Virus record (IMG/VR): IMGVR_UViG_3300008267_000468
Span: 1-31,432 of that record
From: a virus
Reading direction: 5' to 3' (one strand)
DNA: 31,432 nt
This document shows, in pieces, positions 1 through 31,432 of this stretch. Made by a program: the position numbers and the translations under genes. The notes under the pieces were generated by a model. That model was given only the letters and a program-made list of their open reading frames with translations. It was not told where the DNA came from and did not search any database. Position 1 is the first letter of the stretch, and every line of letters begins with the position of its first letter.

Positions 1-42
1 GGCCACACCACACAATACCTAAATACGTATATACGATTCATT

Positions 43-237
43 ATGACAGATATAAACGAAATAACAAACGGACTAATAACAATGGATCATGATTACTATG
101 ATCGATTAGACGGAGATGAACGTGTCCAAGTGTTAGAAAGTATTATGCTATGGGCTAAATGGGAAATGAATAGTCAGCAACGATGGAACGAACAGGCAGA
201 CGCATTATTTAACCGAGAACTAGGAATAAATCAGTAA
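43..237 (+). CDS. hypothetical small acidic protein, 64 aa
   Basis: I do not recognise this protein. It is 64 residues, acidic and probably helical, with no signal peptide, membrane segment or metal-binding motif. The ATG is the first in frame and follows an AT-rich leader containing TATATACG (28-35), which looks like a weak version of the promoter boxes downstream, although no GGCA element lies 12 nt before it. Its stop is three bases before the next ATG, so the first three genes of the window probably form one short operon ending at the hairpin at 885-906. It is probably an accessory early phage gene. Confidence 0.6.
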   Translation: MTDINEITNGLITMDHDYYDRLDGDERVQVLESIMLWAKWEMNSQQRWNEQADALFNRELGINQ

Positions 238-240
238 TAG

Positions 241-588
241 ATGATAAAAGAAATTGAATTGAAATTAATAGACGATAAGGGTAACTACTCAATTGCACAT
301 ATCGATTATAAGGGATTCGTTGATATGTTTATGGAACACCAAATCGATATGGTACATGATTCACTACAAGCAATGGTGGATGACTATAGTGTAAATGGTA
401 AAATGGAAATCGACATCAAGAAGTACCCATGTGTAAACCATGATGCGGCTAGTTGGGACGAGGAAGAAATAAACAAACGAATGGACATAATAGGACAGAA
501 CGGAAACGAAGGAATACATTATGTGACGAACGAGGAGGCAGACGAGGATGCGATGGGGAAACATACACAATCCAGATCAAATAAATAA
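241..588 (+). CDS. hypothetical protein, 115 aa
   Basis: Unrecognised protein of 115 residues. The first half reads as a mixed alpha/beta fold rich in Asp, Glu and Met; the C-terminal third is highly charged (runs of Glu and Asp followed by a polar Ser/Arg/Asn tail) and is likely flexible. There is no membrane segment or signal peptide. It begins three bases after the previous stop and ends six bases before the next ATG, so it is most likely cotranscribed and perhaps translationally coupled with both neighbours. A minus-strand frame at 364-570 is only a shadow of this gene. Confidence 0.65.
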   Translation: MIKEIELKLIDDKGNYSIAHIDYKGFVDMFMEHQIDMVHDSLQAMVDDYSVNGKMEIDIKKYPCVNHDAASWDEEEINKRMDIIGQNGNEGIHYVTNEEADEDAMGKHTQSRSNK

Positions 589-594
589 CATACG

Positions 595-879
595 ATGGGG
601 GAGAAACGTAAATTCAGATTAATAACAGTAAACAATAATAAGATGGCTGATTATAGTAAACAGTGGTGTGACGAGAACGATCCGAACATGCCTTGGGATT
701 TTGATATGGTGGAGGAATATAGTAAATTGAAACCTGGGTTTATGGTAGCTTATATTTGTGAGGGGTATGGGACGGTAGGAATAGCTAAGGGTCATAACGA
801 CGAGTTTTTGTTAGGCGTGCCTAGTGAGTTGGGCGCTACTTACGATTGGGTACCATACGAGCAAATAGTTAAATCGTAG
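595..879 (+). CDS. hypothetical protein, 94 aa
   Basis: Unrecognised 94-residue protein and last gene of the first small operon. It starts with a short basic stretch, then two Trp-containing segments and a central segment around residues 47-66 with a pattern (KPGFMVAY, then a short strand ending in GTVGIAKG) that loosely recalls the ligand-binding barrel of PUA/EVE-like or ASCH-like domains. That resemblance is only an impression. The ATG at 595 lies six bases after the previous stop. A hairpin with a T tract follows the TAG stop within ten bases, which supports this being the operon end. Confidence 0.6.
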   Translation: MGEKRKFRLITVNNNKMADYSKQWCDENDPNMPWDFDMVEEYSKLKPGFMVAYICEGYGTVGIAKGHNDEFLLGVPSELGATYDWVPYEQIVKS

Positions 880-884
880 ATTAC

Positions 885-906
885 ATGCGTTTTTTAGCGC
901 ATTTTT
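885..906 (+). terminator. rho-independent terminator after the first operon
   Basis: ATGCG at 885-889 pairs with CGCAT at 898-902 around an eight-base T-rich loop, followed by Ts to 906. The stem is short (5 bp), but the position just after the stop at 879 and the T tract fit an intrinsic terminator. Confidence 0.5.
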
Positions 907-1112
907 GTCGCTGATACACCGCCTAAAAGTGCGCTTTTCGTGACGAAAGTTGTGTAGAAGACGCGCTTTTTTTGTCACACATTAGTTAAATTTTTGTAGC
1001 AACATGTACCACTTTTGTCCAACATATATCAACGTTGTTTTGTAATAGCGTAATGTTTTGTTTGGTTACATTATAGTATGTGACGAGTTGGAGATGAGTG
1101 GGTGGTTGTAGT

Positions 1113-1132
1113 GGGGTCTCGCCCCGTTTTTT
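1113..1132 (+). terminator. weak possible terminator
   Basis: GGGG (1113-1116), five-base loop TCTCG, CCCC (1122-1125), one G, then six Ts to 1132. The stem is only four G-C pairs, so the call is tentative. If real, it ends a transcript that starts somewhere inside the gene-free region. Confidence 0.3.
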
Positions 1133-1190
1133 CTGCACGCGCTCCACCCCTTTCTTTATGAACTTTTTGTTCACCACTCAATCACTTTTT

Positions 1191-1220
1191 TGACGCACAC
1201 CTACGCTTTTGTGACGCACA
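1191..1220. repeat. two direct 9-bp repeats TGACGCACA, period 21
   Basis: TGACGCACA at 1191-1199 and again at 1212-1220, each preceded by a run of four or more Ts. A period of 21 bp puts both copies on the same face of the helix, as protein-binding iterons often are. Partial TGACG copies occur at 941 and 1081. Confidence 0.45.
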
Positions 1221-1234
1221 ACTGAATTTGGAGT

Positions 1235-1256
1235 GGGCAAAATGGGGTCGTACCTT
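1235..1256 (+). promoter_or_regulatory. promoter-like element, GGGCA-N11-TACCTT
   Basis: GGGCA at 1235-1239, 11 nt, TACCTT at 1251-1256 followed by CACC. It matches the promoter family described at 1369 but with 11 rather than 12 nt spacing. No gene starts within the next 150 bases, so it may drive a short RNA or be a decayed copy. Confidence 0.35.
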
Positions 1257-1299
1257 CACCGCGTCTATGACTTTTTTGTCGTAAAGTAAGTTTGGTTTT

Positions 1300-1320
1300 G
1301 TCAAAGTGGAGTCGTACCTT
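1300..1320 (+). promoter_or_regulatory. second promoter-like element, GTCA-N11-TACCTT
   Basis: GTCA at 1300-1303, 11 nt, TACCTT at 1315-1320. The stretch between GTCA and the box closely repeats the copy at 1240-1256 (both end in GTCGTACCTT), so these two are direct repeats about 64 bp apart. It lies about 90 bases before the ATG at 1411. Confidence 0.35.
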
Positions 1321-1368
1321 TCGACCAATTTCATTTGTTTTTTTTTTTGTTGTGCAACGATTTTTTGT

Positions 1369-1390
1369 GGCAGAGTTTTGTTCGTACATT
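1369..1390 (+). promoter_or_regulatory. promoter, GGCA-N12-TACATT
   Basis: GGCA at 1369-1372, exactly 12 nt, TACATT at 1385-1390 followed by TACG. The ATG of the AT-hook gene is 20 nt after the box. The box resembles the Bacteroidota -7 element (TAnnTTTG); the upstream GGCA is not the host -33 TTG and appears specific to this phage. Same layout as ten other promoters in the window. Confidence 0.7.
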
Positions 1391-1410
1391 TACGTCATAC
1401 AATTAGAAAT

Positions 1411-2067
1411 ATGAAAGTAAAAGAAAATGATTTTATAGTGGGTGGTAGCAAGTTGGGTACATACCTCAGCTACACCGATGTTGAGCCGGAGTTAATGGTT
1501 ATGAAGCCTGGCGATAGGGTTTTACCCGCACCGTTTTTTTACGAGAAGAATTTATGGTTCCATCTGATACGCCAGTACGCACCAGGCGAGAATAGACTTT
1601 TTCCCAACGGCGGTTTTGAGGTACGTGACGGGGGAGGTGGTGTACGCAACTACGATAATGATCAGGTTTGTTTACACCCAGCAATTATTAAGCATAAGAA
1701 AACATTGGATAAAATGTTGCGTCGAGCTGAGAAGGCTCAGGCGGCACGTGAACGTGCTGCGAAGCGCGGATCCAAACCGAAGAAGGAGAAGGTGGAAGGT
1801 GGCCGTAGAGGTCGTCCAGCACTTGATCCAGCGGTGAAGGCAGCCCGCGACGCAGCTAAGGTGGAGCGCTCAACGCGCAGTGGTGGAAAACGTGGTAGAC
1901 CAGCTAGTACTGTTGTACGAGTTGTTTCCGCGGAGAAGAAGCCCGCGGGTAAAAGGGGACGTCCAGCGCTTACTCAAGCGGTGATCACCCAGAGGGCTAC
2001 CCAGAAGGCAGCCACTAGGGTGCGTACTGGAGGTAAACGTGGGCGTCCGAAAAGTAACCGTAGATAG
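1411..2067 (+). CDS. basic DNA-binding protein with four AT-hooks
   Basis: A 218-residue protein. Residues 1-95 form a probable globular domain of unknown family; residues 96-218 are strongly basic and low in complexity. The basic tail carries four AT-hook cores (RGRP) at about residues 133-136, 161-164, 182-185 and 210-213, each preceded by Gly-(Lys/Arg)-Arg or similar. AT-hooks insert into the minor groove of AT-rich DNA, so the protein probably coats, bends or marks phage or host DNA. I chose the ATG at 1411 because it follows a clear promoter; an upstream in-frame ATG at 1306 would run back through the promoter and a poly-T tract. Its composition (more GC, many Ala/Arg/Lys codons) differs from the neighbours. 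Confidence 0.85.
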   Translation: MKVKENDFIVGGSKLGTYLSYTDVEPELMVMKPGDRVLPAPFFYEKNLWFHLIRQYAPGENRLFPNGGFEVRDGGGGVRNYDNDQVCLHPAIIKHKKTLDKMLRRAEKAQAARERAAKRGSKPKKEKVEGGRRGRPALDPAVKAARDAAKVERSTRSGGKRGRPASTVVRVVSAEKKPAGKRGRPALTQAVITQRATQKAATRVRTGGKRGRPKSNRR

Positions 2068-2076
2068 GTTTTGTTC

Positions 2077-2099
2077 GGTCAGGGTTTTTGTTGTATATT
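2077..2099 (+). promoter_or_regulatory. promoter, GGTCA-N12-TATATT
   Basis: GGTCA at 2077-2081, 12 nt, TATATT at 2094-2099 followed by TACG. The ATG at 2127 is 27 nt after the box. A full copy of the promoter family. Confidence 0.7.
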
Positions 2100-2126
2100 T
2101 ACGTTACACAGTTTAAAATAAAAGTT

Positions 2127-2339
2127 ATGAAGATGATAGTAGAGATTTTTACACACACAGATCGCCTTGTTTATTTACAGAAGAACCTAGGCGATAAGAT
2201 AGTTGTTTTGAGTGAACCAGAAGAAGGTGGACAGTTAAAGGTATCCGTTGAGCTAGGTGGTGCTATGGATGTGATGGATGTTTTCCACGCGGGAGTGAGT
2301 TACGGTTTAGATAAAATGAGAGACGCACTTACTAAATAA
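2127..2339 (+). CDS. hypothetical protein, 70 aa
   Basis: Unrecognised small protein of 70 residues, apparently beta strands in the first half (alternating hydrophobics around VEIFTHTDRLVYL) and a helix at the C-terminus. The start is the ATG at 2127, preceded by an A-rich leader; a TTG-initiated extension back to 2088 would overlap the promoter box and is rejected. A second Met two codons later is an alternative start. It stands alone between two promoters, so it is probably its own transcription unit. No function can be assigned. Confidence 0.65.
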   Translation: MKMIVEIFTHTDRLVYLQKNLGDKIVVLSEPEEGGQLKVSVELGGAMDVMDVFHAGVSYGLDKMRDALTK

Positions 2340-2346
2340 GTTGTTT

Positions 2347-2369
2347 GGGCAACGTTTTGTCCAGACATT
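2347..2369 (+). promoter_or_regulatory. promoter, GGGCA-N12-GACATT
   Basis: GGGCA at 2347-2351, 12 nt, GACATT at 2364-2369 followed by TATAAT. The first base of the box departs from consensus, but the spacing is exact. The ATG at 2408 is 38 nt downstream, after a long A/T-only leader. Confidence 0.55.
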
Positions 2370-2407
2370 TATAATATAAAATTAAAAATAAAATAAAAAA
2401 ACAGGTT

Positions 2408-2653
2408 ATGTCAACAGAAAACAAATCAGCACAAAGAGGTCGTCCAGTAGTAGGTACATCAGCTCGTCAAGCACGTTTAGCAGCTAGAGCAGCACGCGCA
2501 GCAGCGGGTGGTTCAATCGGTAGGGGTCGTCCAGCGTCTGGTGATTCAGCACGCCAGAGAAAGTTAGCTGAACGCGCAGCGAAGATCGCAGCGGGTGAGG
2601 TGATCAAGCGTGGAGCACCGAAGAAGGTGAAGCCAGAAACGGCACAAGCATAA
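2408..2653 (+). CDS. small basic AT-hook repeat protein
   Basis: An 81-residue, strongly basic, Ala-rich protein built of a tandem repeat of about 29 residues: unit 1 at residues 10-38, unit 2 at 39-67, and the start of a third at 68. Each unit opens with an AT-hook core (RGRP in the first two, RGAP in the third), followed by a predicted amphipathic helix rich in Ala, Arg and Lys. This looks like a small minor-groove or nucleoid-type DNA-binding protein, similar in plan to the tail of the product of 1411-2067. The ATG follows a promoter of the common family. No other domain is visible. The function (phage DNA packaging or silencing, or host takeover) is inference. Confidence 0.8.
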   Translation: MSTENKSAQRGRPVVGTSARQARLAARAARAAAGGSIGRGRPASGDSARQRKLAERAAKIAAGEVIKRGAPKKVKPETAQA

Positions 2654-2751
2654 TTGTGAACAGTACGGGGTGGAAGTCGAGGAGCATTTATAGCGATCCT
2701 TCCACCACCGTTGTTCATTTTTTTATCACACAACCATTTAAATTAATAATT

Positions 2752-2967
2752 ATGATTAAGTTATTCGGATACACGTTCAATTTGTTACAGTGGGTTACGG
2801 TTTTTTTGTTCGGCACCAGAGTCGAGGGGGAAGTGATCAACCTGGAGTACGGTGTGAAGCAACCAACGCGCACAGTGGAGCCCCAGACGCAACCAGACCA
2901 GTTCAGCTGGATGAGTGAGTTGAGGGTGAGTTCACTCCATGGGGTGAATCAAAGAGTATATTATTAA
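2752..2967 (+). CDS. hypothetical protein with hydrophobic N-terminus, 71 aa
   Basis: Unrecognised 71-residue protein. Residues about 3-20 form a hydrophobic stretch with two Trp/Phe clusters, which could be one short membrane segment; the rest is polar with a Gln/Pro/Thr-rich middle. I chose the ATG at 2752 after an A/T-rich leader. A GTG-initiated extension to 2656 would begin right after the previous stop and run through the spacer, and is unlikely. No clear copy of the promoter family lies in the 98-bp gap upstream, so it may be read through from the AT-hook gene. Confidence 0.5.
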   Translation: MIKLFGYTFNLLQWVTVFLFGTRVEGEVINLEYGVKQPTRTVEPQTQPDQFSWMSELRVSSLHGVNQRVYY

Positions 2968-2979
2968 AATAAATTTGGA

Positions 2980-3003
2980 GGTCAGAGTACTTTTTCGTAT
3001 ATT
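2980..3003 (+). promoter_or_regulatory. promoter, GGTCA-N13-TATATT
   Basis: GGTCA at 2980-2984, 13 nt (one more than usual), TATATT at 2998-3003. The ATG at 3044 is 40 nt after the box, following an A/T-only leader. Confidence 0.6.
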
Positions 3004-3043
3004 GACCCTATAAATAATTAAATAAACATTTAAATTTTAAGTT

Positions 3044-3286
3044 ATGAGCTTACCATTTTTTACAGTACGAAAGACAGAAGAAAATCAGATACACGTTGAA
3101 TGTGAAGGATCAGGAGGTGAATTGATGAATTTATTCGCAAACGTGATGAACGATAATAATGATATTAAGGAAGTGATCGTGATGGCTTTGATGGCTCTGG
3201 AGATGAGAGCTGATGAGGAAGAAGGACCAAGCGATGAGGCGATCGCAGCTGCATTGAGTGAGAATCCACCAGTAGCTGAAGCATAA
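3044..3286 (+). CDS. hypothetical acidic protein, 80 aa
   Basis: Unrecognised 80-residue acidic protein: a beta-like N-terminal segment (residues 4-20), a Met/Leu-rich helix around 26-52, then a Glu-rich tail ending in Ala/Pro. The general plan, strands followed by one helix, is similar to the 70-residue product of 2127-2339, but I see no convincing residue-level match. It is monocistronic behind its own promoter. Small acidic phage proteins often bind host enzymes or mimic DNA, but nothing here proves that. Confidence 0.65.
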   Translation: MSLPFFTVRKTEENQIHVECEGSGGELMNLFANVMNDNNDIKEVIVMALMALEMRADEEEGPSDEAIAAALSENPPVAEA

Positions 3287-3294
3287 ATAATTAC

Positions 3295-3465
3295 GGGTGA
3301 TCCATTACACCCAAAGAAGGTTCATACTTTTAATTTTTAATGGTTAGATTGAGCTGGGTTTCTACCCGGCTCTTTCGCTGTCTGGGTCACGCGTTCACCA
3401 GACAAACGTCCACTGGTTCCCGGATCGTTGAGGGGATTACGGTATCTTCTGCTCACGGGACCCTC
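3295..3465 (+). ncRNA. candidate structured RNA, GC-rich, four hairpins
   Basis: This spacer is much richer in G+C than the genes around it and can fold into successive hairpins. SL1: GGGTG 3295-3299 with CACCC 3308-3312. SL2: 9-bp stem 3351-3359 with 3364-3372, one G-T wobble, four-base loop. SL3: 7-bp stem TGTCTGG 3379-3385 with CCAGACA 3398-3404. SL4: 3415-3422 with 3456-3462, one bulge, competing with GAGGG 3430-3434 and CCCTC 3461-3465. It is not a tRNA (no T-arm consensus or acceptor pairing). A 45-codon open frame runs across it, so it may instead be coding. Confidence 0.3.
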
Positions 3466-3477
3466 ACCACCCACTAA
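3340..3477 (+). CDS. possible small protein, 45 aa, doubtful
   Basis: An ATG at 3340 opens 45 codons to a TAA at 3475-3477, inside the GC-rich spacer. The product would be basic at the N-terminus (several Arg) with a Thr/Ser/His-rich end and no recognisable motif. TACTTT at 3325-3330 lies nine bases before the ATG, but no GGCA element is spaced correctly. The frame is open partly because the region is GC-rich, and strong hairpins overlap it, so coding and structured RNA are competing readings. Confidence 0.25.
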   Translation: MVRLSWVSTRLFRCLGHAFTRQTSTGSRIVEGITVSSAHGTLTTH

Positions 3478-3489
3478 ATACAATTGGTT

Positions 3490-3512
3490 AGTCACAATTA
3501 ATCGTGTATATT
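3490..3512 (+). promoter_or_regulatory. promoter, AGTCA-N12-TATATT
   Basis: AGTCA at 3490-3494, 12 nt, TATATT at 3507-3512 followed by CACG. The ATG at 3534 is 21 nt downstream. Confidence 0.65.
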
Positions 3513-3533
3513 CACGTTATAAAATTTATTATT

Positions 3534-3689
3534 ATGTATAGTTTAAAATGCGATTATTACGGAGCTGAATTTACCTGTCTAGGGGATCTAATAGCTCACA
3601 TTATGATATCTGGGATGGATCCAGATCACGAGATTACCAGAGACGGTAAATCGATAGGTGAACGAGCGATCGATTATATTTCATTCTAG
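3534..3689 (+). CDS. hypothetical protein, 51 aa
   Basis: Unrecognised 51-residue protein with two Cys (residues 6 and 15) near the N-terminus, a hydrophobic helix around 17-27 and an acidic/polar second half. The ATG at 3534 is chosen because the promoter box ends 21 bases before it; a GTG-initiated extension to 3504 would overlap that box. It sits between two promoters of the common family and is probably transcribed alone. Confidence 0.6.
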   Translation: MYSLKCDYYGAEFTCLGDLIAHIMISGMDPDHEITRDGKSIGERAIDYISF

Positions 3690-3696
3690 TGTGGTG

Positions 3697-3719
3697 GGGC
3701 AGAACATGGATCGTATCTT
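3697..3719 (+). promoter_or_regulatory. promoter, GGGCA-N12-TATCTT
   Basis: GGGGCA ends at 3701, 12 nt, TATCTT at 3714-3719 followed by CACGG. The ATG at 3742 is 22 nt downstream. Confidence 0.7.
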
Positions 3720-3741
3720 CACGGTGTTAAAAAATTAAAGT

Positions 3742-4035
3742 ATGAATAAGAAAGAAATCAAAAACGCCATCACAAGGGAAGTGTGTGCGTTCGTTACTAA
3801 CCTAGGATACATCATTGAAGATGATGGGTTCCACGGTTCAATCACGTTCCAGAGACCAGGAACCACGTGTGACGATTCAATTGAGTGGAACCGTAGCTAT
3901 CAAGAGGCGGTGACGTTCAACTGGGCTAGTGACCAGACGAAGGCTGATTGTGATAAGATCGATGCACACATGAAACCGATAATTGAACATTATAACGCTC
4001 AGTACGTAGACAAACGTAAGAAAATAGCTGCATAA
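3742..4035 (+). CDS. hypothetical protein, 97 aa
   Basis: Unrecognised 97-residue protein. It begins with a charged helix, followed by a segment with His, Trp and Cys residues (about 34-62) and a C-terminal charged helix ending in Lys/Arg. Three Cys (14, 43, 70) are not arranged as a metal site. No membrane segment or signal peptide. The gene stands alone behind a well-matched promoter and is followed by another about ten bases after its stop, as is usual in this early cluster. Confidence 0.65.
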   Translation: MNKKEIKNAITREVCAFVTNLGYIIEDDGFHGSITFQRPGTTCDDSIEWNRSYQEAVTFNWASDQTKADCDKIDAHMKPIIEHYNAQYVDKRKKIAA

Positions 4036-4040
4036 TAAAC

Positions 4041-4073
4041 GGGGTGGGGCATAGCCCCACTCGTATATTCACA
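4041..4073 (+). promoter_or_regulatory. promoter inside an inverted repeat, GGGCA-N12-TATATT
   Basis: GGGGCA at 4046-4051, 12 nt, TATATT at 4064-4069; the ATG at 4094 is 24 nt after the box. The upstream element is half of a perfect hairpin: GGGGC (4046-4050), three bases, GCCCC (4054-4058). The 33 bases 4041-4073 recur with only three mismatches at 4830-4862. Confidence 0.75.
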
Positions 4074-4093
4074 TCATAATAAAATTAAAACGT

Positions 4094-4318
4094 ATGGAAA
4101 AGTATCAATTAGACAATGAACATTATATGTTCGGTGGTAAAGGTGATGTATGGAGCAATACAGCTCACATCGCTAAATCAGGTGAATACACTACGATGTG
4201 TGGACGTCCGATGTTATCTAGTAACTGGGTAGCGTTAGAGGGTGTGGAGCACATTGGATGCCCTAAATGTGTAGCTAAGTATCAGCAGTTAGAAGCAGAT
4301 AAATGTGTCATGGCATAG
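4094..4318 (+). CDS. small putative zinc-binding protein, 74 aa
   Basis: A 74-residue protein with a possible metal site: His25, Cys36 (in MCGRP) and Cys56/Cys59 (CPKC). The CPxC knuckle near the C-terminus and a CG turn about 20 residues before it are the pattern of small treble-clef or zinc-ribbon folds, with His25 as a possible fourth ligand. The ligand assignment is inference and no named family is claimed. The stop codon overlaps the -33-like element of the next promoter (GGCA at 4312-4315). Confidence 0.65.
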   Translation: MEKYQLDNEHYMFGGKGDVWSNTAHIAKSGEYTTMCGRPMLSSNWVALEGVEHIGCPKCVAKYQQLEADKCVMA

Positions 4319-4333
4319 CCATGATTATATATT
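4312..4333 (+). promoter_or_regulatory. promoter overlapping the previous stop, GGCA-N12-TATATT
   Basis: GGCA at 4312-4315 overlaps the end of the upstream gene; 12 nt; TATATT at 4328-4333 followed by CACG; the ATG at 4354 is 20 nt downstream. GGCA lies within an inverted repeat, ATGGC (4310-4314) with GCCAT (4318-4322). Confidence 0.7.
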
Positions 4334-4353
4334 CACGTCATAATAATAATGAT

Positions 4354-4584
4354 ATGAAACAAATAACAACACAACCAGTAGTAACATTTCAAGTAGGCGA
4401 TCGCGTTCAATTCAATAGATCAATCAACGAACGAGGTATGAGTACGTATTTAAATACTGAATACGGTATCATAACTAAAATGAATAAGGTAACAGCGATA
4501 GTGAAAACACAAACCGCAGCATGGAAAATGAACATTGATGAGCTAAAGCAATATGTTGATCCATTTAGCGGTTGGGCTGAGTAA
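4354..4584 (+). CDS. small protein with SH3/KOW-like pattern, 76 aa
   Basis: A 76-residue protein. Residues about 10-60 read as a small beta barrel: a VGDRVQF start, a central turn, GIITKMN, then AIVKTQTAAWKM, which is the pattern of SH3-like or KOW-like barrels that bind RNA or protein. This is a pattern reading and not a family match. The ATG at 4354 follows a promoter by 20 bases; an in-frame ATG at 4303 lies inside the previous gene and before the promoter and is rejected. Confidence 0.6.
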   Translation: MKQITTQPVVTFQVGDRVQFNRSINERGMSTYLNTEYGIITKMNKVTAIVKTQTAAWKMNIDELKQYVDPFSGWAE

Positions 4585-4596
4585 TAATCATATATT
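4574..4596 (+). promoter_or_regulatory. promoter, GGGCT-N12-TATATT
   Basis: GGGCT at 4574-4578 lies inside the end of the upstream gene; 12 nt; TATATT at 4591-4596 followed by CACGG; the ATG at 4619 is 22 nt downstream. The last base of the upstream element differs from the usual A. Confidence 0.6.
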
Positions 4597-4618
4597 CACG
4601 GTACACAAATAATAAAAC

Positions 4619-4825
4619 ATGAGCAAATTAACATTTACAGACGGTGAAACATTCGATTTAAGTGGTCCATTACGTTTAGAAGAACGAGCTGATGGATGGT
4701 ATGTGTTAGGGGAAAACAGAATGATGGCTGTGAACGATGTAAACGAAGGTAATAAATACATTGAACACACTAATTACCAACTTGAACTTATGAGACAATC
4801 AGATAATTATAGCTTTATTAAATAA
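4619..4825 (+). CDS. hypothetical protein, 68 aa
   Basis: Unrecognised 68-residue protein with a likely beta-rich first half (KLTFTDGETFDL, then an ADGWYVLG turn) and a polar, Asn-rich second half. No Cys, no membrane segment, no signal peptide. It is expressed from its own promoter of the common family and is followed by another promoter five bases after the stop. A minus-strand frame at 4588-4770 is a shadow. Confidence 0.65.
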   Translation: MSKLTFTDGETFDLSGPLRLEERADGWYVLGENRMMAVNDVNEGNKYIEHTNYQLELMRQSDNYSFIK

Positions 4826-4829
4826 TAAT

Positions 4830-4862
4830 GGGGTGGGGCAGAGCCCCGCTCGTATATTCACG
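4830..4862 (+). promoter_or_regulatory. promoter inside an inverted repeat, second copy
   Basis: GGGGCA at 4835-4840, 12 nt, TATATT at 4853-4858; the ATG at 4880 is 21 nt after the box. GGGGC (4835-4839) pairs with GCCCC (4843-4847). This is a near-identical copy of 4041-4073. Confidence 0.75.
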
Positions 4863-4879
4863 ATATAAAATTAAAACAT

Positions 4880-5035
4880 ATGAACGTAAACGAATTAAAA
4901 GAACAACTACAACAGGACTTATTAAGTCTATTAGAGGGAATGGGTATTGAAGATACATTATCACCTAGTGATTATGAAAATCTTAAAAACGAAGTGTGTG
5001 ATATTGTAATTACTAATGTTAATAAATTAAATTAG
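4880..5035 (+). CDS. hypothetical helical protein, 51 aa
   Basis: Unrecognised 51-residue protein, almost entirely helical by composition (Leu/Glu/Gln/Asn-rich). The first six residues (MNVNEL) and the leader before the ATG are nearly identical to those of the next gene at 5083, so the two share a duplicated 5' end while the rest of the proteins differ. Start and stop are clear: ATG 21 bases after a promoter box, TAG at 5033-5035. Confidence 0.6.
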   Translation: MNVNELKEQLQQDLLSLLEGMGIEDTLSPSDYENLKNEVCDIVITNVNKLN

Positions 5036-5038
5036 ATA

Positions 5039-5061
5039 GGGCAAAACACAACACATATATT
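5039..5061 (+). promoter_or_regulatory. promoter, GGGCA-N12-TATATT
   Basis: GGGCA at 5039-5043, 12 nt, TATATT at 5056-5061 followed by CACGG; the ATG at 5083 is 21 nt downstream. Confidence 0.7.
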
Positions 5062-5082
5062 CACGGTATAAAATTAAACAAT

Positions 5083-5319
5083 ATGAACGTAAACGAATTA
5101 ATGAACATGAATGACATGTACTATGTAGGAAACATAGTTGATGTAGATGGTGATGGATGGGTAAGTAAAGCTGAAGCACAGCAAATATTAGATGAAATAT
5201 GCGATGGTGAAGGTGATAATAAAGTGATCAACTGGAACGGAGTATATGACTACGGTTACGGTGATGAATCACCTGCTGAACATAAGCGTATGTTAGCTGA
5301 AGTGGGAATTAAAATATAG
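5083..5319 (+). CDS. EF-hand calcium-binding protein, 78 aa
   Basis: A 78-residue protein with a complete 12-residue EF-hand loop at 20-31: Asp20, Asp22, Asp24, Gly25, Val27, Ser28 and Glu31 fill positions 1, 3, 5, 6, 8, 9 and 12, followed by a helix (AEAQQILDEI). A second, degenerate loop starts at Asp41 (Asp41, Glu43, Asp45, Val48) but lacks the Gly and final Glu. Paired EF-hands normally bind Ca2+; here one site looks competent. The role is unknown. It shares its first six residues and leader with the gene at 4880. No signal peptide, so it should be cytoplasmic. Confidence 0.75.
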   Translation: MNVNELMNMNDMYYVGNIVDVDGDGWVSKAEAQQILDEICDGEGDNKVINWNGVYDYGYGDESPAEHKRMLAEVGIKI

Positions 5320-5326
5320 ATGTGAC

Positions 5327-5350
5327 GGGTCAGAATAATAATCGTATCTT
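5327..5350 (+). promoter_or_regulatory. promoter, GGGTCA-N12-TATCTT
   Basis: GGGTCA at 5327-5332, 12 nt, TATCTT at 5345-5350; the ATG at 5374 is 23 nt downstream. Confidence 0.65.
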
Positions 5351-5373
5351 AATAACACAATTAAAAATAAAAT

Positions 5374-5553
5374 ATGACATTAATCAGTAACAAGTACTTA
5401 GAAATCCATTTAATTAAGGGTATAGTATTAGGTGTAGCTAAAGCGGATAACGATTACGCTATAATGCTAGGGTGTATAGTGATCGAATTCAAACCGCAAC
5501 GCAACGTTAAACTCAAGCGCGGCACGCGTGTTGGTAAGCCGTCCACGTTCTAG
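5374..5553 (+). CDS. hypothetical protein, 59 aa, ends at TAG with open frame beyond
   Basis: Unrecognised 59-residue protein: a hydrophobic beta-rich first half (residues 3-38) and a basic C-terminus (about 41-59, with Lys, Arg and Thr). The last 40 bases become markedly GC-rich, unlike the start. The TAG stop at 5551-5553 is followed in the same frame by 32 sense codons rich in Arg, Gly and His, then a second TAG at 5650-5652, then 84 more sense codons to TAA at 5905-5907. Readthrough, nonsense mutation of a longer gene, or coincidence are all possible; TAG is used as an ordinary stop by several neighbours. Confidence 0.55.
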   Translation: MTLISNKYLEIHLIKGIVLGVAKADNDYAIMLGCIVIEFKPQRNVKLKRGTRVGKPSTF

Positions 5554-5865
5554 TGGGCGCACGGGCGTCTGGGCGTCTGGTCACACGGGCGTCTGGGCGC
5601 GCGGGCAAACGGTCATCGGGCACGTGACCGAAAAAGGTTTCGGAGTCGATAGCGGGGCGATAGCGATACAATAGCGGAATGCTCCCATGCTAATTGCGGT
5701 CAATCGACGGGCCACGGTCATCGTAAAAAAACTATGGGTATTCTCAACAGAAACACCACCTACAACCATCGATGGGGTATATACGCATATACCATTTTCG
5801 AAAATACCCCTTTGTCCCACCTTTGCAAAATCCCAAAAAGAGGTCTTGAACAAAACGAGTTTCAA
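5554..5865. other. GC-rich spacer with direct repeats and inverted repeats
   Basis: About 310 bases with no confident gene. It begins with very GC-rich DNA containing a 16-bp direct repeat (CACGGGCGTCTGGGCG at 5560-5575 and 5584-5599, period 24). An inverted repeat CGGTCA 5610-5615 with TGACCG 5625-5630 and two CGATAGCG copies (5647-5654, 5658-5665) follow. A 7-bp hairpin GGTATAT 5776-5782 with ATATACC 5787-5793 and the palindrome ATTTTCGAAAAT at 5794-5805 come next. CACCTTTGCA at 5818-5827 is one base from a typical host TAnnTTTG promoter box. The composition suggests acquired DNA. Several frames on both strands are open, so none is convincing by length alone. Confidence 0.5.
5560..5599. repeat. 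16-bp direct repeat, period 24
   Basis: CACGGGCGTCTGGGCG occurs at 5560-5575 and 5584-5599 without mismatch. The period is eight codons, and in the frame continuing from the gene at 5374 each copy would encode His-Gly-Arg-Leu-Gly. Confidence 0.8.
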
Positions 5866-5907
5866 GTGGCAAAGTATATACGTTATATTTCCATCAAACA
5901 AAAATAA
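5734..5907 (+). CDS. possible small protein, 57 aa, doubtful
   Basis: ATG at 5734 to TAA at 5905-5907 would encode a 57-residue, Tyr/Lys/Arg/Asn-rich basic protein with no known motif; residue use is balanced and looks more like protein than the competing frames. It is in the same frame as the gene at 5374 and ends five bases before the ATG at 5913. Against it: the predicted promoter of 5913 (5868-5889) lies inside it, two hairpins overlap it, and a second plus frame and a minus-strand frame are also open here. Confidence 0.3.
   Translation: MGILNRNTTYNHRWGIYAYTIFENTPLSHLCKIPKRGLEQNEFQVAKYIRYISIKQK
5868..5889 (+). promoter_or_regulatory. promoter of the membrane/lipoprotein cassette, GGCA-N12-TATATT
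   Basis: GGCA at 5868-5871, 12 nt, TATATT at 5884-5889; the ATG at 5913 is 23 nt downstream. A full match to the family, despite the different composition of the DNA before it. Confidence 0.7.
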
Positions 5908-5912
5908 AGGTT

Positions 5913-6098
5913 ATGTTCATTTACTATTTCATCATCAGTGGGTTAATTATGGGTATTTGGGCGTCATATAGCCAATACCAAACATCAGATATCAGTGTAT
6001 TAGATATCATATTAAATTTAGTTGGATTTATGTTAATTGGGTGGATAATGTTACCCATTACACTTATTGCATTATTAGACACAATTAAAATTAAATAA
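5913..6098 (+). CDS. small membrane protein, two transmembrane segments
   Basis: A 61-residue, very hydrophobic protein with two predicted membrane helices (about residues 2-17 and 31-55) joined by a polar loop (residues 18-30). It should sit in the inner membrane as a hairpin. It is the first gene of a tight cassette; its stop TAA shares the A with the ATG of the lipoprotein gene (TAATG), which implies translational coupling. Small phage membrane proteins next to lipoproteins are often lysis or superinfection-exclusion factors, but no family is recognised here. The start is supported by the promoter box 23 bases upstream. Confidence 0.7.
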   Translation: MFIYYFIISGLIMGIWASYSQYQTSDISVLDIILNLVGFMLIGWIMLPITLIALLDTIKIK

Positions 6099-6748
6099 TG
6101 AAACAGTTTATCGTATTATTTTCAGTATTAGTATTATTCGGTTGTAGTAAAGACGCGTTACAATACCCGTCACCATTCACCAATGCAACCAGTGGTCAAA
6201 CACAAATCACAATGGGTACGCCAAAAGACGCCCGTGGTTATTTCCACTATAAGTTCGACAGAACAAAATCATTCAATTATACTAGCGTTTACGCCGAAGC
6301 TACGCGTATCACTAACGAACGTTATTTATATAACGGTGTTTCCGTCGTTGAAAGTGAGTTTGACACCGACACTTACTGGGTATTTGATACTCTCACCGTC
6401 ACTATTCCATTATATAATCCTTTTCGCTCATTATACTCTTCACCATATTTCACAACTCCACTGTCTGTTGGTACAAAAACCGTTACTTTGTCGCAATATC
6501 GCAACACTATTGTACCCTTAGTAGCTACATCCAGCACTTACTTCAAAAATTATGATGCTCGTATGGATGAATATAAACCAAGTGGAAATAATATGTGGAC
6601 AAAACAATTAATTGGTCCGATTCCAGCTCAATATCGTGGGGATACAATTAAGATATACGTTAAAACATATTGGGAGTGTGGTAATTATTCAATTACTTAT
6701 CCCGAACGTACCGAAAAAATTGATTCACTTAGTTTAATTATTGATTAA
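6098..6748 (+). CDS. lipoprotein, 216 aa
   Basis: The N-terminus is a type II signal peptide: Lys2, a hydrophobic core, then a lipobox LFGC with Cys16 as the lipidated residue, followed by SKDA. The mature part (about 200 residues) is rich in Thr, Ser and Tyr and reads as beta strands, with no enzyme motif. It would be anchored in the inner or outer membrane facing the periplasm or outside. Overlap by one base with both neighbours (TAATG at 6096-6100 and 6746-6750) places it in a coupled operon. A role in blocking superinfection or altering the infected envelope is inference from lipoproteins in other phages. Confidence 0.75.
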   Translation: MKQFIVLFSVLVLFGCSKDALQYPSPFTNATSGQTQITMGTPKDARGYFHYKFDRTKSFNYTSVYAEATRITNERYLYNGVSVVESEFDTDTYWVFDTLTVTIPLYNPFRSLYSSPYFTTPLSVGTKTVTLSQYRNTIVPLVATSSTYFKNYDARMDEYKPSGNNMWTKQLIGPIPAQYRGDTIKIYVKTYWECGNYSITYPERTEKIDSLSLIID

Positions 6749-7239
6749 TGATCCGATTAACACACGACGAGGCTAAACAATATCGCCAACTTAATAGCGA
6801 AATTGATTTTAAGTATAATATGAAATCCGCTATTGCGTATACGCTTACCCCAATTGAAGGTGGATGGGAGGAAATTACATATTATGGTGCTGCTTGGGTG
6901 GATCCAACTAATACACCTCAAAATCCACATTATGTTTATGTACTTTGCAATCCATCTGTGCCTGGAATATGCAAAATTGGCTACACCACCACAACGGTTT
7001 ATGACCGTGTTCGCCAAATTAATTTAGCTACTGGTGTTATTACGCCGTGGTACCCAACATTTGCATATAAGTGCCCTAACGGTCGTATGTTGGAAAGCGA
7101 AGTTCATGATGAACTTGAGAGACTAGGCGCACGGGTCAACAAGAAACGTGAGGGTTTTTATATGTCGTCTGACGATGCGCGTAAAATTATTGAAAAATTA
7201 GGTTCTAAATATCAAAATCAATTAAATGGCAAAGATTAA
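6748..7239 (+). CDS. T5orf172-type GIY-YIG domain protein
   Basis: A 163-residue protein. Residues 1-60 are of unknown type. Residues 62-140 match the T5orf172/MUG113 branch of the GIY-YIG superfamily: YVYVLCN (62-68) and CKIGYT (75-80) stand for the GIY and YIG strands, with Arg87/Arg89 on the following helix, Glu116 and Glu118 plus His120 in a conserved helix, and an EGFY segment (135-138) near the end. GIY-YIG proteins cut or bind DNA; in this branch nuclease activity is often unproven. It lies in a cassette between a lipoprotein and a membrane protein and overlaps the next gene by 14 bases. Confidence 0.75.
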   Translation: MIRLTHDEAKQYRQLNSEIDFKYNMKSAIAYTLTPIEGGWEEITYYGAAWVDPTNTPQNPHYVYVLCNPSVPGICKIGYTTTTVYDRVRQINLATGVITPWYPTFAYKCPNGRMLESEVHDELERLGARVNKKREGFYMSSDDARKIIEKLGSKYQNQLNGKD

Positions 7240-7420
7240 TCTATTAATGATGGTTATTACTTGGGTGTTTGGTCACGTTTTAATTTACCAAATCCAACAT
7301 TATTTAACGGAAACTTACGGCTATAACATTCCTTTTATAGTTATTGTATTTCTACTTGCGGTATATGCTCACTATCGTTTGTTTACTCACATGACTTTTA
7401 AAATTTTATCATATTTATAG
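7226..7420 (+). CDS. small membrane protein, two transmembrane segments
   Basis: A 64-residue hydrophobic protein with two predicted helices (about residues 5-22 and 34-50) separated by a short polar loop. It starts 14 bases inside the previous gene in another frame, so it is translationally coupled and is the last member of the 5913-7420 cassette. Its last codons and TAG stop coincide with an ATATTTAT motif (7411-7418). No family is recognised; the plan resembles the first gene of the cassette, without obvious residue similarity. Confidence 0.6.
   Translation: MAKINLLMMVITWVFGHVLIYQIQHYLTETYGYNIPFIVIVFLLAVYAHYRLFTHMTFKILSYL
7411..7418 (+). promoter_or_regulatory. late-type motif ATATTTAT
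   Basis: ATATTTAT at 7411-7418, overlapping the last codons and stop of the upstream gene and 92 bases before the ATG at 7511. The same octamer recurs in intergenic gaps ahead of virion genes. Here the distance is large and the motif is in coding sequence, so it may be chance. Confidence 0.3.
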
Positions 7421-7494
7421 TATATACGGATAGTTGTATTAGAATAGAGGCTCCAAATCTAACTAGGGAGAGCTACGTTTTATTTAACTTATTC

Positions 7495-7502
7495 ATATTT
7501 AT
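7495..7502 (+). promoter_or_regulatory. late-type motif ATATTTAT
   Basis: ATATTTAT at 7495-7502, eight bases before the ATG at 7511. If this is a -10 box, the transcript would be nearly leaderless. Confidence 0.45.
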
Positions 7503-7510
7503 TGATAGCA

Positions 7511-8056
7511 ATGACAGTATATAAAATCAAATCGGAAGACAAAGCTGCGTTTTTAAATCGTTTAGAAAAGTTGAAAATCAACATTAATTCTAATGATTTA
7601 AAGAATAAAAATAAGCTTCAAGATGGAAATGTTATTAGTTGGTTTGAATTAACTGTTACTGACCCTGAACATGAACAACAAATAAATAATATTATAAACC
7701 AATCACCCGCAATAAATCAAATAAGCGAAATGGAAAACAATAAGAAAAAAATGACTAAGGACCAATTAAAAGAAATGGTTCGTCAAGAATTACAAGCTGT
7801 ATTAGCTGAAAAGAAAAAAGTAAAAGACGAAGAAAAAAAGGCTAAATTAGATGAGAATGAAGAATTAAATGAAATGGATCTAGGTGCAATGGGTGAGATA
7901 TTAGGTATTGCTGCTGGTGTAGCTGGTGTAGGTTTAGGTAGTGTTGCTATTCTAAAGCTTCAAGATGCAATTAAGAAAAAATTCCCAGAATTGTATGCAA
8001 AAGCACAATCATTAAGTGGTGCTATTGAAAAAGCTGATCCTTCTAAGAGAATCTAA
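7511..8056 (+). CDS. helical protein with charged coiled coil and hydrophobic C-terminal segment
   Basis: A 181-residue protein of unknown family. Residues 1-70 form a mixed domain; residues about 73-115 are a Lys/Glu-rich coiled coil (MTKDQLKEMVRQEL and onward); residues 123-145 are Gly/Ala-rich and hydrophobic, like a membrane-active or packing helix, followed by a basic helix. The segment resembles the N-terminus of the 118-residue product of 12541-12897, hinting at a shared assembly motif. I chose the ATG at 7511; a TTG three codons earlier is the alternative. A strong terminator follows the stop by 22 bases. Confidence 0.6.
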   Translation: MTVYKIKSEDKAAFLNRLEKLKININSNDLKNKNKLQDGNVISWFELTVTDPEHEQQINNIINQSPAINQISEMENNKKKMTKDQLKEMVRQELQAVLAEKKKVKDEEKKAKLDENEELNEMDLGAMGEILGIAAGVAGVGLGSVAILKLQDAIKKKFPELYAKAQSLSGAIEKADPSKRI

Positions 8057-8078
8057 TTAGATTAAATAAATTATAGTT

Positions 8079-8110
8079 GAGCGACTTGTGAAAACAGGTC
8101 GCTCTTTCTT
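8079..8110 (+). terminator. strong rho-independent terminator
   Basis: An 11-bp stem (8079-8089 with 8094-8104, one G-T pair) closed by a GAAA loop, followed by TTTCTTT. It ends the transcript of the 7511 gene and isolates the next operon. Confidence 0.85.
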
Positions 8111-8132
8111 TGGCTCCGTTATTTTCCGGTCG

Positions 8133-8138
8133 TATATT
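8133..8138 (+). promoter_or_regulatory. promoter box TATATT without the GGCA element
   Basis: TATATT at 8133-8138, preceded by TCG as in many copies of the family and 21 nt before the ATG at 8160, the usual distance. No G(G/T)CA lies 12 nt upstream; a GGCT at 8112-8115 is too far. It probably drives the operon ending with the late sigma gene. Confidence 0.5.
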
Positions 8139-8159
8139 GAGGTTAAAATACTTAAAACA

Positions 8160-8327
8160 ATGAGATACAAAGACTTATTATTGCAAAAAGTTGAAACATT
8201 AGATATAATGATTAACAACTTAAATTTAATTGCTAGAGAAGGACAAATTACAGATGGTCATTTCGAACAATTGAAAGATCAAATTGAAGAAATTCGTTAT
8301 CAAATTTCCCTAGAAAACGAAGATTAA
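8160..8327 (+). CDS. hypothetical helical protein, 55 aa
   Basis: Unrecognised 55-residue protein predicted to be almost all helix with a heptad-like pattern (LLLQKVETLDIMINNL, then LKDQIEEIRYQI), so a small coiled-coil partner protein is likely. The ATG at 8160 follows a TATATT box by 21 bases; an upstream in-frame GTG at 8088 lies inside the terminator hairpin and is rejected. Its stop is one base before the next ATG. It is the first gene of a four-gene operon ending with the late sigma factor. Confidence 0.6.
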   Translation: MRYKDLLLQKVETLDIMINNLNLIAREGQITDGHFEQLKDQIEEIRYQISLENED

Positions 8328-8328
8328 T

Positions 8329-8550
8329 ATGTCTAGTCATAAATGGCAAGAAATATTATCCTATATTGAAAAAAATATAGAGGAACCCCACCGCACCAAT
8401 ATCCTTACGCTATGTAAGGATTTTGAGTCGGTAAATAATTCAACAAATCCCGCTAAACCAAAACGCCAATCAAAACAGGATATACAGAATAAAATTGTAG
8501 CTGAAAATCCAAACGCGGGTAATTTACAAAATATTTTAAAAGGATTTTAA
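8329..8550 (+). CDS. hypothetical protein, 73 aa, upstream of the late sigma gene
   Basis: Unrecognised 73-residue protein: a helical first half with Trp6 and charged residues, a Pro/Lys/Gln linker, and a C-terminal helix ending in NLQNILKGF. T4 has small co-activators of late transcription (gp33) that work with gp55, and this protein is encoded two genes before a gp55-like sigma, so such a role is worth testing. I see no gp33 sequence match, so this is speculation. It has one-base spacing on both sides within the operon. Confidence 0.55.
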   Translation: MSSHKWQEILSYIEKNIEEPHRTNILTLCKDFESVNNSTNPAKPKRQSKQDIQNKIVAENPNAGNLQNILKGF

Positions 8551-8551
8551 C

Positions 8552-8839
8552 ATGGAAGCAGTATTAGGAGTACTAGGATTGTTAATTATAGTTCTAGGTT
8601 TTACAACTTGGAATCTATTAATAAAAAATGAAAAAGCAGAAGATTTAGTTAATGAACAAAATGAATTAATTAATACTCTTACAGCTAGTGTAATTAAAAT
8701 TGATGAGGTAATTACTCAATTAGATTCATCAGGTGCATTCGAAAACGATGATGAAATAGGTACTTTTTTTGAACAAATTAAAAGTATGAGAGATGTTTTA
8801 TTAGATAATTTAGCTAAAAAAGAAGAAAATAATGTATAA
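8552..8839 (+). CDS. small membrane-anchored coiled-coil protein, 95 aa
   Basis: Residues about 2-25 form one hydrophobic membrane helix starting right at the N-terminus; residues 26-90 are charged and helical, with coiled-coil character. It would be an inner-membrane anchor with a long soluble tail. This plan is seen in spanins and in many unassigned phage proteins, and no specific family is recognised. It overlaps the sigma gene by eight bases (8832-8839), so the two are translationally coupled. Confidence 0.6.
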   Translation: MEAVLGVLGLLIIVLGFTTWNLLIKNEKAEDLVNEQNELINTLTASVIKIDEVITQLDSSGAFENDDEIGTFFEQIKSMRDVLLDNLAKKEENNV

Positions 8840-9626
8840 TGGATATTATGATGGAGGTAATTTTGATGCTTCTAAGTATTTAGAAGATGAATTAGGACCT
8901 GCTTTAACTAAAAAAGGTAACGTACGTAAACGTAAACCTAAACAACCAAGAATATACTTTACTGAAGATACAGAAAATGCTATTGTTCAATACTTAGCTG
9001 AAACTGATCAAGATCTTCGTAATCGTATCTATAATGAACGTATTGCTTACGGTTTCTACAAATTAGCAGAAAACATCATACATACATTTAAATTCTACTA
9101 TACCGACACGGATACAATTGAGGAATTAAAACATGAGGTAGTAGCGTTTCTTCTTGAAAAACTCCATTTATATAACCAAAATAAAGGTAAAGCATATTCA
9201 TATTTCGGTACAATTGCAAAACGTTACTTGATAGTTTATAACCAGAATAACTATAAGAAACTACAAGAAAAGGTCAATATGGACGAAGTAAACGACGAAA
9301 ACGATATCTTCGTAGACAATAACATAGGCTTAGATGAAGAGAAGAATGAGCTTAATATGTTTTTAGATCAATTCGTTGCTTATGTAGATAAACATATCTA
9401 TACAATATTCCCTAAACAACAAGATGCTAAAACAGCAGATGCTATTGTTGAATTGTTTCGCAAACGAGAAAATTTAGAAATATTCAATAAGAAAGCATTA
9501 TACATTTATATACGTGAAATAACAGACGTCGACACACCTCAGATTACTAAGATTATTAAGAAATTAGATGTTATTCGCCTTAAATTATTTAATGAGTTCT
9601 ATGAACACGGGTACATTAAAATGTAA
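8832..9626 (+). CDS. late-transcription RNA polymerase sigma factor, T4 gp55-like
   Basis: A 264-residue protein resembling the T4 gp55 family of late sigma factors. After a basic N-terminal tail (to about 38), residues 40-135 show the sigma region-2 pattern: a helix with IYNERIAYGFYKLAENII, an acidic segment DTIEELKHEVVAFLLEKL, and then GKAYSYFGTIAKRYLI, the polymerase-binding and -10 recognition helices. The remainder is helical. gp55-type factors direct host polymerase to late promoters, with the sliding clamp as activator in T4. It is the likely reader of the ATATTTAT motifs ahead of virion genes. The assignment is by motif, and the C-terminal clamp-binding motif could not be confirmed. 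Confidence 0.8.
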   Translation: MYNGYYDGGNFDASKYLEDELGPALTKKGNVRKRKPKQPRIYFTEDTENAIVQYLAETDQDLRNRIYNERIAYGFYKLAENIIHTFKFYYTDTDTIEELKHEVVAFLLEKLHLYNQNKGKAYSYFGTIAKRYLIVYNQNNYKKLQEKVNMDEVNDENDIFVDNNIGLDEEKNELNMFLDQFVAYVDKHIYTIFPKQQDAKTADAIVELFRKRENLEIFNKKALYIYIREITDVDTPQITKIIKKLDVIRLKLFNEFYEHGYIKM

Positions 9627-9640
9627 CCTTTGTTTTTCTC

Positions 9641-9648
9641 ATATTTAT
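9641..9648 (+). promoter_or_regulatory. late-type motif ATATTTAT
   Basis: ATATTTAT at 9641-9648 in the 44-base gap after the sigma gene, 22 bases before the ATG at 9671. It is placed to start transcription of the spike and baseplate genes. Confidence 0.55.
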
Positions 9649-9670
9649 ACGTAAATAATACATAAATATT

Positions 9671-10066
9671 ATGGAAAATTTCAACCAAGTTATATTTGGT
9701 AAGAAGACATTCTCGGACTTATTGCAAGATATATATAAGACTACGAAGAAAACTGAAGATAGAATTGAAGAGTTAATATTAGCCCTCAAACCATTCATTA
9801 ATTCACCAGCGGAAGCGGTAATGATTGTGCCACTTATCAAAGAATATTTAGATGTTCAGGTAAAAAACAACGACCATTTAGTAAGAATGGCATCAGTTGT
9901 TCAAAGAGCTATGTCAAACAGTGCAGCAGCTGGTAGCAATGATCTATTAATATCAGAAGAAGAAAAAGAACAATTGTTACTTGAAGTTAAGAAGATGGGA
10001 GAAGATACTAAACAAATAGAAAACATTGACGTTAGTACTAACAAAATATTAGAAAATGGTAACTAA
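9671..10066 (+). CDS. hypothetical helical protein opening the virion module, 131 aa
   Basis: Unrecognised 131-residue protein, predicted mostly helical and acidic (Glu/Lys-rich), with a hydrophobic central stretch around 37-60 and an Asn/Ser/Ala linker near 80. It has no signal peptide. It is the first gene of the late module and overlaps the spike gene by 11 bases, so it is likely a chaperone, assembly factor or structural partner of the spike. That role comes only from position. Confidence 0.6.
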   Translation: MENFNQVIFGKKTFSDLLQDIYKTTKKTEDRIEELILALKPFINSPAEAVMIVPLIKEYLDVQVKNNDHLVRMASVVQRAMSNSAAAGSNDLLISEEEKEQLLLEVKKMGEDTKQIENIDVSTNKILENGN

Positions 10067-11237
10067 ATACGGTTTATCTTCCTTAAGTACATCTCCATCT
10101 TCGGGTGGATCTCCTTTTAAATTTAAGGTAGGTAAGGTATTTGCTACTGTGATGGATGAAAAAACTCCATCTAAAAAAGTTTTTGATCAATGTGGTGGAT
10201 GGGCAGGTATAGGAACTGTATTATTTAAACCTTATCCAGCAAGTAAAACAAAAGATAATTATACTGAAAATACTACAAGTAATACTGTTTTAGGATATTC
10301 AGTAGCTAAACCTTTTTTCCCAAATCAAAAATACATTCCATTGAATGGAGAGTTAATTTTATTTTTTTCATTACCTTCTATAATCACACAGAAAAATAAT
10401 TCTAATTCTACCCCAGCATATTACTATATTACAAATATTAATTTATGGGGAAACAATCATTCAAATTCTCAAACAGCTGATCCTGAACATCCTTTAGGTT
10501 TAGGGTTTGATGAAAATGCAAATATTCAATCTCTTTTACCTTTTGAAGGTGATTATATACTTGAAGGTAGATTTGGAAATACTTTAAGATTTGGATCTAC
10601 AAATAAAATCAATACAAAAGAAAATTTTTGGAGTGCTAGTGGTAAAAATGGTAATCCAATTACTATTTTAACTAATGGTCATAAATTTGGAGGTGAGAAA
10701 TTATATGTTGAAGATATTAATAAAGATTCTTCTGCTTTATATTTAACTTCTACTCAAAAAGTTCCTTTAAAAGTAGCTAAAACAAAACTAAATCCTCTTA
10801 CAACAACGTCTTTACCAGACAAATATATAGAAGGATCTCAAGCAATATTAACAGCAGATAGAGTTGTTATAAATTCTAAAAAAGAAAATGTGTTATTATT
10901 CGCTCAAAATAATATTGAATTATATACTAAAAATACTATTAGCTTGGATGCTGATACTAGAACTGTAATTAATTCACCTGTTATATTTTTAGGAATGAAT
11001 GGAAGTCAAATTCCTGGAGAACCTGTATTGTTAGGTAATGAGACAGTTAAATTGTTAAATTCCTTACTTACAAGCCTGTCTACATTTAGTACAATATGCT
11101 CGTCGGCTTTAAATGGATCAAAGGGTTCTCCTATAACTCAGCTTAATACAGCTGCTAGAGGGTTAAAAGAGTCAGTTGATAATTTAATTCCAAAATTAAT
11201 CAATATTAAATCAAAAAAAGTAAGAGTAGCTAAATAA
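10056..11237 (+). CDS. baseplate central spike protein, gp5/gpV-like, without lysozyme domain
   Basis: A 393-residue protein. Residues about 20-115 look like the N-terminal OB-fold of gp5/gpV/VgrG-type spikes (GKVFATVMDE, a GGWAGIGTV turn, and a long strand region). Residues about 165-310 contain short repeating strands and turns such as GNTLRFGS, ADRVVINSKKENVLLFAQNNIELYT and SLDADTRTVIN, the pattern of the triple-stranded beta-helix that pierces the envelope. The C-terminal 80 residues are helical and basic. T4 gp5 has a lysozyme domain between these parts; none is seen here. A GH19 enzyme is encoded downstream instead. It overlaps the next gene by one base. Confidence 0.7.
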   Translation: MVTKYGLSSLSTSPSSGGSPFKFKVGKVFATVMDEKTPSKKVFDQCGGWAGIGTVLFKPYPASKTKDNYTENTTSNTVLGYSVAKPFFPNQKYIPLNGELILFFSLPSIITQKNNSNSTPAYYYITNINLWGNNHSNSQTADPEHPLGLGFDENANIQSLLPFEGDYILEGRFGNTLRFGSTNKINTKENFWSASGKNGNPITILTNGHKFGGEKLYVEDINKDSSALYLTSTQKVPLKVAKTKLNPLTTTSLPDKYIEGSQAILTADRVVINSKKENVLLFAQNNIELYTKNTISLDADTRTVINSPVIFLGMNGSQIPGEPVLLGNETVKLLNSLLTSLSTFSTICSSALNGSKGSPITQLNTAARGLKESVDNLIPKLINIKSKKVRVAK

Positions 11238-12529
11238 TGTCAAATACAACTAACATAGCAGGATTAGCCTCTAATGCAGCAGCAGCTAAAGGAAAATTAG
11301 ATTCTATTAAAAGTAATCTAGATGCCTCTAAAATAGCAAATATGGCTATTGAAAAAGGAAAACAAATAGCAGCAGGACCTGTTCAACAGGTTTTAAATGA
11401 TATTGAAGCTGCTAAATTAAAATATGATACTTTAAAAGCAGATACATTTGGTAAGTTTAATGACTTAGACAAACGTATTGTAAATAAATCTATTTCAAGA
11501 GAAGAAGCAGATAGAATTAAAGGTATAGTACAAGGAAATTTTGATCAAGAAGAAAAAGAATTAAAGGATTTTATAGACCAGAAAACAGAGCAATATACTA
11601 AACTAATAGAAAATACTAAAGAATCTATTAATAATAAATTAAAAGCTGCTGATGAAAAGATTAATGGATTTTTAAAAAAAAGTCATAAAAGAGCTAAAAG
11701 AAAAAACGGACGAATATTAAAAGACTTATTAAAAGGAGCTATTAAAGCAGTTAAAAAGAATCCTGTTCCTGTGATAATGGCTTCATTAACTATAACATGT
11801 CAATTAATTTCTGTAAGAAATAAAAAAATTGAAGAATTAGTTGATAGCGTAAACGATGTAATCGATAATATTCAATCTAAAGAAGATGTTAAAAAAGCTA
11901 CTTTATTAAGAAATAATGCTATACGTGTTATAAGGGAAAATGAAGCTAAAATTAACTCTATAAAAAGTATTTTAGACCGAATATCACTTATACTATCAAT
12001 ATTAGAGATTATTTTATTTTTAGCAGACATACTATTACCTATCCCTGTACCGTCTCCAGCACCCGATGTTGTAACTCCTGCTAAAGAAAGATTTAGAAAA
12101 AAATACGAACTAGCTGTTGAAATTATAACTAGTTTATTAGCAGCAATTGCTATTATAGGATCATTATTAGATAGAATTATTGAAGAACTAGAAGATCAAA
12201 AAGAAAGACTTAAAGAAATTGATGCTTTCTTTGATGAACCTTCTAATTTAGCTGCATTTGATAGAACAGACTTAGACAAAGCCTTAGCAGCACTATCACC
12301 ATCAGGTAATTTGGGTGAAATAAGCACAGGGTATAAAGGATTTAGGTTTGCTATTAAAGAAGAAAATGATCCTAAGTTTATCGTTGCGGGGAATAAACGT
12401 AGATATGCTGTAGCTCTTAGCAATGATAATGTAGAAGTAATACAATCTTCTCGCTCATTTACATTAGACCCAGATATCCTTATTGAAGAACTTAAATTAA
12501 TCATAGATCAACAAAATCTCAAACCTTAA
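11237..12529 (+). CDS. coiled-coil protein with hydrophobic segments, hub or tape-measure-like
   Basis: A 430-residue protein. Residues 1-150 are a long Lys/Glu/Ala-rich coiled coil. Three hydrophobic helices follow, near 172-190, 250-275 and 288-308. The last 120 residues form a mixed domain. Long coiled coil plus hydrophobic helices is typical of tape-measure or hub proteins that also help DNA cross the membrane, and the gene sits between the spike and gp25 genes. It is short for a tape measure of a T4-sized tail, so a shorter tail or another hub role is possible. No named family is recognised. It is coupled to the spike gene by a one-base overlap. Confidence 0.55.
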   Translation: MSNTTNIAGLASNAAAAKGKLDSIKSNLDASKIANMAIEKGKQIAAGPVQQVLNDIEAAKLKYDTLKADTFGKFNDLDKRIVNKSISREEADRIKGIVQGNFDQEEKELKDFIDQKTEQYTKLIENTKESINNKLKAADEKINGFLKKSHKRAKRKNGRILKDLLKGAIKAVKKNPVPVIMASLTITCQLISVRNKKIEELVDSVNDVIDNIQSKEDVKKATLLRNNAIRVIRENEAKINSIKSILDRISLILSILEIILFLADILLPIPVPSPAPDVVTPAKERFRKKYELAVEIITSLLAAIAIIGSLLDRIIEELEDQKERLKEIDAFFDEPSNLAAFDRTDLDKALAALSPSGNLGEISTGYKGFRFAIKEENDPKFIVAGNKRRYAVALSNDNVEVIQSSRSFTLDPDILIEELKLIIDQQNLKP

Positions 12530-12536
12530 TATTTAT
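12529..12536 (+). promoter_or_regulatory. late-type motif ATATTTAT
   Basis: ATATTTAT at 12529-12536 fills the 11-base gap between genes, four bases before the ATG at 12541. If it is a promoter box, transcription would begin at or near the start codon (a leaderless message). Confidence 0.45.
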
Positions 12537-12540
12537 TGTT

Positions 12541-12897
12541 ATGGAAGCTAAACAATTTAAATCATTAATTAAAGAAGCAGTACGTGAAGCCGTTCGTGAA
12601 GAACTTGGCCTAATGCTGTTAGAACAATTAAAGAGTGGTACAACACCACAAACTCAACCACTTACTGAAGGTCGCTCGATGTCATTTGATAGCGGGGATG
12701 TACATAGCGTTGGTATGAGATCTCAAATGGGTAGTAAAATGGCTGAAATGTTTGGAATGCCAGCAGGAGCATCTAAACCACAATCACAATTAAAAGTAGA
12801 CCCAACAAGTGATAATCCATTTGCTGCGTTTATTAATGATACTGCTGCTAATCTTAGTCCTCAAGAAATGAGACAAATGTTACAAACTCAAGGTTAA
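12541..12897 (+). CDS. small structural or assembly protein, 118 aa
   Basis: Unrecognised 118-residue protein with a charged N-terminal helix (residues 3-30, pattern KxLIKEAVREAVREEL), a polar Thr/Gln/Pro/Ser linker, and a Met/Gln-rich C-terminal half. The N-terminal helix resembles the coiled-coil start inside the product of 7511-8056 and, more weakly, the first residues of the product of 27727. It lies between the hub-like gene and gp25, two bases from the latter, and so probably acts in baseplate assembly. Confidence 0.55.
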   Translation: MEAKQFKSLIKEAVREAVREELGLMLLEQLKSGTTPQTQPLTEGRSMSFDSGDVHSVGMRSQMGSKMAEMFGMPAGASKPQSQLKVDPTSDNPFAAFINDTAANLSPQEMRQMLQTQG

Positions 12898-12899
12898 TA

Positions 12900-13310
12900 A
12901 TGGCAGTACCTAAAACATACCGTGTAGATCCTAGAGACTTGCAAAAAAATATTGCAATCGGTGTTGGCTTGCCATTCAATAAACCTTCTGCTTTTAAAAG
13001 TACATATAGTACTAAAGAACAGGTAAAATATAATTTAATTAACCTTTTATTAACTAATAAAGGTGAACGAGTTGAAAATCCTGAGTTTGGTTGTGATATA
13101 AAAAAATCTATATTTGATTTTATTAACAATGAAAATGTTAGTATAATTGATAATAATATAAAAAGGGGTATAGCAATGTTTATTCCTGAAATAAATTTAG
13201 GAAACGTAATTATTACTCCAACACCTGATCAAAACACAATAAACATAAAAGTAGAATACAGCATGAAAATTTCAGGTGAAGCTGATGAAATACAAATTAA
13301 CTTTGAATAA
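12900..13310 (+). CDS. baseplate wedge protein, gp25/GPW family
   Basis: A 136-residue protein of the gp25/GpW baseplate family, which forms the core of the wedge and contacts the sheath. The family signature is clear: NLINLLLTNKGERVENPEFG at residues 45-64, followed by the helix DIKKSIFDF. The C-terminal strands (IITPTPDQNTINIKVEY) complete the fold. The length is normal for the family (T4 gp25 is of similar size). The stop and the ATG of the gp6-like gene overlap (TAATG), a conserved pairing in contractile-tail phages. The start ATG at 12900 is two bases after the previous stop. Confidence 0.9.
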   Translation: MAVPKTYRVDPRDLQKNIAIGVGLPFNKPSAFKSTYSTKEQVKYNLINLLLTNKGERVENPEFGCDIKKSIFDFINNENVSIIDNNIKRGIAMFIPEINLGNVIITPTPDQNTINIKVEYSMKISGEADEIQINFE

Positions 13311-15139
13311 TGTCTGAAACAAAAAACATATCATATCTAAATAAAAGCTTTAGTGACTTTAAGTCTACATTGATAAAGCATGCTAAAACTTATTTCCCTA
13401 CAGCATATAATGACTTCTCAGACGCGTCTCCAGGGATGATGTTTATTGAAATGGCATCTTATGTAGGTGACGTATTATCATTCTATTTAGATACTCAATT
13501 CCAAGAAAACTTACTTTTATATACAAAGGAAAAAGACAATGCTATATCTTTAGCTTATGCCTTAGGTTATAGACCTAAGATGTCTTATGCATCATATGTT
13601 GATTTACAAATATCTCAAAGAGTTCCAATAATAACTAATATATTAAATAATACTGATGTTCCAGATAGTAATTATTATATTATAATTCCTGAAAACAGTG
13701 TTGTAGAAAGTATTAGTGGTGTTAAATTTTTAACTACAGAACTAGTTGATTTTTCTAAAGAAGAAAATAGAACTATTGCTTTTGACCAAACAGGTTATTA
13801 TAGAGTAACTAAAACAGTAAAAGCCATATCAGCTGAAATTAAAACAACAACTGTTGATTTTGGTAATACGCCACAAAAGTTTACTAGTACTACTATATCT
13901 GATAATAGAATATTAAATATATTACAGGTTACGGATGCTGGTAATAATATTTGGTATGAAGTTCCATATTTAGCTCAACAAGGTATTCCTCAAAAAACTA
14001 CTAATCCAACATATAACTCGGATTCAATTCCTTATTTATTAAGTTATATTGAAACACCTAGAAGATTTGTAACAAGATTTAAGGAAAATGGTGATTTAGA
14101 ATTACAATTTGGAGCAGGTACAAATGCATCTTCAGATACTTCTATTTTACCTAATCCAAATAACTTAAATTTAGGTACAGATGCTAATGTATATGATCCA
14201 ACTAATACATTTAATAGAGCAACAGTAGTAACTACAAGAGAATATGGTTTAGCACCAACAGGTATTTTAACAATAAAATATCTTGTAGGTGGGGGAATAA
14301 GTTCAAATGTTTCATCCAATGAAATCGTAAATAGAAAGTTTAATTTAGCTGATATTACTTTTAACGGTAGTGTTTCTGTTCCCCAAAATACTGATATTTT
14401 TAATAGCATGATTATCACTAATCCTGAGCCTGCTATTGGGGGTAGAGATGAAGATACTGTTGAGGAAATTAGACAAAATACTCTTTATTCTTTCTCTTCA
14501 CAAAATAGAGTTGTAACTAAAGAAGATTATATTAATAGAGTACTTAGTATGCCTAGCCATTTTGGTGCAGTAGCTAAAGTATATGCTATAAATGATTTTG
14601 CTTTATCTCAAAATTCAGGAAATGATCGTTTATTAGATAACAATCCTTTATCTATTAGTTTATATGTTTTAGGATATAATGCAAATAAAAATTTAGTAAC
14701 CCCATCTTCTGCACTTAAGAATAATATTAAAAATTATTTATCACAGTATAGAATGGCTACTGATGCTATCAATATTAAAAATGCTTATTATCTTAATATA
14801 GGTATTAACTTTGATATTTCCGTATTACCAACATTTAATAATAAAGAAGTATTAAGCAATTGTATAACTGCTTTAAAAGATAAATTTGGCATCGAATACA
14901 TGCAAATTAATAAACCATTAGTTATATCTGATATCAATTCCACTTTAATACAAGTTAGAGGAGTTCAATCAATAACAAAAGTTGAAGTTGTAAATAAATC
15001 TGGTGGAAATTATTCTCCATACAGCTATGATATCCCAGGTGCAACTAGAAATAATATATTATATCCATCATTAGATCCATCTATATTTGAAATTAGATTT
15101 CCTGATGTTGATATACAAGGTAGAATTGTAACATTATAA
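13310..15139 (+). CDS. baseplate wedge protein, gp6/baseplate-J-like
   Basis: A 609-residue protein matching the gp6/GpJ wedge family, which dimerises around the baseplate and controls sheath contraction. The N-terminal region has the typical pattern DASPGMMFIEMASYVGD and SFYLDTQFQENLLLYT, then SLAYALGYRP (about residues 38-90). The C-terminal half has the characteristic DTVEEIRQNTLYSFSSQNRV segment and the strand FGAVAKVYA, followed by the end domain. The length is close to T4 gp6. It overlaps the gp25 gene by one base and is followed ten bases later by the lysin gene. A minus-strand frame at 14044-14418 is a shadow. Confidence 0.9.
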   Translation: MSETKNISYLNKSFSDFKSTLIKHAKTYFPTAYNDFSDASPGMMFIEMASYVGDVLSFYLDTQFQENLLLYTKEKDNAISLAYALGYRPKMSYASYVDLQISQRVPIITNILNNTDVPDSNYYIIIPENSVVESISGVKFLTTELVDFSKEENRTIAFDQTGYYRVTKTVKAISAEIKTTTVDFGNTPQKFTSTTISDNRILNILQVTDAGNNIWYEVPYLAQQGIPQKTTNPTYNSDSIPYLLSYIETPRRFVTRFKENGDLELQFGAGTNASSDTSILPNPNNLNLGTDANVYDPTNTFNRATVVTTREYGLAPTGILTIKYLVGGGISSNVSSNEIVNRKFNLADITFNGSVSVPQNTDIFNSMIITNPEPAIGGRDEDTVEEIRQNTLYSFSSQNRVVTKEDYINRVLSMPSHFGAVAKVYAINDFALSQNSGNDRLLDNNPLSISLYVLGYNANKNLVTPSSALKNNIKNYLSQYRMATDAINIKNAYYLNIGINFDISVLPTFNNKEVLSNCITALKDKFGIEYMQINKPLVISDINSTLIQVRGVQSITKVEVVNKSGGNYSPYSYDIPGATRNNILYPSLDPSIFEIRFPDVDIQGRIVTL

Positions 15140-15149
15140 AAATTAAAAT

Positions 15150-15749
15150 ATGAATTTAGACAAATTAAAAGGACATATTCCTGACGCCGTAATTGCCCAA
15201 ATTCCAGGAGTTATGGAAAAATTCCAGATTAATACTCCACTACGTTTAGCACACTTTTTAGCTCAATGTGGTCACGAATCAGGCGGTTTCCGTTTAACAA
15301 AAGAAAATTTAAATTACAGCGCTAAAGGTTTAATGGGTATTTTTAAAAAATATTTCCCTACCGAAGCAAAAGCAAATGCATATGCTCGCAAACCAGAAAA
15401 GATTGCTAACTTAGTTTATGGTAATAGAATGGGTAATGGCCCTGAAGCATCTGGGGATGGTGCTAAATTCTGTGGACGTGGTTATATCCAATTAACAGGT
15501 AAAGATAACTATACAGCATTTGGTAAATCTATTAACGAAGATTTAACAGCAGACCCAACAGTAGTAGCAGGCAAATACGCATTATTATCAGCTGGATGGT
15601 TCTTTAGCAAAAATGGCTTACATAAATTAGCTGATGGTGGCGCAACTGATGCAGTTGTTACACAAATTACTAAGCGTGTTAACGGTGGTACTATTGGATT
15701 GGCTGATAGAATCAAACACTTTAAGGAATATCACGCCTTACTAGCATAA
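15150..15749 (+). CDS. glycoside hydrolase family 19 lysin (endolysin or tail-associated)
   Basis: A 199-residue GH19 enzyme, cutting the glycan of peptidoglycan (or chitin). The motif CGHESGGF (40-47) carries the likely catalytic Glu43, with Glu52 the likely second acid in the following helix; FCGRGYIQLTGKDNY (107-121) is the family's substrate-binding signature, and the last third holds the remaining helices. The length suits a single-domain phage lysin; no signal peptide is present. It lies in the baseplate operon and is followed by a perfect terminator hairpin, so it may be a virion-associated lysin replacing the lysozyme domain missing from the spike, or the cell-lysis enzyme. Confidence 0.9.
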   Translation: MNLDKLKGHIPDAVIAQIPGVMEKFQINTPLRLAHFLAQCGHESGGFRLTKENLNYSAKGLMGIFKKYFPTEAKANAYARKPEKIANLVYGNRMGNGPEASGDGAKFCGRGYIQLTGKDNYTAFGKSINEDLTADPTVVAGKYALLSAGWFFSKNGLHKLADGGATDAVVTQITKRVNGGTIGLADRIKHFKEYHALLA

Positions 15750-15769
15750 TAATACATAATTAAATTAGG

Positions 15770-15814
15770 AGTTTCCGGTTGCAATATTTATATATAGTAA
15801 CCGGAAACTTTTTT
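15770..15814 (+). terminator. perfect 11-bp terminator with a late motif in its loop
   Basis: AGTTTCCGGTT (15770-15780) pairs perfectly with AACCGGAAACT (15799-15809), followed by Ts to 15814. The 18-base loop (15781-15798) contains ATATTTAT. The next ATG (15817) begins two bases after the T tract. It ends the spike-to-lysin transcript. Confidence 0.85.
15784..15791 (+). promoter_or_regulatory. late-type motif ATATTTAT in a hairpin loop
   Basis: ATATTTAT at 15784-15791 in the loop of the terminator, 25 bases before the ATG at 15817. If used as a promoter, the message would begin in the descending arm, so it would not contain the hairpin. Confidence 0.5.
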
Positions 15815-15816
15815 AC

Positions 15817-16884
15817 ATGGCCGTATATAAAATATTCCCTGAAAAGGACGCAACAATTTATTCTTACTACCCTTCAACTAACACAGGGATAGACGAGATT
15901 CTAGAAGTTAGTACATATGAAAGCACTTTTCAAGGTACTAGAGAATCTTCTAGAGCACTTATTAAATTTTCAACTAGCGAAATAGTTGATACTATCCTCA
16001 ACAAAGTATCTGGGAGCAGTTATAAAGCATTTTTAAAATTATATTTAGCAAATGCTACTGAACTTCCTACAGACTACAAAATCGAATGCTACCCAGTTTC
16101 AGATGCTTGGGATATGGGAACAGGACGATTAGCTAATTATCCTGCTACTGAAAATGGTGTTTGTTGGACACACAAAACATTAACTAATACATGGACCACT
16201 GCAGGTGGTGATTGGCTTACTGGATCAGTTGCTACTCAATCGTTTGCTTATAACGATGATAAGGACATTGAATTAAATGTTACCACAGCAGTATCTGCAT
16301 TTTATGCATTTGAAACAAACCCATTTGCTGCTGTTAAGATTAAAAATGAAGGATTTATTTTAAAACATACAAGCAGTATTGAATTTAGTACAGCAAGTGC
16401 TCCATTTGAATTAAAATATTTCTCAGCAGATACTCATACTATTTACCCACCATGTTTGGAAATTAGATGGGATGATAGTACATTCGTTACTGGTAGTTCG
16501 ATTGTAACAAATAATCATAGAGCCGTTGTTTCATTAAAAAACAATAAAGCTGAGTTTCAACAAGACTCAATTAATAGATTTAGATTAGGAGTTAGAGATC
16601 AATACCCTCCAAGAACATTTAATGCAAATCAATTATACATAACTGGGTCTCAATTATTACCTAGTGCGTCATATTGGGCTATTAAAGATTTAGATACTGA
16701 AGAGTGGGTAGTAGATTTTGATACATCTTATACAAAGATAAGTGCTGATCCAACTTCAAGTTTCTTTACAGTTCATATGAATGGATTACAACCAGAAAGA
16801 TTTTATAAAATACTTATTAAATCTGTAATTGGTGGTTCAACTGTTATATTTGATGAAGATTATATTTTTAAAGTAATTAGATAA
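15817..16884 (+). CDS. structural protein with DNRLRE-type N-terminal domain
   Basis: A 355-residue protein. The first 190 residues match the DNRLRE pattern: AVYKIFPEKDATIYSYYP near the start, then a repeated strand structure with SSRALIKFS and a long insert with two Trp-containing strands (CWTHKTL, TTAGGDW). This is a jelly-roll-like fold used in surface and virion proteins. The C-terminal 150 residues form another beta domain, with MNGLQPERFYKILIK near the end. Position after gp6 suggests a baseplate or fibre-attachment protein. It is coupled to the next gene by a one-base overlap (TAATG). Confidence 0.65.
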   Translation: MAVYKIFPEKDATIYSYYPSTNTGIDEILEVSTYESTFQGTRESSRALIKFSTSEIVDTILNKVSGSSYKAFLKLYLANATELPTDYKIECYPVSDAWDMGTGRLANYPATENGVCWTHKTLTNTWTTAGGDWLTGSVATQSFAYNDDKDIELNVTTAVSAFYAFETNPFAAVKIKNEGFILKHTSSIEFSTASAPFELKYFSADTHTIYPPCLEIRWDDSTFVTGSSIVTNNHRAVVSLKNNKAEFQQDSINRFRLGVRDQYPPRTFNANQLYITGSQLLPSASYWAIKDLDTEEWVVDFDTSYTKISADPTSSFFTVHMNGLQPERFYKILIKSVIGGSTVIFDEDYIFKVIR

Positions 16885-17213
16885 TGGAAAGTATAAAGGT
16901 TGATAAAAATGTTTTAGGAAAGAACAATAGTGTATTAAATACAGACTTTAGTTTCTTTTTAAAAGATACAATAGTTCCTGAATTTACGCTTGAAGATTTC
17001 TTTCAATTATATGAAGAATTATTTTATCAAATTCCTAAAGAAGGTGATGTTGAATCTCATAGATATATTCTAACTAAAGAAGCAGAATATTTAGGGGTTC
17101 AATTAGCAGATGATGTTGATATACAAGCGTTACTTAATGAAATTACTTCTTTAAGACAACAGCTTTTAGAAGCAAAAACAATTATTACAGATTACACAAA
17201 GACTAAAAGATAA
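16884..17213 (+). CDS. small helical baseplate-region protein, 109 aa
   Basis: Unrecognised 109-residue protein: a polar N-terminus, an acidic aromatic-rich helix (FTLEDFFQLYEELFYQI, about residues 35-51), and a Leu-rich C-terminal coiled coil (ALLNEITSLRQQLLEAK). It overlaps both neighbours by one base, so it is made in step with them. Probably an assembly factor or small structural subunit that binds the large protein encoded next. No family is recognised. Confidence 0.65.
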   Translation: MESIKVDKNVLGKNNSVLNTDFSFFLKDTIVPEFTLEDFFQLYEELFYQIPKEGDVESHRYILTKEAEYLGVQLADDVDIQALLNEITSLRQQLLEAKTIITDYTKTKR

Positions 17214-20200
17214 TGGCCGAAATAAAGATTATAGGAAATATTAGTAATACAAGTCAATCAAATAGATTTGATGATAAAGATATTGCTTTGTTAGGCCAAA
17301 ATGTAATTATAAACAATTTTGGAACCTCAGATGATTATGCAGAATATCACATTCATGATATTTTAGACAATCCTTTAAGACAAGTTTATTCTTATTTATC
17401 TTATAAATCACCTTCAAACGTTGCTTTAAATATAGATGGAACTTATTCTTTTTTAGAAATAGATCCAATTGAAGATTTAAAAAAGGAATTTAGCAATGGT
17501 GAGTTTCGAACAACATATAACTTTTTTAGAAATAAATTAGGTTTACCTGTTGCTCCTCTTTTTATTAAAGATATTTCTGATGACAGAACTGAACTTAAAG
17601 TAGGTTCTACTTTTTTAAATAATGATTTATTAGGACCAAGAGTATTAGCTTTAGTAGAAGAAATTAATGATACTCCGTATTTAAAATATTATTTAGCAAA
17701 TTTCGGAAGTAACAATACATCTGTCATAATTAATGTTGCATTAGATACAACTGAAGACGAGTATTATGTCCTTATTAAATTATATCGCCCACTCCCAGTA
17801 GATATATCTATAAAAGATACTTTCTGGATTGTAGATGAAGTTATTGATAGTTATACTTTTGAAGTTAATTTAGATAAATTATTAATACTAGATGAAGTTC
17901 CTAATATAAAAGGACCTAATTTTAGTGTTAAAGTTGATTTTAACAATGTAAGTACTCCTTATCACAACCATAATACATTAATCAATCAACTAACTGGTTC
18001 TAATTTTAGTTTAATTACCCGCTATTTAAGTGGATCTATTGATATTAATGTAGACTATACTGATTTTAATGACTTTATTAGATTTAGTTCAGCTGAGGCT
18101 AGAATTGCTAATTTTAAAGATAAAGTTACTTTAATACAAAAATACGAAGCTACTTCATCTATTATAGGATCTAGCACATTATCTACTAAAGCAGCCGAGT
18201 TAGCTTATTATTCATCAAGTATTACTTCCCTTATTACTGGGTTTGATGAGTATGAAAAATATATGTACTTTGAATCAAGCTCATATGCTTATCCAAAGAC
18301 AACAAGTACAAAACCATTTATATTACAACCAGTAACATCATCGATTGTTACTAATTGGTACAATGATAGAATAACAGCTGCTCAAGATTTTGATTTAGAT
18401 AACCAAGATCAGTTATTACAATTGATTCCTGAATTTGTTCGTGAAGATGAAGATAATACTCCATATTTAACATTTGTTAATATGATGGGGCAGTATTTTG
18501 ATAATATATGGATTTATTTAAATTCAATTACTGACTTACATAAGAATAGAAATAACCTTGAAGAAGGTGTTTCTAAGGATGTTGTATTTCATGCATTACA
18601 GTCATTAGGAGTTCATTTATATAATAGTAAAGCAGATGTAGATTTAGATTTAGCATTATTAGGTGCTAATAGTGGTAGTATTGGAAATTTAGATAATATT
18701 CCTAAAAAAGATTTAATTGCTGAAGTATATAAAAGAATATACCATAACATACCATTATTATTCAAATCAAAAGGTAGTAATAAAGGTTTAGATCATTTAG
18801 TTAATGTATTTGGTATTACAGGTAGTATTCTACCAATTAAAGAATTTGGTGGAAATACAAAACGTAATACATTAACCGATAGCAATGGAGATAAAATTCG
18901 TGTTATTTCTACTCAAATTACAGGAAGTGTATTATCACCTTATATTAGACTTGAAGAAGAAAGCACAGACATTACAGCAGTTAGATCAGTAGACTTTCAT
19001 AAAATTGATATATCTTTTTCACCCCAAAATGAAATAGATAATATATTGTCATCATCTATAGCAACAGCTGTTACTAATTTTGAAATTGATAATTATGTTG
19101 GTGACCCACGTTTTGAATTAAGTGGTAGTTATCCTACATTAGAAACATTAAGAAAAACACATATTAATTCTAATTTTACTGTAGAATTTGATTATGCTGG
19201 TTTTATTGAATTAATAAAGTTCTTTGATAATTCATTATTCAAAATGTTAAAGGATTATGTACCTGGTAGATCAACTCTATTAACAGGTGTAACTATTCGT
19301 CCTCAACATTTAGAAAGAATTAAATTTAAAAGACTTCAACCTGGTGTTGTTAGACAAACAGTATATGAAGCTAATTATCAAGGGCCTACAATTGCTGAGG
19401 ACAATGATTATTTATATAGTTTATTGCCAAACGATAGACGAGCATTTTACAATGGGGAATTGAGTGGAAGTTGGCCTGATATCAATGAAAGATTTGAAAT
19501 TACAAACCCTAACCCATTCTTAATCACAACTACATCTAGCTCATATCAGTTTGAACATACTGATTTTAATGTAACATTAAACAATGCTAGCGGAAGTAGA
19601 CATTCTATTAAAGTTCAAAAACTAACCCCAATATATTCATTTGTAAGTGGTACCTTACAACAAACAAGCCATATTCAGGTACAAACTGATGTTCAGGATA
19701 GTAATGAATCTTTAAGATCATTTGAATTATCAAGATATAAAGGAGTTAAATTAACTAGCAAAGAATACAACACATATACATCGGCTTCATTTAATTATGA
19801 AGGAGATAAATCATTTGGTAAAACAGCTGCGATTGATAAGCAAGTTAGAAAATTAGGTTTATTTTCTGAAATTGTTAAAAGTAGATTTTTACCAAATAGA
19901 AATGATGTTGTTACAAAATATCTTGTTGATGAAGAAGGTAATTTAACTGAATTAAATCAACGTAATAAAAATTGGGAAGAAGTTCAAAGAACATTTGTTA
20001 CTGCTGATGATTTAAATATATCATTGTTTGATAATCAAAAATATAGTAATCAAAAGAGTTTAGATGGAACTAAACATATTTTTGAAAGCGGATATTCATA
20101 CACACCACTACTATATTTCTCAGGAAGTGATAGTACATTATATTTTGAATCAACTATAGGAAATACAGCCCATGAATTAGTAGCATCTCATGTTGCTGGT

Positions 20201-21508
20201 TTCATAACTAGTTCGTATGGTAATGCACCATCTTATCCTTTATTTACAAGCGGGTCTGATACAGTAATTTATAATATTTTTACAAACATAACTACAGATA
20301 TCAACTCAGCAGCTTATTATAATATAGGAAGCACAGGATCCCAAACACACCCTTCATATTCAGTTCCTGAAACCGGATTATATAATATATCAGCTAGTGT
20401 TTCATTAGAGGTAAGTATGTCTAATGGTGGTGGTGTAACTTATACTTTAGAAGTTGTTAGTGGATCTACAGTATTAGCTTCTGGTTCACAATCAGTTACA
20501 ATAGTAGATCAAGTAACAGGTTCTGTATTTAGTGGACAAGCATACATTAATGATTTTGGTTATACTGGAGGAGATCCAGGTTTTAGAGAATCTATAACTC
20601 TTAACGGTACTCCTTATGTTTTAGAAGCAGATATTACTGTTGGAGGAAATGTTGTATTTCCTAGAGGAACTACAGTTTACGGGTATAATATTTATAGCTC
20701 AGTATCCCTTCCATCTAATAACTGCCCAGGATTTGATTGTAGTGGGTGTAGTTGTAATGTTAATTTCTCCAATTCTAAATCAATATGGGGTACAAGCTCA
20801 ACTATAACTTTTTTTATTAATGGTGGATCATGTACTGCAACTCCTCCGGGCATGTTTGGAAATCCTATTAACTGTGGATTTTATAGCTATGGTCAAGCAA
20901 ATCTTTATGGCCAATTTTATGAAATTCCAGGAATATATAATACTGCTGAGACTGCTACTATTAATTTAAATGTAGCAACTCAACAAAGTTTAACAGGACC
21001 AACTGATAAATTACAAATTCGTTTAAAACAAAGTGGATTGACTATTGGATCTGGAGGTGATTGTTTAATTAAATTTAGTACCGATGGATATTTAAGAATA
21101 GCATCAATTTCTAATCAAATTAACAATCTTCCAAACGCTATAGCAGGTGGTGGTGGTTTTATCGAAGGTACAACTTTTACTTCAGGTGGTACAACTAGCA
21201 GTATAACATTAAATAGCCAATTATCTAGTTTTGAAGGATATAATTTTATTCCAAACCCACCAACAGGATCTGGGATTCCAGTTCATTCATTATATCCTAC
21301 TTATGGTGATATAGATTATACATTTAATCCTGGTTATTTTGATTTAATAGTACATTATAATACTAGTGGACAAGTATCTGAATATAGAATTGTAAATAGT
21401 AGAAAAGTAGGTGGTAAATTAATATTAGATATTTCCCCATCATTTCAATCCCTGAAAATCTTCACCCAGATGTATTCAAGAATATTGATACAATTACCCG
21501 TGAAGTAA
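17213..21508 (+). CDS. large baseplate or tail structural protein, 1431 aa, apparent frameshift near the end
   Basis: A 1431-residue protein in the place where T4 has gp7 (wedge), but no family match can be claimed. Residues 1-900 look like a multi-domain beta-rich virion protein. About residues 1020-1340 are Ser/Gly/Thr-rich adhesin-like repeats with a Cys cluster (CPGFDCSGCSC), which may be an inserted receptor-facing domain. In this frame the last 20 or so residues read poorly and end at TAA 21506-21508. The -1 frame is open from 21418 to a TAA at 21553-21555 and reads as natural protein (IPENLHPDVFKNID, then TKMIEGGGLDGG). The true product therefore probably ends at 21555, by indel or by frameshifting. 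Confidence 0.7.
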   Translation: MAEIKIIGNISNTSQSNRFDDKDIALLGQNVIINNFGTSDDYAEYHIHDILDNPLRQVYSYLSYKSPSNVALNIDGTYSFLEIDPIEDLKKEFSNGEFRTTYNFFRNKLGLPVAPLFIKDISDDRTELKVGSTFLNNDLLGPRVLALVEEINDTPYLKYYLANFGSNNTSVIINVALDTTEDEYYVLIKLYRPLPVDISIKDTFWIVDEVIDSYTFEVNLDKLLILDEVPNIKGPNFSVKVDFNNVSTPYHNHNTLINQLTGSNFSLITRYLSGSIDINVDYTDFNDFIRFSSAEARIANFKDKVTLIQKYEATSSIIGSSTLSTKAAELAYYSSSITSLITGFDEYEKYMYFESSSYAYPKTTSTKPFILQPVTSSIVTNWYNDRITAAQDFDLDNQDQLLQLIPEFVREDEDNTPYLTFVNMMGQYFDNIWIYLNSITDLHKNRNNLEEGVSKDVVFHALQSLGVHLYNSKADVDLDLALLGANSGSIGNLDNIPKKDLIAEVYKRIYHNIPLLFKSKGSNKGLDHLVNVFGITGSILPIKEFGGNTKRNTLTDSNGDKIRVISTQITGSVLSPYIRLEEESTDITAVRSVDFHKIDISFSPQNEIDNILSSSIATAVTNFEIDNYVGDPRFELSGSYPTLETLRKTHINSNFTVEFDYAGFIELIKFFDNSLFKMLKDYVPGRSTLLTGVTIRPQHLERIKFKRLQPGVVRQTVYEANYQGPTIAEDNDYLYSLLPNDRRAFYNGELSGSWPDINERFEITNPNPFLITTTSSSYQFEHTDFNVTLNNASGSRHSIKVQKLTPIYSFVSGTLQQTSHIQVQTDVQDSNESLRSFELSRYKGVKLTSKEYNTYTSASFNYEGDKSFGKTAAIDKQVRKLGLFSEIVKSRFLPNRNDVVTKYLVDEEGNLTELNQRNKNWEEVQRTFVTADDLNISLFDNQKYSNQKSLDGTKHIFESGYSYTPLLYFSGSDSTLYFESTIGNTAHELVASHVAGFITSSYGNAPSYPLFTSGSDTVIYNIFTNITTDINSAAYYNIGSTGSQTHPSYSVPETGLYNISASVSLEVSMSNGGGVTYTLEVVSGSTVLASGSQSVTIVDQVTGSVFSGQAYINDFGYTGGDPGFRESITLNGTPYVLEADITVGGNVVFPRGTTVYGYNIYSSVSLPSNNCPGFDCSGCSCNVNFSNSKSIWGTSSTITFFINGGSCTATPPGMFGNPINCGFYSYGQANLYGQFYEIPGIYNTAETATINLNVATQQSLTGPTDKLQIRLKQSGLTIGSGGDCLIKFSTDGYLRIASISNQINNLPNAIAGGGGFIEGTTFTSGGTTSSITLNSQLSSFEGYNFIPNPPTGSGIPVHSLYPTYGDIDYTFNPGYFDLIVHYNTSGQVSEYRIVNSRKVGGKLILDISPSFQSLKIFTQMYSRILIQLPVK

Positions 21509-21572
21509 AAACTAAAATGATTGAAGGTGGTGGGTTAGATGGTGGTACATTATAATAAAATTTAAAATTTGT

Positions 21573-21580
21573 ATATTTAT
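21573..21580 (+). promoter_or_regulatory. late-type motif ATATTTAT
   Basis: ATATTTAT at 21573-21580 in the 45-base gap, 20 bases before the ATG at 21601, flanked by further TA steps. Confidence 0.55.
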
Positions 21581-21600
21581 ATACAGTAATTAAATACACT

Positions 21601-22260
21601 ATGGCAATATTAAATCCTTCTTATGTAACTGTTGATGCGGTTTTAACCAAAAAGGGCCGCGAATTGTTGGCTCGTAACGACGGTTCATTTCAAATCACAC
21701 AGTTCTCATTAGCAGATGACGAAGTTGATTATACTTTATATAACCCAACTCACCCATCTGGTTCAGCATATTATGGCGAAGCTATTGAAGCTATGCCAAT
21801 TATTGAAGCGTTCCCAGACGAGGCGCAAATTATGCGTTACAAATTAGTAACTTTACCAAGAGGTACAAGTAAAATGCCTGTTATTTCTTTAGGTTACTCT
21901 TCAATTATCTTGAAACAAGGTCAATCATTAAGCATTACTCCACAAACATTAAATTATTTAGGTGCTAATAGTACTTATGAAACTAATGGTTATGTAATGA
22001 GTGTTGCTGATGTTCGTTTAGTGTCTACTTTCACAGGTGCTGGAATTACTGGTGCTACTGTAGGTAATAGTGGTTTAAATACTACAAGCGGTACTAAATT
22101 ATCTAAAGCAGAAATTGGTACTTCATTTACACTAACCGGAACTACAATTAACACATTATTTGGCACTAGTGCTACTTCATTAACTACTACAATTACTGTA
22201 ACTGGTAGAGATAGTGGTTCAAGAATTACTGTTCCTTTAATTATCCAAAAAGTTAACTAA
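21601..22260 (+). CDS. virion structural protein, 219 aa
   Basis: A 219-residue protein. The N-terminal part (residues 1-105) has a pattern seen in structural proteins of large phages: AVLTKKGRELLARNDGSFQITQF and DEVDYTLYNP, then YKLVTLPRG. The rest is Thr/Ser/Gly-rich beta structure resembling an Ig-like domain. This half-and-half plan suits a baseplate or fibre-collar subunit. Its codon use here is slightly more GC-rich than that of the neighbours. It follows a late motif and is three bases from the next gene. The precise T4 equivalent is unclear. Confidence 0.65.
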   Translation: MAILNPSYVTVDAVLTKKGRELLARNDGSFQITQFSLADDEVDYTLYNPTHPSGSAYYGEAIEAMPIIEAFPDEAQIMRYKLVTLPRGTSKMPVISLGYSSIILKQGQSLSITPQTLNYLGANSTYETNGYVMSVADVRLVSTFTGAGITGATVGNSGLNTTSGTKLSKAEIGTSFTLTGTTINTLFGTSATSLTTTITVTGRDSGSRITVPLIIQKVN

Positions 22261-22263
22261 CAT

Positions 22264-23223
22264 ATGTCATTTAATAGATATAACACAGAAGATTCAGTAA
22301 TAAGTTCAGAAACAGTTGTTAGAGGGTTATGGCCTTCTGATAATGTGAATTTAACATCTGTAGCAACTTCTTCAACTCAAGCATCAGCATCGCAATTTTA
22401 TTTAGATGTATATAATGCAGGTGAAGTAGTATTCTCTATTGAATATGCTCACATTTCAGGTTCAGGATCAGCTTACTTTAATTCAAATGTAACTAGTTCT
22501 ACACCTACAAAAGTAGTATATGGTCAGTATAGAAATTTAATTTACGGAAGTGAAACAGCAACTTTCCAAATTGGAGGTTCTACTGTAAGTTCATTTTATG
22601 TTATTAACGTAGCAAGATCTCGATATAAAGAATCTTTACATCCTGGTTCTTTAACCTTAGCATTAAGTGGAAGCTCTGGAATTATTTCTTTAACAGATAA
22701 TAGTACTGTTTTAACTACTAGTCAATTTATTGATAGTAATAGATATTTCAATATTGTTAGTGGATCTGCAGGAACACCTGCTAACACAACAGTATATGGA
22801 CATATGTTTCCTGATTTAGGTTTAATAGTTTTAAGCCCAAGTGCTATTGGTTCAGGATATATATCAACTCCAGGTACATCAACTAATAGTTATGATAATA
22901 ATAACGCTAAATTATATGATTCTATAAACAGAGCTGTTGGTGGTAGTAGATTCTTCAGATTACAATCTCAAGAAACTATTTCATCTCGTTTCTTCTTTAC
23001 AAGAATTAAAAACAGTGAATATAATTATACTTCAAATCCATCTATTATTGATAATACAGGTAATATCTTGTATTCAACATTAATAGATAATCCACAAACT
23101 TATATCACAACTGTAGGGTTATATAACGACAATAACGAATTATTAGCTGTTGCTAAATTAAGTCGCCCATTAGTGAAAGACTTTACTAAGGAAGCCTTAA
23201 TTCGTATCAAGTTAGACTACTAA
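22264..23223 (+). CDS. tail structural protein, 319 aa, C-terminal domain shared with the 102-aa protein at 27419
   Basis: A 319-residue protein with beta-rich composition (Ser/Thr/Tyr-rich). Its last 85 residues contain SEYNYTSNP and YITTVGLYNDNNELLAVAK, which recur nearly unchanged in the small protein of 27419-27727 (SEYNLSYNP, YVTTLGLYNEQNELLMVAK). The shared domain may be a collar or connector used at two sites flanking the fibre genes. The N-terminal 230 residues are not recognised. It lies directly before the large fibre gene. Confidence 0.65.
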   Translation: MSFNRYNTEDSVISSETVVRGLWPSDNVNLTSVATSSTQASASQFYLDVYNAGEVVFSIEYAHISGSGSAYFNSNVTSSTPTKVVYGQYRNLIYGSETATFQIGGSTVSSFYVINVARSRYKESLHPGSLTLALSGSSGIISLTDNSTVLTTSQFIDSNRYFNIVSGSAGTPANTTVYGHMFPDLGLIVLSPSAIGSGYISTPGTSTNSYDNNNAKLYDSINRAVGGSRFFRLQSQETISSRFFFTRIKNSEYNYTSNPSIIDNTGNILYSTLIDNPQTYITTVGLYNDNNELLAVAKLSRPLVKDFTKEALIRIKLDY

Positions 23224-23242
23224 TATAAAGAAATGTTATTAA

Positions 23243-26200
23243 ATGGCATCATTCAAAAAACTGAGTACATCAGACGTATTTGTTGTTCCTTATACAGCAA
23301 ATAAAAATTGGGACCTTACTTTTGCTTGTGTCCCTCAGGATGGTGCATATTTTACTATATTTAAAGGGAAAAATTTAATCAATAATATTGATTTAGTTAA
23401 CGGTCCTATAACTGAGGCTCAATATGAGTCTTTAGTTTATCGTCAAATAAATCATTTATATTATCAATACCACTCTTCAAGTATTCTTGATTCTCATTCA
23501 TTATTAGATTCTATGTATTATGAATCTTACATGACAGAATCTAGCACTATATCAACTGGTTCTTATTTTGATTTTAATGAGAATCCTGAATTTATAAATA
23601 ATTTTCCAACATCATCTAATGATGTTATTAGGGTAATGTCATTCAACCAAAACATTTATGGTGAACAAATTAAACCTAATAACTTTATTTTAACTGCAAG
23701 TGGTAGTTACCAATTAGCAGATGATGGATTAGGAAACGTATATGATATTTCATTTACAGGATATTACGTACAACCTGGCTACTATGCTCCTCCAGGATAT
23801 ATAGCTGAATTACAAAATAAAGTTCATGTAGGAAATATATTTTATTCTCAAGGTGTAGTTGTTATTACTAACCAAAACTATAAATGTTTTTTACCTACTC
23901 CTCCTAATGCTATAAATGATTATTTTAGAGTATTAAACGTACAAAGAGTTAAGAAATTAGATATTTTAGCTAATGATTATATTGATTGTAATTCTACAGC
24001 TATCGTTACTAGCTCAATAGTAACATACCCTTACACAGGATATAATTTTCCTGATGTTACCTTAATCACAGGTTCTCTTTTTGTAGATGAATGTGAAACT
24101 TTAGGAGTAACACCAGGAAATTATAAATTATATTATACTGTAAATGATAATACTTGTTTAATAAGTAATACAGCTAGCATTAATTTAGAACTTTATAAGT
24201 TACCTTTAGAAATGTCTAGAACACACCAACCAATTGTTTGTGTTGGAGGTGTTTCACCTGTAACTTTCTCAATAAATTATGGTGTTCCTCCTTATCAATA
24301 TTCAATTGGTGGTGGAACATATAACAATTTAGCTAACTGTGAGTGGTATCAACCAACAGCATCTACAACAGCTCCTATTGGTAATAGTATATTATATATT
24401 AAAGATAGTGAAGGAACAATTGTTTCTTCTTCATTTGCTGTAGCAGCAGATATATTTACTGTAACTACAAATAAAATTGATGTAACTTGTGGTGGTACTA
24501 GTGATGGAAAAATAGCAGTTACTGGATCTTCAACTTATGGAGCTCCATATTCTGCATCTATAAATGGAGGAGGTAGTTGGCAAGGATTTACTTCAAATAC
24601 TTTATTCTCAAATTTATCTGCAGCTACTTATACAGTAGTTGTTAAAGATAATATTTGTAGTACTTCATCTTTAGTTACTATATCTCAAAATCCTCCTCCT
24701 ACAGTAACTATAAATTCAACAACAGCAGATTGTCCTGAACCAGGTCAAGATGTGGGATCTATTAGTATAACTGTTACTGGAGGTACTTCTCCGTACACAT
24801 ATTCTTGGACTACAGGATCTACAGTAGTAAGAACAGTAGAAGATCCAACAGGATTGCCTGCAGGTTCTTACACAGTAACTGTTACTGATGCTAATAGTTG
24901 TACTGCTACAGGTAGTGCTACAATTAGTAGTGTAAGTTCAATATCTATAAATTTAACAGCAACTAATTCTTCATGTGGTGTAGGTAATGGTCAAATTTCA
25001 GCATCTGTGAGTGGTGGTAGCGGAAATGGATTTAGCTATTTATGGAATACAGGAGCTACAGGAAGTATAGTTACTGGTAGTACAGGAACTTATACTTTAA
25101 CAGCAACAGATTTAGGCACAGGATGTACATCAGCTGCTAGTGCTTCTATATCTTCATCAGCAGGAATTACTGCTTTAACTTCATCTTTAACTTATAACCA
25201 ATGTGATACTAGTATTAGTATTGGAGTTACAGGTGGAACTTCTCCTTATACTTACTTAGTACAAAAAGGAGGAACATCACGCTCTCAAGGACCTACAGGA
25301 TCAAATCCAGCAACTATTAACTTAAATGATGGTTTAACTGGAGGTACTTGGAACATAACTGTTGCTGATTCTAATGGTTGTACAATTACAGGTAGCATAA
25401 ATGTAAGAGCTAGAGAATATAGATACTCAGATCCAGTATGTCAAGAATTGAATGGTTTATTAGTAGTTGATGAATCTTCAGGTGTTGGTACTAACCTTAA
25501 AACTAAGGCAAATAATCAAGATACATCTAACTTATCTGCAACTAGTGCAGAATTCATTCAAATACATAATGGAACTACTCATAGCTTTGAAGCACCTTTA
25601 TATCCACCAACAGATACAGGATGGGTTGGTAATTATATGTCAGCTTCCCATACAATGTCTGTTTATACTACAGGTTCATTAACATTTACAACTTCTAGCA
25701 TTGAAACAGGAAGTGCTTATTGGCCGTTCTATAGCTTAACAGGAAATTCAAGTAGATACTATTTAGTTAAAGCTAAAAGTAATCTAGTAACGGGCTCTAC
25801 ACCACCACCAGTAAGCTATAACTGTATTAGTGGTAGTTGTATTGATCCAGGAAATGGAACTGGTACTTATGCTACATTAGTAGAATGTCAGTCTAATTGT
25901 GCAGCACCTTCTGCTAGTGCATGTTATACAATTTCAACGGGAACAATACCTGTTACAGGAGGTTCTGGAACAACTGCTCAAGGTACTATAACTGTAACTG
26001 GAGGATCAGTTAATGTTTGGGCCAAATATAATTCAGGAGGAACAACATCAGGTATTGCTGGGTTCTATATGAATATTGATGGATTTGATGCTAGCGGTAC
26101 ATTTACTATTGTAAGTTCAGGTCAAACAGGATATTCAAGTAGTGGTGGTACAGCAAGTGGATATATAACATTATCACCAGGAACTTATAATTTCTCATTA

Positions 26201-26566
26201 ACAAAATCTGATAACTTAACAAGTGGAAATGAAGTAAGATTTAGTTGGGCTAGCAGTACAGTTACTGATCCTACTTCATCTACTAGCATGAGTGCTTGTG
26301 TAACCTATTATACTTTATTAGGACCTACTAACGGATTATCAGGTACTTCTGGTGGGGCTTGTGCTAATTATTCTAGTACTAGAAGCTATTATAGCAATGT
26401 AAACTTTATGCAAAGTAGTGTAACATATATTTATGATTCAACTTCACCTACATTAACACCTTTAAATACAGGAGGTCAATGGAAACCATTATCATTTAAT
26501 GGCACTAATTTATATGCAGTTATAACCAATTCATCAGGTATGGTAACTAATTATACCTCATGTTAA
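23243..26566 (+). CDS. large tail fibre or adhesin with SprB-type repeats, 1107 aa
   Basis: An 1107-residue, Ser/Thr/Gly-rich protein. Residues 1-110 may anchor it to the baseplate. About residues 410-725 carry four SprB-type repeats; the best reads VTGGTSPYTYSWTTGS, then LPAGSYTVTVTDANSCTATGSATIS. SprB repeats are known from the gliding adhesin of flavobacteria. About residues 857-885 form a Cys-rich module (YNCISGSCIDPGNG, later CQSNC), and the C-terminal 200 residues, again Cys-containing, could be the receptor-binding tip. No signal peptide is present, so it is a virion protein and not a host-secreted adhesin. Borrowing of host-type repeats is inferred. Confidence 0.75.
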   Translation: MASFKKLSTSDVFVVPYTANKNWDLTFACVPQDGAYFTIFKGKNLINNIDLVNGPITEAQYESLVYRQINHLYYQYHSSSILDSHSLLDSMYYESYMTESSTISTGSYFDFNENPEFINNFPTSSNDVIRVMSFNQNIYGEQIKPNNFILTASGSYQLADDGLGNVYDISFTGYYVQPGYYAPPGYIAELQNKVHVGNIFYSQGVVVITNQNYKCFLPTPPNAINDYFRVLNVQRVKKLDILANDYIDCNSTAIVTSSIVTYPYTGYNFPDVTLITGSLFVDECETLGVTPGNYKLYYTVNDNTCLISNTASINLELYKLPLEMSRTHQPIVCVGGVSPVTFSINYGVPPYQYSIGGGTYNNLANCEWYQPTASTTAPIGNSILYIKDSEGTIVSSSFAVAADIFTVTTNKIDVTCGGTSDGKIAVTGSSTYGAPYSASINGGGSWQGFTSNTLFSNLSAATYTVVVKDNICSTSSLVTISQNPPPTVTINSTTADCPEPGQDVGSISITVTGGTSPYTYSWTTGSTVVRTVEDPTGLPAGSYTVTVTDANSCTATGSATISSVSSISINLTATNSSCGVGNGQISASVSGGSGNGFSYLWNTGATGSIVTGSTGTYTLTATDLGTGCTSAASASISSSAGITALTSSLTYNQCDTSISIGVTGGTSPYTYLVQKGGTSRSQGPTGSNPATINLNDGLTGGTWNITVADSNGCTITGSINVRAREYRYSDPVCQELNGLLVVDESSGVGTNLKTKANNQDTSNLSATSAEFIQIHNGTTHSFEAPLYPPTDTGWVGNYMSASHTMSVYTTGSLTFTTSSIETGSAYWPFYSLTGNSSRYYLVKAKSNLVTGSTPPPVSYNCISGSCIDPGNGTGTYATLVECQSNCAAPSASACYTISTGTIPVTGGSGTTAQGTITVTGGSVNVWAKYNSGGTTSGIAGFYMNIDGFDASGTFTIVSSGQTGYSSSGGTASGYITLSPGTYNFSLTKSDNLTSGNEVRFSWASSTVTDPTSSTSMSACVTYYTLLGPTNGLSGTSGGACANYSSTRSYYSNVNFMQSSVTYIYDSTSPTLTPLNTGGQWKPLSFNGTNLYAVITNSSGMVTNYTSC

Positions 26567-26569
26567 AAT

Positions 26570-26577
26570 ATATTTAT
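26570..26577 (+). promoter_or_regulatory. late-type motif ATATTTAT
   Basis: ATATTTAT at 26570-26577 in the 16-base gap, five bases before the ATG at 26583. A chance copy of the same octamer lies inside the fibre gene at 26427-26434, which shows that background hits occur. Confidence 0.4.
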
Positions 26578-26582
26578 AACAA

Positions 26583-27404
26583 ATGATAAGAAGATCAGGA
26601 AATAAGATTTATACAAAAGTAACACAATATTTTACAGATAACAGTTCAACTGTAGGATATAGTCATACTCTTACTTCCCCAACTGAAAGCTTTTGTGGAA
26701 CAAACTTTTATTATGAACAACGTTTAACTAGCAGTTTAGCTAATGGAAAGTGGAGAGATTGCCTATATGGGCCTTTTACTTTTTGCTCTGGTTCAACTTC
26801 AGGTAGTGCTTGTTCAAGTGGAAATTGTGATCAATTTTATTTAGACACATCAGCTATTAATATAGACTATACTGGAGTTGTTGTTGATGAAGCATCAAAT
26901 GTAACTTTATATACTGGGTCAAGATTATACTTATCTTCTAGCTTAGAATTAGCACCAGACGGATATTATGTTTCTGGTGGTGTATTTTATAAAGTAGGAA
27001 ATGGCAATTGTTGTGGTATAAATAATGGAACTTTTATATCTAGTGGAAGTTGCCCAACATCTCCGGCAACAGGAAGTATTTACATAAATAATACTAATTC
27101 TTTAAATATTCCTATTACAGGTATGACAATTAATGGAGTTGCTGTTACATTTGAATTAGGAACTAATTTTACTATAGCAGCAGGAAATAATGGAACTTTT
27201 TCTACAAGCCAAACAGGAAGTCAAACTGTAGTAATATCTTATGGAACTCATACCCCAGGTCAAAATATAGTATTTACTGATTCTAATAATAATATAACTT
27301 GTGAAACTTTAAATGGTCCAGGAGGATCATTTACAATCTCTTCATCAATAATAACAGCTGGTACCACTATTAGTGTAGTAACAAATGATGGAGTCTGTCC
27401 GTAA
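26583..27404 (+). CDS. Cys-rich fibre-associated protein, 273 aa
   Basis: A 273-residue Ser/Thr/Gly/Asn-rich protein with about a dozen Cys scattered through it, suggesting secreted-type or surface-exposed beta domains (possible disulfides in the released virion). Residues about 160-273 resemble the repeated Ig-like modules of adhesins (GMTINGVAVTFELG, then TQTVVISYG-like strands). It follows the large fibre gene within 16 bases, so it may be a second fibre segment or an adhesin tip. No family is recognised and no signal peptide is present. Confidence 0.6.
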   Translation: MIRRSGNKIYTKVTQYFTDNSSTVGYSHTLTSPTESFCGTNFYYEQRLTSSLANGKWRDCLYGPFTFCSGSTSGSACSSGNCDQFYLDTSAINIDYTGVVVDEASNVTLYTGSRLYLSSSLELAPDGYYVSGGVFYKVGNGNCCGINNGTFISSGSCPTSPATGSIYINNTNSLNIPITGMTINGVAVTFELGTNFTIAAGNNGTFSTSQTGSQTVVISYGTHTPGQNIVFTDSNNNITCETLNGPGGSFTISSSIITAGTTISVVTNDGVCP

Positions 27405-27418
27405 TAAAATAAATAACA

Positions 27419-27727
27419 ATGCCACAATATACAGGATCGTTTAATATTAATTTTAGAAATGAACACACAGTTTACGAAAATTTTGTAAAATGTACTGTTG
27501 AGGAGAGTGAATACAATTTATCTTACAATCCTACTTTGTTATCTGATAGAACTAACTTATCATCATCATTGGTGAATTTTACAACTGGGTCTAGTTTTAG
27601 GCCTTATGTTACAACATTGGGTTTATATAATGAACAAAATGAACTTTTAATGGTTGCAAAATTTGGAAAACCAATTCCTGTTTCGTCAGAAACAGATATG
27701 ACTTTCTTAGTTAAATACGACACATAA
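27419..27727 (+). CDS. small tail protein repeating the C-terminal domain of the 319-aa protein
   Basis: A 102-residue protein. From about residue 30 to the end it aligns with the C-terminal domain of the product of 22264-23223 (SEYN, NP, then Y(V/I)TT(L/V)GLYN with NELL and VAK). The first 30 residues differ. This points to a duplicated connector domain, free-standing here and fused there, on either side of the fibre genes. It is followed at once by the ParB-like gene (TAATG overlap). Confidence 0.65.
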   Translation: MPQYTGSFNINFRNEHTVYENFVKCTVEESEYNLSYNPTLLSDRTNLSSSLVNFTTGSSFRPYVTTLGLYNEQNELLMVAKFGKPIPVSSETDMTFLVKYDT

Positions 27728-28113
27728 TGATTAAGTTAATTGACATATTAAAAGAAGCAATAAATACTATTCAGTATAAAAAACCTAATTTTGAAAATGA
27801 ATGGATGGAAGCAAATCGTTATCCTGAATTTCAAAAAATGGGTAAGGAAAAATGGGTAGAATTAGCTCAACAAGGAAGTATTACTAAATTATCAAAAATA
27901 AAAAGTATTTTAAGTAATGTTGACTTAGATTTTGATAGCTTAGAAGATGGAAAAAAAGAACGTTTTGAAAAAGCTTTTGAAAAAGGTGTTATTGAAATGC
28001 CTATTGCAGTTAAATTTGGAAAAAATGAATATGATCTAGTAGCAGGAAATACTCGTGTTGCTGGATTAACTAAGAATCACATTGACCCAAGTATTTGGGT
28101 TGTTAAGTTATAA
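27727..28113 (+). CDS. small protein with ParB/sulfiredoxin-like motif, 128 aa
   Basis: A 128-residue protein. Residues 1-85 are helical and charged. Residues 90-114 read MPIAVKFGKNEYDLVAGNTRVAGL, a pattern like the ParB/Srx fold, where a strand is followed by a G(E/N)xRxxA box that binds nucleotide or DNA. Here Asn108 replaces the usual Glu, so catalysis or CTP binding is uncertain. It begins at a one-base overlap with the last fibre-region gene and precedes a GIY-YIG gene. Its role may be in DNA recognition, but that is inferred. Confidence 0.55.
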   Translation: MIKLIDILKEAINTIQYKKPNFENEWMEANRYPEFQKMGKEKWVELAQQGSITKLSKIKSILSNVDLDFDSLEDGKKERFEKAFEKGVIEMPIAVKFGKNEYDLVAGNTRVAGLTKNHIDPSIWVVKL

Positions 28114-28126
28114 ATAAAGTATAGTT

Positions 28127-28576
28127 ATGGTACAAGTTAGCCCCGCTATGAAAGTGGAGGATTTAATAGACAATCCTAATTTTGTTATTGAGGATTTTGT
28201 AGGTTATGTTTACATCACTACTCACATTCCAACTAATCGTCAATATATTGGACGAAAAGCCTTCTTTCATAACACAACAAAGAAATTAGGTAAAAAAGAA
28301 TTAGCAGAAATTCCTGTTACTAGAGGTAAACGCCCAACTAAAAAATTAGTCACTAAGGAAAGTGACTGGAAAACATACTATGGTTCTGCTACTGAAATTA
28401 AATTATGCAAACCAGAAGATATGATGCGTCACGTGTTACGTTTATGTAGAACTAAAAAAGAACTAACATACTACGAGGCAAAATATCTATTTCAATACAA
28501 CGTTTTAGAAGATAGTCGTTTTATAAACGACAATATACTTGGAAAATTTTATAGCAAAGATTTGATTTTGTCATAA
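28127..28576 (+). CDS. SegE-type GIY-YIG endonuclease
   Basis: A 149-residue protein of the phage SegE-like GIY-YIG group. GYVYI (26-30) and YIGRK (40-44) are the GIY and YIG motifs; Trp81 and YYGS (84-87) are further conserved positions; Glu117 in the YYEAKYLF helix is the likely metal-binding catalytic residue. Such enzymes cut DNA and often act as homing endonucleases in T4-like phages. It lies just upstream of the primase gene. Its stop falls within the primase promoter region. Confidence 0.8.
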   Translation: MVQVSPAMKVEDLIDNPNFVIEDFVGYVYITTHIPTNRQYIGRKAFFHNTTKKLGKKELAEIPVTRGKRPTKKLVTKESDWKTYYGSATEIKLCKPEDMMRHVLRLCRTKKELTYYEAKYLFQYNVLEDSRFINDNILGKFYSKDLILS

Positions 28577-28590
28577 TAAGATCGTATATT
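28570..28590 (+). promoter_or_regulatory. promoter of the primase gene, GTCA-N11-TATATT
   Basis: GTCA at 28570-28573 overlaps the end of the SegE-like gene; 11 nt; TATATT at 28585-28590; the primase ATG follows at 28598, only seven nt downstream. It is a looser member of the early promoter family, placed ahead of a replication gene. Confidence 0.5.
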
Positions 28591-28597
28591 CCCGGTT

Positions 28598-29545
28598 ATG
28601 GAAAATGCTGCCTTATTAGTATTAGTAGAATCGGTATTAGGGAAGGGACAGATCACAAGTAAAGGTAACTATGCTTTTAAATGTCCATTTTGTAGTCACC
28701 ACAAACAAAAACTAGAAGTAAGTCTACGCACCACTGCCAAAAAAGAAAATATGTGGCATTGTTGGGTATGCGATGCTAAAGGCAAAACTATACGCCAACT
28801 ATTTAAACGTGCTAAAGCAACTCCAGACAAATTTAAAGACCTAAGTCTGCTAATTGTTCCCTCAGCTAATGAAGAACATGTAACTACAGATGCCCTCGTT
28901 TTACCCGCAGAATTCATAGCATTTAACGCGCATTCTACGTTTGTTACTGACAGAGTAGCTCAAATTGAATCTAAGCACGCATTACGTTTCCTAAAGAAAC
29001 GAGGCGTAACTATAGAAGATATTACTAAATATAATATAGGGTTTTGTAAGGATGGACCATACGCAGGTAGAATTATTATCCCATCATACGATTCAAATGG
29101 AATATTAAATTATTTCACTGCTCGTGCTTATAAAGACTCAGATCGCAAATACAAAAACCCACCCGTAGCATCTAAAGATGTTATTGGTTTTGAATTATAT
29201 GTTAATTGGGACGCACCACTCATACTATGTGAAGGTATGTTTGATGCTATTACAATTAAAAGAAATTGCATTCCATTGTTAGGTAAAGTATTACATAACA
29301 AATTGATGGAAAAGATAGTAAAATCAAGTGTTGATAGAATTTACATTGCACTAGATAATGATGCTAAAAAAGACGCCCTTAAACATGCTGAAAAGTTAAT
29401 GTCGTATGGTAAGGAAGTTTATATGGTAGAGTTAGAAGGTAAAGATGCAAACGAAATCGGATTTGAATCATTTTTAAATACTCTTGAGCAAACAGAACCT
29501 TTGACTTTTCAGAGCTTGCTTGAGAAAAAATTACAAAATATATGA
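28598..29545 (+). CDS. DNA primase, T4 gp61-like, zinc ribbon plus toprim
   Basis: A 315-residue primase that makes RNA primers for the lagging strand. Cys29/Cys32 (CPFC) and Cys55/Cys58 (CWVC) form the zinc ribbon. A primase core follows from about residue 120. The toprim domain shows Glu212 (ILCEGMFDAI) and the DxD pair Asp253/Asp255 (ALDNDAKKD), the metal-binding residues. The length is close to that of T4 gp61. The gene overlaps the next by four bases (ATGA), so primase and the nuclease below are translationally coupled. Confidence 0.85.
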   Translation: MENAALLVLVESVLGKGQITSKGNYAFKCPFCSHHKQKLEVSLRTTAKKENMWHCWVCDAKGKTIRQLFKRAKATPDKFKDLSLLIVPSANEEHVTTDALVLPAEFIAFNAHSTFVTDRVAQIESKHALRFLKKRGVTIEDITKYNIGFCKDGPYAGRIIIPSYDSNGILNYFTARAYKDSDRKYKNPPVASKDVIGFELYVNWDAPLILCEGMFDAITIKRNCIPLLGKVLHNKLMEKIVKSSVDRIYIALDNDAKKDALKHAEKLMSYGKEVYMVELEGKDANEIGFESFLNTLEQTEPLTFQSLLEKKLQNI

Positions 29546-30324
29546 TAGACAAAAACGTCAACATCATTAAAGATCCTAAAATTAAACGCATTGTAGAATA
29601 CAGTGAAGATAATAAGCAGGTAAACGTATTAGACCAAAGATTTTATAGACGAGATGGTAAACATTATCCATCAGTATCTAGTATTTTAAATTATTTCCCT
29701 AAAAATCAATTCTTCCATTCTTGGTTGAAAGATGTGGGACATAACAGTGATATTATTGCTCAAAAAGCAGCAGGGGAAGGTACTCAAGTACATAATGCTG
29801 TTGAGGCATTTTTAAACGGAGAGGAAATTAATTGGCTTGATGAATATGGAAACGCTAAGTATAATTTAGATGTTTGGAGAATGATTCTTAAATTTGCAGA
29901 TTTTTGGAACACACATAAACCAGAATTAATTGCAACGGAATACCATTTATTCTCAGACGAACATGAATTTGCAGGTACTGCGGATTTAGTTGTTAGAATG
30001 TTTGATAATATATGGTTACTAGATCTTAAGACATCTAATAGTTTACATACGTCATATGATTTACAATTAGCTGCTTATGCTACAGCCTGGAATGAAACTC
30101 ATAATGAGAAAGTAACTCATACAGGTATATTATGGGTTAAAGCAAATACTCGTGGTGAAGGTAAAGGTGGTAAAATACAAGGTAAAGGATGGGAATTAAA
30201 ATTTATTAATGATATTGAAACTAATTTTCAAATGTTCAAAAATATACAGAGCATTTACAAACTAGAAAACCCAGATTCTAAGCCTATGACTGAATTATTA
30301 CCAACATCAGTTAAAAAAGCTTAA
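29542..30324 (+). CDS. PD-(D/E)XK family nuclease, RecB-like
   Basis: A 260-residue protein of the PD-(D/E)XK superfamily. Catalytic residues are Asp148 (GTADLV) and Asp161-x-Lys163 (LLDLKT), and the RecB-type motif LQLAAYATAW follows at about residues 174-183. The N-terminal 100 residues include a helix with HSWLKDVGHNSD and a likely conserved Glu (EGTQVHNAVE). Such enzymes act as exonucleases or processing nucleases in phage replication and recombination. It is coupled to primase by a four-base overlap. The exact T4 counterpart is not clear. Confidence 0.8.
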   Translation: MIDKNVNIIKDPKIKRIVEYSEDNKQVNVLDQRFYRRDGKHYPSVSSILNYFPKNQFFHSWLKDVGHNSDIIAQKAAGEGTQVHNAVEAFLNGEEINWLDEYGNAKYNLDVWRMILKFADFWNTHKPELIATEYHLFSDEHEFAGTADLVVRMFDNIWLLDLKTSNSLHTSYDLQLAAYATAWNETHNEKVTHTGILWVKANTRGEGKGGKIQGKGWELKFINDIETNFQMFKNIQSIYKLENPDSKPMTELLPTSVKKA

Positions 30325-30326
30325 GA

Positions 30327-30334
30327 ATATTTAT
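30327..30334 (+). promoter_or_regulatory. late-type motif ATATTTAT
   Basis: ATATTTAT at 30327-30334 in the 14-base gap, four bases before the GTG start at 30339. It could be a late promoter for the two envelope-type genes. Confidence 0.4.
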
Positions 30335-30338
30335 TTAT

Positions 30339-31043
30339 GTGAATAATAATCAATTTACAATAGTCATTCCTTGTAAAAATGAAGGTATAAACATATACGA
30401 TTGTTTAGGCTTTATTTGTAAACAAAAAGGAATAAAAAATACTAGAGTTATCATTGCTGATATAAGCGATGATGAAGAGTCACTAAATTGGTTATACAGA
30501 GCTCAAACAGATTATAAGTATTCTATTAAAATAGAAGTTATTAAAGGGGGGTATCCATCTAAAGCGCGCCTTGAAGGTTCGAAATTAGTTGATACCCCTT
30601 ATATATTGTTTTTAGATGCTGATATAATGTTACTTGATAAAAATGTTTTAGATGTTATATCTGATTTTAAAGGTGATTTATTAACAGTACCATTTCAAAC
30701 TGAAAAAGGATGGAATTGGGTATTTCGCATATTTGATATATTTCAAAATTTAAGTGTAAAATTAGGTACACCATTCGCCGTGGGTGGTTTCCAATATTGG
30801 AATACCCAAACATATTGGGATTTAGGTGGTTATAAAGAAGATGAACTATTTGCAGAAGATTACTCTTTATCTTCTAAAGTAAAACCTAAGAAATTTTGGA
30901 TACATGAATCAAACGGGGTATTTACATCAGCCAGACGCTTTAAGAAAAAAGGTGTTGGTTATATGTTTTGGATAATGATTAAAAGTTATCTAAACAGAAA
31001 TAATCCTGAATTTTTTAAACACCACCACAACTACTGGAAATGA
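30339..31043 (+). CDS. family 2 glycosyltransferase (GT-A), 234 aa
   Basis: A 234-residue glycosyltransferase of GT2 type. The N-terminal nucleotide-sugar fold shows IVIPCKNEG (8-16), then ARLEGSKL and the metal-binding DxD motif Asp93-Ala-Asp95 (FLDADIML). The acceptor region follows, ending in a basic helix. No membrane segments, so it is cytosolic or peripheral. It starts with GTG; the ATG two bases earlier is followed directly by TGA and cannot serve. It overlaps the metallophosphoesterase gene by four bases (ATGA). A role in modifying phage DNA or host surface sugars is possible; the sequence does not choose. Confidence 0.75.
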   Translation: MNNNQFTIVIPCKNEGINIYDCLGFICKQKGIKNTRVIIADISDDEESLNWLYRAQTDYKYSIKIEVIKGGYPSKARLEGSKLVDTPYILFLDADIMLLDKNVLDVISDFKGDLLTVPFQTEKGWNWVFRIFDIFQNLSVKLGTPFAVGGFQYWNTQTYWDLGGYKEDELFAEDYSLSSKVKPKKFWIHESNGVFTSARRFKKKGVGYMFWIMIKSYLNRNNPEFFKHHHNYWK

Positions 31044-31432
31044 GATACCAAGCAATTATAGTATCGGATTTACATTTAGGTACTAAAGACTCTAAAGCAG
31101 AAGAATTTATTGAATTTTTTGAAAAACATCCAACTGATCTTTTAATATTAAATGGTGATATTATTGACGGTTGGGCTATTAATAGGGGAGCAAAGTGGAA
31201 AAAACACCACACAAAGGTTATTTCTAAACTATTAAAATTATCTAACAAAACCCAGATAATCTGGATTAGAGGAAACCATGATGAGTTTATACAAGAATTT
31301 ATTGGAATGCATTTCGGAGGCATTGAAATTAGAGAAGATTATGTACTTCATACAACAACTTGGGTGGAGAATGATGTTTATAGGAATGAAAATTATTACA
31401 TTTTCCATGGAGATGTTGTGGATGTTTTTATA
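31040..31432 (+). CDS. metallophosphoesterase, LpxH-like, truncated by the window end
   Basis: The first 131 codons of a metallophosphoesterase. The metal-binding motifs are visible: DLH in SDLHLG (8-13), GD in NGDIIDG (38-44), GNHDE (77-81) and GD in FHGDVVD near the cut. This order is typical of calcineurin-like phosphoesterases, with LpxH-type UDP-diacylglucosamine hydrolases the closest pattern. Its start ATG overlaps the glycosyltransferase stop (ATGA). The 3' end lies beyond the window, so the length and C-terminus are unknown. Confidence 0.8.
   Translation, partial: MRYQAIIVSDLHLGTKDSKAEEFIEFFEKHPTDLLILNGDIIDGWAINRGAKWKKHHTKVISKLLKLSNKTQIIWIRGNHDEFIQEFIGMHFGGIEIREDYVLHTTTWVENDVYRNENYYIFHGDVVDVFI

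Follow-up and report, generated by a model that had tools for sequence, protein, structure and literature searches.

The window analysed here is a virus record of 31432 bases, a fragment of a phage genome. Its plus strand carries an open reading frame (23243-26566) for a protein of 1107 aa, in which PF13573 (SprB repeat) was found above its cut-off and which has homologues in related viral contigs. The protein is laid out as an anchor, an Ig-like rod with four SprB-type units and a variable tip. The N-terminal anchor (residues 1-225; 23243-23917) is the most conserved module; it is 47-50% identical to the anchors of three relatives without the four-unit rod (L029, L030 and L034) and matched the start of gp105 of Flavobacterium phage immuto in a profile comparison (E 5.7e-11), and a search for a solved relative of the anchor found none. 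The middle part (residues 226-405; 23918-24457) is probably Ig-like and contains a weak match to a degenerate fifth SprB-like unit at residues 324-360 (i-E 0.006, with a profile from bacterial units). It is followed by the SprB-type units R1 (residues 406-483; 24458-24691), R2 (residues 484-563; 24692-24931), R3 (residues 564-643; 24932-25171) and R4 (residues 644-720; 25172-25402), by a post-rod domain (residues 721-845; 25403-25777) and by the variable C-terminal tip (residues 846-1107; 25778-26563). The full-length structure model, built from a shallow alignment, had a pLDDT of 32 and was too poor for use; the usable model covers the rod only.

The fibre gene is housed in a tail and baseplate block and adjoins counterparts of the tail fibre and tail spike genes annotated in immuto. 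Also encoded on the plus strand, upstream of the fibre, are a baseplate wedge protein (13310-15139; PHROG 6, E 4e-14, and PHROG 219, with Baseplate_J just below its cut-off), an endolysin-like protein (15150-15749; PHROG 181, E 9e-71) and a structural-type protein (22264-23223) that is the counterpart of immuto gp106, with 44% identity over its full length. The order of wedge, endolysin, structural genes, fibre and then primase is the same as in immuto, and the fibre region follows the 79-104 kb region of that phage, which encodes a wedge, structural proteins (33-68% identical) and then tail fibre and tail spike genes; immuto gp105 itself is annotated as hypothetical. A capsid gene of the T4 gp23 type is present in two long relatives, contigs of 171 and 161 kb. 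In the long contig that was tested, gp23 is 57.7% identical to that of immuto, the next relatives being those of Microcystis phage Mel-JY01 and Rhodothermus phage RM378. Stops in the gp23 gene of one relative were found to be an artefact, the ORF being intact. On these sequence comparisons the contig is assigned to a T4-like phage related to Flavobacterium phage immuto. This kinship makes a host among the Bacteroidota likely, although a Microcystis phage is also among the relatives and kinship alone is therefore no proof of such a host.

Downstream of the fibre gene, on the same strand, lie the genes for a second protein with a variable end (26583-27404; 273 aa) and for a 102-aa protein (27419-27727) that is homologous to the C-terminal end of both immuto gp105 and WWT39517 of Microcystis phage Mel-JY01 (blastp E 1e-23 and 4e-21, respectively). 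What is one protein in immuto and in the Microcystis phage has its two ends separated here, with the rod, the tip and the second protein between them. Because the start of gp105 is matched by the anchor and its other end by the product of the 102-aa gene, the rod and tip look as if they had been inserted into an ancestral anchor protein. Both gp105 and WWT39517 have the anchor and the C-terminal module in common with the window locus (the anchor match of WWT39517 being weaker), but they are single, shorter proteins without an SprB rod. At the place of rod and tip, the Microcystis phage protein has a lectin-type LamG domain, and L029, L030 and L034 have Pro- or Thr-rich linkers and different end domains. 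This place appears to act as a site for recognition modules, in an order of events that we infer. The sequences of the fibre family are all metagenomic; a whole-protein search of cultured phages gave no match, the sole match being one uncultured record of 642 kb, and a two-unit query against cultured phages gave weak matches to decoration and tail proteins of Klebsiella phages.

SprB-type units of the rod

The preliminary description placed four SprB-type repeats in this gene, and their presence was confirmed with both PF13573 and a profile built from bacterial units only. Four tandem units of ~77-80 aa occupy residues 406-720 (24458-25402). When the whole fibre protein was searched against Pfam, PF13573 scored 35 bits against a cut-off of 28 and no other family, including any Ig family, was found up to an E value of 1; an unrelated Ig family, the alternative identity for these repeats, is ruled out because Pfam gives SprB alone. 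The PF13573 matches lie at 24464-24574, 24755-24823, 24953-25060 and 25211-25276 (E 2.6e-4 to 2.2e-9), and two of these four unit matches pass the cut-off singly. The bacterial-unit profile found units at residues 405-482, 488-562, 566-637 and 645-722, with i-E values of 5e-11, 6e-25, 6e-14 and 3e-12, respectively. R2 is the best family match of the units, and its identity with bacterial repeats reaches 63%. PF13573 was above its cut-off in six of seven related records and absent from all 14 control genomes. As to the motifs by which the repeats were originally recognized, unit 2 alone has VTGGTSPYTYSW and AGSYTVTVTDANSC in exact form, and the other units have variants.

The four-unit block, when aligned unit by unit, is 33-42% identical to Bacteroidota proteins rich in PF13573 units. 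An alignment of 8 phage rods and 44 bacterial segments (A3), most rows of which have two invariant or near-invariant cysteines per unit, was the basis of the rod model, which consists of four beta-sandwiches (pLDDT 87). The closest solved relative of the rod, by profile (E 6e-36) as well as by fold (PDB 9flp, 9flw and others), is the grappling-hook protein GhpA of Aureispira, which took ranks 1-5 in a Foldseek search with the rod model. The TM-scores were 0.44-0.52, so the likeness is one of domains and not of the whole arrangement; GhpA is a bacterial hook protein of 5898 residues, of which only rod-like parts match. The rod profile also matches Hoc, T5 pb10 and the neck whiskers gp24. SprB of Flavobacterium johnsoniae is like the phage fibre in its repeat family (PF13573) and unit pattern. 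The phage fibre, by contrast, has four units only, together with a phage anchor and tip, and stands outside an SprF or gld context; its N-terminus, MASFKKLSTSDVFVVPYTANKNW, is without a signal-peptide pattern as judged by eye, and a T9SS C-terminal sorting domain was not found in it with Pfam (E up to 1).

SprB repeats in phage proteins as such are already annotated. The uncultured Caudovirales proteins A0A6J5LD72 and A0A6J5LDA4, both named SprB repeat, and the NIOZ-UU157 protein A0A7S9SUG9 have SprB-type or similar rods; no anchor in common with the window fibre was shown for these three proteins, and we know of no study of domain exchange in them. Beyond the close relatives, SprB-type units were found in another 37 viral contigs, one of which (L134) is a distant member of the window fibre family and some of which are probably bacterial or prophage-borne.

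Unit number and exchange of cassettes

Four units were found in all nine complete rods, which span 332-335 residues, and a change of repeat number by expansion or contraction is not supported for these relatives. The fibre of L134 is 32% identical to that of the window over 817 residues, with the same gene order, and its rod has three clear units and the trace of a fourth at matching places. Judged from these alignments, these phages have had the SprB block for a long time, at a stable number of units. Since an aligned rod is already present in so distant a fibre as that of L134, the acquisition would be ancient, the block probably having come from a Bacteroidota surface protein long ago. The suggestion that repeats of this kind favour recombination held in one respect, R3 and R4 being exchanged as cassettes, and not in the other, copy number being the same in every complete relative.

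The exchange is seen most directly in the comparison of the window with its closest relative, L005, to which its DNA is 95% identical in the anchor, 98% in the middle part, 94-95% in R1 and R2, 88% in R3, 66% in R4, 92% in the post-rod domain and 98% in the tip. Two classes of R3, two of R4 and two of the post-rod domain are found across the nine phages. R3 of the window has 83-88% DNA identity to that of L005, L006, L009, L012 and L022 and 58-62% to that of L008, L010 and L013, while its R4 is 90% identical to that of L006, 79% to that of L022 and 64-67% to all others, L005 included. R4 of L005 is 98% identical to R4 of L008, and the anchors of these two phages are just 88% identical. For the post-rod domain, the classes are separated by identities of 77-92% versus 62-66%, and all four combinations of R3 class and post-rod class are present.

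Recombination in the rod was found with our own permutation test of the PHI type (p 0.001, the floor of 1000 permutations), with a signal also within residues 1-405, whereas the neighbouring gene at 22264-23223, which served as a control, was without signal in the same test (p 0.92). The clade of window and L005 had support of 96/94 on residues 1-563 (anchor to R2) and was rejected for R4 (p-AU 4e-58), and the R4 grouping was rejected for residues 1-563 (p-AU 2.6e-18); the tested clades were named after the identities had been seen, and these p values are descriptive. An assembly chimera was rejected as the source of the R4 pattern, as both alleles occur in contigs of several metagenomes and are not identical copies. 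RVT_1, as the mark of a diversity-generating retroelement that might account for the variable tips, was not found in the seven related records, which include those of 171 and 161 kb and are possibly incomplete.

The tip is replaced as a whole. That of the window is 70% identical, over the aligned part, to the tip of L022 and has no match in the SprB-rod relatives other than L005 and L022. L009 and L012 have rods that are 93.6% identical and tips that are unrelated, and the tip of L009 is also found on other rods, namely those of L034 (53.5%) and of L145 and L156 (48-49%), the latter two fibres being otherwise unrelated. In the product of 26583-27404 (alignment A6), the first ~157 residues are kept and the remainder is replaced between relatives, and the DNA identity of window and L005 drops to 47-55% at 27001-27400. 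The end of this second protein varies independently of the fibre tip, since window and L005 have the tip in common and not this end. The alignments indicate that R3, R4, the post-rod domain and the tip are swapped among these phages as whole cassettes.

The long tail fibres of T-even phages (gp37/gp38) are mosaic adhesins in which a constant shaft is combined with an exchanged distal part. Their folds differ from those of the window fibre family, in which the rod units are exchanged as well. The new part is this unit-by-unit exchange of alleles within such a rod: no earlier description of it was found in the open-access literature, where SprB repeat and phage were found together only in the context of polymorphic toxins. 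The locus offers a clear natural case of single Ig-like rod domains, beyond the tip, being exchanged between related phages, and the two-class alleles are a ready set for testing rod domains in host recognition.

Proposed role of the fibre protein and its host

The product of the gene is probably a fibre with which a T4-like phage, itself probably infecting Bacteroidota, recognizes its host. The gene context and the anchor match to immuto make the original reading as a tail fibre probable, and a conserved N-terminal anchor combined with an exchangeable distal part is what is seen in tail fibres. The anchor would attach the fibre to the baseplate or tail, the rod of Ig-like beta-sandwiches, four of them SprB-type, would carry the tip outward, and the tip, possibly together with the 26583-27404 product, would contact the host surface; tips and distal units would be swapped by homologous recombination in the conserved sequences that flank them. 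We infer a location on the tail, host binding by the tip and the distal units, and selection of the exchange for the changes in binding that it brings.

Within this reading, the SprB units could be a mere rod, with R3 and R4 alleles that differ only through neutral side effects of recombination around the tip. The fixed unit number is consistent with such a passive spacer, as is dN, which is below dS in every segment of the fibre. However, R4 has been exchanged without the tip, window and L005 having tip and post-rod domain in common and not R4, and we consider a purely passive role a serious possibility of somewhat less than even probability. Given this exchange without the tip, R3 and R4 may be more than a neutral spacer. 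That they are ligand-binding domains, with two allele classes swapped singly as recognition cassettes, is a more tentative and rather doubtful proposal; if it is true, the adhesin-derived rod would be a modular recognition surface besides the tip and the second protein.

The place of the protein on the particle is putative, as domains of this sort also occur in Hoc-like head decoration proteins and in neck whiskers. Phages are well known to carry Ig-like domains, and T4 Hoc, T5 pb10 and other Ig-like decoration proteins have related beta-sandwich domains. The window protein could accordingly be a long Ig filament on the capsid or collar which, like T4 Hoc, sticks weakly to surfaces and does not bind a receptor. 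The Hoc-like PHROG 2973 was indeed matched (E 1.7e-5), its best stretch covering residues 484-637 only, and the annotation of some phage proteins whose repeats are weakly similar is likewise that of a decoration protein; the rod-profile matches to Hoc, pb10 and the whiskers point the same way. These matches are confined to the generic Ig part, however, and the gene lies in the baseplate and tail block, where its neighbours correspond to genes annotated in immuto as tail fibre and spikes. Moreover, the decoration proteins are on the capsid, have few domains and have no swapped tip, whereas the wholesale tip replacement found here is typical of adsorption proteins. A head-decoration or neck-whisker protein is therefore unlikely, and a host-recognition fibre is the preferred reading.

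The repeats had also been taken to point to a gliding Bacteroidota host, of which the Bacteroidota part is supported and the gliding part is not. Among the 80 top-scoring bacterial matches to unit 2, all those whose titles give a group belong to Bacteroidota, spread over many orders, and the nearest cultured phage infects Flavobacterium. In an evenly drawn sample of 148 Bacteroidota genomes, PF13573 was above its cut-off in 33. The bacterial genome scan used one 55-aa unit as query, and among the 28 genomes holding the closest repeats GldJ, a mere proxy for gliding with a cut-off that may suit flavobacteria best, was above its cut-off in 13. Because of these counts, the SprB repeats in the phage are taken to indicate surface proteins of a Bacteroidota type and not gliding. 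It is very improbable that, as the preliminary description proposed, the fibre mimics or competes with SprB filaments, its units engaging the gliding filaments or their carrier so that the phage rides the adhesin of a host that would have to glide: the identity of the four-unit block to bacterial adhesins and the view that phages of gliding Flavobacterium use components of the gliding machinery as receptors (PMC7345892) speak for it, but the fibre is without the signal peptide and T9SS sorting domain of an adhesin, SprB repeats are widespread among the surface proteins of Bacteroidota and not tied to the gliding marker, and the fold is that of a generic rod.

Other genes near the locus and in relatives

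Downstream of the fibre locus, the window carries genes for a family 2 glycosyltransferase (30339-31043) and a calcineurin-like phosphoesterase (31040-31432), which could modify the host envelope. Glycosyltransferase-like genes, recognized by eye, are also found between the fibre gene and the 102-aa gene in two of the relatives without the four-unit rod (L030, 7260-8938; L034, 5199-6155). Where the window has the glycosyltransferase and the phosphoesterase, two related contigs from different metagenomes have a host-type outer-membrane barrel receptor with an OMP_b-brl_4 and a carboxypeptidase-regulatory domain and a signal-peptide-like start. The receptor gene of L041 (G008:C1; 7807-11079, minus strand, 1090 aa) is intact, has genes common to other phages on both flanks and encodes a protein with a full-length identity of 59% to proteins encoded on Bacteroidota chromosomes; the copy in L043 (G005:C1; 1-1566, minus strand) is 90% identical to it. 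Such a phage-borne receptor by the fibre locus could have a role in receptor replacement, superinfection exclusion or uptake. A second, different gene, which is like those of TonB-dependent receptors (825 aa; Plug and OMP_b-brl_3), lies at 4265-6742 on the minus strand of L042 (G001:C1, 14000-27000), in the 171 kb relative, amid putative lipoproteins and a protein with a C-type-lectin domain, and is either phage cargo or host DNA.

Genes similar to GIY-YIG-type endonucleases (T5orf172; SegE) are found at 6748-7239 and 28127-28576, and the latter, just downstream of the variable fibre locus, might promote gene exchange. The G+C content of the window is 42% and 36% in its first two 4 kb blocks and 29-33% elsewhere; chimerism was rejected as the cause of this rise in the first 8 kb, because relatives have matches to the first 6 kb and the shift looks native. 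A stretch at 3320-3347 recurs nearly unchanged over 26-28 bases elsewhere, on the opposite strand, in three relatives and is possibly a common regulatory site.
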